A DNA stretch of 64,000 bases from Chitinophagaceae bacterium (GTDB lineage Bacteria > Bacteroidota > Bacteroidia > Chitinophagales > Chitinophagaceae). The translations under genes were made by a program, and so were the position numbers. Every line of letters begins with the position of its first letter. The first letter of the stretch is position 1. Shown piece by piece: positions 1 to 64,000 of this stretch. The notes beneath the pieces were generated by a model. It was not told where the DNA came from. It worked only from the letters and a program-made list of their open reading frames with translations, and searched no databases. The stretch spans positions 1-64,000 of the forward strand of contig CANGIT010000005.1 of NCBI GenBank assembly GCA_947454155.1, given 5' to 3'.

Positions 1-1030
1 ACAGGCTGTTTGCGTAGTAACATTGTGCGTACCGTTGTTAATCGTCAAATGTAAAGTATCTGAAGAAGGACAGTTACTGGCGTTGGTGTAAGGATGCGTG
101 TAGGTTCCGCTTTGCGTGTAAGTGGTACCATTCCAACTGTAAGACTCGCAGGCCGTTTGCGTGGTTGCATTATGCGTGCCATTGTTGATCGTCAAATGAA
201 GTGTGTCAACCGATGGGCAATTGCTGGCGTTGGTATAGGGATGTGTGTAGGTTCCGCTTTGTGTGTAGGATGAACCATTCCAACTGTAAGACTCGCAGGC
301 TGTTTGCGTAGAAGTATTGTGCGTGCCATTGTTGATGGTCAGATGCAATGTATCAACCGATGGACAATTGCTGGCGTTGGTGTAAGGATGTGTGTAGTTT
401 CCACTCTGTGTATAAGTGATGCCGTTCCAGCTGTAAGACTCGCAGGCTGTTTGGGTAGTAGCATTGTGCGTACCGTTGTTAATAGTCAGATGTAAAGTAT
501 CTGAAGAAGGACAATTGCTGGCGTTGGTGTAAGGATGTGTGTAGGTTCCGCTTTGTGTGTAGGATGTACCGTTCCAGCTGTAAGACTCGCAGGCCGTTTG
601 GGTAGTTGCATTGTGCGTGCCGTTGTTGATGGTCACATGAAGTGTATCAACCGATGGACAATTGCTGGCGTTGGTGTAAGGATGTGTGTAGGTTCCGCTT
701 TGTGTGTAGGATGTACCATTCCAACTGTAAGACTCGCAGGCCGTTTGGGTAGTAACATTGTGCGTGCCATTGTTGATCGTCAGATGCAAGGTGTCTACCG
801 ATGGACAATTGCTGGCGTTGTTGTAAGGATGTGTGTAGGTTCCGCTCTGTGTGTAGGATGTACCATTCCAGCTGTAGGACTCACAGGCTATTTGGGTAGT
901 AACATTGTGTGTACCGTTGTTAATAGTCAGATGTAAAGTATCTACAGTCGTGCAGCCAGAACCGTTTTGATACGAAAAAGTATATACACCTGTTTGTGTA
1001 TAAGTCACTCCATTCCATGCATAGCTCTCA
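1..1030. repeat. Tandem 147-bp (49-aa) repeats inside the large minus-strand ORF
   Basis: The GACTC[G/A]CAGGC anchor occurs at 143, 290, 437, 584, 731 and (as variant GGACTCACAGG) 878, spaced exactly 147 bp; a diverged unit follows to about 1030 and the array continues off the left edge. Confidence 0.95.
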
Positions 1031-4000
1031 CAACTGATAACATTATTTATTGTTGGTGAATTAGAAGTGTTCACCGTTATCGTTAATGTGGTTGTAGTGG
1101 CACATTGTCCGACACTTGGCGTAAATGTATAAGTTGTAGTAGCAGTGTTGCTCAAAGCTGGACTCCAGGCTCCTGTAATGCCATTCGTACTCGTCGTTGG
1201 CAATGCCGACAAAGTTTCTCCCGAACAGATTGCAGATAATGGCGTGAATGTTGGTGTTACCGGCGAAGGGGCGGTTAATACAACCTGAGTTCCCTGTATT
1301 GTGAAAGGAATTGTACAACCATAATTCAAATAAGTGGCGGTTCCATTGGTTGAATAATTTACATAACCTCCATTACCACTTCCATTATAATTAGGAAGAC
1401 TAGTGGCCGAATACGTAACTGTTTGACTACAACCTGAATTAATATTAAAAGTCAAAGGATTTGAAATAGCTACATTATTGCCAAAATGACCCTGTGTATT
1501 TCCTGAACATTGAAATAATACATATAATGGGCCGGTTAGATTGGCAAAGCTCATGTAACTATTAGATACGCTGTTGCCAGTTATCAATACCACATTGGCA
1601 TTTGCAGGTAAAGTTCCTCCAAGTGGAACGGGAATAAGAACCCCACCGCCAGTAATTGTGGCATTTGCACTGTTTATATATGCTTGATTAAGACAAAGTC
1701 CATTCCAGGTATCAGTAGCTGTTGGCCATACTATATTCAATGAATTTGTGGGCACTGGATTTTGTCCAGTTTGAAAGAAAAGCATTTCTTCTTCTTGTTC
1801 TTGAGTATTTGGAGTGCAAGCGTCAACCAAAATACTTTGTATCTGTATACAATTATTTGTAACCGGCGAGAAAGCGCTTGAGGTACACCCATGACTATCC
1901 GTCACCGTTATATTGTATGTTCCCACACAAAGATTGGAAATGGCTTGTGTATTTCCCCCATTGCTCCAGCTGTATGTATATGGTGCAGTACCGCCCACCA
2001 CATCCACAGTGGCGGAGCCATTGCATATTGAACTGCAAGTAGGATTTGTTCCATGTGGGTAAATCACAAGCGGGTCATATACAGTAACGGTAATGGTTAC
2101 TGGCTGAGTACAGGACGTTACCACATTTGGAGTGAAGGTATAGGTGCCTGTTGCAGTATTGTTAATGGTAGATGGTGACCAGGTTCCAGCAATCCCATTA
2201 TTGGATATTAGCGGCAATGAAGGAGCGGTTGCGCCGCTGCAAATTGATGTTATTGGGGTAAAGGTTGGAAGTGAGGAGGAGTTCACTACAATTGTCATTG
2301 TGGTTGGTAAAGCACATTGTCCAACAATTGGAGTAAAAGTATATGTTGTAGTTGCAGTGTTATCGATTTCAGGCGTCCAACTGCCAATTATTCCATTTTG
2401 CGAAATGGTAGGTAATGAAGGAATTGATGCTCCGGAACATATAGGACCTACTTGACTGAATGTTGGCGTTACAGGCAAAGTGTTTACAGAAAAATTTGTG
2501 CAGCTTATAGATCCTGTTGTAGCAATATTGCCACATAAGTCGGCAACTGAAGTGTTATCCATGCATACCTGATAAGATCCCACCGAAAGCTGTGGCGAAA
2601 TAGTCAATAAAACTGTATTGGTATAGGTTGCCCCTGAGGCACAGGAATTGGAGGTTACAGCAGTAATGGTGTATGGACCGCCTGGACCTGTAATGGTGAA
2701 ATCATTGATGTCTATTGAACTGCATAAAATATTTTCAGAGAAGTTGACTATAATTTGATTTCCGGCACAACCATTGAAACTGTTTACAGATTGAATTCTT
2801 GGGGGAACATTATCAAAAATGGAGGCAGTTGAATTGGTTAAATTGAGCGTGTAGCCATTAACAGAAGTAGAATAATTGCTGACATTGATCACATAAGTTT
2901 GACCTGCAACAACCGGTATAACTTCATTGTAAGGTGTGCCTGCAGCACCTTGACTGGTCAGTGTACTTCCTCCATTGGGTCCGGTTGTTCCACCATCTGC
3001 AGAAAAATTACAACTCACATTCAATGCAGGATTGGTATAAATGTCAGAGCATGTAGCATTGGTGATATTGTAAACCGCCCAATCATAATCCTCCGTAATA
3101 TTATTAGGTGTTAAAGTAAATGACAAATCGCCTGTTGACTGAACAGTAAATGTGTACCAAACATCAGCTCTTTCTCCACTGCTTAAACAACTGTTGGCGT
3201 CATCTATTTCATTGGGAAGGTTTCCGGTGCCAGAATAAGAAACCGACTGGCTGTAAACGCCTTGGCAAATAGGAATAGCTGCCGGACAATCTTGAACAGT
3301 GGGAATTGGAGAAGTAGCACAAATTCCAAATGTACCAGCATCAGCATTTCCATAACCCCAAACTCTGATGAATATTGTTGTTCCCGGTGTCAATCCCGAT
3401 AATGAAGCTGTTGGCATTCCGATTCCATTATCATTACAATAAATTTCAGTTAGCGTACCCGAACAACTTCCGGTGTAAAGCGTCATCACACCATCAGTCA
3501 TTGAACCCGCCTGGGTGTTGATGTTCAGAATTCCGCTGGGTGGTACAATCAAACTAAACCATACATCCGGCCTAGGTGTTGTAATACAAGAAGGTGTGGG
3601 AACACCCACAGTTGTTGTGGCATTAATTGTTGTTCCTGATGTGTAATTACATGAGCTTGTAACGGCAGGCAAGGCTGTTGCAAAACATGGATTATCATTT
3701 GTGGGAGGTTGGGGCGGCGTTACAATTGTTGCACAAATTCCAAATGTCCCTGGCGTAGAAGTGTAGCTCCACACTCTGATCCATATCGTACTCCCTGGCG
3801 TTAGGCCCGCTAAAGGAATAGTTGGCATGCCTATTCCATTATCAATACAAGCAATTTCGGTTAGTGAATTACAGGTTCCTGTATAAACGGCCATTACACC
3901 ATCAGTAATTGTTCCGGCTTGTGTTGAAATACTCAATGCGCCTGTTGATGGAACAGTCAAACTATACCAAACATCAACTTGCGGAGTTAAAACACAACTT

Positions 4001-5550
4001 GGGGCTGGCACGCCTGCTCCGGAAAGTGTTGCGCTTATTGTTGTTCCGCTGGTATAATTGCAGGTGGCTGTTAATGCAGGTAATTGAATTGCGTTACATG
4101 GCAGATCATTAGATGGTGGAGGGGGAGTAAAAGTTGTTACACATGTTTGAAACGGTCCGGTGCTTCCTCCTGGTGTGTTTGAAATGGTATAATAATAAGT
4201 ATTACCAATTGTCAGTCCGGTAAAAGTAGTATTCAATGGCGATGGCCCACATTGACTTCCAACTAGCGTGAATGTACCAGTACATGTACCACTAGCTAAT
4301 ATCAATTCGGCATTACCAGAGAATGTTCCGGAAGTATTTACAGAAAATTGGGCTTGAGTTCCAGTGGCAACAAATGAATACCAGGCATCCGGATGTGCCC
4401 CTGCACCTGTTTGACATCCCACATTTCCCGTCCATCCATCTCCAGCATATAATGTAGTCCCATTTACACAAGTTCCATCTGGTGTTACCGGTTGTGCTGT
4501 GCTGCAATAATCATTTGCTGGCGGTGGAGTAACCGAACATGTAATAGATGCAGCCCAGCCGGCTGCTGTTCCCGAGCCATCGGAAGTGAATTTAAATGTC
4601 AGGCATCCACCCATTGTAGAAGCTATAAATCCAGGGGTGTTTGTGCCGGTGTACGTTCCGATTAAAGGCGATGCTGTGGATGAACCATTGTAAACAGATA
4701 AAAAATCCCATCCCGATTCAATATTGAAAGATGAAAAATTGAAGTAAATGTATTGTCCGGCTGGGGCGCAAAAGCTTACAGTTGAATTTTCATTATTTGC
4801 ATAGTTGCCGCCACTGTTTCCACTATCATAAAAAAATCCGCCACAGGCATTGGTAACCGTCCCTAAAGTTGGACTCATTACAAAAGTGGATGTGGCAACA
4901 GTTGAAGTGGAAGTTATACTGATTGAGCTTGTTGTTTCAACCCACCTCACAGTTGTACCGGCGGCGGTAGTGCCAGAAGGTATCAAATACAAGACAAGCG
5001 ATGTTCCGGGAGCTATGGTTACATTACCATTGAATGTATTTGAGGATGTGCTGGTTCCGGTTGTACCCAATGCAGTTAAAACTCCACCATTATTGATATA
5101 ATAAACATCATAATTACAAGCGCTGGAACCACTTACCTGAGTTGCCCAAAATACACTGCTCAATAGGGCAGAGTGTGTCGCATCTGTAGTAATGGTAACG
5201 GAGTAATAAGCATTCGAAGCATAAGAAGCTGCAGCATTTGCTGTATTGAAACCACTTGCAGCCAAACCATTACCCACTGAAACGCAAGTTGCTCCCGAAC
5301 CAATACTCCAATTAGAAATGGTAACTCCCGCAGGAAGAGGCGACCATGTTGTTGTAGGCACAGCAGGACAAACCACACTGGGACCTGCCGTAACAAAGGC
5401 TTGAGAAAAAATACTATGTGCAAAAAACAAACAAACAACCACGACCAAACCCAACTTTCGAATACTACACTTCCACGCAAGCAGAAAATACTGCAAAGCC
5501 GGCACAAATAAAATGCACCTCTTCCTGTTGTTGACGAAATGTTGAAACAC
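1..5550 (-). CDS. Large secreted repeat protein (adhesin / gliding-motility-associated type), C-terminus beyond left window edge
   Basis: Minus-strand frame checked open at several points from about 5553 to 1 (codon low coordinate = 1 mod 3 near 127, 1072, 2698, 4075 and 5401). Signal-like N-terminus ...KLGLVVVVCLFFAHSIFSQ|AFVTAGPSVVCPAVP, then repeated Cys-containing Ig/PKD-like modules (e.g. PTFTPITSICSGATAPSLPLISNNGIAGTWSPSTINNTATGTYTFTP) and tandem TACESYSWNGTTYTQSGTYTHPYTNASNCPSSDTLHLTINNGTHNVTTQ units. Not in the ORF track because no stop lies in the window. No ATG start found; likely GTG(5550) or TTG(5553), so the start is uncertain. Confidence 0.85.
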   Translation of the reverse strand, partial: MFQHFVNNRKRCILFVPALQYFLLAWKCSIRKLGLVVVVCLFFAHSIFSQAFVTAGPSVVCPAVPTTTWSPLPAGVTISNWSIGSGATCVSVGNGLAASGFNTANAAASYASNAYYSVTITTDATHSALLSSVFWATQVSGSSACNYDVYYINNGGVLTALGTTGTSTSSNTFNGNVTIAPGTSLVLYLIPSGTTAAGTTVRWVETTSSISITSTSTVATSTFVMSPTLGTVTNACGGFFYDSGNSGGNYANNENSTVSFCAPAGQYIYFNFSSFNIESGWDFLSVYNGSSTASPLIGTYTGTNTPGFIASTMGGCLTFKFTSDGSGTAAGWAASITCSVTPPPANDYCSTAQPVTPDGTCVNGTTLYAGDGWTGNVGCQTGAGAHPDAWYSFVATGTQAQFSVNTSGTFSGNAELILASGTCTGTFTLVGSQCGPSPLNTTFTGLTIGNTYYYTISNTPGGSTGPFQTCVTTFTPPPPSNDLPCNAIQLPALTATCNYTSGTTISATLSGAGVPAPSCVLTPQVDVWYSLTVPSTGALSISTQAGTITDGVMAVYTGTCNSLTEIACIDNGIGMPTIPLAGLTPGSTIWIRVWSYTSTPGTFGICATIVTPPQPPTNDNPCFATALPAVTSSCNYTSGTTINATTTVGVPTPSCITTPRPDVWFSLIVPPSGILNINTQAGSMTDGVMTLYTGSCSGTLTEIYCNDNGIGMPTASLSGLTPGTTIFIRVWGYGNADAGTFGICATSPIPTVQDCPAAIPICQGVYSQSVSYSGTGNLPNEIDDANSCLSSGERADVWYTFTVQSTGDLSFTLTPNNITEDYDWAVYNITNATCSDIYTNPALNVSCNFSADGGTTGPNGGSTLTSQGAAGTPYNEVIPVVAGQTYVINVSNYSTSVNGYTLNLTNSTASIFDNVPPRIQSVNSFNGCAGNQIIVNFSENILCSSIDINDFTITGPGGPYTITAVTSNSCASGATYTNTVLLTISPQLSVGSYQVCMDNTSVADLCGNIATTGSISCTNFSVNTLPVTPTFSQVGPICSGASIPSLPTISQNGIIGSWTPEIDNTATTTYTFTPIVGQCALPTTMTIVVNSSSLPTFTPITSICSGATAPSLPLISNNGIAGTWSPSTINNTATGTYTFTPNVVTSCTQPVTITVTVYDPLVIYPHGTNPTCSSICNGSATVDVVGGTAPYTYSWSNGGNTQAISNLCVGTYNITVTDSHGCTSSAFSPVTNNCIQIQSILVDACTPNTQEQEEEMLFFQTGQNPVPTNSLNIVWPTATDTWNGLCLNQAYINSANATITGGGVLIPVPLGGTLPANANVVLITGNSVSNSYMSFANLTGPLYVLFQCSGNTQGHFGNNVAISNPLTFNINSGCSQTVTYSATSLPNYNGSGNGGYVNYSTNGTATYLNYGCTIPFTIQGTQVVLTAPSPVTPTFTPLSAICSGETLSALPTTSTNGITGAWSPALSNTATTTYTFTPSVGQCATTTTLTITVNTSNSPTINNVISCESYAWNGVTYTQTGVYTFSYQNGSGCTTVDTLHLTINNGTHNVTTQIACESYSWNGTSYTQSGTYTHPYNNASNCPSVDTLHLTINNGTHNVTTQTACESYSWNGTSYTQSGTYTHPYTNASNCPSVDTLHVTINNGTHNATTQTACESYSWNGTSYTQSGTYTHPYTNASNCPSSDTLHLTINNGTHNATTQTACESYSWNGITYTQSGNYTHPYTNASNCPSVDTLHLTINNGTHNTSTQTACESYSWNGSSYTQSGTYTHPYTNASNCPSVDTLHLTINNGTHNATTQTACESYSWNGTTYTQSGTYTHPYTNASNCPSSDTLHLTINNGTHNVTTQTAC

Positions 5551-5907
5551 CAATAAAATTGAAAATTCCTTTAGATAAATGTATTAGGGCGGAATAAATC
5601 GTTTTGAGAGGGGGTTGGATTAAAAAGCATGAAAGAATCTATGCAGCTTAAGCCAACTTCAAGATAATGATTTTCAATTGAAAGCGATTAAAAAAGCAGA
5701 CAGAAAAAAACAATTTCTATGGGCAACAGTTGGAAAAGCAACAGAATAATATCAAATATTCTGCCAATCTGTAACAGCGTTGATGTCAGTGCATAACTTT
5801 ATATAACTTCAACTAATAAAATTGAATTCATTATTTGTAATTTATATTATATTCTTTTTATTACACTTTTCTATAGAATTGATTATAAAGAACCATTATC
5901 TTGTTTT

Positions 5908-6407
5908 ATGAAATCTACTTCAACTACGCTGCTATTGTTTATGTTTTTTTGAAAATTGATTCCTTCGCCCAGCGTTTTAAAATTGAGGACGGCCAATGGA
6001 AAGGTTTGATGAGCATTCAAAAAGAAGGACAACAGATTGATTCCGTCGATGTGCATCTCACCATCAAAACCATTCATCCGGATAGTGTATGGCAATGGAA
6101 AATGGAATATCTCTCTACAAAAATGCCTGTAACCAAAGACTATCAACTAAGAATAGCCAATCGCCACAAAAACATTTTTATCACCGATGAGGGCGATGGC
6201 GTGCAACTGACCGAATACCTTTTCGGGCGAAAAATGTTCAGCCAGTTTGAAACTCAAGGCATTTTCCTCACTTCTATGTCAGAATGGAAAGAAAATGGTG
6301 ATATTCTTTTTGAAGTCACCTCCGCAAAAAAAACGACAGCCCCTAACAAAGAAGTCAACCCTTTTACTATTGGCGTCTTACAAACCGTTGTTTTGAAAAA
6401 ACAATGA
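5908..6407 (+). pseudogene. Hypothetical secreted protein with apparent frameshift in the signal peptide (T7 run)
   Basis: ATG at 5908 gives MKSTSTTLLLFMFF then TGA at 5950. The downstream ORF (listed 5901..6407 from a TTG) continues ...LKIDSFAQRFKIEDGQW. One extra T in the T7 run at 5944-5950 would give MKSTSTTLLLFMFFLKIDSFAQ|RF, a normal signal peptide. Confidence 0.6.
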
Positions 6408-6532
6408 CGGATTTTGATAAGTGAAGAGCACACAATGGATTTCAAGATTATCTTCATAGCTTAAACAATTGAATTCCCTGACGATATGTATGCATGCTCA
6501 TTTGCTCGCCTGTTGTCAGAAAAAATACTCAC

Positions 6533-9500
6533 ATGAAATCAAAAAGCTTATTCATTTTGATGCTGCTGCATATACTCGTTTTCTGTTTCAACAACCAAAC
6601 AAGTGCACAGCTGATCATCAATGAAGGATCCAACAGAAATTTCTCCATCGTTTCCGATGAAGACAATGACCACCCTGACTGGATTGAGCTTTGGAACAAT
6701 AGCGCAGACAGCGTCCGTCTCCAGCATTACACACTCACAGACGATATTGCCATTCCAGGTAAATGGGAGTTTCCGGCCATTTCCATCGCTCCTTATGCGT
6801 TCATGAAAATATTTTGCAGCGGCAAGGACAGAAAGCCGGTTTCAAGATTTCAACAGGTACTCAACACCGGTAGTTTCACACCGCTCACCGGATGGAATGA
6901 GCATGTGTTCAATCAACCTTTTTACTGGGACGGTATTGCCAATATTATGATCAACACCTGCTCATACAGCAGTCAGGGTTATACAGTGAATTCCACATTC
7001 AACCAAACCACCACCGGATTCCGATCCACGCTTTTTTCTTTCGTTGACAACAGTGCCGACGCTTGCGGCCATCAGAACGGCAACCCCGTTTACCAAAGAC
7101 CGAATATCAAACTGAATGGCCATGTCATCGGAACAGGAACCATCAACAACTCTCCTTACGATTACCCGGCTCCTTACGGGAACTGGTACTGGTCGGCCAG
7201 AAACCAAATGCTCTTCAGGGCCGCAGAATTACAAGCCGCTGGCATCACCGCAGGGTGGATCAACAGTCTGGCTTTTGATGTGGTTGGTACCGATCCGTCT
7301 ACGGTTTACAGTTATATAGACATCAGTATGAAGCAGGTGAATGAAAATGAGATGTCAGGCACGTTTCAGCCTTTGAATGCAACCATGAATCTGCATACGA
7401 ATTTTTCCATCAGCGGCAGCGGAGAAACGGTTTATCTTTTTGATGCCACAGGCGTCTTGAAAAGCCAGCTGAAGATAGATTGCATCAATGTGAATAACAG
7501 CAAAGGTTGCTCACCCGACGGAAACAGCAATATTGTATTTTTCAGCAACCCCACACCTGAAGGTTCCAACAACACATCCTTTGTATATCATCAATACCTG
7601 CAACAACCTCAATTTTCAAAAGCATCGGGATCATACGCAGGCAATATTTCTGTGTCAATCACCAATTCCAATACTATTCCTTCCTCGATCCGTTACACAC
7701 TCGACGGAAGCGATCCGGTACCCAACTCCGATCTGTACACCGGTACACCAATTGCAATCAACGCTTCCAAAGTTTTAAAGGCCAGGGCTTTTGCCGATAC
7801 CGTTTTACCCAGTCCGCTGAAAGCCGCATCCTATCTGATTGGCATCTCTCATACCACACCTGTATTATCGGTGATCACCGACAACAGCAATCTTTATGGC
7901 AGCAACGGCATCTTCGACAACTGGGACAAAGACTGGGAGAAAACAGCCTATGCCGAATATTTTAATACCGACCGATCGCTTGTGTTTTCACAAGACGCGG
8001 GCATACAAATGGATGGTGGTGCAGGCGGCAGCCGATCGAATCCGCAGCATTCCTTCCGTTTGGAACTGAACAATCCGGTTATAGGCGGAGGAACCGTCAA
8101 CTACCCTTTACTACCGGATAAGCCTGGCCGCACTCATTACAGCAAAATCTACCTACGCAATGGCAGCAATCAATACCTGAGAATTCCTTACAAAGATGCT
8201 TGTGGTGTAAAAGTGCTTTGTGATGAGACGCATAATTATTACTCGGCTTATCGCCCTGTTTCCGTTTACATCAACGGAGATTATTTTGGTTTGTATGAGT
8301 TGCGTGAGAAATTTGATGAGGAATTTTTCAAAGAGGCAGATGATGCAGATTCGATTGAGTTGCTTTCGCAAAGTTATTGGTACGGAAGCGTGCTTCGTTC
8401 CATCACCGGATCGGTAGATTCTTTCTACAACGCAAGATCCGCATTTGAGCAGATCAATCCTGCTGATGTCAACTTCTGGGAAAAGGCCGATTGTTATTTC
8501 GACATGGAATATTACAACGATTATATCATCGCCGAAGCTTTCATCCACAATAAAGACTGGCCTTATAACAACATCAAGATCTACCGCTCCAACAAAACAG
8601 GACACCGCTACCGTTATGCCATACAAGACGTTGAACTTTCATTGAATCCGTTCGGATGGTCGACTTCCGATGACGACCCGATTGCATTTTTATACGGACA
8701 GAATGCAAATGATCCTTTCCTTAACGTGTGGCTCAAAGGCATTCAGAATCCAAGATTCAAAAACTATTTCATCAACCGTTTCGCCGACGTGCTGAACACC
8801 GCCTACTTACCACAAAGGTTAACCGAAAAAGAAAGTGCCATATACAATGAGATCGTCAGAGAGATGCCCAAAGAATACGCACGCTGGGGCGACCCCAACA
8901 ACATTCCACAACAGATGAATGAATTCAGAGACAATCATCTGACATTGAAATCGGAATACGCCTGCAGAGGGCAGAAAGTGAGAAACTTCATTCAGAATGG
9001 GTTTCAATTGCAAGACCAGGTTGAAGTGACTCTCGATGTTTATCCTGCCGGCGCCGGTAAAATAAAAATTTCTACCATCACACCCGATTCATTACCCTGG
9101 AAAGGCATTTATTTTCATGGCAATCCGGTCACCATCACCGCTATTGCGAATCCTGGTTTTACATTTTCTCACTGGGATGCCAATGCAATGCTCAACCAGA
9201 TAGATACAGCAATAGCATTACATCTGGACATTCGCAGCAGCACCTTATTCAAAGCCAATTTCCTGGAAACTCCTTTCGGCTTGCCTGCTTCTCACAACAA
9301 CGATGGTCACTTCGTTTTGTATCCCAATCCCGGAAAAGGACGATTCAGTCTTTTCCTCAACGATTTAGACAATGGCGATTATGATGTGACTATCCACAAC
9401 GCTTGGGGGCAATTGGTACAACAAAACAAAGTGACCGTCAACAACCGAAAAGGAATCGTTTCTCCCGACTTGACAAAAATGCCGGGCGGAATTTATTTCG

Positions 9501-9559
9501 TCAGCATAATTCATCCTTCTTTCAAAAAGACGTTGCGATTTATCAATATCAAACAATAA
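6533..9559 (+). CDS. CotH kinase family protein with lamin-tail-like domain, chitobiase C-terminal-like domain and T9SS C-terminal sorting domain
   Basis: ATG 6533 gives signal peptide MKSKSLFILMLLHILVFCFNNQTSAQ; LIINEGSNRNFSIVSDEDNDHPDWIELWN (LTD-like); SIRYTLDGSDPVPNSDLYTG (CHB_HEX_C-like); CotH-like core NKDWPYNNIKIYRS...YAIQDVELSL; C-terminal YPNPGKGRFSL...GGIYFVSI...KTLRFINIKQ. Confidence 0.85.
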   Translation: MKSKSLFILMLLHILVFCFNNQTSAQLIINEGSNRNFSIVSDEDNDHPDWIELWNNSADSVRLQHYTLTDDIAIPGKWEFPAISIAPYAFMKIFCSGKDRKPVSRFQQVLNTGSFTPLTGWNEHVFNQPFYWDGIANIMINTCSYSSQGYTVNSTFNQTTTGFRSTLFSFVDNSADACGHQNGNPVYQRPNIKLNGHVIGTGTINNSPYDYPAPYGNWYWSARNQMLFRAAELQAAGITAGWINSLAFDVVGTDPSTVYSYIDISMKQVNENEMSGTFQPLNATMNLHTNFSISGSGETVYLFDATGVLKSQLKIDCINVNNSKGCSPDGNSNIVFFSNPTPEGSNNTSFVYHQYLQQPQFSKASGSYAGNISVSITNSNTIPSSIRYTLDGSDPVPNSDLYTGTPIAINASKVLKARAFADTVLPSPLKAASYLIGISHTTPVLSVITDNSNLYGSNGIFDNWDKDWEKTAYAEYFNTDRSLVFSQDAGIQMDGGAGGSRSNPQHSFRLELNNPVIGGGTVNYPLLPDKPGRTHYSKIYLRNGSNQYLRIPYKDACGVKVLCDETHNYYSAYRPVSVYINGDYFGLYELREKFDEEFFKEADDADSIELLSQSYWYGSVLRSITGSVDSFYNARSAFEQINPADVNFWEKADCYFDMEYYNDYIIAEAFIHNKDWPYNNIKIYRSNKTGHRYRYAIQDVELSLNPFGWSTSDDDPIAFLYGQNANDPFLNVWLKGIQNPRFKNYFINRFADVLNTAYLPQRLTEKESAIYNEIVREMPKEYARWGDPNNIPQQMNEFRDNHLTLKSEYACRGQKVRNFIQNGFQLQDQVEVTLDVYPAGAGKIKISTITPDSLPWKGIYFHGNPVTITAIANPGFTFSHWDANAMLNQIDTAIALHLDIRSSTLFKANFLETPFGLPASHNNDGHFVLYPNPGKGRFSLFLNDLDNGDYDVTIHNAWGQLVQQNKVTVNNRKGIVSPDLTKMPGGIYFVSIIHPSFKKTLRFINIKQ

Positions 9560-9569
9560 TCTTCACCTC

Positions 9570-10961
9570 ATGCGCATACAACAATTGTTTTTGGGAGTTA
9601 TCGCATTCATGGTAATGGCCAGCGGATGCCGCAAAGATCCTGCAGATACAGATGCAGATCCATATCATTATAATCCCGACTGGACGGCGAATTCACACGA
9701 AAAGAGAGTTCCAGATTACGAAAAAATATTTCCGCAGAACAATATCAATACCATTGAGATCAGCCTTAGCGCAGTGCAATGGAGCCGTATCAAAGCGAAC
9801 ATGTCATCGCTTTTTGGAATTCCCTTCGGTGCCTCAGTAAGCAACACACCTCAAAACACTTCAGGCATAGATCCCGAATATGTTGACGTGAACGTGAAGT
9901 TTGAAGGCAAGAATTGGAAAAATGTAGGCTTCAGATTACGGGGAAACAAGATGCTGGGTGATATATGGAATGATGGCATTTATAAGCTTCCCTTCCATTT
10001 GAATTTCGACAAATTTGAAGTCGAAATACCTGGTATTAAGAATCAACGATTCTATGGCTTCAAAGAAATAACTTTCAATCCGGGCTATAAAGATCCTTCG
10101 CTGCTTCACGACAAACTGGCCAGCGACATCTTCAACATGGGCGGCATCGCGGCACCACAAACCGCTTTTTACAAAGTGTATATCAACTTCGGAGCAGGTG
10201 CCAAATACTGTGGTGTTTACTGCGCCAATGAACTCCCGGAAGACAACCTGCTACTGGATAAATACGCGGAAAATTCGGGCAACATCTATAAACCCACTTC
10301 AGCATTGAGTATCTTTCGTGAAGATGAATTTCTAAAAAAGAACAATGAATCAGATGCTGATTATGCAGATGTACAAGCGCTGATCAATGTGTTGAACAGT
10401 CCCTCAAGAATCAATAATCCAACACAATGGCATAACGATATCAGTCATGTTATAAATGTAGAGCAGTTTTTAAAATGGCTGGCCATCAGTAATGCGATGG
10501 TGAACCCCGGAGGTTATGGCGCGTCGGCCGAGAATTATTATATATACCACCACAGCGATGGTCGATTCATCTGGATTCCCTGGGATAACAATGAAGCGAT
10601 GAGCGCCGAACCGGGTATCGTTGGCGCCATCGGCGGAAACGGCAACTATGGCTTATCGTTATCGATGAATGAGGTGACCGCCAACTGGCCATTGATCAGG
10701 TATCTGATGGATGACCCTTCGTATTTTCAGCTGTACAAACAACAACTCAGTTCCTTCAACAACACTTGCTTTTCCACTTCGGCCATCAACTTGCTGATTG
10801 ATAAATATTTCAATCTTATTACCGATGCCGTAACCGGCAGCGAAGGCGAACAGCCACATTACACCTTGCTCAGCAGCAGTGCCGCATTTCTGAACGAGAG
10901 GACAAATCTGAAAAATCATTTCAATAGCCGCTATCAACTCATCAGATCCTATGCACCCTGA
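9570..10961 (+). CDS. CotH kinase family lipoprotein
   Basis: Lipobox-like MVMASGC; CotH hallmark ENYYIYHHSDGRFIWIPWDNNEAM. Confidence 0.85.
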   Translation: MRIQQLFLGVIAFMVMASGCRKDPADTDADPYHYNPDWTANSHEKRVPDYEKIFPQNNINTIEISLSAVQWSRIKANMSSLFGIPFGASVSNTPQNTSGIDPEYVDVNVKFEGKNWKNVGFRLRGNKMLGDIWNDGIYKLPFHLNFDKFEVEIPGIKNQRFYGFKEITFNPGYKDPSLLHDKLASDIFNMGGIAAPQTAFYKVYINFGAGAKYCGVYCANELPEDNLLLDKYAENSGNIYKPTSALSIFREDEFLKKNNESDADYADVQALINVLNSPSRINNPTQWHNDISHVINVEQFLKWLAISNAMVNPGGYGASAENYYIYHHSDGRFIWIPWDNNEAMSAEPGIVGAIGGNGNYGLSLSMNEVTANWPLIRYLMDDPSYFQLYKQQLSSFNNTCFSTSAINLLIDKYFNLITDAVTGSEGEQPHYTLLSSSAAFLNERTNLKNHFNSRYQLIRSYAP

Positions 10962-11691
10962 GGTATTGAAAAAATATGATTCCATGACGCTGGATAAGTT
11001 GAATGCTTTTCCGCTCATCTCCAATCGTGAAGACCGTAAATACATCATACCGGTCCATCGCATGGATGAGCTGCTGCAGCAATGTCTCGCACATTACAAC
11101 ATCCTTGAAATTGAAGGGGAAAGAATCTTTGATTACCGCAATACTTATTACGACACTAAGGAGCTCTCTATGTACCATCTTCACCAACGCGGAAAAAAGA
11201 ACAGGTGCAAAGTGAGAAAGAGAGAGTACCTCAACACCCATGACACGTTTTTTGAGGTGAAGATCAGCAACAACAAAGACAAAACCACCAAACATCGCCT
11301 ACAGACTGAAGTGTTTGAAGATGCGAAGGAAATGATCAAACAGTTTTCGATGTATGATCCTTCGATGTTGTATCCTACATTGACCATTATTTATAGAAGA
11401 ATAACGCTGAAGCATAAGTGCCAGCTCGAAAAAGTGACGATGGATATGGCATTGACATGTACGGCGGATGGGAAACAAGCGTCATTTGATCAGCTTGTGT
11501 TTGCAGAAGTAAAAACCATGACTCCACATCAGATTGAATTCTGTGGCATCATGAAAAACATGGGCATCAGGGGCGGCTCGTTGAGCAAGTACTGCCTGGG
11601 CATCATCAGTCTCTATCCAAATGTGAAACATAACAACTTTAAAGTACCTTTAGTCAAAATAAAAAAATCGGCCGCCCATGCAATTTCTTGA
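10951..11691 (+). CDS. VTC-domain (polyphosphate polymerase-like) protein
   Basis: REDRKYIIPVHRMDELL...YRNTYYDTKELSMYHLHQRGKKNRCKVRKREY...FFEVKI is a VTC-type pattern; overlaps the preceding CDS by 11 nt. Confidence 0.85.
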   Translation: MHPEVLKKYDSMTLDKLNAFPLISNREDRKYIIPVHRMDELLQQCLAHYNILEIEGERIFDYRNTYYDTKELSMYHLHQRGKKNRCKVRKREYLNTHDTFFEVKISNNKDKTTKHRLQTEVFEDAKEMIKQFSMYDPSMLYPTLTIIYRRITLKHKCQLEKVTMDMALTCTADGKQASFDQLVFAEVKTMTPHQIEFCGIMKNMGIRGGSLSKYCLGIISLYPNVKHNNFKVPLVKIKKSAAHAIS

Positions 11692-12271
11692 CATGCTCGA
11701 CTTCCAAGTGATGAATCCACAGCTTCTGTTGCGTTTTTTCATCAATCTTTTTTTTGCCACCCTTTTGATCCGTGGCATTTATTATACCCATTACAAAAGA
11801 AGCGACCTGTTCCTCACCTTTTTCTCTTTCAACAGCATCATCTTCTTTGTAGCCTATATGCTCAACAAGGTAGAACTTAGTACAGGCGCCGCTTTCGGAC
11901 TTTTCGCCGTTTTCTCCATCCTCCGTTACCGAACAGAAGGCATATCGGCCAAAGACATGACCTATCTGTTTCTGAGCATCGCCATCGGATTGCTTACCGC
12001 TGTAAGCATCGGCAATTATCTCGAAATTGCTCTGATCTGCATGCTCATCCTTGTCATCACTTTTTTACTCGAAAGCAATTTTCTCATTCATAAAGAAAGC
12101 TCCAAAGTCATTCATTATGATGACATCAAACTGGTGCATGAAAATGAGAACGCCGCCCTGCTGGAAGACCTTAAAAAAAGAACCGGACTGAATATCAAAA
12201 GGTTAATCATCAATGAAATTGATTTTCTGAAAGACTGTTGCACCATCACCATCTATTTCACCGAAAAATAA
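11678..12271 (+). CDS. DUF4956 domain-containing membrane protein
   Basis: Multi-TM protein with FGLFAVFSILRYRTEGISAKDMTYLFLSIAIGLLTAV typical of DUF4956; overlaps the preceding CDS by 14 nt. Confidence 0.85.
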   Translation: MQFLDMLDFQVMNPQLLLRFFINLFFATLLIRGIYYTHYKRSDLFLTFFSFNSIIFFVAYMLNKVELSTGAAFGLFAVFSILRYRTEGISAKDMTYLFLSIAIGLLTAVSIGNYLEIALICMLILVITFLLESNFLIHKESSKVIHYDDIKLVHENENAALLEDLKKRTGLNIKRLIINEIDFLKDCCTITIYFTEK

Positions 12272-12279
12272 CCCTGGAC

Positions 12280-12996
12280 ATGCAGCTGAATATGAAGAAA
12301 TTTATCGGGTTGACCATGCTGATGTTGATGACATCATTTAGCATATTTGCGCAAACCAGTCGCACCGACCCACAAGACACAGAGGGCTGGTACAGTGCCT
12401 CTTTAAAACTCGACCTGCCCCGAAAATGGGAAAGCAATCTGACCTGTGAAGAAAGATTTTACAATAACCTGAAAACAGGCTATGGTACTTATGTTTCGCT
12501 CGGTTTAACCAAAAAAGTGAGCAAATACATTGGTTTTACCGGGGAATACCGAATTGCTGCTTTCAATTATGGAATTACACACCGATATACGTTTGGCCTT
12601 GAAGCCACTAAAAAGGTCAATAAGAAATGGGATCTGAGTGGCAGAATTTTATTGCAGAACAGGGTGCAGGACAGTTATGAGCCCGGCATTGCCAGCGACA
12701 AGTCTTTGTTTTGGAGAGTACGTGGATTGGCCAAATACGAAATCAATAAAAAACTGGATGCTTATGCTTCCGTGGAGCCGATCATGATGGTCGGAGGCAA
12801 CAGTTTTGTCGACAACTGGCGAAGTGCCATCGGACTCAAATACAAGTTGAACAAAAAAGCAAAGTTCGATTTGTTCTATATCTACCGTCCGGATTATGGC
12901 AAGAAAACGTACAACAGGATTTTCCATATTGTAGGTTTCAACTTCAGTTATACCTTGAAAGTGAAAGAGAAAAAGAAGAAAAACGGAAAATCCTAA
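12280..12996 (+). CDS. DUF2490-like outer membrane beta-barrel protein
   Basis: Signal peptide [25 protein letters not shown]; alternating amphipathic strands ([15 protein letters not shown]..., [14 protein letters not shown]..., [18 protein letters not shown]). Confidence 0.75.
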
Positions 12997-13133
12997 CGTC
13001 TGTTTTTATTTCTCCGGCAACGTTCGCTGCAGTAGATAACGTTGTCCCATACCCGCTCCCATTTTTTCCTCCAGGAAAATGGTCGTTGACAAGTGACGCA
13101 GATTTTTTGCGGCAGGTCCGATTTTTTTCTCAT
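12993..13133 (-). CDS. DUF2256 family small protein (46 aa)
   Basis: Minus-strand translation [46 protein letters not shown]; CxxC...CSERCR pattern of DUF2256. Below the ORF-track length cutoff. Its stop overlaps the 12996 stop tail-to-tail. Confidence 0.9.
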
Positions 13134-13173
13134 GAATCTATTGTCGTGCTGTTATGAAAAATGAAATCGCTTC

Positions 13174-13866
13174 TTAACGAATCGATGACATACCCCCATC
13201 TACATGCAATACCTGACCGGTCATCCATTGTGCAGAATCACTCAGTAAAAAACAAGCCATGGCGGCCAGATCTTCGGGAGCTCCGATCTTTTTCATCGGA
13301 TGCCGTTGAGCAGTAGCTTCTATTTTTTCGGGTGTGTTTAGCAGTGATGAGGCCAGAGGCGTGTTGGTGATGGAAGGCGCGATGCAATTCACCCTGATTT
13401 TAGGCGTCCACTCAGCCGCCAAAGCACGGGTTAAACCTTCAATCGCTCCTTTTGAGGCCGATACCAGTGAATGAAAGGTGAAACCTGTTTGGACAGCTAC
13501 TGTAGAAAACATCACCACAGCAGGTTGAACTGCATTTTTCAGGTTGGGCAAAAGTTGCTGTAAAATCTTCACAGCACCCAATACCTGCAGCTGATAATCT
13601 TTTTGGAAATCATCTACCCCAATTCTGTGAAAAGGCTTTAGCAGGATATTGCCTACGCAATAAACAAAGCCGTCGATTGTTTCCGGCAAAAAAGACAGAT
13701 CCAGAGTGTCTTCCATCACATCCATGCGATGATAACTGATATTTTCTCTGTCTTGTTGTAGATGTTTGCAATAAGTGGCATATACGCGATGGCCTTCGGC
13801 ATTCAGTTGTTGGGTGATGGCCTCTCCTATTCCTGAACTGCCTCCGATGATCAGATAATTTCTCAT
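13174..13866 (-). CDS. SDR family oxidoreductase
   Basis: MRNYLIIGGSSGIGEAITQQL (GxxxGIG), Ser/Lys motif region HSLVSASKGAIEGLTRALAAEW, C-terminal DGGMSSIR. Confidence 0.9.
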   Translation of the reverse strand: MRNYLIIGGSSGIGEAITQQLNAEGHRVYATYCKHLQQDRENISYHRMDVMEDTLDLSFLPETIDGFVYCVGNILLKPFHRIGVDDFQKDYQLQVLGAVKILQQLLPNLKNAVQPAVVMFSTVAVQTGFTFHSLVSASKGAIEGLTRALAAEWTPKIRVNCIAPSITNTPLASSLLNTPEKIEATAQRHPMKKIGAPEDLAAMACFLLSDSAQWMTGQVLHVDGGMSSIR

Positions 13867-13930
13867 AACTTGTTTTATTGATGATTTGCAGCAACACTGC
13901 AATTACCTCCATCAACAAACAACAATAGCC

Positions 13931-13963
13931 TAAAAAAGTTCAGGGCCTCCATGAAGCCCTGAA
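13931..13963 (-). terminator. Rho-independent terminator for the PsiE-like gene
   Basis: TTCAGGGC-CTCCATGAA-GCCCTGAA stem; minus strand continues into a CTTTTTTA run. Confidence 0.7.
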
Positions 13964-13987
13964 AAATAAAATTTTTGCTGACGCTAT

Positions 13988-14419
13988 TTATTCGGAAGAT
14001 TTTTCCTGGTTGAAGAAGAAGAAGGCCGCACCCACTGCAATTACCAGCACACCCAAGCCTATCATATGGTCGAATGTAATTTCCTTGATGTTGAGGGTGA
14101 TGACCTTGTTGGCCATGGCGATGGCCGCAATCTTCAAGATGGATTTTACCGGAATTTGGTCGTGATGCAAGATCAACAGCATGGATTTAAACAATTCATA
14201 GCCCACCAGAATAATGAGCAATACAGAAAAAACAGAGTACAAATCTTCCACATTGATGAGACCGCTTATAGGGTCTGGAGAAACAATTCTTTTATATAAT
14301 TCAACCAGCAAATCCAATGAGCCCAATACCATAGCCAACACCAATAACGACATCAAAGTGATAATCAGATATTTCGTTATGGCTTTCAATTGCCTTACAT
14401 ATGCATTTGGTTCCATCAT
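13988..14419 (-). CDS. PsiE-like membrane protein (phosphate-starvation-inducible E family)
   Basis: Four TM segments; LVGYELFKSMLLILHHDQIPVKSILKIAAIAMANKVITLN. Confidence 0.7.
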   Translation of the reverse strand: MMEPNAYVRQLKAITKYLIITLMSLLVLAMVLGSLDLLVELYKRIVSPDPISGLINVEDLYSVFSVLLIILVGYELFKSMLLILHHDQIPVKSILKIAAIAMANKVITLNIKEITFDHMIGLGVLVIAVGAAFFFFNQEKSSE

Positions 14420-14663
14420 AACTTAATTTCTTGTAATGAAGATTTTATTACAAAGCAAGATAAAATAAAAAATCAGTTCACCATGGATTAACTTCATCCA
14501 CTACTTTAGGTGTTGACGAATGTTTAAATACAACTTAGGCGTTAGATGCATTGAATTTTATCCGCCTTCAATTTTCCACTTCAATCGTTTGCAATTTCTG
14601 AATCAACACAGGTGTTGAAGACATTGATTATTTTGTAAGACATTTTACACTTCAACAAAAGCG

Positions 14664-16151
14664 ATGTCCAACTTTAAGCCACGCCTCAGTTTCTGGCAGA
14701 TCATCAACATGAATGTCGGATTCTTTGGTATCCAGTACAGCTTTGGTTTACAGCAAAGCGCAGTCAATCCCATTTATGATTTTCTGGGTGCCAAGCCCGA
14801 TGAAATTCCCTGGCTGAATCTGGCGGGTCCGTTGACCGGACTGATCATACAACCCATCATTGGCGCCTTAAGCGACAAAACCTGGCATCCGCGAATGGGC
14901 AGAAGAACTCCCTACTTTTTAGTTGGCGCGCTGATATGTAGTATCGCCCTGTTTCTTTTCCCTTTCAGCAGTGCGCTTTGGATGGCAGCAGGATTGCTTT
15001 GGATCCTGGATGCAGGAAACAATACAGCCATGGAGCCCTACCGCGCTTTCGTGGCTGATAAACTCGACAGTTCGCAGCAAGCCACCGGGTTTCAGGCACA
15101 GAGCTTCTTTACCGGCTTTGGTCAAACCCTGGCTAATGTTTCGCTTTTCATTTTTCCGATGATTTTTGTGGGCACCACAGGCAAATTGCCTACCTGGGTG
15201 CTGGCTTCATTTTTCTTAGGTGCCTTTTGTTCGGTGGGATCGATGTTGTGGAGCATCAAAACAACGCCCGAAATTGCTCCTTCACCCGAAGAGCTCGCCA
15301 CCATTGAAGCGGGAAACAAAGGCATGCCTCCGAAAATCGTTCAATTTTTTCTTACCATCTTCACTACACTGATTGCTTACACCGTCATTCTTCTCCTGAT
15401 CATCCCTTCCCTGTTTTCCAAAGGACTGATAAAAAAAGTGATCTGCTACACCGAAGAACATAAAACACTGAAAGTGCTTTTTGCACAAAATATCGAAATC
15501 ATCGATGCCATCCTTACCATGCCCCGTGTGATGTGGCAATTGGCGCTGGTGTATCTTTTTCAGTGGTACGCGCTGTTTTGCTACTGGCAAAATTCTTCAA
15601 AGAGTATTGCGCTTTCAGTATGGAAAACTACTCCCGAACACGACAGTAAACTTTACGAACAGGCGGTTAGCTGGACCGGCCTGGTAAATGGTTGGTACAA
15701 TGTGGTGACCTTCCTCAGCGCGTTTGTGCTGGTATGGTTTGCCAAAAAATATGAAGCCAAATTTGTGCATTTCGCCTGTCTGATGCTGGCGGGTATCGGC
15801 TTGCTTTTCTTTCCTTCCATTGAAAACAAATACCTGTTGTTCTTGGCGATCACAGGTTTCGGCATCGGTTGGGCCAGCATGATGGGCATTCCATACATGA
15901 TGGTGATTAGCGGTATTCCCAAAGAAAGATATGGCGTGTACATGGGCATCATCAACATGATGATTGTGATTCCCATGTTCATTCAAACCACCAGTTTCGG
16001 TTTCATCCTGAAACATTTCCTGAACAACAACGCCGGTAATGCCATATTTTTTGCTGGCGCCTTGCTCATTATCGCTTCTCTGCTCACGCTGCTCATCAAA
16101 GCAAAACCCGCAGGAGAGAAAGTTTCAACAGGTTTCGCTGGAGGACACTGA
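14664..16151 (+). CDS. MFS sugar transporter (SLC45/sucrose-maltose type)
   Basis: 12-[28 protein letters not shown]..., [22 protein letters not shown]. Confidence 0.85.
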
Positions 16152-16203
16152 TAATCTCTTAAACACATTTCATAGCCATCAAAATAAAAAAGACATCGCA
16201 GCA

Positions 16204-17952
16204 ATGAAAAAACTAATAGGCTCCTCCCTCTTCATCTTGCTCATGGCGGCAGGCATAACAATATCATGCCAATCTTCCCATAAAAAAGAACAGGACATGG
16301 TCTCGAACGACTCCACGGCCAAAAAATGGTGGAAGGAAGCTGTGATCTATCAACTCTATCCCAGAAGTTTCAAAGACAGCGATGGTGATGGTGTAGGCGA
16401 TTTGAAAGGCATCATCTCCGAACTCGACTACCTGAAAAGTTTGGGTGTTAATGCCGTTTGGCTGAATCCCATTTACGGATCACCCAACGACGACAACGGA
16501 TACGATGTGAGCGACTACCGTGGCATCATGAAAGATTTTGGCACCATGGAAGATTTCGACAACTTACTGAAAGGCATGCACGAAAGAGGAATCAAACTGG
16601 TGATGGACCTGGTGGTGAACCATAGCAGCGACGAACACGAATGGTTCAAACAGGCGAAGAGCTCACGTAACAGTCACTATCGTAATTATTATCATTGGTG
16701 GGATGCCGAAAGAGGCAAACCGAAATATCGTTACAGCCTTTTTGATATACACAACGATGCCTGGAAACTGGATACGCCTACTAACTCTTATTACCTGCAT
16801 TATTTTTCGCGTAAGCAACCCGACCTCAACTGGGAAAACCCCAAGCTGCGTCAGGAGGTATATGGCATCATGAAATTTTGGCTGGACAAGGGAATTGACG
16901 GTTTCAGGATGGATGCTTTTCAATTCTGCGCCAAAGACACCACTTTTCCTGCTTTCGCCGGTTTGAACGACAAGACTTTCATTCAATATTATGCGATGCA
17001 AAACCCGATTCACGATTATCTCAAAGAGATGAACAAAGAAGTGTTGAGCAAGTATGATGTGATGAGCGTGGCTGAAGGTGCCGGAAGAAATTATCAGGAT
17101 GCGCACGACCTGGTAGATGAAGACCGACATGAGCTGAACATGGCTTATGCTTTCGATGCAGTGGATCTGGCCAATGATTCCAATTACAGCGTGGTGAAGT
17201 TTAAAAAGATTTTCTCCGACTGGGACAGTGTGTTTGCCGATAAAGGCTGGCTGTCTATTTTTCTGGCTAATCACGACAATGCGCGCATGGTTACCCGCTT
17301 TGGCTGCGACCGTCCGGAGTTTCGCGACCTGTCTTCTAAAATGCTGAACACATTCATCCTGTCGATGAGAGGAAGCCCTTACTGTTATTATGGAGATGAG
17401 CTCGGCATGGTGAATATCCGCTTCAATAAAATCGAAGATTATAACGACATGCCCACACTCAACCAGTATAAACACCTGAAAGAAACCGGCGGAGATATAG
17501 ATGCGTTTTTAAAAATGAAACAATACAGCTGCCGCGACAACGGCAGAACGCCCATGCAATGGGATGCTACGGCCAATGCAGGATTCACCACAGGCAAACC
17601 CTGGCTGAAAGTGAATCCGAATTATGTTACACTCAACCGAGAAGCCCAGGAAAAAGATCCAAACAGCTGTTTGAACTATTTCAGAAAAATGATTCAACTC
17701 CGCAAAGAGAATGAGGCTTTGGTGTATGGAAAATATACCCTGCTCGACAAAAACAATCCTTCCGTTTACGCCTACACGCGCGAATGGAAAGGGAAGAAAT
17801 TTTTAGTTTTGTTGAACTTCAGCGAACAAACTGCCGCTTACAATGTCGGTATGGATATTTCAAATGCCACCATGAAACTTTGCAATTATGCCACAGTTTC
17901 CAAACCTGGATCATTGAAACCTTTCGAAGCAGTGGTGTATGAGATACATTGA
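16204..17952 (+). CDS. GH13 alpha-glucosidase-like lipoprotein
   Basis: The 16039 ORF start is upstream; ATG 16204 gives MKKLIGSSLFILLMAAGITISC (lipobox). GH13 motifs MDLVVNH, GFRMDAF, MSVAEG, ANHDNARM. Confidence 0.9.
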   Translation: MKKLIGSSLFILLMAAGITISCQSSHKKEQDMVSNDSTAKKWWKEAVIYQLYPRSFKDSDGDGVGDLKGIISELDYLKSLGVNAVWLNPIYGSPNDDNGYDVSDYRGIMKDFGTMEDFDNLLKGMHERGIKLVMDLVVNHSSDEHEWFKQAKSSRNSHYRNYYHWWDAERGKPKYRYSLFDIHNDAWKLDTPTNSYYLHYFSRKQPDLNWENPKLRQEVYGIMKFWLDKGIDGFRMDAFQFCAKDTTFPAFAGLNDKTFIQYYAMQNPIHDYLKEMNKEVLSKYDVMSVAEGAGRNYQDAHDLVDEDRHELNMAYAFDAVDLANDSNYSVVKFKKIFSDWDSVFADKGWLSIFLANHDNARMVTRFGCDRPEFRDLSSKMLNTFILSMRGSPYCYYGDELGMVNIRFNKIEDYNDMPTLNQYKHLKETGGDIDAFLKMKQYSCRDNGRTPMQWDATANAGFTTGKPWLKVNPNYVTLNREAQEKDPNSCLNYFRKMIQLRKENEALVYGKYTLLDKNNPSVYAYTREWKGKKFLVLLNFSEQTAAYNVGMDISNATMKLCNYATVSKPGSLKPFEAVVYEIH

Positions 17953-18018
17953 TTCTTGATTCTTGATTCTTGATTCTTGATTCTTGATTCTTGATTCTTG
18001 ATTCTTGATTCTTGATTT
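17949..18018. repeat. Heptanucleotide tandem repeat (TTGATTC)9 plus one variant unit
   Basis: Nine perfect TTGATTC units 17949-18011 then TTGATTT; the GH13 stop TGA (17950-17952) lies inside the first unit. Confidence 0.95.
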
Positions 18019-18127
18019 GTGGTTTGTGATTGGGGATTTGTGATTTGATTGTTTGTGGTTTGTGGTTTTTGGTTTGATTTTGGTATTTAAAACTGCTGGT
18101 TTAACCCTATGAAACATTCGAAAAACC

Positions 18128-18163
18128 CATTGAACCTTTTGAACCCATTGAACCTTTTGAACC
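18128..18163. repeat. 18-bp tandem duplication with 9-bp subperiod (CATTGAACC TTTTGAACC)x2
   Basis: Direct reading; ends 9 bp before the kinase start codon. Confidence 0.9.
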
Positions 18164-18172
18164 TTTAATTAT

Positions 18173-19126
18173 ATGCATAAAATTCTCTGTGTTGGCGAAG
18201 CCCTTATCGATATGATCTGCACCGACAGAGGCAGCTCACTGACCGATGGCAACAACTTTTTGAAGAAACCCGGCGGCGCGCCCACCAATGTGGCTGCGGC
18301 CATTGCTGCATTGGGCGGCAAGGTGGAACTGGCGGCCAAAGTGGGCGTGGATCCTTTTGGCGACCATCTGGTGGAAGTGATGAAATCATTCGGGGTATCC
18401 ACGCAGTGGATGATTCGCGACATGGATCATTTCACCACATTCGCTTTCGTATCGCTGATGGAAAATGGTGAACGCGATTTTTATTTCAACAGAGGCGCCG
18501 ATGGCCATCTCAATATTGAAGACATCAGTGAAATCGATTTGAGTGAGTTTTCAATCATTCATTTCGGTTCGGCAACCGGATTTTTACCCGGTCCCTTGCA
18601 AGGTGCCTATCACACCCTGCTGGAGAGAGCGCGCAACGAAAAACTCTTCATCAGCTTCGACCCCAATTACCGACACCTCTTGTTCAAAGATGACCAGGAG
18701 TCATTCATCAGCCAATCACATCACTTTCTTTCGCATTGCCACTTTTTCAAAGTGAGTGACGAAGAAGCCATGCTACTGACTTCCACCTCAACATTGGAAG
18801 CTGCGGCACAGGAATTTTTAAACATTCCGGATGTGGTTTTTGCCATTACCTTGGGTAAAGAAGGAACCATGCTGGGCTTTAAGGGTATTACAACCATCAT
18901 CCCCAGCATCCCCATCGAGCCTGTGGATACCACCGGTGCAGGTGATGCCTTCGTAGGTGCCGTTCTTTACCAGTTGAGTCAGTTGACTGCCGATGGCATA
19001 GCCAATCTCGACCATTCGCAATGGACAACCATTTTTACCCATGCCAACAAAGCCGGAGCCAGAACCTGCGAATACACAGGGGCAATGGAGGCCTTCAAAT
19101 TCCTCAACAATAAGATTTTCGAATAA
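18173..19126 (+). CDS. PfkB-family carbohydrate kinase (fructokinase-like)
   Basis: KPGGAPTNVAAAIAALGG and DTTGAGDAFVGAVLYQL signatures. Confidence 0.9.
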   Translation: MHKILCVGEALIDMICTDRGSSLTDGNNFLKKPGGAPTNVAAAIAALGGKVELAAKVGVDPFGDHLVEVMKSFGVSTQWMIRDMDHFTTFAFVSLMENGERDFYFNRGADGHLNIEDISEIDLSEFSIIHFGSATGFLPGPLQGAYHTLLERARNEKLFISFDPNYRHLLFKDDQESFISQSHHFLSHCHFFKVSDEEAMLLTSTSTLEAAAQEFLNIPDVVFAITLGKEGTMLGFKGITTIIPSIPIEPVDTTGAGDAFVGAVLYQLSQLTADGIANLDHSQWTTIFTHANKAGARTCEYTGAMEAFKFLNNKIFE

Positions 19127-21078
19127 TGATGACGCAAGAGCAGTTAATCGCCGATTTTAAACAGAAGGCGACAGATTTCGGGCTGGATGCCCTTAAGAAA
19201 GACAAGGACTTTTTCAGCAGGGCGCAAGAGAAGCTAAATGATATCCGCCATCTTTTCAACGACCTTTACCATCATCACCCTTATGGGGTAAGGGTATGGG
19301 AAGAACTCACGGATAGCCTTATACGTAACTATGCAGACCGGCCGGCCACCTTTCGCAAAGCGGACAAGAAAAAAGCAGAACAAGGTAAATGGTTTCTGAG
19401 CAATGACATTGCCGGCATGAGTCTCTATGTAGACCGCTTCGCAGGCTCCATCGGCAACATGACAGACAAACTCCCCTACCTCAAATCGCTGGGCGTTAAT
19501 TTTTTACACCTGATGCCCTTGTTTGAGAGTCCCGAAGGCGAAAGCGATGGCGGTTATGCCGTATCTGATTTCAGAACGATAGACAGAAGATTTGGCTCTA
19601 TCGAAGACCTGAAGAAACTGCGGAAACAGATGGAGAAAGAGAACATGTACCTGATGCTCGACATCGTACTGAACCACACTTCCTATCACCACGAATGGGC
19701 TCAAAAAGCGAAAGCAGGCGATCCATTCTATCAGGATTATTATTATTTTTTCGATCATCGCGAAATGCCTGATGCTTTTGAGCAAACCATGCCGGAGATT
19801 TTTCCGGAAAGTTCGCCAGGCAGTTTTTCTTATGTACCCGAATGCAACAGGTGGGTGATGACGGTTTTCCATCATTACCAGTGGGACCTGAATTTCAGAA
19901 ATCCCATCGTGTTTCGTGAGATGCTCGACAACATTTTTTTCTATGCCAACCTTGGCGTAGACATCTTGCGCATTGATGCGCCTGCCTTCATCTGGAAAGA
20001 GATGGGCACCACCTGCCAGAATCTTCCTCAAGCCCATACGCTGCTTCGGTTGATCAAACTTTGCGTGGAAGTGGCCACACCAGGTATGGCATTGCTGGGT
20101 GAAGCTATCGTTGCGCCGAAAGAAATCATGAAGTATTTTGGAACGGATGACTATACTGCTCGCGAATGCGACTTTGCTTACAACGCCACCCATATGGCCT
20201 TGCAATGGGATATGCTGGCCACGGGAGATGTGAAAGTGATGATGGCCGCTCAACACGAATTGTTGCAAAAACCCTATGGTACCTCATGGATCACTTACAC
20301 GCGTTGTCATGATGATATCGGTTTGGGCTATGATGATTACATGATACGCCAGGCCGGCTTCGACCCCTATGAACACCGGAGGTTTCTGAAAGATTTTTAT
20401 TCGGGTGTTCACCCTGTATCCACCGCCAGCGGTGCTTTGTTTTCTTCCAATCCCAAAACAGGAGATGCAAGAATCTCCGGTTCACTGGCCTCTTTATGCG
20501 GACTCGAAAGCGCCTTCAATGAAAATAATTCAAATGCCATCAACACCGCCATCCGCAGAATTTTGCTGATGCAGGCACACAGCTTTTTCATTGGAGGTGT
20601 GCCAATGTTGTTTTATGGAGATGAGGCAGGATATACTAACGATTACAGCTACCTGAACGATCCGGGAAAAAGTTACGACAACCGATGGATGCACCGCCCG
20701 TTGATCAATTGGGAAAAAAACAATCGCATCCATGAATCAGGCACTCACGAAAATATCATTTTCTCAGGAACGCAGCGCCTGCTGAACATCAGAAAAAGCA
20801 AGGAAGTATTCAGCGACCGCAACAATATGATATGGCTGACACCCCACAATGACCATGTGGCCGGCTATCTTCGTCATTCAAATGAGAAAAACATTTTCTG
20901 CCTTTTCAATTTCAGCAACGAAACCACCGGATTAACCTGGTATGCCTTTAAAGAAAAACACCTCAGACCTTCGCAGCTGTTGGATCTTTGGAGTGGAAAT
21001 ATTTTCAATGTGGGTCACGACCACGAATACCTGATTTTAGATCCTTATCAGTTTTGTGTGTTGGAGGTGGTGAATTGA
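19126..21078 (+). CDS. GH13 family enzyme, amylosucrase / sucrose hydrolase-like (subfamily 4-like)
   Basis: GVNFLHLMPLFESPEGESDGGYAVSDF, GVDILRIDAPAFIWK, LLGEAIV, TRCHDDIGLGYDD; helical N-terminal extension. Start overlaps the preceding stop by 1 nt. Confidence 0.8.
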   Translation: MMTQEQLIADFKQKATDFGLDALKKDKDFFSRAQEKLNDIRHLFNDLYHHHPYGVRVWEELTDSLIRNYADRPATFRKADKKKAEQGKWFLSNDIAGMSLYVDRFAGSIGNMTDKLPYLKSLGVNFLHLMPLFESPEGESDGGYAVSDFRTIDRRFGSIEDLKKLRKQMEKENMYLMLDIVLNHTSYHHEWAQKAKAGDPFYQDYYYFFDHREMPDAFEQTMPEIFPESSPGSFSYVPECNRWVMTVFHHYQWDLNFRNPIVFREMLDNIFFYANLGVDILRIDAPAFIWKEMGTTCQNLPQAHTLLRLIKLCVEVATPGMALLGEAIVAPKEIMKYFGTDDYTARECDFAYNATHMALQWDMLATGDVKVMMAAQHELLQKPYGTSWITYTRCHDDIGLGYDDYMIRQAGFDPYEHRRFLKDFYSGVHPVSTASGALFSSNPKTGDARISGSLASLCGLESAFNENNSNAINTAIRRILLMQAHSFFIGGVPMLFYGDEAGYTNDYSYLNDPGKSYDNRWMHRPLINWEKNNRIHESGTHENIIFSGTQRLLNIRKSKEVFSDRNNMIWLTPHNDHVAGYLRHSNEKNIFCLFNFSNETTGLTWYAFKEKHLRPSQLLDLWSGNIFNVGHDHEYLILDPYQFCVLEVVN

Positions 21079-21169
21079 TTTGATGATTTGGTGATTTGAT
21101 GATTTGATGATTGAGGACGCTTTTAACCGCATCTTCAAATTTTCAGATCACCAAATTTGCTTACCTCCC

Positions 21170-22813
21170 CTACTTCACATATCCTTTATATTCCAGCTTA
21201 AATTTTTTCTTCATCGCCAGCAACACACCATTGGTCCAGCCGAAACCATCTTGGCCGGGATATTCGCCGCCGCCGGCTTCGAGTGAAAGATTTTCCACAT
21301 TGTATTTTTCCATCATTTTTCCTGTGCGGAGATAAACATCTGTATTGAGTTTCAGCCAGCGGTAAGCAATGTCTTTAGCCAAAGTCTTTTGTCCGCAACG
21401 GTCCAGTCCCCAAATACTCATCCATTGTAAAGGCGCCCAGCCGTTTGGTGAATCCCATTGCTGATGAGTGTTTTTTTCAACCGAAATCAATCCACCATCC
21501 TTCAACAGTTTGCTTTTCAGTACGGCAGCCATCTGTGTAGCTTTAAGCTGTTGCTTTTTCAGATCGTCTGTTTTGAAACAAAGCGGGAACATGCCCCCCA
21601 AACTGATCTTATCGATTTTTTTATTGTTGATGAAATGATAATCGGTATAAAAATGCTGAGATGAATTCCAAAAGTATTGGTTGATGTTTCCTCTTGTATA
21701 AAACCCGCCCGATGCATTTTTAACGCCGCATACTTTCCTTGCTGTGATTACCACTTCCTGCAATTTCATCATCAGTGCATTCAGGTCCACCGGAAGAATG
21801 TTGATGGTTTCAATGGTGGTAAGATGTTCACCGTCTGCAAACCAGCGGCTGCTGAAATCCCATCCGCTGCAAGCTCCGGCTCTCAGGTTGCGATAGGTGA
21901 GTCTGCGTATGCTGTCTGTTGCGCGGTTCATGGCCGCTTCGGAGGCAAACCGACGGGTACTCATGAATTCCGTCACCGCCATGTCGGCGGTTTTCACGTC
22001 TGCCGCAAAACTTTCCTGACGAGGCGATTCATTATCGTCCCAGTACCGGTTGAGGTAAGTGCCGTCTTTCATTCTCACCACTCTCTTGTAAGCTTCACCG
22101 GGTCGTAATGAAGAAGCGCCTTCCATCCAGTAACCATATTCATGTTCAAGCTCTGTGAGGTATTTGCGGTATACTTCTTTTCCTTTGTGCTGGGCCAAAA
22201 GCTCAACCATCAGCGCAAAAAATGGAGGCTGAGAACGACTGAGATAATAAGAGCGGTTGCCATTGGGAATATGTCCGTAAGTACGAATGAGATAAGCGAA
22301 ATTGTCCACCATATGCTCTACAGTTTCAGTTTCACCGCTTTCCAGCAATCCGAGCATAGTGAAATATGAGTCCCAGTAGTATATTTCACGAAACCTTCCT
22401 CCGGGCACGATATAAGGACCGGGCAAAGGCAACAAACTGCTGTATGTATTGGTAGCATCGGCTTCACGTTTCAGCGTACTCCAGAGGTTTTTGACATGCA
22501 TGCTCACGTCTTTCTCCTGTTGAAAATAATTCAAAGCAGGTGGAGCTGCGGGTAAGTCGAAATTGTTGAGTACGAAATTTTTCAGGTCGAAAGCCGAATC
22601 GGATTTTTGCTTGTAATAATCGCTCAGAATCAACTTTGGATCGCGCTTGGCGATGCAATCCACAAAAGTTTTATTGTCGGGAAATACATGGTTCAGCTGC
22701 ACATCTACAAACAACTGTCCGTAAATCATATCCGGTGTAGGCGGATAATTATCCTGGGCAAAGCTCAATAAGGAGCATAGTGCGATGGCAAAGCTGAAAA
22801 GGAATTTAAGCAT
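21170..22813 (-). CDS. GH37 alpha,alpha-trehalase
   Basis: Trehalase signatures PGGRFREIYYWDSYFT and QWDSPNGWAPLQW; signal peptide from ATG 22813. Confidence 0.92.
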   Translation of the reverse strand: MLKFLFSFAIALCSLLSFAQDNYPPTPDMIYGQLFVDVQLNHVFPDNKTFVDCIAKRDPKLILSDYYKQKSDSAFDLKNFVLNNFDLPAAPPALNYFQQEKDVSMHVKNLWSTLKREADATNTYSSLLPLPGPYIVPGGRFREIYYWDSYFTMLGLLESGETETVEHMVDNFAYLIRTYGHIPNGNRSYYLSRSQPPFFALMVELLAQHKGKEVYRKYLTELEHEYGYWMEGASSLRPGEAYKRVVRMKDGTYLNRYWDDNESPRQESFAADVKTADMAVTEFMSTRRFASEAAMNRATDSIRRLTYRNLRAGACSGWDFSSRWFADGEHLTTIETINILPVDLNALMMKLQEVVITARKVCGVKNASGGFYTRGNINQYFWNSSQHFYTDYHFINNKKIDKISLGGMFPLCFKTDDLKKQQLKATQMAAVLKSKLLKDGGLISVEKNTHQQWDSPNGWAPLQWMSIWGLDRCGQKTLAKDIAYRWLKLNTDVYLRTGKMMEKYNVENLSLEAGGGEYPGQDGFGWTNGVLLAMKKKFKLEYKGYVK

Positions 22814-22856
22814 GGCAAGTTCAATTTTATCGGTGGGTAAATTACGGAAAAACAGA

Positions 22857-22882
22857 AAGCCCACCATAGAAATGGTGGGCTT
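22857..22882 (-). terminator. Hairpin terminator after the PAP2/haloperoxidase-like gene
   Basis: AAGCCCACCAT-AGAA-ATGGTGGGCTT (11-bp perfect stem); minus strand followed by TCTGTTTTT. Confidence 0.75.
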
Positions 22883-22922
22883 GATTTTGTCATCCCTCTA
22901 AAGGGATTATATAGGTCTTCAT

Positions 22923-24473
22923 TTACTCTGCACCATCTGTTTGTGCTCGTTGTACAGCATAGTTGCCAACATTGTTGCCAACGGTAAATCCCACTTCGCA
23001 ATCACTTCTGTAATGGATGCCTCCGTATAGTCTCGACATCGAAGCTTCTTTGGCCATCGTTTGATAATCATTGCTTCTTTCCGGAATGATGTGCGATAAG
23101 ATACAGGCTGCCGCCGCACTGAATGTGGAATGCCCCGAAATATAAGCCGGGAAATTAGGAACGCCTGTCAGGGTTTTGATTTCGGGATTCAGCTGTGTTG
23201 GTCTTGGGTTGAAGTAATAATACTTGGTGTACCAGCAAACGATACCGGCATCCATCATCGACATGTTGAGCAAAGCCATGTTTCTGGCCCAGCGTACTTC
23301 GCTGAAATTTTTAGTGATGAAATCGTCGGCGGCAATGGCATTCCAGTGACCGGGCGGAGTATACGTTCCCACACCATCGGCCCAGAAGTGCACGATTCTT
23401 GTTTTCTCTCTGGTGGGATGTTTGATCTGATCCAGCACCTCGGCCAGTTCGGTTTGCATTTGAGTGCTGTGAACAGAAGGCGGTGGCGGCGGAAGGAGTG
23501 ATACTTTGGTAAGAGAATCAAACAAGAATGTTTTTACATTGCCGAACAAAGGCAGCATAGGAGGACGTTTGGGCGATTCCAAACTGATCCATGGGGTTTC
23601 GCCTCTTGAAACGGCATCGGATTCCAATTGAGCCCAGATGGCGGGTGTACCCACGGCAGCGCCTGCACGATCGCCTCTTGCACGGGCTACGAATTTCGCA
23701 GCCACCGCTTTACCTAAAGCCTCACCGGCGTCGATATCACTTCTTACATTGGCACCCGAAATGATGCGGGCTCTTTTATGTTCTTCTATCTTTTGCTGGA
23801 TGTAATCCTGATCGCCGGGAAACAACAGTTTCAGCATTTCGGCGCAAACACCCGCCACTGTTGCGTCTTCGGAAGGATAAGACGACAAAGGACTTTTAGG
23901 AATCATTACGTTAAGCGTAGAGTCTACCCTGTAAGGTGCAGGACGGTTGTAAAGCTTTTTATAGTACCAGGCCGCCACCAGCGCGTCATATTGAGCGGCA
24001 CTTACATAGGCGTAGGCTCTTGCCGCATAAGGCGGATTGGCAAATGGAAAAAGCGGGTAGGCCAAAGGGTTAGCGGCACTCGGAATCGGATAAGTGCCAT
24101 CCGCATTCTGATAAGGTGGCAAGTTGTGCTTGGCCACCAGTTCTCTCATGATCTCATTCCAGCGCAAAACCGCGCCGGCGCTCCAATAATTCACAATTTC
24201 TTTTTCTTCTCTCGAAAGATTGTATTGACAGCTTTTGATCTCGTTGATTTGTGCCACATAATCGGGAGTATTGGTAGCGGCTGGAGCAGGCACTGAAATT
24301 TCACTGGGTGAAGTCAACAAAATCGGTTTCCATAAACCCGCATTTTCGTCGGGATTGGTAGGATTCAATGCAGGCGTATTGTCGGTACGGCCTTCCACTT
24401 CTTTGCTGCAGGATGTAAATACCATAACAGCCACGGTGGCCATGATGAATGTGCTGAATATAATTTTTTTCAT
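22923..24473 (-). CDS. Vanadium-dependent haloperoxidase / PAP2-superfamily lipoprotein
   Basis: Lipobox VFTSC; KYYYFNPRP (K-x6-RP), ISGHSTFSAAAA, SRLYGGIHYRSD (SR-x5-H-x3-D). Confidence 0.85.
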   Translation of the reverse strand: MKKIIFSTFIMATVAVMVFTSCSKEVEGRTDNTPALNPTNPDENAGLWKPILLTSPSEISVPAPAATNTPDYVAQINEIKSCQYNLSREEKEIVNYWSAGAVLRWNEIMRELVAKHNLPPYQNADGTYPIPSAANPLAYPLFPFANPPYAARAYAYVSAAQYDALVAAWYYKKLYNRPAPYRVDSTLNVMIPKSPLSSYPSEDATVAGVCAEMLKLLFPGDQDYIQQKIEEHKRARIISGANVRSDIDAGEALGKAVAAKFVARARGDRAGAAVGTPAIWAQLESDAVSRGETPWISLESPKRPPMLPLFGNVKTFLFDSLTKVSLLPPPPPSVHSTQMQTELAEVLDQIKHPTREKTRIVHFWADGVGTYTPPGHWNAIAADDFITKNFSEVRWARNMALLNMSMMDAGIVCWYTKYYYFNPRPTQLNPEIKTLTGVPNFPAYISGHSTFSAAAACILSHIIPERSNDYQTMAKEASMSRLYGGIHYRSDCEVGFTVGNNVGNYAVQRAQTDGAE

Positions 24474-24553
24474 TTTATCAATTTTGAAGTAAAGGGGTAA
24501 TGTTGTGAAAACAGTGTTGTTGGTTGAATCGATTTGGATCATTCTGTCTTCAA

Positions 24554-25525
24554 TTATTGTGTAACAGCAGCGCCGGTGGAGGACACAGCGGCTTTTTTCT
24601 TCTCTTTCTTTTTCAATTCAAACACATAAAGCAATCCGCCATGATAAGTATTGGACTGTCCCATGTTTCTTCCGGCTACGGTAAAATCCGCACCGCCTTC
24701 CACGGCAAACTCATGTTCGGTGAAAATCACATATTTTACTTTCGCACCTAATGTGGCGGCATCCATACGGTTGCTGGGGAAAGGCATGTTGTTGCGCGTG
24801 ATGTCGAATCCACCTAGTGTTTTCCATTGGTTGAAGACCGCTTCCGCGATCAGGCGATCACTTCTGTAACCCGCGCGGATATTGAAGTTGGCGGCATTGG
24901 GCATTTCCACTTCATTGCTTAAAATCAAATGATCGGTATAATAGGCCGTTCTGTCGATCTTGATGTTGTCTCTCAGCACCCAGGTGGCCGAACCGGTGAA
25001 GAATATATTGTTATACTGATAATCCACCAGCGCACGAAGCGAAGCTGTTTTGCTTCTCAAACCGATGGACAGCGGAAGATAATCGGCAACATAATTGCTC
25101 AAGGGAACAGAAACGCCACCAATGGCATAAAAAGCAAAAGTTCCTTTCCACAAATCCTTTTCCAGTGGCAGGTATTTTACATACAAGCTCAGGTCCTGAA
25201 CACCTTTCATGCTGTGCAATGTACCGGCTGATGCTTTGGTGGAAACATAAGGAACATTGAAAAGCACATTGAGCTTGTCGGTAACACCATAGTTGCCCAT
25301 GAGGGCGTATGATTGAGCGGAAACTGTACCCAGATTTTCATTGTTTCTTTTCAAGGTTCCTTCCCAATAATTTTTCCAGCTGCTGTACATATAGGCCGGT
25401 CCAACGCAAAATCTTTTTTTACCCATCATGATGGCGTCCAAATCAGTTTGGGCTGTAGAAATATTAGTGATCAGAAATAATAAGGCAAGCAAAGCGGCTG
25501 CTTTTACTGTTTTATTCGAATTCAT
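24554..25525 (-). CDS. Outer membrane beta-barrel protein (MetA/phenol-pathway transporter-like)
   Basis: Signal peptide ending STAQ; YGVTDKLNVLFNVPYVSTKAS, repeated amphipathic strands. Confidence 0.6.
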   Translation of the reverse strand: MNSNKTVKAAALLALLFLITNISTAQTDLDAIMMGKKRFCVGPAYMYSSWKNYWEGTLKRNNENLGTVSAQSYALMGNYGVTDKLNVLFNVPYVSTKASAGTLHSMKGVQDLSLYVKYLPLEKDLWKGTFAFYAIGGVSVPLSNYVADYLPLSIGLRSKTASLRALVDYQYNNIFFTGSATWVLRDNIKIDRTAYYTDHLILSNEVEMPNAANFNIRAGYRSDRLIAEAVFNQWKTLGGFDITRNNMPFPSNRMDAATLGAKVKYVIFTEHEFAVEGGADFTVAGRNMGQSNTYHGGLLYVFELKKKEKKKAAVSSTGAAVTQ

Positions 25526-25688
25526 TGTAAATGTTGAAATTGTTGTTGATGAAAATATTTTCTTATTCACATGGATTGGGTTTTTCGAATGATGCTATTG
25601 CGATGATTAATGATCACAAATACATCCAAGTCTAATACCCTGATGTAAACAGAAAGAAATGGAGATGCACTCCTTTGGCATTAAAATA

Positions 25689-26246
25689 TTAAGCAACAAT
25701 TTCGGGAGGACGCTCGGGAGATTCCTGATGCTGTACGGGGATGTACAAAGAGAGGTACTCAGGATAGGTTGAAAGTACGCATTTGTAAGCAGAAGCTGAA
25801 GTCGAATGAAGTAAAACCTCTTCAAAATCGTCTATCGCTGTTTTTACTGTAGTTTTGGATGAACCTGATTTCTGATGGCCTGATTTATCGATACCATTGG
25901 CTTTGGCAAAATAATCACCGGTATTTTGTTTGATTTTTCCGGAAGCTTCATTCTGGATGCATTTCAGCACCAAAAAACCATTTTCAATTTTTCTTTCCAC
26001 GTAATTGTAATCAACGCCTTTGATCGTGATGTGCCCATCATGGCGCTGAAAAGCAGTGTTTTGGTAATAGGGCATGTTCAATGGTACACGAAGTTCAACC
26101 AGTTGATTGTTGTTGTATTTTTTTTGATCGAGGGTTTGGGCCATCTGATCATCCGACCGCTGTAAAAGATATTGCTGCATGAAGTAATAACCCGTTACGT
26201 TGAACAGAAAGATAATCAGCAATGATATGGTCAGAATTTTTTTCAA
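25689..26246 (-). CDS. Hypothetical membrane-anchored protein
   Basis: 185-aa ORF with N-terminal TM MKKILTISLLIIFLFNVTGYYF; intact, no family recognised. Confidence 0.6.
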   Translation of the reverse strand: MKKILTISLLIIFLFNVTGYYFMQQYLLQRSDDQMAQTLDQKKYNNNQLVELRVPLNMPYYQNTAFQRHDGHITIKGVDYNYVERKIENGFLVLKCIQNEASGKIKQNTGDYFAKANGIDKSGHQKSGSSKTTVKTAIDDFEEVLLHSTSASAYKCVLSTYPEYLSLYIPVQHQESPERPPEIVA

Positions 26247-26252
26247 AATTGT

Positions 26253-28274
26253 TTACCGGGTGATAAAGATATGTTTTTGAGATGAAATGGAAATACGGAG
26301 CATCTTCCAATTTTTGGGCAAGCAGGATTTCTTTTGAATGATGCCCTGTGTTGTGAATTCGAGTCCGCCGAAACCCATCATGATGGCTTGCAGAATGCCG
26401 CCGGCTCCGGTGGCGAAATAAGGATTGGTACCGCCTTTGGTTTCGGCAATCACCCTGAAAGGCGGATTCAGATTGGGTTCGTAAGCATCTTTGAACCAAT
26501 GGTAAGCTTTCTCGGGCTCATTTAATCGGGCATGCAGCAGCGTGAATATCCCCTGCGTCATGGCTGGCGTACCTTCATTGGGCACGCGGGTTTCGTAATA
26601 TTCCAGGTCTTTTCTGATTTGTGCCGTGTCTTTGATTTCTTTCAATGGATAGGCCAAGAGGTTGACATCGGCCTGTTTGATGCCTTCACCTTTGTAGGAC
26701 TCGTGCTCTGCCGTTACCCCATTCTCCATTTTTAAAATAGGAATATTGTTGGCTACATAAAGCCAGTCGGCATCGGGTGTAAGTCCAAGTATTTTGGCTG
26801 CTTCAGTGGCATATTGCAAATCGGCTTTGGCCGCTGCATTGGTAAACGCATTGTTGTTTACGTTTTCGGCCCATTCGTCTGCTGCCACCACATTGTTGAT
26901 GTCGTAATGACCAGGACCATTTCTCTCCACGCGTGATGCCCAGAATTCGGCTGTGGCTTTGAGGATAGGATAACCTTTGTCTGCCAGCCATTGTTTATCC
27001 TGCGTCACACAATAATAGTTCCAGGCGGCAATGCCAACACAGGCGGTGATATGATGCTCGAAGGGTCCACTCAAGGCCCAAACGGGCGTTTCTTCCACAC
27101 CGGTTTCAGCACTTTCCCAGGGAAACATGGCGCCTTTGTATCCTTTGCTGAAAGCGTTTCTTCTCGCGGCGTCCAAACGCTGAAAGCGATACTCCAGCAT
27201 GCTTTTCGCGAGTTCGGGGTGCAGGACTAACAGCGATGGATACATCCAAAGTTCAGTATCCCAGAACACATGACCATTGTATCCCAATCCACTCAGGCCC
27301 ATGGGCGATGGCGACAAGGCCGTTCCTTCTCTGGTGAAGGAATACAGATGATACATCATGGAATGAACATCCTGTTGTGCCTGTGGGTCGCCGTCTATGG
27401 TGATATCGCTTTGCCATAAGGCATCCCAGGCTTTTTGATGAAAGGCAATCAATCGGTCTCTGCCTTCGAGCTTGGCGAAAATGGTGGCACGTTCGGCCTC
27501 ATTCAACGGATCGTTGTGATGGGCCGAAGTGATGGAAGACCCGGCAATGGAAAAGGAATAGGTGTTACCGGCTTTCAGTGCTTTCCCGAATTTCATCAGG
27601 TGCATGTTGTTGTCCCACATCTCGTGAATCACTCGGGGCTCCTGTCCGTGCGGCTCACTGAACAAAAAAGTATTGGAGGCGCAAAGTGTCAGTTTTCCCG
27701 TAGGACTTTTAGCCGTGGATGTCAATAAGCTGATGACCACATGCGGACGATCGATTTCGTTGTAATAATTCTGCACCTCTTTCAGGGCATCAGGAGCTTC
27801 CATTACAGAGGCGCCCGTGATATTGATGTCTTTTTTAGGTGTGATGGTCACATCCATCAATACTGTAAACGGAAGATGGCGTAAAGAATAATACGTGTAG
27901 CGTACACTGGCTTTATCGTTGTAATCGAAAGTAGTGGTGAAGGAAGCATTCTTCATGTCGAGCTCCTGCGTCATGTTGCTCACCGATTTGGCATCCAGTC
28001 TTCTGCCATCGATTTCGAGATACATGTTGAGCAGGTTGAAGCTTTTTAAAAAATTGCTCACCCTTCCCCTGCCGTATAAATCATAGGCACCGGCCAGCAC
28101 CACATCTTTCACTTTGAAAGGCTCGGGCGACGACACCACGCCTATCATACCATTGGCTACGGTAACGCCATAATAATTATTCGGATCGATTTTATCCGCC
28201 TTGATTTTCCAGGCATCGGGCGTTTGTGCCGAAGCGGAAAGCGTAGTGAGGAGGAATATGATGAGATAGCGCAT
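26253..28274 (-). CDS. GH65-like glycoside hydrolase/phosphorylase
   Basis: YYGVTVANGMIGVVSSPEPFKVKDVVLAGAYD...; VFWDTELWMYPSLLVLHPELAKSMLEYRFQRLDAAR; AADEWAENVNNNAFTN. Confidence 0.85.
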   Translation of the reverse strand: MRYLIIFLLTTLSASAQTPDAWKIKADKIDPNNYYGVTVANGMIGVVSSPEPFKVKDVVLAGAYDLYGRGRVSNFLKSFNLLNMYLEIDGRRLDAKSVSNMTQELDMKNASFTTTFDYNDKASVRYTYYSLRHLPFTVLMDVTITPKKDINITGASVMEAPDALKEVQNYYNEIDRPHVVISLLTSTAKSPTGKLTLCASNTFLFSEPHGQEPRVIHEMWDNNMHLMKFGKALKAGNTYSFSIAGSSITSAHHNDPLNEAERATIFAKLEGRDRLIAFHQKAWDALWQSDITIDGDPQAQQDVHSMMYHLYSFTREGTALSPSPMGLSGLGYNGHVFWDTELWMYPSLLVLHPELAKSMLEYRFQRLDAARRNAFSKGYKGAMFPWESAETGVEETPVWALSGPFEHHITACVGIAAWNYYCVTQDKQWLADKGYPILKATAEFWASRVERNGPGHYDINNVVAADEWAENVNNNAFTNAAAKADLQYATEAAKILGLTPDADWLYVANNIPILKMENGVTAEHESYKGEGIKQADVNLLAYPLKEIKDTAQIRKDLEYYETRVPNEGTPAMTQGIFTLLHARLNEPEKAYHWFKDAYEPNLNPPFRVIAETKGGTNPYFATGAGGILQAIMMGFGGLEFTTQGIIQKKSCLPKNWKMLRISISSQKHIFITR

Positions 28275-28360
28275 ACGATTTTTTTGTTTACACTGTTGAA
28301 TGCGTTCAATTGGTACAATGTGTTTATGAACCGATTGAACTTTTCAAACCAATCTGGCTT

Positions 28361-28409
28361 ATCCAGTATCCAGTATCCAGTATCCAGTATCCAGCATCCA
28401 GCATCCAGT
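28361..28409. repeat. Heptanucleotide tandem repeat (ATCCAGT/C)7
   Basis: ATCCAGTx4, ATCCAGCx2, ATCCAGTx1; the array directly abuts the stop codon of the GH3 gene (28410-28412). Confidence 0.95.
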
Positions 28410-30641
28410 CTACTTCAGCTCAACATCCGCCTGCAATACATCTCTGGAGTTGCCGCCTACAAATACGCTGAATTTTCCAGCTTCCAGCAATTCTTTTCCC
28501 TCAGCATTCAAATAAGAAAGATCTTTGGCTGTAAGGGTGAAACTCACTTCTCTGGCGGTTCCGGGTTCCAGTTCTACTTTTTGAAAGCCTTTCAGTTCTT
28601 TCACCGGTCTGATTACCGAGCAGGCATAATCTCTGATATACAATTGAACGACTTCATCGCCTTTCGATTTGCCCACATTTTTCAAGGTAACCTTTACCGC
28701 TAGCTTGTCGGTTTTGTTGATGGAAGATGAAGAGATTTTGAGGTCGCTGTATTTAAATTCGGTATAGCTTAAGCCATATCCGAACGGGTATAAAGGTTCA
28801 TTGGGAATATCGCGGTAGCGGCTGAACCAGTTGCCAGCGGGATCTGTTGGCACCGGACGGTTGGTGTTGAAATGATTGTAATACACCGGAATTTGTCCGA
28901 TGGCATAAGGAAAACTCATCACCGTTTTTGCGCTGGGGTATTGATCGCCCGATAACACATCGGCCACCGCATTACCTTGCTCCGTGCCCAAAATCCAGCA
29001 TTGCAGTAATGCATCTGCAAGCGGTTCAGCTTCGGTAAGTACCAGTGGTCTTCCGCTGGAAACCAAAGCCACAATGGGTTTTCCGGTTTTGCGCAGCGCC
29101 TTGAGCAGTTCAATTTGTCCGGCCGAGATTTGCGGATAAGCCAGCGCACGGTCTTCACCGGCCATGTTGCCGCTGATGCCGATATTCACCACCACCACAT
29201 CGGCAGTTTGCGCATGGGCCACCGCTTCATTGATCAGATCGGCATTGGTGGTATTGTCGGGCAGATAACCTTTTGCATACGTGAGTCCATTGGTGAATTT
29301 TTGCTTCAATCCTTCCAATACAGAAACGCCATCTTCCACATTTACTACCGCTGTCCAGAAATCGAACATGTCTTTTTTGCTTTCGGCATAATGCCCCACC
29401 AGCGATACTTTCATGTCTTTTCTTAAAGGAAGAAGGCTGTTGCTGTTTTTGAGCAGTACAATAGACTGTGCCGCTGCTTTTCTGGCTTCAGCCCTGTTGG
29501 CTGGGGTGAAGATGTCGGACTTCTCTCTTTTTTCGTTGCAATATTTAAACGGATCTTCAAACAAGCCCAATTTGAATTTGGCCAGCAGAATTGGCGCCAC
29601 GGCCTCATCCAATTGCTGCATGGTGATTTTCTTTTCTTTCAGCAATTCGGGAAGATATTTATAAGAGCACTGCGATTCCATGTCCATCATGCTGCCCGCC
29701 TGTATGGCTTTCAACGCCACATCCTTATCATCAGTTGCATATCCGTGATTGATCATCTCTTTGAATGAAGCCCAGTCGCTCACCAGAAATCCTTTGAAGC
29801 CCCATTTCTTTTTCAGCACATCCGTAACCAGAAATTTATTTCCACTGGCGGGTACACCATCCACCACATTGAATGAATTCATGACGGAAGCGGCACCGGC
29901 ATCAATGGCTCCTTTGTAAGAAGGCAGATATTTATTCCACAGCTGCACGCGCGACACATCAACGGTGTTGTATTCTCTGCCGGCTTCCACCGCGCCATAG
30001 GCGGCAAAATGCTTCACACAGGCCATTACATTTTGATTGCTTTTCAGATCACCTTGAAACCCTTTCACTCTTGCACCAGAAACCAATCCGGCATAGTAAG
30101 GATCTTCACCTGCGCCTTCCATCACACGTCCCCAGCGAGGATCGTTGCTGATGTCGCACATCGGAGCGAAAGTCCAGTGGAGTCCTGCTGCGGAAGCTTC
30201 TTTGGCGGCAACTGCACTGTTTTTTTCAATCTGCTGCAAATCCCAGCTGCAGGCTTCTGCCAGGGGAATGGGAAAAATGGTTTTGAAGCCGTGGATCACA
30301 TCAAAGCCAAACAGCAAGGGAATACCCAAACGGCTTTGCATGGCCACCTGTTGTATGGCACGTGTATCGGACACACCCACTACGTTGAGCAATGAACCCA
30401 TCTTGCCTTCTTTCACCAGCTGCATTTTGCTTTTCTGACCATCATCGTTCAAAGCAGGACCGGTAAAAGCACCGCCGTTCAACTGATTCAGCTGGCCGGC
30501 TTTTTCTTCCGGTGTCATTCTGCTTAACAGGTCTTTAACCCTTTGTTCAACGGGCAAAGCGACGTTCTGGTAAGGCAGTTTTTGCTGTGCGAAAGAAAAG
30601 GAAGTGACTAACAGCAAGGCGGAAACGAGGATTGATTTCAT
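28410..30641 (-). CDS. bglX: GH3 beta-glucosidase
   Basis: MTPEEKAGQLNQL, GIPLLFGFDVIHGFKTIFPIPLAEACSWD, GFLVSDWASFKEM, KPIVALVSSGRPL, YPFGYGLSYTEF. Confidence 0.92.
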   Translation of the reverse strand: MKSILVSALLLVTSFSFAQQKLPYQNVALPVEQRVKDLLSRMTPEEKAGQLNQLNGGAFTGPALNDDGQKSKMQLVKEGKMGSLLNVVGVSDTRAIQQVAMQSRLGIPLLFGFDVIHGFKTIFPIPLAEACSWDLQQIEKNSAVAAKEASAAGLHWTFAPMCDISNDPRWGRVMEGAGEDPYYAGLVSGARVKGFQGDLKSNQNVMACVKHFAAYGAVEAGREYNTVDVSRVQLWNKYLPSYKGAIDAGAASVMNSFNVVDGVPASGNKFLVTDVLKKKWGFKGFLVSDWASFKEMINHGYATDDKDVALKAIQAGSMMDMESQCSYKYLPELLKEKKITMQQLDEAVAPILLAKFKLGLFEDPFKYCNEKREKSDIFTPANRAEARKAAAQSIVLLKNSNSLLPLRKDMKVSLVGHYAESKKDMFDFWTAVVNVEDGVSVLEGLKQKFTNGLTYAKGYLPDNTTNADLINEAVAHAQTADVVVVNIGISGNMAGEDRALAYPQISAGQIELLKALRKTGKPIVALVSSGRPLVLTEAEPLADALLQCWILGTEQGNAVADVLSGDQYPSAKTVMSFPYAIGQIPVYYNHFNTNRPVPTDPAGNWFSRYRDIPNEPLYPFGYGLSYTEFKYSDLKISSSSINKTDKLAVKVTLKNVGKSKGDEVVQLYIRDYACSVIRPVKELKGFQKVELEPGTAREVSFTLTAKDLSYLNAEGKELLEAGKFSVFVGGNSRDVLQADVELK

Positions 30642-30760
30642 GGCAGAAAATATTTTTTGGGTTGAGTAGGTTGAGTGGTTAAGTAAGTTGGGTAGGCTGG
30701 GAGATTTATAGTTTATCGATTAATTCACAAAACATACAAAACCTACCAAACCTTTGAAGG

Positions 30761-32545
30761 CTATTCCCCAATCTTCACAATCACCGCCTGCCAGGGTTGC
30801 AGGGTAATTGTTCCGTTATTGTTATTGATTTTTTGAGGGTAATTGTTGATCATTTCTTCTCCGGGTTTCATGCCTTCAGGCAACTTGAACGTTCCGCCTT
30901 CATTGGAGAAACTCAGCAACACCAGGCATTTCTCACCATTCAGCTCTCTGGTGTAGGCATATACATCCGGATTGTCTTTGTCGAGAAGGGTGTATTTGCC
31001 GTAAATCAGCACAGGACTGCTTTTGCGCAGCTGAATCATCTTGCGGAAATACTGCAATGGAGAATTGGCATCTTTTTCCTGTGCGGCCACGTTGACGGTT
31101 GAATACGCCGCATTCACCGGAATCCAGGGTGTACCTGCGGTGAAACCTGCGTTGGTACTGGCATCCCATTGCATGGGGGTACGGCCATTGTCGCGGGCCG
31201 AAATTTTTTGCGCATCCATGAATTCTTTCAGATCTCCACCACGATTCTTGATCTGGTAATACATGCTGATGGATTCGATGTCTTTGTACTGCTGAATAGA
31301 ATCGAATTTGATGTTGAACATGCCCAGCTCATCACCAAAATAATAATAAGGTGTGGCACGCATCGACAAGATGAAAGTGGTGAGCATTTTTGAAGAAATC
31401 TCCCTGTATTTCGGATCATCATTTCCCCAGCGTGTAACCATGCGGGGTTGATCGTGGTTGCCCAGATAAATGGTGCCCCATCCTTTTTGCGCAAATACGC
31501 TGTCCCACTTGCTGTAGATGGCTTTGAAGCCGGGCAAAGGATAGCGGCCGGGGTAAGGTGTTTTGAATTTTCCGGGCTGATAATTGTAACTCACCCCATC
31601 GAAATGATAGAGCATGCTCAGCTCCTTGCGGTCTTCGTCTACAAAGTTATGTGCTGTTGCAGTGGTAACGCCTGCACCTTCCGCTACCGACATGCAGGGA
31701 TATTTGCTGAGGACTTCGCTGTTCATTTCTTTCAGGTAATCGTGTACGTGAGGACCATTGCCCATGTACTGACTCCAGTCGCCGTTGTATTTTTCGTCGA
31801 GTTCTTTTTGGGTGATGACCGGAAAGGTGGTGTCTTTGGAAATGAAAGGAATCACATCCATGCGGAATCCGTCTACGCCTTTTTTGAACCAGAAATTCAT
31901 CATGCTGTAGATTTCCTTGCGAACCTGAGGATTTTCCCAGTTGAGATCGGGCTGCTTATAGCTGAAATAGTGCAGGTAGTAGGAATTGGTGAGTGTATCA
32001 TAACGCCAGCCACTGCCATCCACTTCAAAAGAACCCGGACGGAATGCGGGCTTTCCTTTTTCGGCCGGCCACCAATGGAAATAATTGCGATAAGGATTGG
32101 TGCGGCTGCTGCGCGACTGCTTGAACCACTCGTGCTCATCGCTGCAATGGTTCACCACCAGGTCGAGCAAAAGCTTGATGCCTCTGTCGTGCATGCCTTT
32201 GAGCAAAGCATCGAAATCTTCCATGGTGCCAAACTCTTTCATGATGGCTTGGTAGTTGCTGATGTCGTAGCCATTGTCGGCATTGGGAGAACCGAAAATG
32301 GGATTCAGCCAAACCACGTCCACGCCAAGGCTTTTGATATAATCGAGTTGTGAAGTCAGTCCTTTCAGATCGCCGATGCCGTCGCCATCACTGTCTTTGA
32401 AACTTCGGGGGTATACTTGATACACAGTGGCTTCTTTCCACCACTGACGGTCGGATACGTTGGCAAATGCGTCTTGCTTTTGTGGAGTCGATTGGCAGGC
32501 TGCCAGCAATCCCGCCAGCAGCAGTGCAGTTAGTGTTTTGGTCAT
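30761..32545 (-). CDS. GH13 alpha-glucosidase-like lipoprotein (paralog of 16204..17952)
   Basis: WWKEATVYQVYPRSFKDSDGDGIGDLKGL..., GFRMDVIPF, MSVAEGAG, LGNHDQPRM; lipobox LLAAC. Confidence 0.9.
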   Translation of the reverse strand: MTKTLTALLLAGLLAACQSTPQKQDAFANVSDRQWWKEATVYQVYPRSFKDSDGDGIGDLKGLTSQLDYIKSLGVDVVWLNPIFGSPNADNGYDISNYQAIMKEFGTMEDFDALLKGMHDRGIKLLLDLVVNHCSDEHEWFKQSRSSRTNPYRNYFHWWPAEKGKPAFRPGSFEVDGSGWRYDTLTNSYYLHYFSYKQPDLNWENPQVRKEIYSMMNFWFKKGVDGFRMDVIPFISKDTTFPVITQKELDEKYNGDWSQYMGNGPHVHDYLKEMNSEVLSKYPCMSVAEGAGVTTATAHNFVDEDRKELSMLYHFDGVSYNYQPGKFKTPYPGRYPLPGFKAIYSKWDSVFAQKGWGTIYLGNHDQPRMVTRWGNDDPKYREISSKMLTTFILSMRATPYYYFGDELGMFNIKFDSIQQYKDIESISMYYQIKNRGGDLKEFMDAQKISARDNGRTPMQWDASTNAGFTAGTPWIPVNAAYSTVNVAAQEKDANSPLQYFRKMIQLRKSSPVLIYGKYTLLDKDNPDVYAYTRELNGEKCLVLLSFSNEGGTFKLPEGMKPGEEMINNYPQKINNNNGTITLQPWQAVIVKIGE

Positions 32546-32589
32546 GTTCTCTCTTTAAATGGCTCAAAAGTTAGTAAAACAATTAAAGT

Positions 32590-32597
32590 CAAATATA
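32590..32597 (-). promoter_or_regulatory. Putative Bacteroidota -7 box (TATATTTG) of the GH13 gene
   Basis: Matches TAnnTTTG on the minus strand, about 45 bp upstream of the start codon. Confidence 0.45.
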
Positions 32598-32609
32598 CAC
32601 CAACTGATT

Positions 32610-32621
32610 GCAAACGTTTGC
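32610..32621. promoter_or_regulatory. Putative LacI-family operator GCAAACGTTTGC
   Basis: 12-bp perfect palindrome just upstream of the -7 box of the GH13 gene; the same core lies upstream of the LacI and SusC genes. Confidence 0.75.
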
Positions 32622-32796
32622 GGTGAAGATTTAGTCGCTGTGAATTTGTGGTTTGTGATGCTTGAATACAGATAACGAGCAAATTTTGATCACAATAACT
32701 CCTAATCAATTCTACCTGGTTTATTAATGAGATAATTTTCTTTACTCCAATTATCTATCTTGTATTTTATTTCAACTGCAATTGTATCATTCCATC

Positions 32797-33423
32797 ATGA
32801 CTACGAACCCCAAAGTAGATCTCTACCTTACAGACGGCTGCGGCCGTTGCCAATGGTACGCCACAGATAAATGCAAGGTGCGAAGCTGGCAGCAAGAACT
32901 GGTAGCCATCAGATCGCTGATGCTGGAAACAGGCTTGACCGAAGACCTGAAATGGGGCGTTCCCGTGTATACATTCAATGAAAAAAATGTGGTGATGGTG
33001 GGCGCTTTCAAAGAATACTGCTCCATCAGTTTCTATAAAGGTGTGCTGTTGAAAGATAAGAAAGGCATTTTGCAAAAACAAGGTGAAAACGGGCAATCGG
33101 TCAGGATTTACAAATGCACCAACTTGGAAGATGTTGAACGCAACAGAAAGCTTTTGAAAACCTATGTTGATGAAGCCATCGCCATTGAAAAGGCAGGATG
33201 GAAAGTGGAAAAGAAATCTGATTCCACCCCACTCCCTGTTGAATTGGAAAACATCATGAATAAGCATGCTGCATTCAAAAAAGCATTTTACAGCTTGACG
33301 CCCGGACGGCAAAGAGGCTACCTTATCTATTTCAATCAACCCAAACAATCCAAAACCATCATCTCCAGAATTGAAAATTCCATGGACAATATCATGAATG
33401 GCATCGGATTGCACGACCGGTAA
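32797..33423 (+). CDS. YdeI/DUF1801-like protein
   Basis: LKWGVPVYTFNEKNVVMVGAFKEYCSISFYKGVLL...; C-terminal FYSLTPGRQRGYLIYFNQPKQSKTIISRIE. Confidence 0.85.
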   Translation: MTTNPKVDLYLTDGCGRCQWYATDKCKVRSWQQELVAIRSLMLETGLTEDLKWGVPVYTFNEKNVVMVGAFKEYCSISFYKGVLLKDKKGILQKQGENGQSVRIYKCTNLEDVERNRKLLKTYVDEAIAIEKAGWKVEKKSDSTPLPVELENIMNKHAAFKKAFYSLTPGRQRGYLIYFNQPKQSKTIISRIENSMDNIMNGIGLHDR

Positions 33424-33452
33424 ATCCATACAGCATAAAACCAATTCCAGAC

Positions 33453-33968
33453 ATGTACATCAGCATAAATAAAATAACAACTGAAGATGTAACAGCACTT
33501 CAATCCATCAGTCGGCAAACTTTCTTTGAAACCTTTGCCGAAAGCAATTCGGAAGAAAACATGAGGCACTACCTGGAGGAAAATCTTTCGATTGAAACAC
33601 TGACTTCCGAATTGAATAGCGAAAATTCGGAGTTTTATTTCGCCACTGATGATGATAACGTAATCGGCTACCTGAAACTTAATTTCGGTGCGGCACAAAC
33701 AGAACTCAAAGAAGAGCAGTCGGTGGAAATCGAAAGAATCTATGTGCAGAGCGCGTATCATGGAAAAAAGGTAGGACAGCTTCTCTACGACAAAGCCATA
33801 GCAGTGGCCAAAGAAAGAAATGCCCGCTATGTTTGGCTGGGCGTATGGGAGGAAAATCCAAGAGCCATCAACTTCTACAAAAAAAACGGATTCGTGGAAT
33901 TCGACAAGCACATCTTTATACTCGGCGACGATGAACAAACAGACATCATGATGCGGCTGGAGTTGTGA
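33453..33968 (+). CDS. GNAT family N-acetyltransferase
   Basis: IERIYVQSAYHGKKVGQLLYDKAIAVAKERNARYVWLGVWEENPRAINFYKKNGF. Confidence 0.92.
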   Translation: MYISINKITTEDVTALQSISRQTFFETFAESNSEENMRHYLEENLSIETLTSELNSENSEFYFATDDDNVIGYLKLNFGAAQTELKEEQSVEIERIYVQSAYHGKKVGQLLYDKAIAVAKERNARYVWLGVWEENPRAINFYKKNGFVEFDKHIFILGDDEQTDIMMRLEL

Positions 33969-34012
33969 GATGTGGCATGCTTTCTTTTCATTTAAGTCAT
34001 TTCTAAACATTG

Positions 34013-34654
34013 ATGCTTATACAAATCAATCAAGCCTACGACAGCTGGTCCGACCAATACGACACCAATACAAACAACACCAGAGACCTCGAAGCGGTGG
34101 CCATAAGAACTTGTTTGCATAACAGGTCGTTCTCTCATATCTTGGAAATGGGATGCGGCACCGGAAAGAATACAGCATGGCTGTTGCAAAAAACAGAAAA
34201 GCTGACAGCAGTTGATTTTTCCGAACTGATGATGGCAAAAGCCAAAGAAAAGATGACTGCCAATCACGTCACATTCGTGCAGGCCGACATCAATCAGCCA
34301 TGGGATTTTGCGCAGGATAGATACGATTTGATTGGTTTCAGCCTGGTGCTGGAACACATAGAAGACTTGAAGAAAGTGTTTGAAAAAATCACTCGCATCA
34401 TCAGTCCCAATGGGTTGGTTTACATTGGTGAATTACATCCATGCAGACAATACAAGGGCAGTCAGGCCAAATTTGAAACCCCCGAAGGCACACAATTACT
34501 GACTTGTTTCACGCACCATATTTCAGATTTCATAACAGCAGCGGATACACATGGATTTGAATTGGTACGGCTGGATGAATTTTTTGATGACGAAGCCAAA
34601 AGCGGATTACCCAGAATATTGACATTGTTGTTCAGACATAAAAATGCCATTTGA
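34013..34654 (+). CDS. Class I SAM-dependent methyltransferase
   Basis: ILEMGCGTGKNTAWLL motif I; ATG at 34013. Confidence 0.9.
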   Translation: MLIQINQAYDSWSDQYDTNTNNTRDLEAVAIRTCLHNRSFSHILEMGCGTGKNTAWLLQKTEKLTAVDFSELMMAKAKEKMTANHVTFVQADINQPWDFAQDRYDLIGFSLVLEHIEDLKKVFEKITRIISPNGLVYIGELHPCRQYKGSQAKFETPEGTQLLTCFTHHISDFITAADTHGFELVRLDEFFDDEAKSGLPRILTLLFRHKNAI

Positions 34655-34670
34655 TGCAAAGTCAAAAAAA

Positions 34671-34697
34671 TAGCCCCTGGTTTTATACCAAGGGCTA
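34671..34697. terminator. Hairpin between convergent genes, likely bidirectional terminator
   Basis: TAGCCCcTGG-ttttata-CCAaGGGCTA. Confidence 0.6.
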
Positions 34698-34761
34698 ATG
34701 ACAATTAAAATGTTGAAGAGAAAATCAAACCTTCCAAACGCACCAAAACCAGATAACTAAA

Positions 34762-36093
34762 CTATCGTTTCTTCTTCCTCAACACCAGCTTACCCACAAT
34801 GAAATCGCCCACTTGCTTTCCGCATTCGGTACTTACAATGCAGCTTGGGTGAAAATGGATACCGCCGTAGAAGCGGGCCATATTGTTTTCCATGGCTGCC
34901 TGACGGAAGGAAGTGAAAGAGCGGTTTTCGACGCCGAACTCGAGCTCACTGGTATCGGTGTACGCAAAATTATCGCCATACACGCTGGTCAATGCTTCTG
35001 CAGCAGCGCTGCTGATGGTGCTGTGACCGCAAGTGTATTCCGGGAAAGGCGGTGTTTGTAAAAACGGACGCCAGTTGGGATCGATGTATTTATTGATGAC
35101 GGTTTCCGGACGTGCGGTATTGTGCTCGAATTTGGCTGACCAGCATTGGATGAAGCCGTCGAAAATGGCAATGGAAGTAAGCGTGTAGGCCGAAACGGTA
35201 GTGGCAAAATCGGCTTTGGCTTTAACGGAAGCGATGCCCACAATATTCATCCAGTGACCGGGAGGGGAGAACTTTTTGGAGAGGAACTGCACGTGACCGC
35301 TGACATTGAGGCGTGTGTTCAAATCATCCCAGAACTCGGCGATATGTTTTTGTTCGGAAGTCAGACTGTCGATGGCATTTTTAACCGCCATCACTTGCTT
35401 GTAGTAATCACTGTTTTTGTCTTTGATGTCGAATTTCATGGGCGGCGGTGGCATGAACTGACGGGCACTGTCGATGGCCAGGGTTCTGATTTCGCTCCAA
35501 TGCGGTTCCAGCGCCTGCATATATGCGGGAGGTGTGGGTATCCAGCGTCCGGGCGTGTCAATCACCGTGTATTTGGTGGCACTGCGTGTTTGGGCATAAT
35601 TGTCTTTCTTGCTCCAGCGCATGATATGGGCCGCTACACTGTCGCCAAACGCAGCCGATTTGTTGATCATTTCCTCCGGCATGCCGGTGCTGTCGGCCAG
35701 GTGTTTGAGACGGTCATATTCACCCATCATGCTGCCTTCGGGAAAAGTAACCGCATTGCCCACTTTCACAAAAGCCAGCAATGAAGCCAGATGAAAATTC
35801 ACACCGGCTGTGTCCAGTTTGGGTAAGGCGGTCAATCCGTGTATTTGTCCGGCCAACGACTGGAAATCACTGTTTCCGGCTGCCATGGCCTCATAAGCGG
35901 CGATATTGGCGTAAGCGTAATTGCGCGAGCCGATCATGGGAGGGAAATTGTTTTCCATCACCACATCGTTGAGTTTCTTCACCGTTTTGCAATACAAGTC
36001 GGCATCATTGAAGGTTTGCTGCCAGGTGTCTGACTTATGTTTACAGGAAATGAGCAACACTACTATTGAGGTGAATGCAAATAGCTTTTTCAT
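34762..36093 (-). CDS. Vanadium-dependent haloperoxidase/PAP2-like lipoprotein (paralog)
   Basis: Lipobox VLLISC; KFEHNTARP, YTCGHSTISSAAAEAL, ARFYGGIHFHPS. Confidence 0.82.
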   Translation of the reverse strand: MKKLFAFTSIVVLLISCKHKSDTWQQTFNDADLYCKTVKKLNDVVMENNFPPMIGSRNYAYANIAAYEAMAAGNSDFQSLAGQIHGLTALPKLDTAGVNFHLASLLAFVKVGNAVTFPEGSMMGEYDRLKHLADSTGMPEEMINKSAAFGDSVAAHIMRWSKKDNYAQTRSATKYTVIDTPGRWIPTPPAYMQALEPHWSEIRTLAIDSARQFMPPPPMKFDIKDKNSDYYKQVMAVKNAIDSLTSEQKHIAEFWDDLNTRLNVSGHVQFLSKKFSPPGHWMNIVGIASVKAKADFATTVSAYTLTSIAIFDGFIQCWSAKFEHNTARPETVINKYIDPNWRPFLQTPPFPEYTCGHSTISSAAAEALTSVYGDNFAYTDTSELEFGVENRSFTSFRQAAMENNMARFYGGIHFHPSCIVSTECGKQVGDFIVGKLVLRKKKR

Positions 36094-36247
36094 ATCTGAT
36101 TTTTTAATGGAGGGACCAAAGGTAATTGATTATTGATTTCAGGTGGCTGACATTGGTCAATCCTTCTTCATTTTGATGGGATTTTATCAATAATTTGCAC
36201 CGGATTTTTAGCACCGAAAGTCAATTGTACATCCTAAAGAACAAATC

Positions 36248-37177
36248 ATGCGGAAATGGATTTTATGGGCCCTGCTCATCTTGGGTATCGCCATCGGCGC
36301 CGAATATTATTTTATTCCTTCCCAACTTCACATCGCCTCTTCTCGTTATGTGAAATGCAGTTCACGACCTGCTGCCTTGCTCCTGCTCGACGAAAAGAAC
36401 TGGCTGCAATGGTGGCCTTCAAAAAGCCTTGATAAAGGTTGCTGGAATCTTCATACGCTGAATTTCAACATCGTCAGCAGCAGCCCCTATGCAGCCAACA
36501 TCAGTATTGGCGAGAACAAAGATTCACTTTCATCACTCATCGACATCATACTGTATAAAAATGATTCTACCGGCATCGAATGGAAGTGCGATATGCAGGC
36601 CGGCAATGACCCTTACCACAGAATCATCAATTACTATCGTGCCCTGAAAATCAAAAAAAGCATGGATGAACTGATGAATGCTTTTGTGGCTTACGCAGGT
36701 AATGGAAAAAATGTTTATGGCGTTGAGATCGACAAGCGAAAGTTCAAAGATACTTTCATGATCAGCACACAGACCACAGTACCAACCCCACCCGACATTT
36801 CTACAATTTACCGTGTCGTTGATAAGTTGATTCTTTATGCGGCATCGAAAGATGCTCATGCCATCAATCCGCCGATGCTGAATATTGATGCGGCTAACCC
36901 TTCCGGTTATATCCTGAAAATTGCCATTCCCATCAACAAGGAAATACCTTCCAGTGATTCATTCCGCTTTCGTTTCATGATACAGGGCAACACGCTGTTT
37001 GCTCCGGTTACGGGCGGACCCAAAACCATTGAAAATGCCATTCAACAGATGCGTTTGTACATCAGCGATTATCATTATTCCTCTCCGGCCATTCCTTTTG
37101 AATCGATGGTAACCGACAGAAGTAAGGAAACCGATACTACCAAATGGGTGACCCATATCTTTTATCCGGTGATGTAA
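36248..37177 (+). CDS. GyrI-like/SRPBCC-type effector-binding domain membrane protein
   Basis: N-terminal TM, then SRPBCC-like first half (W...WWPSKSLDKGCW) and effector-binding-like C-terminal half; family call tentative. Confidence 0.45.
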   Translation: MRKWILWALLILGIAIGAEYYFIPSQLHIASSRYVKCSSRPAALLLLDEKNWLQWWPSKSLDKGCWNLHTLNFNIVSSSPYAANISIGENKDSLSSLIDIILYKNDSTGIEWKCDMQAGNDPYHRIINYYRALKIKKSMDELMNAFVAYAGNGKNVYGVEIDKRKFKDTFMISTQTTVPTPPDISTIYRVVDKLILYAASKDAHAINPPMLNIDAANPSGYILKIAIPINKEIPSSDSFRFRFMIQGNTLFAPVTGGPKTIENAIQQMRLYISDYHYSSPAIPFESMVTDRSKETDTTKWVTHIFYPVM

Positions 37178-37186
37178 AATGTCAAA

Positions 37187-40100
37187 CTAAGGGGTGGTGA
37201 TCAACCGCAGGCTGTCGTTATTTTGTGAGATGATGAAGGAGGCTTTTTTTCCAACAAGATTGATAGGAAGAATATGTCTGGCTTCGGCTTTGATGACGAT
37301 TCCGGGGAGGGTTTCGGCCGCGAAATGCCCATTGCCTTTGTTGATCAGCACCGTTCCAAAATCGGCATCGTAACGTCCCATCTCGATATTGTTTTCGTAG
37401 TAATTGCCGATGGTGATGATATCGGTGAGATGATCATGGTTGATGTCGGTGAACATCGCATCGCGCATGGGTGTCAGCTGGGCTTCCCATGGCAGAGACA
37501 CTGCATGGAAGTTCATCTTGCCATCATTGATCCATAAGGTGCTCGACATGTCTGTTGCCGTATATACAATGGCGCTGTTGAGTTTTTCTTTCCCGAATAT
37601 TTCCTCCATATCGGCCTTCGCCAGATTTTCGGCATACAGGAATTTCTTTTTCAAAACAGGAAGCTGTTTTTGCAATTCATCCTTGTTGGCAAAAGGTACT
37701 TCTTTGCCTTGAAGATAATAGCTCAAGATCTGTTCTTTGGTTTCATTGTCGTCGAAGTCGTTGTAATACAAATGAAGCGGTTCAGCCTCACTGGCTTTAA
37801 GTCGGCTGTTCAGGCCCAGGTTGCCGGCGATGATATCCAAATCGCCATCACCATCAACATCTGCCGTCTTTACAAAATTCCACCAACCTTTTTGTGGACC
37901 AATCGCTTGTTGTATAAACGAATCTCCCTGACGCACATAGGCGTTGACTGTTCCCCATTCGGCGGCGGTCAGCAAGTCTTTCTTTCCATCATTGTTGAGG
38001 TCGGCCCATTCGGCACCGGTTATCATTCCCGCCTGTGCCAGCGCTTTGCCGTATACACTGGTGACATCTTTAAATGAACCGTCTTTATTGTTAAGCAGTA
38101 AATACGATTGAGGCATGGCGCCATATTGAAACGGCACCGTTCTTCCACCAATAAATAAATCGGGGTAGCCATCGTTGTTGATGTCTTGCGCGGCCACACA
38201 AGAGGCATTCACAAACACATTGTTGAATGCAGCTGTTTTCTTATGCAGGTTACCTTTACCATTATTGAGGAATACTCTCGGTAAAAGGTAGTCGCTTTTT
38301 CCGTAGTACTCATTACCGCCATCGGCCAGTACAAGATCGTTGAAGCCATCTTTGTTAAAATCTATAATTACTGCATCGGTCTCTTCATACGTGCTGTCTG
38401 CATCCAGTTCGGGCTGTGGGCTTCTGATGAATTTACCATCTTGCTGTTGCAGAAACAGGGCGGGCTTATCACCTTTGGAAGAGCCTACAAAAACATCTTC
38501 CCTGCCATCGCCATTGATGTCGGCCACAGCCAGCGCAGGTCCCTCGCGCGAAGTCATGTGAGGCACCAACTGCTCGCGGTCGAATTCGTTGAATGGATTT
38601 TCCTTATGCTTGTACAATAATCCGGATGAGGTGCTTTCTTCTTTCATCAACGGCAGTGCATTTTGAAAGTGCAAAGTAAGTCGCGTGTAATCAAATGCAG
38701 GTAGCCCTTGACGATAGTGGATGGTTTGAATGCTATTGGATTTTTCGTTGATTTTTTCGCAGGTATTGTCGGGCCAGATGAGGATCAGCGAATCGATCTT
38801 GTTTTTTCCCCAGGCTGCCGCAAAAGGAGTTTCCATGCTTGACAGAAATCCTCTTACCGGAAATTTTTCGTAGGTGTTGATGCTGTCTTTGTAATAAACA
38901 AGCAGTTTGGCTCCGATGGCGTTGACATTTGTTGCCGGACCTTTGAGTCGCAGTTGAATCCAGTTGTTTTTTTCGGGTTGACTGTTCGTCTTGTTTTCAT
39001 AAAGCATCACCGGATCGTCGATGTTGTTCACTACGATATCCAGATCGCCGTCGTTGTCCAGGTCCGCGTATACCGTGCCGTTGGAAAAAGTTGGCTGGTC
39101 GTTGCCCACCAGGTCTTTCCAATCTTCAAAAGAGGCGTTGCCTTTGTTATGGTAAAATTTATTGGGCAGCTTGATCTGGGGAAATTTGTCGACCACCGCC
39201 ATTTCTTTTTCATCCATGCTGTTGGCGTCTATCTTTTTCTGCAGCTCCTCATTGCTGATGTAATTGACATAATCGATGTCGTTGAGTCTTTTGGGAATGC
39301 CATTGCTGATGAAAAGGTCTTTGAAGCCGTCGTTGTCAAAATCCATGAACAGCGTACTCCAGCTCCAGTCGGTTGCGGCCACGCCGCTGTACAAGCCCAA
39401 CTCGCTGAACATGCCGTTTCTGCGGTTGAGTTGCAGGTTGTTGCGTGTATACTGATGGTTATAACCATACCCGATCTTCATGTTGAACGTGTTGTACTCG
39501 TCTTCGCCCAGCGATCTTTTTAATATATAGGGATCCGATGGCAGCATGTCCATGGAGATGATGTCGGGATAGGCGTCGTTGTTGATATCGGCCACATCCA
39601 CACCCATGCTGAACTGGCTGGTGTGCATGATATGGTCGTTCAGTTCTTCTTTGAAGGTGCCATTCCGCTGATTGATGTAGAGATAATCGTTTTCGTGAAA
39701 ATCATTGCCGATGTAGATATCGGGGTATCCGTCGTTGTTGATGTCGGCCACACAAATGCCTAAGCCGTATCCGATGGCGGAACTGTTGATCTGCGATGCG
39801 TGGGTGATGTCGGTGAAATGGTTTCCGTCGTTTCTATACAATCTGTCGCCACTTAACGGATGATAAGTGCCGATGAAATTTTTCCTTTCGGCAAAGGTGC
39901 CGTTCTGATGTACCGAATGGTTGAGCAGAAACATATCAAGGTCGCCATCCAAGTCAAAATCGAAAAATGCAGCCTGTGTACTGAAGCCCGAAAAATCGAG
40001 ACCATAAGCGGCGGTCTCATCTCGATAGGATGGAATACCGTTTTTATCAATGCCCTTGCAGATGAGTAACTGGTTTTTTCCTTTCAGGATGTCGAACTGT

Positions 40101-40495
40101 CCTACGCGGCAAACATAAATGTCCATCCACCCATCATTGTTGATATCCACCACACTTACCCCTGTGCTCCAGCCACCATCATCGGGTAGGCCTGCCTGTT
40201 GGGTAACGTCTTTAAAATGAAGTTTGCCTTCGTTGAGGTAGATCTTGTTTTGCCCCTGGTTGGAAGCGAAAAAAAGATCGGTGAGGCCATCATTGTTGAA
40301 ATCGGCAGCACCGCAACCTGCGCCATTGTAGAAATACATGTACTTGAACATGTTGAATTCTTTTGTGGACTTCAGCTTGTTGGTAAAATCAATGCCTGTT
40401 TCATTTTGCTCTCGAAGCACAAAAAGTTTGTTCTTGTTGTTTTGACAAGAAGAGATTAAGGCAAGGGTCAATATGATGAAAAGCAATTTCTTCAT
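37187..40495 (-). CDS. VCBS/FG-GAP repeat CRTAC1 (ASPIC/UnbV-type) lipoprotein
   Basis: Start ATG 40495 (MKKLLFIILTLALISSC). Many DFNNDGLTDLFF / DINNDGYPDIYIGND repeats; NWIQLRLKGPATNVNAIGAKLLVYYKD (UnbV-like). Confidence 0.88.
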   Translation of the reverse strand: MKKLLFIILTLALISSCQNNKNKLFVLREQNETGIDFTNKLKSTKEFNMFKYMYFYNGAGCGAADFNNDGLTDLFFASNQGQNKIYLNEGKLHFKDVTQQAGLPDDGGWSTGVSVVDINNDGWMDIYVCRVGQFDILKGKNQLLICKGIDKNGIPSYRDETAAYGLDFSGFSTQAAFFDFDLDGDLDMFLLNHSVHQNGTFAERKNFIGTYHPLSGDRLYRNDGNHFTDITHASQINSSAIGYGLGICVADINNDGYPDIYIGNDFHENDYLYINQRNGTFKEELNDHIMHTSQFSMGVDVADINNDAYPDIISMDMLPSDPYILKRSLGEDEYNTFNMKIGYGYNHQYTRNNLQLNRRNGMFSELGLYSGVAATDWSWSTLFMDFDNDGFKDLFISNGIPKRLNDIDYVNYISNEELQKKIDANSMDEKEMAVVDKFPQIKLPNKFYHNKGNASFEDWKDLVGNDQPTFSNGTVYADLDNDGDLDIVVNNIDDPVMLYENKTNSQPEKNNWIQLRLKGPATNVNAIGAKLLVYYKDSINTYEKFPVRGFLSSMETPFAAAWGKNKIDSLILIWPDNTCEKINEKSNSIQTIHYRQGLPAFDYTRLTLHFQNALPLMKEESTSSGLLYKHKENPFNEFDREQLVPHMTSREGPALAVADINGDGREDVFVGSSKGDKPALFLQQQDGKFIRSPQPELDADSTYEETDAVIIDFNKDGFNDLVLADGGNEYYGKSDYLLPRVFLNNGKGNLHKKTAAFNNVFVNASCVAAQDINNDGYPDLFIGGRTVPFQYGAMPQSYLLLNNKDGSFKDVTSVYGKALAQAGMITGAEWADLNNDGKKDLLTAAEWGTVNAYVRQGDSFIQQAIGPQKGWWNFVKTADVDGDGDLDIIAGNLGLNSRLKASEAEPLHLYYNDFDDNETKEQILSYYLQGKEVPFANKDELQKQLPVLKKKFLYAENLAKADMEEIFGKEKLNSAIVYTATDMSSTLWINDGKMNFHAVSLPWEAQLTPMRDAMFTDINHDHLTDIITIGNYYENNIEMGRYDADFGTVLINKGNGHFAAETLPGIVIKAEARHILPINLVGKKASFIISQNNDSLRLITTP

Positions 40496-40505
40496 GAATC
40501 TAAAC

Positions 40506-43500
40506 TCAGGGAATTGGGTACCCGATGGGTTTTTCATTGTTGATGGTGAACAAGATGTATTTTTTCTTTGCCCTTTCAATCAGCTGGATGTCTCTTACTT
40601 CGCCTTTAACTTTCAATCCGCTTTCCTTTTCAGTCAGCGACCTGAAATTCATTTTTCCTTCATTGATGAGGAGGCTGCCAAAAGAGGCATCCAAACGACC
40701 AAACTGAGGCAGGAGGCCGTATTCATTGCCACCACAGATGATGTCTGGTTTTCCATCATGGTTGACATCGGTACAAAGAATACTGTTGACGGAAGAAAAT
40801 TGTATGTCCTGTGGCATTATTTTGATGGTGAAATGGCCTTTACCATCGTTGATGGCGATTACCGAATTCATTTGGTTGATTTTTTTAACGGTGGCTTTTT
40901 CAATCAGCTCTTTACCCCATAAGTCCAGAACATCCTGGTGGCCGAATTCTTTGAATTGCAGGTTTTTCTTTTTCAAGGAAGGCATCTGTTCTTCAAGGTC
41001 ACGCTTCATGAACACCGGCATGTCTTTGCCATCAATGGTGCGTGTGATGATTTTGTCTGTGCGGCCATTGTTGTCGAAATCGCTGATGAATATTTTCAGC
41101 GGATTTTTTTCATCGGCTTTGAGATAACAGTTCTCTCCCAAATTGCCCAATACCATATCGTTGTCGCCATCACCATCCAAATCGGCTACGGCAACAGCTC
41201 TCCAACATCCAAACTGATTTTCGAGACCTGTCGTTAAAGCTTCGAATTTTTGATGTCCGCGGTAGGTGAATATTTTCGGCGCCATCCAGTCTCCGGCTAC
41301 AATCAACTCTTTATTTCCATCACCATTCACATCGGCCCAGGTGGAAGCGTTGATCATGCCTGCTTTGCTGATGGAACTATCGGCATACACCAAATCTTTA
41401 AAATGGCCGGTGCCGTCGTTTTCGTAGAGATAACTTTCCGGTGCAAGTCCGTAATCCTGCGTTACACATCTTCCTCCTACAAAAAGATCCATATCGCCAT
41501 CGTTATCGAAGTCACAAGCCGAGGCGGTTCCTATGTTGGCATTATTGGCGGAAAACGCGGTTCTCGACAGTTCAAAATTTCCTTTGCTATCGTTGAGGAA
41601 TAAACGATGCATGAGCTCATTACTGTATGATTTGATGTTGTTACCGGCGCTACCGATGAACAAGTCCAGGTCGCCATCTTTATCGGCATCGAAAAACAAG
41701 ACTGTTCCGTCTTCAAATGATTTGAATTGTTCAATGGAAGGTTGTGCACTTTTTTTGAAACCGTTGGCGGTTTGCAGATACAGTTGTCCGGTTTGGGCAT
41801 TGGTTCCTGCTATAAAAATATCTTCCAATCCATCGCCATTCACATCACCTTTTGCACATTTGGGCCCTTCTTTCGACAAAAGAAAAGGTACCAGCCTTTC
41901 ATAATAATAATCCACTTGGTCGTCTTCCACTATTTTTTCAAAAGGATTGTCCTGGGCCACCAACAAAGGAGCCTGTTGGGGTAAAACATTGGATGTGTTG
42001 GGTTTTGATGAGCCATTGTGCACCATCACATGCAGCGTATCCAAAGCAAGATTGTTGTAAAGCGAAGCAGATTTATCGGGCCAGGTGATTTTCACCGAAT
42101 CTATTTTTGTTCTGTTGCCCAAGCCAATGACGGTCTTATAGTCCATTGAAGATTGGAAGCCTCTGCTGGGCATCACTTCGCGGCTGATGATTTCTTTGCC
42201 CACATACAATTGGATGGTGCTGCCAATGGCATGGGTATTGGCGGTGTTTTCGCTGAGCTGAAAACTGATGAAATGGTTTTTATTTTTTTCTCGGCTGTTG
42301 TTCTTGTATACAAAGGCCTCCTGATTCACATTGTTCACCACGAGATCGAGGTCGCCGTCGTTGTCGAGGTCTGCATAGGCTGCACCGTTAGAGAATGACG
42401 GATCATCAAAGCCCCAGTTTTCTCCTTCATCTGTAAACCTCAAATGGCCTCCGTTGCGAAAGGCTTTGTTGGGTATGGGATGCGATGGCATTTGCTTGAT
42501 GATGGAATCCACTTGTGTTTTTTGCCCGGTCATCACCATGCGCTGATTCACTTCGTCGGCAAAAAAATTGATGAAATCCTGATCGGTCACATCCTGATAA
42601 ATACCATTACAAACGTAGATGTCGTTGTAGCCGTCATTGTCTGCGTCAAACATCAGTGCTCCCCAGCTCCAATCGCTGGCGTTCACTCCGGCATAATTGG
42701 AAATCTCGCTGAATCTTCCGTTGCCATTGTTCAGTTGCAGGGCATTCTGCATGAACTGATGATAGAACCCGTTTTTTACTTTGAGGTTGTAAACATCATA
42801 GTTGTCAAAAGTGGAAGTGGTGCGTAATCTGTAATCGTCACCGGGCAACATGTCGGTGGTGAAAATATCGGGATAGCCGTCGTTGTTGATGTCAGCGATA
42901 TCGGCGCCCATGCTGGCCAGTGAAGTGTGCTGCATCTGGTCTTCCAATACCTCTTTGAAACGGCCGTTCTGTTGGTTGATATACAGATAGTCTCTTTCAA
43001 AGAAATCGTTGGAGATATAGATGTCATCATAATGATCTCCATTCACATCGGCCACATTTACGCCCAATCCAAAACCGATAAGACTGCCATAGATACCTGC
43101 CTCTTCACTGGCATCGGTGAATTTACCATTGTCGTTGCGCAATAATTTGTCGCCACCGCCTTTGAGAAAATCCTCTACCGGCCATTGGTCGGCACGAAGA
43201 TCTCTTTTGTTGGCATAGTTTAGAGTGTTGACCGGTATGAAACTATTGTTGAGAATGTAGCAGTCCAGGTCACCGTCGTTATCGTAATCAAAGAATGCAG
43301 CGTGTGTACAATAACCACCCTTGTTGCTGAGGCCATAGGCTGCCGTACTGTCGGAAAATGTGAGGTTGTGGTTGTTGATGAAGAGTTTGTTTTCGGGCGC
43401 TTTTTTATCTACATAACCCGCGTTGCAAACGTAAATATCGAGCCAGCCGTCATGGTTGATATCTACCATCACCACGCCAGTGCTCCAGTCTTTTTTTTCA

Positions 43501-43823
43501 CCGAAGCCTGCTTTCGCTGAGATGTCTTCAAATTGAAAATTTCCTTTGTTGAGGTACAATTTATTACTGCCCATATTGGCAGTAAAAAAGATATCCGGCA
43601 GTCCGTCGTTATTGATATCGCCTGTTGCTACACCACCGCCATTGTAGTAATTGCGGTAACTGAAGATGTTGAAATCTTTAGAATTGGAAATGTTATTACG
43701 GAAATGAATGCCCGATTTGTTTTCATCAACACGTTCAAAAAGAGTGTCTTTTTTTTCTTTGTTGAACCAGGAACAGGCGCTGATGGAAATGATGGTCAGG
43801 GCATAAACAAAAATCTTCTTCAT
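40506..43823 (-). CDS. VCBS/FG-GAP repeat CRTAC1 (ASPIC/UnbV-type) lipoprotein, paralog
   Basis: GDINNDGLPDIFFTANMGSNKLYLNKGNFQFEDIS..., NHFISFQLSENTANTHAIGSTIQLYVGKE; lipobox ISISAC. Confidence 0.88.
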   Translation of the reverse strand: MKKIFVYALTIISISACSWFNKEKKDTLFERVDENKSGIHFRNNISNSKDFNIFSYRNYYNGGGVATGDINNDGLPDIFFTANMGSNKLYLNKGNFQFEDISAKAGFGEKKDWSTGVVMVDINHDGWLDIYVCNAGYVDKKAPENKLFINNHNLTFSDSTAAYGLSNKGGYCTHAAFFDYDNDGDLDCYILNNSFIPVNTLNYANKRDLRADQWPVEDFLKGGGDKLLRNDNGKFTDASEEAGIYGSLIGFGLGVNVADVNGDHYDDIYISNDFFERDYLYINQQNGRFKEVLEDQMQHTSLASMGADIADINNDGYPDIFTTDMLPGDDYRLRTTSTFDNYDVYNLKVKNGFYHQFMQNALQLNNGNGRFSEISNYAGVNASDWSWGALMFDADNDGYNDIYVCNGIYQDVTDQDFINFFADEVNQRMVMTGQKTQVDSIIKQMPSHPIPNKAFRNGGHLRFTDEGENWGFDDPSFSNGAAYADLDNDGDLDLVVNNVNQEAFVYKNNSREKNKNHFISFQLSENTANTHAIGSTIQLYVGKEIISREVMPSRGFQSSMDYKTVIGLGNRTKIDSVKITWPDKSASLYNNLALDTLHVMVHNGSSKPNTSNVLPQQAPLLVAQDNPFEKIVEDDQVDYYYERLVPFLLSKEGPKCAKGDVNGDGLEDIFIAGTNAQTGQLYLQTANGFKKSAQPSIEQFKSFEDGTVLFFDADKDGDLDLFIGSAGNNIKSYSNELMHRLFLNDSKGNFELSRTAFSANNANIGTASACDFDNDGDMDLFVGGRCVTQDYGLAPESYLYENDGTGHFKDLVYADSSISKAGMINASTWADVNGDGNKELIVAGDWMAPKIFTYRGHQKFEALTTGLENQFGCWRAVAVADLDGDGDNDMVLGNLGENCYLKADEKNPLKIFISDFDNNGRTDKIITRTIDGKDMPVFMKRDLEEQMPSLKKKNLQFKEFGHQDVLDLWGKELIEKATVKKINQMNSVIAINDGKGHFTIKIMPQDIQFSSVNSILCTDVNHDGKPDIICGGNEYGLLPQFGRLDASFGSLLINEGKMNFRSLTEKESGLKVKGEVRDIQLIERAKKKYILFTINNEKPIGYPIP

Positions 43824-43860
43824 GCGTGAGCAAATTATGGCATCTGTGGGTCATAAAAAA

Positions 43861-43888
43861 ATCAGGGCAGTTAAAAAACTGCCCTGAT
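43861..43888 (-). terminator. Terminator downstream of susD
   Basis: ATCAGGGCAGTT-AAAA-AACTGCCCTGAT (12-bp perfect stem) followed on the minus strand by a T7 run. Confidence 0.8.
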
Positions 43889-43918
43889 GATAAACCTTAT
43901 TAAACTATGCAGAGAAAA

Positions 43919-45439
43919 TTAGTAACCAGGATTTTGAACCAGGTTAGGGTTAGCTGCCAGTGAACGGGCTGGAATAGGATACACCAGATATTTAGCATCT
44001 GAAGCATCTTTTTCTTGCCAAGCACCGAGGAATTTACCAAAACGAACCATGTCTTGTCTTCTCCAGCCTTCCCAATAGAATTCACGACCTCTTTCGTTGA
44101 ACAAATCGTCCAAGCTTACAGAAGAAACGGCAGCGATACCAGCTCTTTGTCTTACTGCGCTTACCAGGCTGGCTGCAGACTGACCAGAAGGATCAGTACC
44201 GCCACGCAATAAAGCTTCGGCTTTCATCAACATTACATCCGACAAACGGAAATAAACGTAGTCATTGTTTGAGTTGTCGCCACTGGTGTAATCAGGTGGA
44301 TATTTCACTACACGGATACCGGTAACTTCGAGGTTGCTGCCAGTTTCAACAGATTTCACCTGAGGAACGAAAGCCAAAGGAGCACCTGTTCTGTCTTGCA
44401 AAGCAACACCGTTTTGATTGTATTGTTGACCTACGAGCAGACCTACTTTCAGACCAGAAACGTTGGTTACGCCATTGTAGCTTCCGCCTCTTCTGGCATC
44501 GGTAGCATCAAATTTGTCGTAGAAATCGGACAAAGTAGTGAAACCATTCCAACCGCTTGGATTTTGGTTGTAGTGCAAAGTACAGAACCAACGGCTGCGT
44601 ACGTTACCACTTTTCACACCACCGATGTTTTCTGCTGTCCAGATGTTTTCAGTAGAAAGCACATTGTTGGTTGGAGCGAAATTGTCGAAGAAATTGCTGT
44701 TCAAAGTATAACCACCGGCCATGATGGTATTGGCCAAAGTGATTACATGGTTCATGTCGTCAGCGCTGAAAGTTGGATTCGCTCTGTTGGCATAAACACC
44801 TTTGTTCAGATAACATTTCATCATCAGTGCACGAGCACCGTTTTTGTTACATTTATTGGCAGGACCATCGGGCAAATCGTTCATGATGGCTTCGCACTCA
44901 GAGATGATGTAGTCGCAAGCAACTGCACCTTTTCTTACTGCAGGAATTTCATTTGGATCTGCGGTATTGGTTCTGTAAGGAACCTGATCCCAGCAATCAA
45001 GCAAAGCGTAGTTGGCCATGGCTCTCAGCAAGCGGGCTTCAGCGGCTTGTTGAGGAGTTGGGCTGAAACGGAGCATATCCGTAGCAGCGTAAACCACTTT
45101 ACCCAGATCCTGATAAGTATCAGAAGCGAAGGCATGGTTAGCATCCCACTGATGGCGGTGCAATACTCTCCAAACACCATTATCATCCCAGTCACCGGCT
45201 CTTGTGGGTCCGATGCACTCATCGGTACTGTGTTCTTGCAAAGCCCAGAGACGTGCTTGGTCCTGGAAGGGTCCGAGCATCGCATCGTAGGTAGACTGCA
45301 GGAGGGCACCTGCGTTGGCGCCGCCACCGGAACCGCCACCTACTTGTGATCCTGATACAGAGCTGTTCAGCGTTTCGTCGAGTTTGGTACAACCAACAAA
45401 AGTTGAAATACTCAGTACAGCAAAAAATAATTTTTTCAT
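43919..45439 (-). CDS. RagB/SusD family nutrient uptake lipoprotein
   Basis: Lipobox TFVGC; ARLLRAMANYALLDCWDQVPY; C-terminal DLFNERGREFYWEGWRRQDMVRFGKF...YPIPARSLAANPNLVQNPGY. Confidence 0.93.
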   Translation of the reverse strand: MKKLFFAVLSISTFVGCTKLDETLNSSVSGSQVGGGSGGGANAGALLQSTYDAMLGPFQDQARLWALQEHSTDECIGPTRAGDWDDNGVWRVLHRHQWDANHAFASDTYQDLGKVVYAATDMLRFSPTPQQAAEARLLRAMANYALLDCWDQVPYRTNTADPNEIPAVRKGAVACDYIISECEAIMNDLPDGPANKCNKNGARALMMKCYLNKGVYANRANPTFSADDMNHVITLANTIMAGGYTLNSNFFDNFAPTNNVLSTENIWTAENIGGVKSGNVRSRWFCTLHYNQNPSGWNGFTTLSDFYDKFDATDARRGGSYNGVTNVSGLKVGLLVGQQYNQNGVALQDRTGAPLAFVPQVKSVETGSNLEVTGIRVVKYPPDYTSGDNSNNDYVYFRLSDVMLMKAEALLRGGTDPSGQSAASLVSAVRQRAGIAAVSSVSLDDLFNERGREFYWEGWRRQDMVRFGKFLGAWQEKDASDAKYLVYPIPARSLAANPNLVQNPGY

Positions 45440-45459
45440 ATACTAAATGTTTTAATTAA

Positions 45460-48453
45460 TTAAAATGAAAAGTTGAGACCGATGGTCATTGTTCTTGCAC
45501 TTGGGTAAGGCGTGTGCTCAATACCAAATGAAGGAACTTCACCAATTTGTTTGTTGGTATTTACTTCCGGATCGAAACCTGAGTATTTGGTAATCACAAA
45601 CAGGTTTTGTCCAGTTACATATACCATAGCGCTTTTAGCTACTTTACCGATAGCACCGATATTGTAAGAAAGCGTGGCGTTAGCCAATTTCAGGTAATCA
45701 CCTTTTTCAAGATATCTTGTTGAAGCACTTGTTGGGTTAGCCAAAGTTTCGCCAGAAGAAGCAGCCAGGTCGTATACTGAAGAAGCTACGTTTCTGTCTG
45801 ATTTCAGGTTGGTCAATGACAATACCGCGTTGGCAGTGTTGTTGTAGATGTAGTGACCCATAGCACCATTGAAGTTCAGGCTCAGGCTGAATTTTTTATA
45901 TCCAGCGTTGGCGCTTACACCCAATAAAGTGGTAGGGTTGGGTGAACCGGCAAAGAATTTAGCATCTCCACCTTCGTAGATAGAGATACCGGTTGCTTTG
46001 TCGATACCGAGGAAACGTTTCAGGTAGAACACGTTCATCGCCTGGTTGTTTTTCAACAATTGGCTGTATGCACCTGTAAGACCTTGACCGCTGATTTCAC
46101 CGGTAGGAATTTCCAGACCGAAATCAGTGAGTTTGTTTTTCAGGAAAGATACATTCACACCGAAATCCAAAGTGAAGTCTTTCTTAGTGATGGCATTACC
46201 ATTGAAAGAGAATTCAAGACCATTGTTCACAACGCTACCGTCGATGTTGGTCCAAGTGATGGCAGATCCAACTGGAACGGGATCAGCAGTACCTCTTGGG
46301 TAGATCAGGTTTTTAGTTTTGCGTTGGAAGAAGTCGATGGTAGCATTGATTCTTTTAGCAATGGTGAAATCTGTACCGAAATCGAAAGTAGAAGTAGATT
46401 CCCATTTCAGATTAGGATTCTCAACAGAGTATTTGGTGATTGATCCTTGTCCGATTGTGTAGATAGACTGAGATGCACCAGTTGGGAACTCTTGGTTACC
46501 GGTTACACCATAGCTCGCACGAACTTTGATGTTTTGCAGGTAGTTGAAATCTTTCATGAAAGATTCTTTAGAAAGATTCCAGGCAGCTGCTACTGAAGGG
46601 AAATAACCGTATTTGTTGTTTTTACCGAATTTGGTAGAACCATCCGCACGGAAAGTAGCGGTTAACAGGTATTTGTCGTAGAAGTTGAAAACACCACGAG
46701 CGAAATAAGACTGAAGGTCTCTCAGCGGATCGGCATAAGAACCACCACTTCTGTCGGTTGGTGTAACGAATTGCATGTAGTTGTAGTAAGGCAAATCTCC
46801 GAAGTTGTCGAAGTTTTTAGCACCTTGGTTGCTGCCTCTTCCTTCGAAACGTTGGAACTCGTAACCTACAACCGCGTTCAGGTTGAAGTTTTTGTTGATT
46901 TCTTTATTGTAAGAAAGGGTGTGCGTCAACTGTTGTGTCAGCAATTCTGATTCAGAAATACCGGCCACACCACCTTTGATACCGCTGGCATCATCTCTGG
47001 AAACACCTTGGATGTTGATCCAGTTTTGGATGTAATTTTTACGGATACCGGTGCTGTAGTTGGCAGAATATTGCACTTTGTACTCCAGATCGTTGGTGAT
47101 TCTGTAGTAAGGAGCAAAGCTGAACAAAGCTGTAGTGATTTTAGCATTATCATTATATGCTTCGCTCATTGCCAATGGGTTGATTTGATCACTACCTTTT
47201 ACTACGTTCAAACTTCCGTCTGCTTTGTAGAATGGTTTGGTAGGATTCCATTGCAAAGCCTGACCAATCAAGCTGCCTTTGAAACCGGCGTTGTTGGTGA
47301 TAGGTGCGATGTTTTCAGCAGTTTGAGAAGTGATCACATTGAAATCAAGTCCCAGTCTTTTGTTATCCAAAAATTTGAAGCTGCTGTTCAGCGCAACGTT
47401 GATTTTGCTGAAATCAGTTTTTCTGATGAAACCTTGTTGGTCGAGGTAACCAATCGACAGACGATAACGACCATATTCATTACCACCGCTCATAGAAACG
47501 CCGGTATTGAGGGTTTTACCTGTTCTGCTGATGGCGTCCATGCCATTTACGCTTGAACCATAATCATTGTTAGGTCCCAGGCCAAATTTGGCCAAGCCAG
47601 CTCTGTATTCGTCGCCGGTCAACACCTTGATTTTTTTCAGGATGTTGGCAGTTCCGTAAGAAATGTTGAAATCAAGTTTTGGAGCACCGCTTTGTCCTTT
47701 TTTGGTAGTGATCAACACAACGCCATTAGCACCTCTTGAACCGTAGATAGCTGCGGCAGAAGCGTCTTTCAATACTTCGATAGAAGCGATGTCGTTAGGA
47801 TTGATAAAGTTGAGCGGGTTACCATCTGGCGTATTACCGAGGTCGGGGATACCGGCGCCTGGTCTGGCGTTTCTGTTATCCAGCTGAACACCATCAATAA
47901 CAAACAAAGGTTGGTTACCACCGCGGATAGAAGAAGCACCTCTTACACGGATGGTGGTTCCGGCTCCGGGAGCACCACTATTGTTGATGACTTGAACACC
48001 CGAAACTTTACCCTGGATCAACTGATCAGGTGAAGTTTGTGTTCCTTTGTTGAAGTCTTTTGCGCTAACAGATCCAACCGAACCGGTCAGGTCTTTTTTA
48101 CGCACGGTACCGTAACCTACCACTACGAAAGCAGCCATTTGATCGGCAGCAGACTTCAATGATACGTTTACAGTAGAAACACCTTTGATTGAAACCTCTT
48201 CTTCGGTATAACCGACAGAGCTTACAACCAATTTAGACGCAGTTTCAGGCACAGATACCGAAAAGGTACCGTCGGCTGAAGTTTGCGTTCCCAGCTTTGT
48301 TCCTTTTACAAGGACTGAAGAACCGGATAAAGCTTCCCCTTTTTCGTTGGTTACTTTACCGCTGATGGTTTTTTGCTGGGCTAACAGGGCCACAGGTAAT
48401 GCGACCATGAAGAAGACTGTAAATAGTCTCTTAGCAAGCAGTTTTACATTCAT
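45460..48453 (-). CDS. SusC/RagA family TonB-linked outer membrane protein
   Basis: Carboxypeptidase-like domain TISGKVTNEKGEALSGSSVLVKGTKLGT; plug RIRGASSIRGGNQPLFVIDGVQLDN..., ASAAAIYGSRGANGVVLITTKKGQ. Confidence 0.95.
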   Translation of the reverse strand: MNVKLLAKRLFTVFFMVALPVALLAQQKTISGKVTNEKGEALSGSSVLVKGTKLGTQTSADGTFSVSVPETASKLVVSSVGYTEEEVSIKGVSTVNVSLKSAADQMAAFVVVGYGTVRKKDLTGSVGSVSAKDFNKGTQTSPDQLIQGKVSGVQVINNSGAPGAGTTIRVRGASSIRGGNQPLFVIDGVQLDNRNARPGAGIPDLGNTPDGNPLNFINPNDIASIEVLKDASAAAIYGSRGANGVVLITTKKGQSGAPKLDFNISYGTANILKKIKVLTGDEYRAGLAKFGLGPNNDYGSSVNGMDAISRTGKTLNTGVSMSGGNEYGRYRLSIGYLDQQGFIRKTDFSKINVALNSSFKFLDNKRLGLDFNVITSQTAENIAPITNNAGFKGSLIGQALQWNPTKPFYKADGSLNVVKGSDQINPLAMSEAYNDNAKITTALFSFAPYYRITNDLEYKVQYSANYSTGIRKNYIQNWINIQGVSRDDASGIKGGVAGISESELLTQQLTHTLSYNKEINKNFNLNAVVGYEFQRFEGRGSNQGAKNFDNFGDLPYYNYMQFVTPTDRSGGSYADPLRDLQSYFARGVFNFYDKYLLTATFRADGSTKFGKNNKYGYFPSVAAAWNLSKESFMKDFNYLQNIKVRASYGVTGNQEFPTGASQSIYTIGQGSITKYSVENPNLKWESTSTFDFGTDFTIAKRINATIDFFQRKTKNLIYPRGTADPVPVGSAITWTNIDGSVVNNGLEFSFNGNAITKKDFTLDFGVNVSFLKNKLTDFGLEIPTGEISGQGLTGAYSQLLKNNQAMNVFYLKRFLGIDKATGISIYEGGDAKFFAGSPNPTTLLGVSANAGYKKFSLSLNFNGAMGHYIYNNTANAVLSLTNLKSDRNVASSVYDLAASSGETLANPTSASTRYLEKGDYLKLANATLSYNIGAIGKVAKSAMVYVTGQNLFVITKYSGFDPEVNTNKQIGEVPSFGIEHTPYPSARTMTIGLNFSF

Positions 48454-48534
48454 AATGCAGATTGTTTAGTAAATGAATACGTGAAAATAGTGGTTTCGAC
48501 CATTATAAAATTATTAACAAATAACGAAGGCGAG

Positions 48535-48548
48535 CGCAAACGTTTGCG
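48535..48548. promoter_or_regulatory. Putative LacI-family operator CGCAAACGTTTGCG
   Basis: 14-bp perfect palindrome in the susC-lacI intergenic region; an additional GTTTGCG half-site lies 5 bp downstream (48554-48560). Confidence 0.8.
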
Positions 48549-48603
48549 AAATAGTTTGCGGTGGATAAAAAATTACTTTATTTTCGGGGCCAATTTTATT
48601 TAC

Positions 48604-49590
48604 ATGGAGAACGTAACACTGAAAAAAATATCCGAAGTCCTGGGGCTAAGCATTTCCACCATTTCAAGAGCGTTGAAAGATCACCCCGATATCTCCCCCC
48701 AAACCAAAGCGAAGGTAAGAGAATTGGCCAACACCCTCGATTACGAGCCCAATGCCAATGCCATCAACCTCAGAACCCGTAATAATAATGTGTTCGGTTT
48801 GATGATTCCATCTGCCAACAACAGCTTCTACAATTCTTTTCTTTCTTCGCTGGAAGAAGACTGCCGTAAAAATGGCTATTCACTCATCATCATGCAGACT
48901 GCTGATGATCCTGAAGTGGAAAAAAGCATCCTCAAGCTCTACCGTCAAAACAGGGTAGCCGGAATTTTCGCCTGCCTCTCTCCCGGTACAAAAGACCTGG
49001 ATGCCTATAAAAAACTCGACGACATGTCGATTCCGGTTATTTTCTTCGATAAGATTCCTGATACCGACAGTTTTAAAGTAAGCGTGGATGACGAAAAAGC
49101 CACCATCATCGCGGTGAATGAATTGCTGAAAGCCGGCAAGAAAAATATTCTGGGCTTGTTTGGTAATCGGCAGGTGTCGATAACCAAAAACAGATTGAAA
49201 GCTTTCAAGCAGGTGCTGAGCGAAGAAAAAAAGGTTGGCTTCAACATCGAGTTTGTAGTGAATGCCAGTGAGGCCTATGAAACCTGTTATAAATATTATG
49301 CTCAAAACCCGGCTCCGGATGCCATATTTTGTATGAGCGATGAAATCATGACTGGTGCCATGAAGGCCTTGCAACAGATGAAAATAAACTATCCCGATAA
49401 AACCGGTATTATCAGCATCAGCGACGGCTCTCTTCCCAATCTTTATTTTCCCGAAATCACTTATGTGGAAACCAGCGGCCACAAACTGGGCAAAAAAACT
49501 TTTGAATGTATGATCTCAAGAATCAACAATCTGCCTTACCAGAAAAACAATCTGGTAGAGCCATTGCTTTTTAAAGGCGGGTCATTGTAA
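48604..49590 (+). CDS. LacI family transcriptional regulator
   Basis: VTLKKISEVLGLSISTISRALKDHPDISPQTKAKVRELA HTH; periplasmic-binding-like core. Annotated start moved from 48481 to ATG 48604. Confidence 0.93.
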   Translation: MENVTLKKISEVLGLSISTISRALKDHPDISPQTKAKVRELANTLDYEPNANAINLRTRNNNVFGLMIPSANNSFYNSFLSSLEEDCRKNGYSLIIMQTADDPEVEKSILKLYRQNRVAGIFACLSPGTKDLDAYKKLDDMSIPVIFFDKIPDTDSFKVSVDDEKATIIAVNELLKAGKKNILGLFGNRQVSITKNRLKAFKQVLSEEKKVGFNIEFVVNASEAYETCYKYYAQNPAPDAIFCMSDEIMTGAMKALQQMKINYPDKTGIISISDGSLPNLYFPEITYVETSGHKLGKKTFECMISRINNLPYQKNNLVEPLLFKGGSL

Positions 49591-49723
49591 AATGAAGATG
49601 GATGATGAGGATGAACTCTAATCACATTTCACTTTGATTGTCATTCCTCCTTATGAAAAGTCTCTATACTTATACATCTGTATACCCTGAGAATTTCCCT
49701 ATCTTTTGCACTCAATTTTTTTC

Positions 49724-52135
49724 ATGAGCAAGTTTATTTTTTCAATCAGTATTTTTTTTGCGTTGACCGATTTTAGTTTTGCACAATTCCGTGTTGACCA
49801 TAACACGTTGAAATGGCAAAACAACCAAGGTGAATTCAGCTTTGCTTTATACCGTAACGACATCCTCAAAATCACTTTTGTTCCGGATAGTTACAAAAAG
49901 AATGAACAGATCAGCGATGCAGTGATCTTGTCTCCGATGAAAGCAGCCCCGGTAATCAAAAGCAGTAATCAGGCCTTGCTGGGTGATTTTTTTATCACGA
50001 CAGAAGGAGATAACATTTATTTCGACAAGGAAAGAAAATGTATCCTAACAGGCACGTTTAAAGGCCAGGAATATCATGGTTTTAAGTTTGCACTTGATGA
50101 GGATGAAAAAATATACGGCACCGGCGAAAGGGCCGTTCCCCTGAACAGAAGAGGCTATGCATTGCCGCTTTACAATGAACCGCATGGCTGGTATGGTGTA
50201 GGACAAACGATCATGAACTACCACATCCCGCTGGTGACTTCTTCCAAACTTTATACGTTGTTTTTCGACAACCCCGGAAAAGGTTATTTTGATATCGGTA
50301 AAAAAGAGCCCAACACGCTTGAATACGGAGTTTGTTCGGGTGAATTGAACTTTTACCTGATCCTCGGAAACAGCTACCCGCATCTCCTGCAATCTTATCA
50401 AGCACTTACCGGCACACAGCCGCTGCCGCCAAGATGGAGCATGGGTAATTTCATGAGTCGCTTTGGCTACACCGATGAAGTACAGGTGAAAAACATCTAT
50501 GCAAAGATGAAAGCCGACTCTATTCCCGTTGATGCCGTCATCTTCGACTTGTTCTGGTTTGGCGACAGCATCAAAGGCGGATTGGGCAATCTCGACTGGG
50601 TCAATAAAAAAGCATGGCCCAATCCTCAACGCATGATCGCCGATTTTAATAAAGATGGCGTAAAAACAATCCTGATTACCGAACCCTTCATTCTCGAAAA
50701 AACAAAATACTACGATTCACTTAAAACCAGTCTGGCTGTAGACAGTGCGGGGAAAAATTTCCGCCTGACAGATTTTTACTTCGGCTATGGTGGGCTGTTA
50801 GACATCTTCAGGAATGAAGCGAAGGACAAGTTCTGGAAACTTTACAAGAAGCAAATGGATATCGGAGTGGAAGGCTGGTGGGGCGATTTGGGTGAACCCG
50901 AAAAACATCCGGCCGGCATACATCACAACCTGAAAGACTTTGGCTTTAAAAGATTGTTCGCAGCCGATGAAGTGCATAACATATATGGTCACTACTGGAC
51001 TAAAATGTTGTACACCCACTACGAAAAAGAATTTCCGAATAAAAGACTGTTCAGTTTAAACCGCAGTGGCTATGCCGGTTCGCAACGATACAACATTTTT
51101 CCCTGGAGCGGCGATGTGGCGCGTAGCTGGTCGGGCTATCAGGCGCAGCTGCCAATCATGCTGGGCATGAGCATGAGCGGTATTCCATACATACATTCCG
51201 ATGCCGGAGGATTCACCGGTGGCGACAAAGACCAGGAGCTCTATGTGAGATGGATGCAATTCTCCTCTTATTCTCCTGTATTGAGGCCGCATGCTTTCGC
51301 ACTCTATGGCATCGATCCGGGCTCTACCAGCTTTCCCAGCGAAGCGGCGCTGATGGACGATCCTTTCAAGTCGGCCGCCAAAACGGCTATTGTTAACCGT
51401 TATCACCGGCTCCCCTATCACTATTCACTCTGTTATGAGCAAACGAAGCATGCTGAGCCTTTGGTAAGTCCCTTGTATTATTATTTCAGCAGCGACACCA
51501 CCGCCACGGCCACGGAAGATGAATTCATGTATGGTAAAAATCTGCTCATTGCACCCGTACTCGAAAAAGGGATAACAGACAGGAAAATATATCTTCCCAA
51601 AGGAAACTGGTACGCATGGAACAACAACAATGCCATGAGAGGCGGGCAATACAGCCAGGTAAACGCGGCACTCGATAAGATTCCTGTTTTTGTAAAAGCC
51701 GGCAGTTTCATTCCCTTGTTACCCGAAAATCTGAAAATACAAAACACATCAACCTACAGTACTGCAAACATAGACTGGCATTACTACATGAACAGCGACA
51801 GCTCTGCCTTCACCCTTTTTGATGATGACGGTGAAAGCAGAAAATCCATTGAGCAACATCAATATGAGTTGATTACCGCAACTGCAGCCAAAACAGGTCC
51901 AAACACCCATATCAGTTTCAGCAGCAACAAGGGAAATTTCATGGGACGTCCGAAACAAAGAAATTTCAGACTGATCGTACACGGGCTGCAAGAGGAAGTC
52001 TATTTTCCAACATTCATCATCAACAAAAAAATCAGGGCAGTGTCAAAAAATGAGCTAGGAGATTTTGTCATTCCCTTTACTTTCACCGGACAAAATGTGG
52101 ACATCATCATCAAACAATCACTCATCAAACAATAG
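49724..52135 (+). CDS. GH31 alpha-glucosidase/xylosidase family
   Basis: KIYGTGERAVPLNRRG, VEGWWGDLGEPEKHPAG, SRSGYAGSQRYNIFPWSGD-like LNRSGYAGSQRYNIFPWSGD; signal peptide from ATG 49724. Confidence 0.92.
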   Translation: MSKFIFSISIFFALTDFSFAQFRVDHNTLKWQNNQGEFSFALYRNDILKITFVPDSYKKNEQISDAVILSPMKAAPVIKSSNQALLGDFFITTEGDNIYFDKERKCILTGTFKGQEYHGFKFALDEDEKIYGTGERAVPLNRRGYALPLYNEPHGWYGVGQTIMNYHIPLVTSSKLYTLFFDNPGKGYFDIGKKEPNTLEYGVCSGELNFYLILGNSYPHLLQSYQALTGTQPLPPRWSMGNFMSRFGYTDEVQVKNIYAKMKADSIPVDAVIFDLFWFGDSIKGGLGNLDWVNKKAWPNPQRMIADFNKDGVKTILITEPFILEKTKYYDSLKTSLAVDSAGKNFRLTDFYFGYGGLLDIFRNEAKDKFWKLYKKQMDIGVEGWWGDLGEPEKHPAGIHHNLKDFGFKRLFAADEVHNIYGHYWTKMLYTHYEKEFPNKRLFSLNRSGYAGSQRYNIFPWSGDVARSWSGYQAQLPIMLGMSMSGIPYIHSDAGGFTGGDKDQELYVRWMQFSSYSPVLRPHAFALYGIDPGSTSFPSEAALMDDPFKSAAKTAIVNRYHRLPYHYSLCYEQTKHAEPLVSPLYYYFSSDTTATATEDEFMYGKNLLIAPVLEKGITDRKIYLPKGNWYAWNNNNAMRGGQYSQVNAALDKIPVFVKAGSFIPLLPENLKIQNTSTYSTANIDWHYYMNSDSSAFTLFDDDGESRKSIEQHQYELITATAAKTGPNTHISFSSNKGNFMGRPKQRNFRLIVHGLQEEVYFPTFIINKKIRAVSKNELGDFVIPFTFTGQNVDIIIKQSLIKQ

Positions 52136-52151
52136 TAACTACTGAATAAAA

Positions 52152-53003
52152 ATGGATCCCCATCAATACAACTTACAGGCAAAGTTTCAACAAGACGGAT
52201 ACCTGATTATGGAAAACTTCAACAGCGATGAGGAATGCGATAGGCTGATGCAAAGGGCTGAAGAACTTTCAAGGGCCTTCAATTATGAAGGCCATCCCTC
52301 AGTATTTCAAACGACGGAACAAAGCAAAAGCACGGATGATTATTTTTTGAATTCGGGCGACAATATTTCTTTCTTTTTTGAAAAAGACGCATTTGATGAA
52401 AATGGAAAGCTGCGATACGACATTTTCAGGTCGTTGAATAAAATCGGTCATGCTTTACACGACCTGGATCCTGTTTTCGGGATATTTTCACGTTCGGACC
52501 AAATGCAAAAACTGGCCGTTGAACTTGGCTTAAAGGAGCACCTGATGATACAAAGCATGTACATCATGAAACATGCGAAAATAGGCGGCGTGGTGGATGT
52601 GCACCAGGATTCAAGTTTTCTTTATACCGAGCCCGAATCCTGCATCGGATTCTGGTTCGCTTTGGAAGATGCCACCATCGAAAATGGTTGCCTTTGGGCT
52701 AAGCCTGGCGGGCATCAGACCAGTCTTCGCTGTCGTTTCAGAAGAAAAGAGGGAGGCGGTACCGAAATGTTAAGCCTTGACGAAGCGCCAATTTCAACAG
52801 AAGATATGCAGCCACTTGAAGTAAAGAAAGGGACCTGCATCGTTTTACATGGCTTGTTGCCACATTACAGTTTGCCCAATACCAGCGGAAAATCAAGACA
52901 GGCTTATGCCATACATACCACACACAAGGATGCTGTATACCCGTCCGACAACTGGCTGAAAAGAGAACGCAGCGAGATCAGACCGATTGTCACAAAAGTG
53001 TGA
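52152..53003 (+). CDS. Phytanoyl-CoA dioxygenase family protein
   Basis: GYLIMENFNSDEECDRLM, VDVHQDSSFLYTEPESCIGFWFALEDATIENGCLWAKPGGH, LLPHYSLPNTSGKSRQAYAIH. Confidence 0.88.
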   Translation: MDPHQYNLQAKFQQDGYLIMENFNSDEECDRLMQRAEELSRAFNYEGHPSVFQTTEQSKSTDDYFLNSGDNISFFFEKDAFDENGKLRYDIFRSLNKIGHALHDLDPVFGIFSRSDQMQKLAVELGLKEHLMIQSMYIMKHAKIGGVVDVHQDSSFLYTEPESCIGFWFALEDATIENGCLWAKPGGHQTSLRCRFRRKEGGGTEMLSLDEAPISTEDMQPLEVKKGTCIVLHGLLPHYSLPNTSGKSRQAYAIHTTHKDAVYPSDNWLKRERSEIRPIVTKV

Positions 53004-53023
53004 TCTGGCGATGTAACAAAGAT

Positions 53024-54088
53024 TTATTGAAAAAGACCAAAGAATATGGATGCATTGGATTTCACAGAATAGTCATCGATCACCCGATGACGTGCGCGTT
53101 TACCCATCTCCGTTCTTAGTATGGGGTCAGTGATGAGTCTTTCGATTTTTTCATACCATTCCTGCTCCGTATCGGCCCAAAAGCCCTCAATACCATTTTG
53201 AACCACCAACTTATTGGCGCCTACCGGACTCACCACAGCCGGAATACCCAGGCTCATATATTGAATAGCTTTGAAAGCACATTTGCCCATTTCCACTTCG
53301 GAATTGGCCAGAGGCATGATACCGATATGTATTTTCATGAGGTCCTCAATTTCTGATTCCAGTTTCCATCTCACATATTCATACTTCACTTTTTCCAGAT
53401 GCGGATCGCGATTGGCGATGATGAGATAATCGAAATCATATTTTTGCTGCAAACGATAAACAGCCTCATTGATCATTTTGAGGTTGTAAAGATTGGTGTA
53501 TGTTCCCGTCCAGCCGATGGTTAGTTTTCCCTGATGTTGATCACGGATTTGATTGTGATAATTGTCTGTGTTCACAACCGTGGGGATGACACGCACATCC
53601 TTGCAAAATTGTTGAGCATAGTCGGCAAGATATTCGTTGCCCACACTAACGATATGACTCATCTTGCAGATGAGTGGCACTTTCCAGGTACACTTCAAAC
53701 CGGCTACTCCGGGATTGGCCACAGAGGCAAGTTTGACCCATATGGCATCATCAAAATCGTAGATGATTTTCTTACGGAAAACTTTTGTAATAAGCCACTC
53801 TATGACAGGAGGACCAATGGGCGCCGCCTCACGGTGGATGTAAACGAAATCGTAACGAAACAACGTAAAAAGAAGCAGAAATCTTTTAACGAAACCCATG
53901 AAAATACCCATCACCTTTTGTGGAAGATGACCATTCTGGTGCAAAACCTTCCATGCCGATTCACTTAAAAACGGACGAAAATCAAATGACAGATCGGATC
54001 TATCCTTCAGCTTGATATAATGTTCGAACCTGAACCTTTGACTGGGGGAAATATTTCCAGGAGCAGGAATGAGTAATAATATTTTCAA
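53024..54088 (-). CDS. Glycosyltransferase (GT4-like)
   Basis: KILLLIPAPGNISPSQRFRFEHYIK..., LTIGWTGTYTNLYNLKMI, GKCAFKAIQYMSLGIPAVVSPVGANKLVV. Confidence 0.85.
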   Translation of the reverse strand: MKILLLIPAPGNISPSQRFRFEHYIKLKDRSDLSFDFRPFLSESAWKVLHQNGHLPQKVMGIFMGFVKRFLLLFTLFRYDFVYIHREAAPIGPPVIEWLITKVFRKKIIYDFDDAIWVKLASVANPGVAGLKCTWKVPLICKMSHIVSVGNEYLADYAQQFCKDVRVIPTVVNTDNYHNQIRDQHQGKLTIGWTGTYTNLYNLKMINEAVYRLQQKYDFDYLIIANRDPHLEKVKYEYVRWKLESEIEDLMKIHIGIMPLANSEVEMGKCAFKAIQYMSLGIPAVVSPVGANKLVVQNGIEGFWADTEQEWYEKIERLITDPILRTEMGKRARHRVIDDYSVKSNASIFFGLFQ

Positions 54089-54360
54089 AAAAACAGATTT
54101 GTAATGGGCTCAAAAATACTAAACTAATCTGTAATATAAATTCGAAAATGTTCAAAATCTTCTCATGGTCAACTTGCCATATTCGTGTTGATGGGAATCA
54201 CCTCAATTACCGCTGATGGTCATCATACAAGAAACGATCGAAAATTATTTTCGACACACAATGCATCAATTTAAAATTGAATTACCGCTGAGATTGTTGG
54301 TGCTTTTATAAAATGAACAACGTGTTAGCCGTTCAAATCGAAACTGTAAACCATTTAAAC

Positions 54361-55671
54361 ATGAAACATTATCTCTTATCCATCGTCTTGATGGGCTGTC
54401 TTGTTGGTTTTAAGCCAACGAAATCTGAAGCGCAAGTGCAGGTCAGTTTTCAATTATTTTATGATGATTTGAGTCCTTATGGCAACTGGTTTCACCATAA
54501 CACTTACGGATACGTATGGAAGCCTGAGCTGTCGGGCAATTTTTTTCCATATGGCAGTAACGGTTATTGGGTTTATACTGAAGCGGGCTGGACCTGGTAT
54601 TCTGATTATCGTTGGGGCTGGGCTCCATTTCATTATGGGAAATGGTTTTACGATGAATATTACGGATGGGTTTGGGTACCCGGATACGAGTGGGCGCCGG
54701 CCTGGGTGGTTTGGCGTTCATGCAATGGCTACTATGGCTGGACGCCATGGGAACCGGGCATCAGCATTAATTTCGCCTTCAGCAACAATTATCATCAGCA
54801 ACATCAGCAATGGAGATTCATTCGCAACAGAGATCTGGGAAGAAGAGATATGGAAAAAAGGATAACCGGCTTCGGATCTTATGTTAACTTGTTGAATAAA
54901 TCTTCAGTGATTGAAAACAGGCAAGCGGATCATCACAATAGTATTTATCATGCCGGGCCCTTCAGAAAAGAAGTAGAAAAAATTACGCAAAAAAAATTGA
55001 GCCCCTGGGTAATTAAAGAAACCAACACTCCTTCTCAAAGCATCAGAAAAAACAACATGGTTATTTTTCGGCCCCAATTCAATGAAGCACAAAACAACAA
55101 TGTAGTGGCGGCACCAAAAAAGGTATTGAATTGGAATCAGCCCAAAACAGAAATTGTACCTGTTCGCGAGGAGCATCATCCCGTGAAACAAATGCCTGCG
55201 AATGAGCCTGAAAACAACAAGCCTAAAATGGAAAATCCGCAACATCAACCTACTGTCATCACGCCAAAACAACCTGCAGGACACGAAGTACAGGCACCTG
55301 TAAAAGTTGAAGCACCGTTTCCTCCCAAAAAAGAAATGCAAAACAATCCACCCGTTATCACACCCAAACAACCTGATGTTCCGGTGAAACAAGTTCCGAA
55401 AGAAGAACGTCAGCCAATGAACATTCCATCTCATGTTAATCCTTTAAAAGAAAGACCGGAAAAACAACAACCGGTTGTTCCTCAGCCGCGGAAGGAAGCT
55501 CCGGTGTTGCAAAGGCCTATGGCACAACCGCGTGAAGTCGCACCTCCTGCACGTAACGTACAACAACCACAAGTGAAACCGGTGACGCCGTCAAGAAACT
55601 TTCAACAGCCCGAAAAAAGACAGGAACCAGTTAAAAACAAACCACAGAAAAAAGAGAAAAGAGATTCTTGA
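54361..55671 (+). CDS. DUF6600-like W/Y/G-rich protein with Pro/Gln/Lys-rich low-complexity tail
   Basis: FYDDLSPYGNWFHHNTYGYVWKPE...GWAPFHYGKWFYDEYYGWVWVPGYEWAPAWVVWR; tail has repeated VITPKQP. Confidence 0.75.
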   Translation: MKHYLLSIVLMGCLVGFKPTKSEAQVQVSFQLFYDDLSPYGNWFHHNTYGYVWKPELSGNFFPYGSNGYWVYTEAGWTWYSDYRWGWAPFHYGKWFYDEYYGWVWVPGYEWAPAWVVWRSCNGYYGWTPWEPGISINFAFSNNYHQQHQQWRFIRNRDLGRRDMEKRITGFGSYVNLLNKSSVIENRQADHHNSIYHAGPFRKEVEKITQKKLSPWVIKETNTPSQSIRKNNMVIFRPQFNEAQNNNVVAAPKKVLNWNQPKTEIVPVREEHHPVKQMPANEPENNKPKMENPQHQPTVITPKQPAGHEVQAPVKVEAPFPPKKEMQNNPPVITPKQPDVPVKQVPKEERQPMNIPSHVNPLKERPEKQQPVVPQPRKEAPVLQRPMAQPREVAPPARNVQQPQVKPVTPSRNFQQPEKRQEPVKNKPQKKEKRDS

Positions 55672-55679
55672 TTTTTTGT

Positions 55680-56708
55680 TCATTTCAGGAGGGCAGCGCT
55701 GAATTCATTTTTACCCCGTCTGTCCTCCGGATGAATGAAGTGAAGTCCTACACAACGATAGACTTCTTCTTCTGTTTTTCCGGCAAGTTGTTGTCCCGAT
55801 TTTATTTCATAAACACCATACTCATTAATTTTCAATCCTCGTTTTTTAGCCATCAGCCGCAGTTGAATGTTATGTTCTTTGGATCCGGTGAAATATAAAA
55901 GAGCCGCACCATAAGAAGTATCCTCAACGATTCTGAAATCGGCCTGCATGTTTTTATCTTTCAAAATGACACTGAGTTTTGTATCGCCCATGGATAATAT
56001 TTTTCTAACAACGGTCAAATGAGCGATGGATGAAATGACCAACAACTTTTTTTCTTTACGACAAGACACGACGATATCTATGTCGCCTATAGTTTCCTTT
56101 TTTCTCCTTATGCTGCCGGCCACCGCGCATCTTAGGATGTCTTTGACACCAGACACCTGTTTCAATAATTCAATAGCCATTTTATTTGCGTCTTCAAAAG
56201 GAAGCCTTTCTTTATGAACGGCAACCAATTTTATTGCTTCCAATAAAAGCGCCTCTTTTGCCTTGGCGATTCCTTTTATTTTATGGAGTTGGCCATCATC
56301 GATCTTTTGTTGTAACTCTTCAATTTTTTCAATGTGAAACGCATCATGTACATGCCGAATGGTAGCTGCACCTATGCCCTCCTTATCCATCAGTTTGAGC
56401 AGTTCTACCGGCACTGACTTCTTCAGTTTTTCGTAAGTTTCTATTTTTCCCGTTTGAACATACTCAATGATTTTTTCGGCTATACTTTCTCCAATACCCT
56501 TCAATGCATCCAGTCGTTGAATATCATTGCCGTAACTTTCAACAGGTTCCTGAAGGTTGGCAATAGTTTTAGCGGCCGTATCATAGGCAATTGATCGAAA
56601 GCGCTCTGCCACACCTAAATATTGGTAACACTTCGACATGTCTTTGAAAATCGCAGACAGTTCTTTATTTGTATCCAGCGTAGCTTCAATGGTGGCGGCT
56701 GTATTCAT
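55680..56708 (-). CDS. DNA polymerase X / helix-hairpin-helix family protein without PHP domain
   Basis: LDALKGIGESIAEKIIEYVQTGK (HhH), AGSIRRKKETIGDIDIVVSC (Pol beta NT motif), LRLMAKKRGLKINEYGVYE; ends about 40 aa later. Confidence 0.82.
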   Translation of the reverse strand: MNTAATIEATLDTNKELSAIFKDMSKCYQYLGVAERFRSIAYDTAAKTIANLQEPVESYGNDIQRLDALKGIGESIAEKIIEYVQTGKIETYEKLKKSVPVELLKLMDKEGIGAATIRHVHDAFHIEKIEELQQKIDDGQLHKIKGIAKAKEALLLEAIKLVAVHKERLPFEDANKMAIELLKQVSGVKDILRCAVAGSIRRKKETIGDIDIVVSCRKEKKLLVISSIAHLTVVRKILSMGDTKLSVILKDKNMQADFRIVEDTSYGAALLYFTGSKEHNIQLRLMAKKRGLKINEYGVYEIKSGQQLAGKTEEEVYRCVGLHFIHPEDRRGKNEFSAALLK

Positions 56709-57106
56709 CTTTTTACAACAATTAAAAAAGGGCAGGAAATTAATCCCGCCCCTGTTCAATCGGATCAGTCTTCACGGCTTTTTACCGCCGCTATGCTGAA
56801 GCAATCTGCTTATAATCAAATCGACCATCCATCAAATTTGCATTGTTAAGTTGCATCACGAAAAACAGTTTATTGTCCAATTAAAACGTTTATGTCTGTC
56901 TCTCTTTTCTGACCGGATGTCTCTCTAATCAAACTTGAACAAATATAGTGTACCAACTAACGTTTATTAATGTTCGACGATAGCCGATAGACTGAGTGTG
57001 ATCAGTTTAGTTTTCGGGTATGGTTTGTTGCTCCTTGAATATCATTTCACTTGAGAAGTTTCATCATTCTCATCTCAACTTCTCTGTATTACCTTGAAAT
57101 AAAAAA

Positions 57107-57514
57107 ATGCATATTGACATCAACGACAACACCAGGCTTAAAACTATACAAAAAGTATTTTCTGATTATTATCCCAATTTATCTCTCGAATTTTTTCTTG
57201 AGCATCATGATCGCTATGAAGAGTCGGCTGAAAAAGACCGAATTCATCCTAATAAAAAATTGAGTGAGGTGAAGAAGACACATCTTTCCACGTTGCTGGA
57301 AATACAACCCTTTTATAAGGTAAAAGACCTTGAAAAAGAGTTTGAAAAGAAAATCGGCATTGCTGTGCAAGTGATGAAAAAAGAAAAAGAAAAATGGGAA
57401 CAAAGCACAGGTCTGGACAACTTATGCCTGAAAGACCTCAATATCTTAGGCAGGAATTCTTCGGATGAATTTATTGTTACAGATTATGATGAGAGTTTTG
57501 ATGAGGAATACTGA
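57107..57514 (+). CDS. Hypothetical protein
   Basis: 135-aa ORF with ATG, acidic C-terminus; no family recognised. Confidence 0.6.
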   Translation: MHIDINDNTRLKTIQKVFSDYYPNLSLEFFLEHHDRYEESAEKDRIHPNKKLSEVKKTHLSTLLEIQPFYKVKDLEKEFEKKIGIAVQVMKKEKEKWEQSTGLDNLCLKDLNILGRNSSDEFIVTDYDESFDEEY

Positions 57515-57617
57515 AGACTGATAATTATCAGTACCCTCTCTGATGATAGTCACAACCTGCAAGTGGGTTCGAAAATACTTTTGAGTCCTATTTCAATCAC
57601 AAAATAAATAATCAAAT

Positions 57618-57998
57618 ATGTCTTACACCAATGTATTGCAAATGGGCAACAAGCATCAAGAGATGATCAAGCTGGCCGATTTTTACGACAAAGAGATTGA
57701 CTTCATGAAAGGATTGCTGAAAGAGGTGGTGTCAAAAAATACCGCTAAAGAAATGACTACCGAGGCTGAACATTTTCAAAATCAATTCCTGATCCAGCAA
57801 AGAAATATTGAAGAAAGCAAAAAACGAGTGGAAAGCAATCAACACTTGGCATACATCGATGCTAAAGAGCATGCCGGCAAGATTGATACCGCTTTGTTGA
57901 CCGATGAAGCGGATATATCAACAGAATTGAACGGTATAGAGAAAATCATTCTGGAGTTGCGCCACAACTTCAAGTTGTTTTTGGTGAAGTGGATGTAA
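57618..57998 (+). CDS. Hypothetical coiled-coil-like protein
   Basis: 126-aa charged helical ORF; followed by terminator-like hairpin. Confidence 0.6.
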   Translation: MSYTNVLQMGNKHQEMIKLADFYDKEIDFMKGLLKEVVSKNTAKEMTTEAEHFQNQFLIQQRNIEESKKRVESNQHLAYIDAKEHAGKIDTALLTDEADISTELNGIEKIILELRHNFKLFLVKWM

Positions 57999-58075
57999 TC
58001 ATTAGTTATCAGGAGAAAAGTAACAGTGGCGAAAGAAAGGCATTAGAGCCCATCTTCAGCTATAGCAAAAAGTAC

Positions 58076-58117
58076 AACCGGCAGGATTCAAACAATTGAA
58101 TGTTGCCGGTTTTATTT
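58076..58117 (+). terminator. Terminator-like hairpin
   Basis: AACCGGCA-gg-ATTCAA-ACAA-TTGAAT-gt-TGCCGGTT followed by TTATTTT. Confidence 0.75.
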
Positions 58118-58200
58118 TGAAAGCATGAACTGATTTCAAGAGGTGATGAAGAAATATCAGTGAATGAAAGTTGAAATTTGATTAAAAGGGCAGAAATTCA

Positions 58201-58224
58201 CTTTCGTGATTTAAATCACGAAAG
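58201..58224. promoter_or_regulatory. 24-bp perfect palindrome, CRP/FNR-like site
   Basis: CTTTCGTGATTTAAATCACGAAAG; core GTGA-N6-TCAC. Confidence 0.5.
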
Positions 58225-58311
58225 CGGTAATTTTATTTTTTTCAATATTTCAATTTGATTACGCCCTCTTCATTTTGTCAGCAATTTTTTGACCCTTAAT
58301 TTTACATCCCC

Positions 58312-58386
58312 GGAATCTTAGCTCAGTTGGTTTAGAGCATCACGTCGACAACGTGAGGGTCACTGGTTCGAGCCCAGTAGGTTCCA
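58312..58386 (+). tRNA. tRNA-Val (GAC)
   Basis: Acceptor GGAATCT/AGGTTCC, D arm GCTC/GAGC, anticodon arm TCACG-TCGACAA-CGTGA (anticodon 58347-58349), T arm ACTGG-TTCGAGC-CCAGT; CCA not encoded. Confidence 0.9.
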
Positions 58387-58387
58387 C

Positions 58388-58882
58388 TTAGTGTGATTGT
58401 TTCTTTGGGTACAGTTTCATAGTATCTAGACCCAGACAACGAAGTTCGTCTGCGGTCCAGTAGGTTCCACAACATGTGCTCATTTTTTTGAAATGGTTAT
58501 ATTGCAGTCAGACCCAGACAAAGAAGTTCGTCTGTGGTCCAGTAGGTTCCACTTAGTGTGATTGTTTCTTTGGGTACAGTTTTATAGTATCTAAACCCAG
58601 ACAACGAAGTTCGTCTGCGGTCTAGTAGGTTCCACAACATGTGCTCATTTTTTTTGAAATGGTTATATTGCAGTCAGACCCAGACAACGAAGTTCGTCTG
58701 CGGTCCAGTAGGTTCCACTTAGTGTGATTGTTTCTTTGGGTACAGTTTCATAGTATCTAGACCCAGACAACGAAGTTTGTCTGCGGTCCAGTAGGTTCCA
58801 CAACATCTGCTCATTTTTTTGAAACGATTTTATTGCAGTCAGACCCAGACAACGAAGTTCGTCTGTGGTCCAGTAGGTTCCA
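58388..58882 (+). repeat. Six tandem ~83-bp units (A-B-A-B-A-B), each ending in the tRNA-Val 3' end sequence
   Basis: A units 58388-58470, 58553-58635, 58719-58801; B units 58471-58552, 58636-58718, 58802-58882. Copies of CCAGTAGGTTCCA(C) at 58374 (tRNA), 58457, 58539, 58622 (one mismatch), 58705, 58788 and 58870; spacing 82-83 bp. Confidence 0.97.
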
Positions 58883-58883
58883 G

Positions 58884-58925
58884 AAACACATTAGCCCACC
58901 ATTTAAACGGTGGGCTAATGTGTTT
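58884..58925. terminator. 17-bp perfect-stem hairpin closing the repeat array (likely bidirectional terminator)
   Basis: AAACACATTAGCCCACC-ATTTAAAC-GGTGGGCTAATGTGTTT. Confidence 0.8.
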
Positions 58926-58951
58926 GTACGGCGAATGGGTAGCTTTTTTCA

Positions 58952-60085
58952 TCAAACTCTTACATACCATTTTTTCTTATCCATCACATAGCCAACCAGC
59001 CAGCACACCATCATAAAACTCAGTGCAAAAACCAGCGAACCCCAATTACCTCCTATAGGCTCAAACACTTTACTGTAGACGACCCTGAAATAATTGGTAG
59101 CTGGATTGGAAGCATCTGTTCTCAGAAAATACAACATGGTAGCTCCCAGTTCAGACAACAAATAAATCACAATTGGATTTCTTCCGAAAACTTCAAAGAA
59201 ATAAGTCCATTTAGTTTTTTTTCTGAAATCAATGATATAAATGATGATCGATATGATGAGACAATCCAATCCCACTGTATGCAAAACGTAAGAACTTGTC
59301 CACAATTTTTTATTGATGGGAAAAACGAGATCCCAGCAGTAAGCGCCCAACAATAACAGGGCTCCGATGATCAATAATTTTGACAAGGTTTCGTAAGTGA
59401 CTCCCTTTTCCTGTAAATATTTTCCTACCCAAAAACCACCCACCACATTAGCAATCGCAGGCATGGTGCTCAACAATCCTTCGGGATCAAAAGCCACCCC
59501 CTCGCCTTGGTACATGTGATTTTCTCCAATCAGCCACTTATCAACCATAAATCCAAAATTGGTTTGCATGCCCATATAATCGTTTCCTCCGAAGGCCACC
59601 AAAAGCATCCAGTACAACAACAAGAAGATGATGCTGATGATCAACGCAGCCTTAGGTTTGAAATAATGAATCAACAAAGCACCGATGCCATAACATAAGG
59701 CGATTCTTTGCAAAACCCCAAATATTCTGGTTTTGACCAAAGGATTGGCCACCAGCTCTCCGGCTTCGTTCCACCAAACAAATGGAAACCAATACATGAG
59801 ATACCCTAACAGAAAAATAATGAATGTTCTCTTGATGATTTTCCATAAAACCATTGATTCAGGAAGACCTTCCCATTTGTTCATCACAAAACTCATGGCA
59901 TTGCCTACGGCAAATAAGAAAGAAGGAAACACCAGGTCGGTGGGCGTAAATCCATTCCATTTGGCATGCAATAGAGGAGAAAATGTGGTGTCGCCATTTC
60001 CGGGTGTATTCACTATGATCATCAGGCAGATGGTCATTCCTCTGAAAACATCCAAGGCGGTAAACCGTTGATTAATAGTACTCAT
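58952..60085 (-). CDS. DUF5009 / heparan-alpha-glucosaminide N-acetyltransferase-like membrane protein
   Basis: RFTALDVFRGMTICLMIIVNTPG...HAKWNGFTPTDLVFPSFLFAVGNAMSF. Confidence 0.88.
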   Translation of the reverse strand: MSTINQRFTALDVFRGMTICLMIIVNTPGNGDTTFSPLLHAKWNGFTPTDLVFPSFLFAVGNAMSFVMNKWEGLPESMVLWKIIKRTFIIFLLGYLMYWFPFVWWNEAGELVANPLVKTRIFGVLQRIALCYGIGALLIHYFKPKAALIISIIFLLLYWMLLVAFGGNDYMGMQTNFGFMVDKWLIGENHMYQGEGVAFDPEGLLSTMPAIANVVGGFWVGKYLQEKGVTYETLSKLLIIGALLLLGAYCWDLVFPINKKLWTSSYVLHTVGLDCLIISIIIYIIDFRKKTKWTYFFEVFGRNPIVIYLLSELGATMLYFLRTDASNPATNYFRVVYSKVFEPIGGNWGSLVFALSFMMVCWLVGYVMDKKKWYVRV

Positions 60086-60218
60086 TTTTTATAGTTGTGT
60101 AGATACAAATTAATACAAATTTGATTTCCAGATTGATTTTTCTATGACGAAGGAACACAATGATATCGTTGAGATCTCTGTTCAATGCTTTTTTAAATTT
60201 TTGACTCGCGATTTATTT

Positions 60219-60372
60219 ACCACTAAGAACAAAAAGGAAACACAAGGCACACAATCATTTCATGGTGATCTTTGTGTGATTCTTTGTGATCTTTGTGGTT
60301 CTTCTTTTGCTTACCACTAAGTACACGAAGGAAACACGAAGTACACAACCTTTTCATGGGATCTTTGTGGTT
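60219..60372. repeat. Two degenerate copies of an intergenic repeat (ACCACTAAG...ACACAA...CTTTGTGGT)
   Basis: Copies 60219-60300 and 60313-60372; imperfect terminal inverted repeats ACCAC(T)AAG / CTTTGTGGT. Confidence 0.75.
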
Positions 60373-60441
60373 AAAATTATCCGGGTTGAGTTTTTGCACT
60401 CCAACCCGAAATTCCTAACTTGATCAACTAAAAATAATCAC

Positions 60442-61809
60442 ATGTCCAAACCATGGTCGCGCAGAGATGCGCTTAGAGCACTCGGATTAACGGCAGGCAG
60501 CTTACTACCCATCTCAACATGGGCCACCACAAATGAAGAAGGTCTTCCCATTCTTTTACCCACCGAAAAAGTTGAGGTTGAAAAAGCCATTACCGTCATC
60601 ACTCTTGGCGCGGGTAACAGAGGGAATGTTTATGGTAATTATGCACTTAAATATCCCGAACAGCTCGACATTATCGGTGTGGCCGAACCCATTGCCATTC
60701 GGAACGAACGTTATGCCGCAAAACACAACATCATCCCCGAAAATTGTTTCAACACCTGGGAAGATGTTTTCAAGCGTCCAAAATTTGCCGATGCGGTCAT
60801 CATCTCTACGCCCGATCAGCTGCATTATGGACCCTGCATGAAAGCATTAGAAATGGGCTATGATGTGTTACTCGAAAAACCCATCTCACCCAGCGAGGAG
60901 GAATGCAGGAACATACTCCAACTGGCCAAAAATACCGGACGTATCGTAGCCGTTTGTCATGTGCTGCGCTACGCACCCTACTTTATCAAGCTTCGCGAAC
61001 TCATGCACAGCGGCGCCATCGGCGAAGTAATCAGCATTCAGCATATGGAACCTATCGGTCACGTACACATGAGCCATTCTTATGTGCGCGGTGTATGGCA
61101 CGACAGCAAAAAAAACACACCCATTATTCTGGCCAAATCCTGCCACGACCTCGATATCATCCGCTGGCTGGTGGGTAAATCTTGTAAAAATGTACAAGCC
61201 TACGGATCATTGAAATGGTTCAAAGAATCCAATGCCCCAGAAGGCAGCACCAACCGCTGTACAGATGGTTGTGCCATTGAAGGTTCATGTCCATATTCTG
61301 CTTTAAGAATTTACTATCGCAACCGCTCCTGGCTGCATCATTTCGATTTACCCGAAGATAAAGAACAACAGGGCGAGGTGATCATGAAATATCTGAAAGA
61401 AAGCAACTTTGGCAAATGTGTGTATCAAATGGACAATGACCAGCCGGATCATTATACCACCAACCTTTTGTTTGATGAAGACGTGACCGCCAGTTTCAAC
61501 ATGGAAGCGTTCACTTCTTACGAAGGAAGGAGAACCCGCGTGATGGGCAGCATGGGTGATATTGTTGGCGATATGACCTCATTTACTTTGACCGATTTTC
61601 GCACGGGCGAAAAAACCGAATGGAAAGAAACTTCAGATATGCATGGCGGTGGCGACTGGCGACTGGTAGCCAACTGGATTCAAGCCATTTCCAAAAAAGA
61701 TCCTTCTCTACTCACCTCTACCATCGACCAATCCATCGAAAGCCATATCATAGGTTTCATGGCCGAAGAAAGCCGGAAGTCGAAAAAGGTAATGGAAGTG
61801 AAGATGTGA
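60442..61809 (+). CDS. Gfo/Idh/MocA family oxidoreductase with Tat-like signal
   Basis: MSKPWSRRDALRALGLTAGSLLP; VITLGAGNRGNVYG, EKPISPSEEECRNILQLAKNTGRIVAVCHVLRYAP. Confidence 0.9.
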   Translation: MSKPWSRRDALRALGLTAGSLLPISTWATTNEEGLPILLPTEKVEVEKAITVITLGAGNRGNVYGNYALKYPEQLDIIGVAEPIAIRNERYAAKHNIIPENCFNTWEDVFKRPKFADAVIISTPDQLHYGPCMKALEMGYDVLLEKPISPSEEECRNILQLAKNTGRIVAVCHVLRYAPYFIKLRELMHSGAIGEVISIQHMEPIGHVHMSHSYVRGVWHDSKKNTPIILAKSCHDLDIIRWLVGKSCKNVQAYGSLKWFKESNAPEGSTNRCTDGCAIEGSCPYSALRIYYRNRSWLHHFDLPEDKEQQGEVIMKYLKESNFGKCVYQMDNDQPDHYTTNLLFDEDVTASFNMEAFTSYEGRRTRVMGSMGDIVGDMTSFTLTDFRTGEKTEWKETSDMHGGGDWRLVANWIQAISKKDPSLLTSTIDQSIESHIIGFMAEESRKSKKVMEVKM

Positions 61810-62186
61810 TGACGGAAAAAGCATGTAGTTTATTAGTCGGTATTTTCTGTTAGCTCAAAGCGTAAACAAAGGGCTAACAAAAAGGACTTAAATGCAAATC
61901 TGTCACGAAATTTTTTAAAATTCTTTTTGATTATTATTTCCATTTATGTTTCTCAGAAGTTCAAAAGGGTCAGAGATTATTATTAAATGCTCAGCTACCG
62001 AAACCTCTGAAACGTTTCAAACCCTTAAACTTCTTTAATATCCCTCCTCTCCATCAAAACCTACACCCTATTCTTCTCAGCTGCCCAACCGATATATTGG
62101 AATATTTTTAGGGATTGGCCCTCGTTTTACATGCATTATTTTACATTCATTATTTTACATTTATTATTTTCTTTAACTTCCCCCTC

Positions 62187-62594
62187 ATGACCCTCTCCAT
62201 CGAAACCCCCGCCCTGCTCTTCTCAGCTACTACGCTGATTTTGCTGGCCTATACCAACCGTTTTCTTACCATCGCGCAACTGATCCGCGAACTGAAAAAA
62301 ACGTACAAGAAAGAGGAGAACAAAAACATCCTGCTGGAGATAAAAAATTTAAACCTCAGGTTATCATTGATTCGTTATATGCAATTGATGGGTGTGCTTT
62401 GTCTTTTTTTGTCGGTCATGGCCATGTTGGTGTTGTTTCTCGAACATCATCATTGGGGCATCATGCTGTTTGGCGGCAGCATACTTTGTCTGTTACTTTC
62501 TCTGGCTATATCTTTCTGGGAAATCAGTATTTCAGTAAATGCACTGAAAGTTCATCTTAAAGATCTTGAATGCGATTACGACGAAGTGGATTAA
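62187..62594 (+). CDS. DUF2721 family membrane protein
   Basis: ETPALLFSATTLILLAYTNRFLTIAQLIREL...; 3 TM; ends ALKVHLKDLE. Confidence 0.8.
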   Translation: MTLSIETPALLFSATTLILLAYTNRFLTIAQLIRELKKTYKKEENKNILLEIKNLNLRLSLIRYMQLMGVLCLFLSVMAMLVLFLEHHHWGIMLFGGSILCLLLSLAISFWEISISVNALKVHLKDLECDYDEVD

Positions 62595-62642
62595 CTTGCT
62601 CTAATCATCGCATCTGTTTTATTTCATCAATCAATTTTCATT

Positions 62643-63200
62643 TTGAGACTTACCCGCACTGCAAAAATATTGTTGCTTGGCGCCAACATCTGGTATTTTG
62701 GAGAAGGCATGTTGGGCCCTTTGTTCAGTGTCTACGCCGAAAAAGTGGGTGGTGATATTCTCGACATCACCTGGGCCTGGGCCACCTATCTGGTCATTAC
62801 GGGTCTGTTGTATATTGTTGTTGGCCGCTTGATGAACAACAAGGAATATAAAGTGAGTGTGATGGTGGCCGGATATATTCTCAACGCGCTGCTGACCTTT
62901 TGCTACATCTTTGTGCATTCGCCTATGCAGCTCTTCATGGTTCAGGCAGGACTTGGCGTTGCTGAGGCTATTGGCACTCCGGCATGGGATGCTATGTATG
63001 CCAAAAACCAACATGAGGAAATGGACACCTATGCTTGGGGACTTTCAACAGGGCAATCGCAAATTGTAACCGGAGTCGCATTTGCCCTAGGCGGAATGAT
63101 CATTCATTTCGTTTCCTTCCAAGCTTTATTTATTACGATGGGCATCATCCAGTTGGGTGCAGCGGCGGTAACTTCGCAATTATTGTTTAAAGAAAAATAA
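62643..63200 (+). CDS. Short MFS transporter-like protein (about 6 TM; TTG start)
   Basis: 185 aa; ILLLGANIWYFGEGMLGPLFSVYAEKVGGDILDITWAWATYLVITGL, GVAEAIGTPAWDAMYAKN. Confidence 0.75.
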   Translation: MRLTRTAKILLLGANIWYFGEGMLGPLFSVYAEKVGGDILDITWAWATYLVITGLLYIVVGRLMNNKEYKVSVMVAGYILNALLTFCYIFVHSPMQLFMVQAGLGVAEAIGTPAWDAMYAKNQHEEMDTYAWGLSTGQSQIVTGVAFALGGMIIHFVSFQALFITMGIIQLGAAAVTSQLLFKEK

Positions 63201-63238
63201 GTTTATACACCAGTAAATATTTGTATCATTTTTATTTG

Positions 63239-63841
63239 ATGAATGATATGCCCGAACATCGTTATTTCCTTTTTCACAAGCCCATCAACATGGTGTCGCA
63301 GTTTGTCAGTTCGCATAATGTACCCTTGATTGGCGATATCGATTTCGAGTTCCCGGAAGGAACACATGCCATCGGCAGGTTGGATAAAAATTCTGAGGGC
63401 TTATTGCTGCTGACCACCAATAGCAAAGTGACAAGATTATTGTTTCATGGTGAACAACCACATAAAAGAAAATACCTTGTTCAGGTGATCAATACCATCA
63501 GCCAGGAAACCGTTGCAAAACTGGCGGCAGGCATCGCCATCAGCGCACCCGATGCTTCAAAATACATGACGCAACCTTGTGAAGTGGAAATTGTGGAGAA
63601 ACCGGATAATATCCAAACGCTATCCGATAAGCCCTTGCATAAAAACGTCACCAACTCCTGGATAACCATCACGTTGACAGAAGGAAAATTTCACCAGGTG
63701 AGAAAAATGGTCGCCGCCGTACAACACAAATGCTTACGGCTGATCAGAATTTCCATCGAGGAGGTGGAGCTGGGTCAATTGATGCCGGGTGAAATAAAAG
63801 AAGTGAGTCACGAGTACTTTTTCCAAAAGCTTAAACTGTAG
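63239..63841 (+). CDS. Pseudouridine synthase (RsuA/RluE-like)
   Basis: FHKPINMVSQF, HAIGRLDKNSEGLLLLTTNSKVTRLL, KRKYLVQV, EGKFHQVRKM. Confidence 0.9.
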   Translation: MNDMPEHRYFLFHKPINMVSQFVSSHNVPLIGDIDFEFPEGTHAIGRLDKNSEGLLLLTTNSKVTRLLFHGEQPHKRKYLVQVINTISQETVAKLAAGIAISAPDASKYMTQPCEVEIVEKPDNIQTLSDKPLHKNVTNSWITITLTEGKFHQVRKMVAAVQHKCLRLIRISIEEVELGQLMPGEIKEVSHEYFFQKLKL

Positions 63842-63868
63842 CCAAAGCAACTATTCCCTGAATTTGTT

Positions 63869-64000
63869 TTACAGATGCTTGTCCACAAATTCGGCGCAAT
63901 AGGTTTTAATGCTGTCTCTCACCGCAACAAACGCTGCATTGATTTCTTCTTCAGTTCCAGTTGCCTTGGCAGGATCCGGAAAATTGTAATGAAATCTCTC
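63869..64000 (-). CDS. Low-molecular-weight phosphatase / arsenate reductase-like protein, C-terminal fragment
   Basis: Minus translation ERFHYNFPDPAKATGTEEEINAAFVAVRDSIKTYCAEFVDKHL*; DPA.A.G.EEE pattern; runs off right edge. Confidence 0.7.
   Translation of the reverse strand, partial: ERFHYNFPDPAKATGTEEEINAAFVAVRDSIKTYCAEFVDKHL

Follow-up and report, generated by a model that had tools for sequence, protein, structure and literature searches.

The six tandem units behind tRNA-Val(GAC) are probably a scar, ORF-less and amplified in tandem, from a class of tRNA-targeting GIY-YIG elements in Bacteroidota. A GIY-YIG Open Reading Frame (ORF) is absent from the window (the whole stretch of 64,000 nucleotides from a Chitinophagaceae bacterium that was analysed), and from the surroundings of the array in its genome (G000, the Val-array genome) and in the only genome of the genus with a clear match to it (G508). 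The array is therefore linked to an endonuclease through its class, by anatomy and by mixed arrays of units with and without the ORF, and not directly. Read in this way, a puzzling repeat becomes a legible mark of conflict at tRNA genes.

Anatomy of the array behind tRNA-Val(GAC)

The single tRNA gene of the window is tRNA-Val(GAC) (58312..58387, + strand), which is intact and has no encoded CCA, and ARAGORN and Rfam (RF00005, 62 bits) agree with the original prediction on its identity. Six units follow on the + strand: A1 (58388..58470, 83 bp), B1 (58471..58552, 82 bp), A2 (58553..58635, 83 bp), B2 (58636..58718, 83 bp), A3 (58719..58801, 83 bp) and B3 (58802..58883, 82 bp). The exact unit sequences confirm the number of units and their strict A-B-A-B-A-B order, both of which had been predicted, while the predicted size range of 81–83 bp was too wide, as no unit measures 81 bp. 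The length variation of the B units had been ascribed to a T7/T8 run, and B2 is indeed one base longer, with T8 for T7. Tandem Repeats Finder reports the region 58374-58882 with a period of 165, 3.1 copies, 95% match and a score of 939, and a second period of 83 at 75% match.

Each unit begins with a variable body of 39–40 nt, continues with a 12-bp hairpin that contains bulges, and finishes with the tRNA's final 14 nt. The 43-nt block common to all units, which had been recognized in the original prediction, differs by 0–4 bases between them. The junction hairpin of this block in A1 (GACCCAGAC-AAC-gaa-GTT-c-GTCTG-c-GGTC; 58429..58457, + strand) was located by folding and pattern search, and those of the other units lie on the same strand at 58511-58539, 58594-58622, 58677-58705, 58760-58788 and 58842-58870. 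As foreseen for the gaa-loop segment, it folds, with 12 pairs, two bulged pyrimidines and about −13 kcal/mol. Every block is closed by a copy of the tRNA-Val 3' end, read from the sequence as CCAGTAGGTTCCAC in A1 (58457..58470, + strand), which comprises the T-stem 3' strand, the acceptor 3' strand and the following bases, again as predicted. The copies in the other units end at 58552, 58635 (CTAGTAGGTTCCAC), 58718, 58801 and 58883, the last with G and not C as its final base.

The window contains six copies of the hairpin core, where shuffles predict 0.01, and the whole genome (2.9 Mb) holds the same six, every one inside the array. Since the core is also nearly absent from 399 family genomes (≤3 mismatches), apart from one locus in another genus (L124, described below), a REP-like dispersed repeat was rejected. 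The similarity between bodies A and B is not significant (344 of 2000 shuffles were as good), and neither body has significant similarity to tRNA-Val.

The array stops, in line with the original prediction, at a hairpin with a perfect 17-bp stem (58884..58925, strand unassigned; from folding and the ORF list), which abuts the last tRNA-end copy. Its stem arms are 58884-58900 and 58909-58925, and the fold reaches −30.5 kcal/mol (z −7.5). A long T tract is absent from this hairpin, and the terminator scan made no call there. A convergent gene ends at 58952, beyond the hairpin, which is possibly the original terminator of tRNA-Val, shared with this gene. Most of the other tRNAs listed from the Val-array genome are closely followed by a hairpin that ends in a T tract; as the array separates tRNA-Val from its hairpin, it looks inserted. 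The ORF list agrees with the earlier statement that no ORF spans the array.

Two other repetitive regions were seen in the window. Imperfect 147-bp tandem repeats with a higher period of 441 bp occupy positions 1-945 and are probably repetitive protein-coding sequence, and short tandem repeats (TTGATTC and variants) are clustered at 17949-18079.

Relatives of the array and partial copies at other tRNAs

Among the 94 genomes of the genus set, a clear match to the array was found only in G508. Behind the tRNA-Val(GAC) gene of that genome come a 21-nt body and the 43-nt block, then another, nearly identical body and another hairpin, this one having lost its tRNA tail; the period is 64 bp. The G508 body is unrelated to the bodies of the Val array in G000, but the 43-nt block is identical at 40 of 43 positions, and of the three differences one lies in a bulge and two form a compensated pair, a single compensatory event that changes the stem from CAGAC/GTCTG in G000 to CCGAC/GTCGG in G508. 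This comparison indicates that the persisting module is the hairpin with the tRNA end, not the bodies or the period. The window and the G508 array have no flanking proteins in common. The genus search gave 28 tRNA-Val(GAC)-like places in 25 genomes, and none of the remaining readable trailers carries a Val-type array beyond those in G000 and G508, so the presence of the array at this tRNA gene in relatives was borne out for one genome and failed for all others examined in the genus.

That the array is an assembly artefact of a metagenome-type draft is scarcely credible. The genome is a draft of 32 contigs, 500-bp repeats are prone to misassembly, and the copy number could be compressed or expanded; however, substitutions and T-run length separate the units, and the array has a relative in G508, which is an independent genome.

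The hairpin block is conserved across bodies A, B and G508 with one compensatory pair, to which the locus L124 adds another, and this could mean that a functional structured RNA resides in the pre-tRNA-Val trailer, either rtT-like or a 3' spacer that sponges sRNAs, in which the hairpin and the tRNA-like end are active. Because the array has the tRNA on one side and a strong hairpin on the other, it may be co-transcribed with tRNA-Val. The whole array also folds better than shuffles (z about −6 with 20 shuffles), although a repeat array folds on itself anyway. However, the covariation test on the G000/G508 stem is weak, since it has one event and its score was reached by 30 of 500 shuffles; the genus trailers of tRNA-Val(GAC), G508 excepted, have no array; scars on the 5' side, upstream of other tRNAs, follow the same hairpin rule; and Rfam at E≤10 returned tRNA and chance-level matches only, by which a known Rfam RNA was rejected as well. 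We consider a functional RNA quite unlikely. The decoy small-RNA function put forward in the original prediction is not supported either: Rfam has no match, with RtT (the proposed comparison) absent both at the gathering threshold and at E≤10, most relatives lack the array, and the 5' pieces upstream of tRNAs are left unexplained.

Similar hairpins were met at two further tRNA loci. In a metagenome contig (L076), two 81-bp units lie upstream of tRNA-Leu(TAA), each with the tRNA 5' end and the palindrome AATCCAGACAACGAAGTTCGTCTGGATT, and in L124 (G093, another genus) a tRNA-Asn 5' piece is separated from the full gene by the hairpin CCAGACAGCGAAGCTCGTCTGG, whose inner pair is compensated. Metagenome matches to the core came from seven contigs, of which only L076 is linked to a tRNA; the rest were set aside as chance matches, mostly in coding sequence, and a viral match (L118) appears to be coding sequence as well. 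Two other repeats were observed at such loci. Downstream of the tRNA-Leu of L076 there are about 12 copies of a minisatellite of about 40 bp (GAGTGAGAAACAGAATGAGAGTGAAGAAATGATAATCA), and in L062 (G011 C4) the terminator and its flank are tandemly duplicated behind tRNA-Val(GAC) without any tRNA piece, in a genome that has two such tRNA genes.

Partial copies of the same tRNA adjoin 21 of 126 tRNA genes in the Val-array genome and its relatives, and none were found in shuffled flanks; the genus and phylum loci were partly picked through GIY-YIG or tRNA matches, so rates are not genome-wide. In the Val-array genome they involve Val(GAC), Pro(TGG), Arg(CCG), Asp(GTC) and Arg(ACG). Generally, 5' pieces are placed upstream and 3' pieces downstream of the intact tRNA. 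The tRNA sequence usually breaks off at one of three arms (D, anticodon or T) and gives way there to a short, GC-rich hairpin. TCCCGA-loop-TCGGGA is a frequent junction hairpin, and the tRNA-Arg copies of three genomes have CCTGCCTGCCGGCAGGCAGG or a near copy of it. A junction stem (≥6 bp with ≥3 G-C pairs, at most 12 nt from the junction) was detected in 39 of 65 copies (47 tRNA genes), compared with 77 of 1261 random positions in the same flanks, a statistic that partly reflects related loci and repeated units. As a control under a loose criterion, 2.9% of random 76-mers taken from the own-genome loci qualified, compared with about 15% of tRNA genes.

The Val array shares the class trait of a truncated copy beside the tRNA, with six copies of its last 14 nt downstream. 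Its hairpin lies 2 nt from the junction in the five copies listed and so fits the rule in position, while four of these five score a stem of 5 bp owing to the bulges and stand outside the 39. Unlike most 3' scars, the Val units have no duplicated terminator.

Two other loci of the Val-array genome contain repeated partial copies. In L022 (G000 C12, near 9610-9681), tandem 27-nt 5' tRNA pieces with the hairpin TCCCGAGTACTCGGGA precede tRNA-Arg(CCG) at a period of 68 bp, which makes this locus the mirror image of the Val array. In L012 (G000 C1, near 183509-184008), two 181-bp units stand behind tRNA-Pro(TGG), each with a degraded tRNA copy whose anticodon arm is replaced by a hairpin, plus a duplicated terminator.

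Ordinary tandem duplication is another way to such copies. The tRNA 3' end and its hairpin-bearing trailer would be copied by slippage or unequal crossing-over without any nuclease, and if only those events that leave one intact tRNA survive, 5' pieces would be found upstream and 3' pieces downstream. The likeness of the 165-bp repeats in the Val array, the absence of an ORF near the Val arrays, the further tandem repeats near tRNAs and the resemblance of L076 to an 81-bp duplication between two GGAAT motifs all agree with it. Hairpins that start at the junction, however, are not predicted by slippage, and neither are the ORFs found between tRNA and copy, their same-strand orientation and their tRNA-specific clades (next section). 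We judge ordinary duplication unlikely as the origin of the array, but slippage may be the source of the later A-B amplification.

Small GIY-YIG genes beside tRNA genes

In several cases a small GIY-YIG ORF (PF01541, about 60 bits) stands between the intact tRNA and its partial copy. That many partial copies flank such an ORF indicates a mobile-element origin at the DNA level; as a counterpoint, many others have no nearby ORF, and ordinary tandem duplication could yield these. In nine genomes of the genus, most free-standing small GIY-YIG ORFs (15 of 19) have a tRNA no more than 600 bp away, and 11 of these 15 are accompanied by a partial copy of that tRNA; for a further 30 Bacteroidota genomes the counts are 29 of 55 near a tRNA and 25 with a partial copy. 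The chance expectation of such proximity is one or two percent by rough arithmetic. Within the locus DNA examined, a tRNA was found at 0 of 27 loci with large GIY-YIG ORFs (UvrC-like and others). All three free-standing GIY-YIG ORFs found in the Val-array genome are 17–39 bp from a tRNA, namely tRNA-Asp (G000 C8:90698-90910), tRNA-Arg (G000 C2:63031-63237) and tRNA-Val-TAC (G000 C29:11240-11383, where the ORF runs off the contig end).

The usual order at these loci is tRNA, terminator, ORF, 5'-truncated tRNA copy with hairpin, and duplicated terminator (for example L174 at tRNA-Lys, L176, L206, L215 and L253 at tRNA-Val), and a mirror order of 5' tRNA piece with hairpin, ORF and intact tRNA was found in L172 (at tRNA-Asp), L181, L241 and L248. 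All tRNA-linked GIY-YIG matches (52 of 52) share the strand of the tRNA. In a tree of 71 GIY-YIG domains, which is short (93 columns) and partly unresolved, 17 ORFs without any tRNA link form a separate clade, and 42 of the 54 in the remaining clade are tRNA-linked. The tRNA identity clusters on this tree across genera and classes, with 29 changes against a shuffled mean of 41.1, and none of 200 shuffles was as low.

Units with and without the ORF occur together in some arrays. For example, L255 (tRNA-Asp) contains two ORF-less units, each of partial tRNA, hairpin and terminator, followed by an ORF-bearing unit with an identical hairpin. L206 (partly masked) and L270 have an extra partial copy behind the ORF unit, and in L259 ORF units are in tandem.

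The directly repeated tRNA 3' ends and the insertion between tRNA and terminal hairpin also have the classic look of attachment-site scars, which would be left by a tyrosine integrase acting at tRNA 3' ends, each unit being the deleted remnant between 14-nt cores. We regard this explanation as very improbable. Copies of 5' ends upstream of tRNAs are common, although an integrase that acts at 3' ends should not leave them, it is a GIY-YIG ORF that recurs, and the 82-bp units are too small for an ORF, with no integrase gene or remnant between the repeats. Plasmids gave no matches and the phage records listed gave matches at the level of the tRNA alone, by which a phage or plasmid source was also rejected.

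Proposed mechanism and known systems

In the proposed mechanism, a full element would consist of a small GIY-YIG endonuclease gene and a duplicated piece of the target tRNA, in which an arm or loop is swapped for a short hairpin, with the intact tRNA on one side of the element and the partial copy on the other. The endonuclease would cut a tRNA gene that has no element, at one of the tRNA arms; with an element-bearing tRNA gene as template, repair would then insert the element and rebuild one intact tRNA, leaving a hairpin-marked piece without the native arm, and the hairpin may render this partial copy resistant, as the native arm would be removed. Direct repeats between the tRNA and the piece would allow expansion or shrinkage by recombination, in which the ORF can be lost, and an array of ORF-less units alone would be the expected outcome of further loss from mixed arrays. 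At tRNA-Val(GAC) the junction would be at the T stem, so that the T-stem 3' strand was kept together with the acceptor strand and the bases that follow, and two body types beside one conserved block would have been amplified as a 165-bp AB pair. The Val array itself would once have had a GIY-YIG gene or been mobilised by one, and we infer cleavage and homing in the bacterial members by analogy.

It is plausible, but we would stop short of calling it probable, that such elements form a widespread class in Bacteroidota, defined by a tRNA-specific GIY-YIG enzyme and a hairpin-marked partial tRNA. In this class the hairpin would replace the cleavage site and mark the copy as immune, ORF-less descendants would amplify into arrays, and a few hairpin modules would be common to elements of different tRNAs. 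If so, the targets of many small proteins annotated as 'GIY-YIG nuclease' could be read from the adjacent tRNA, providing natural pairs of enzyme and site. In the open-access literature we found no description of bacterial chromosomal GIY-YIG elements with partial tRNA copies, and the matches were mostly mitochondrial.

The likeness to the E. coli tyrT arrangement, pointed out in the original prediction, was rightly seen: there too, tandem repeats stand behind a tRNA gene and each of them bears the tRNA 3' end (rtT RNA). The Val array differs from it in the tRNA, the shorter units, the two body types, the junction hairpin and the absence of an RtT match. The mechanism proposed here, if true, would suggest a general origin of tyrT-like arrays of tRNA ends. 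Mitochondrial mobile elements, such as that of Allomyces atp6, combine an endonuclease ORF with a partial duplicate of the target gene; as in the mechanism proposed here, the target gene is made whole again by the insertion and a partial copy stays next to the ORF, but the target is a protein gene in a mitochondrion and not tRNA genes in bacteria, and we know of no junction-hairpin rule among them. REP and Rickettsia palindromic elements are likewise short palindromes reused at several loci, in or near genes, whereas the Val hairpin is not dispersed and its recognised related copies elsewhere adjoin tRNA pieces.

The phage enzyme SegB is a GIY-YIG homing endonuclease that cuts within tRNA genes at the motif RAWTSGAAC (PMC13096335), which by our own reading is the complement of the T arm. 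A tRNA segment does not undergo tandem amplification without SegB, and in phages segB genes are found close to tRNAs (PMC13096335). The SegB proteins of T4 and T6 and other free-standing GIY-YIG homing endonucleases share with the Bacteroidota loci the GIY-YIG domain and the gene position beside tRNA genes, and the reported tRNA-gene cleavage and tandem tRNA-segment amplification (PMC13096335) would have a comparable process in Bacteroidota. In contrast to SegB, the Bacteroidota loci are bacterial chromosomal and carry a partial tRNA copy with a junction hairpin, their enzyme clades tend to tRNA specificity, and the Val array is without an ORF. If the proposed origin is true, the phage story of tRNA cleavage and segment amplification reaches bacterial chromosomes.

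One GIY-YIG ORF was observed in a different setting. In L183 (G008 C36) its neighbours are a solitary partial 3' end of tRNA-Asp and a terminator, with no intact tRNA found within 1.5 kb, and it groups with the tRNA-Asp-linked enzymes; this locus is possibly an element that moved away from its tRNA.
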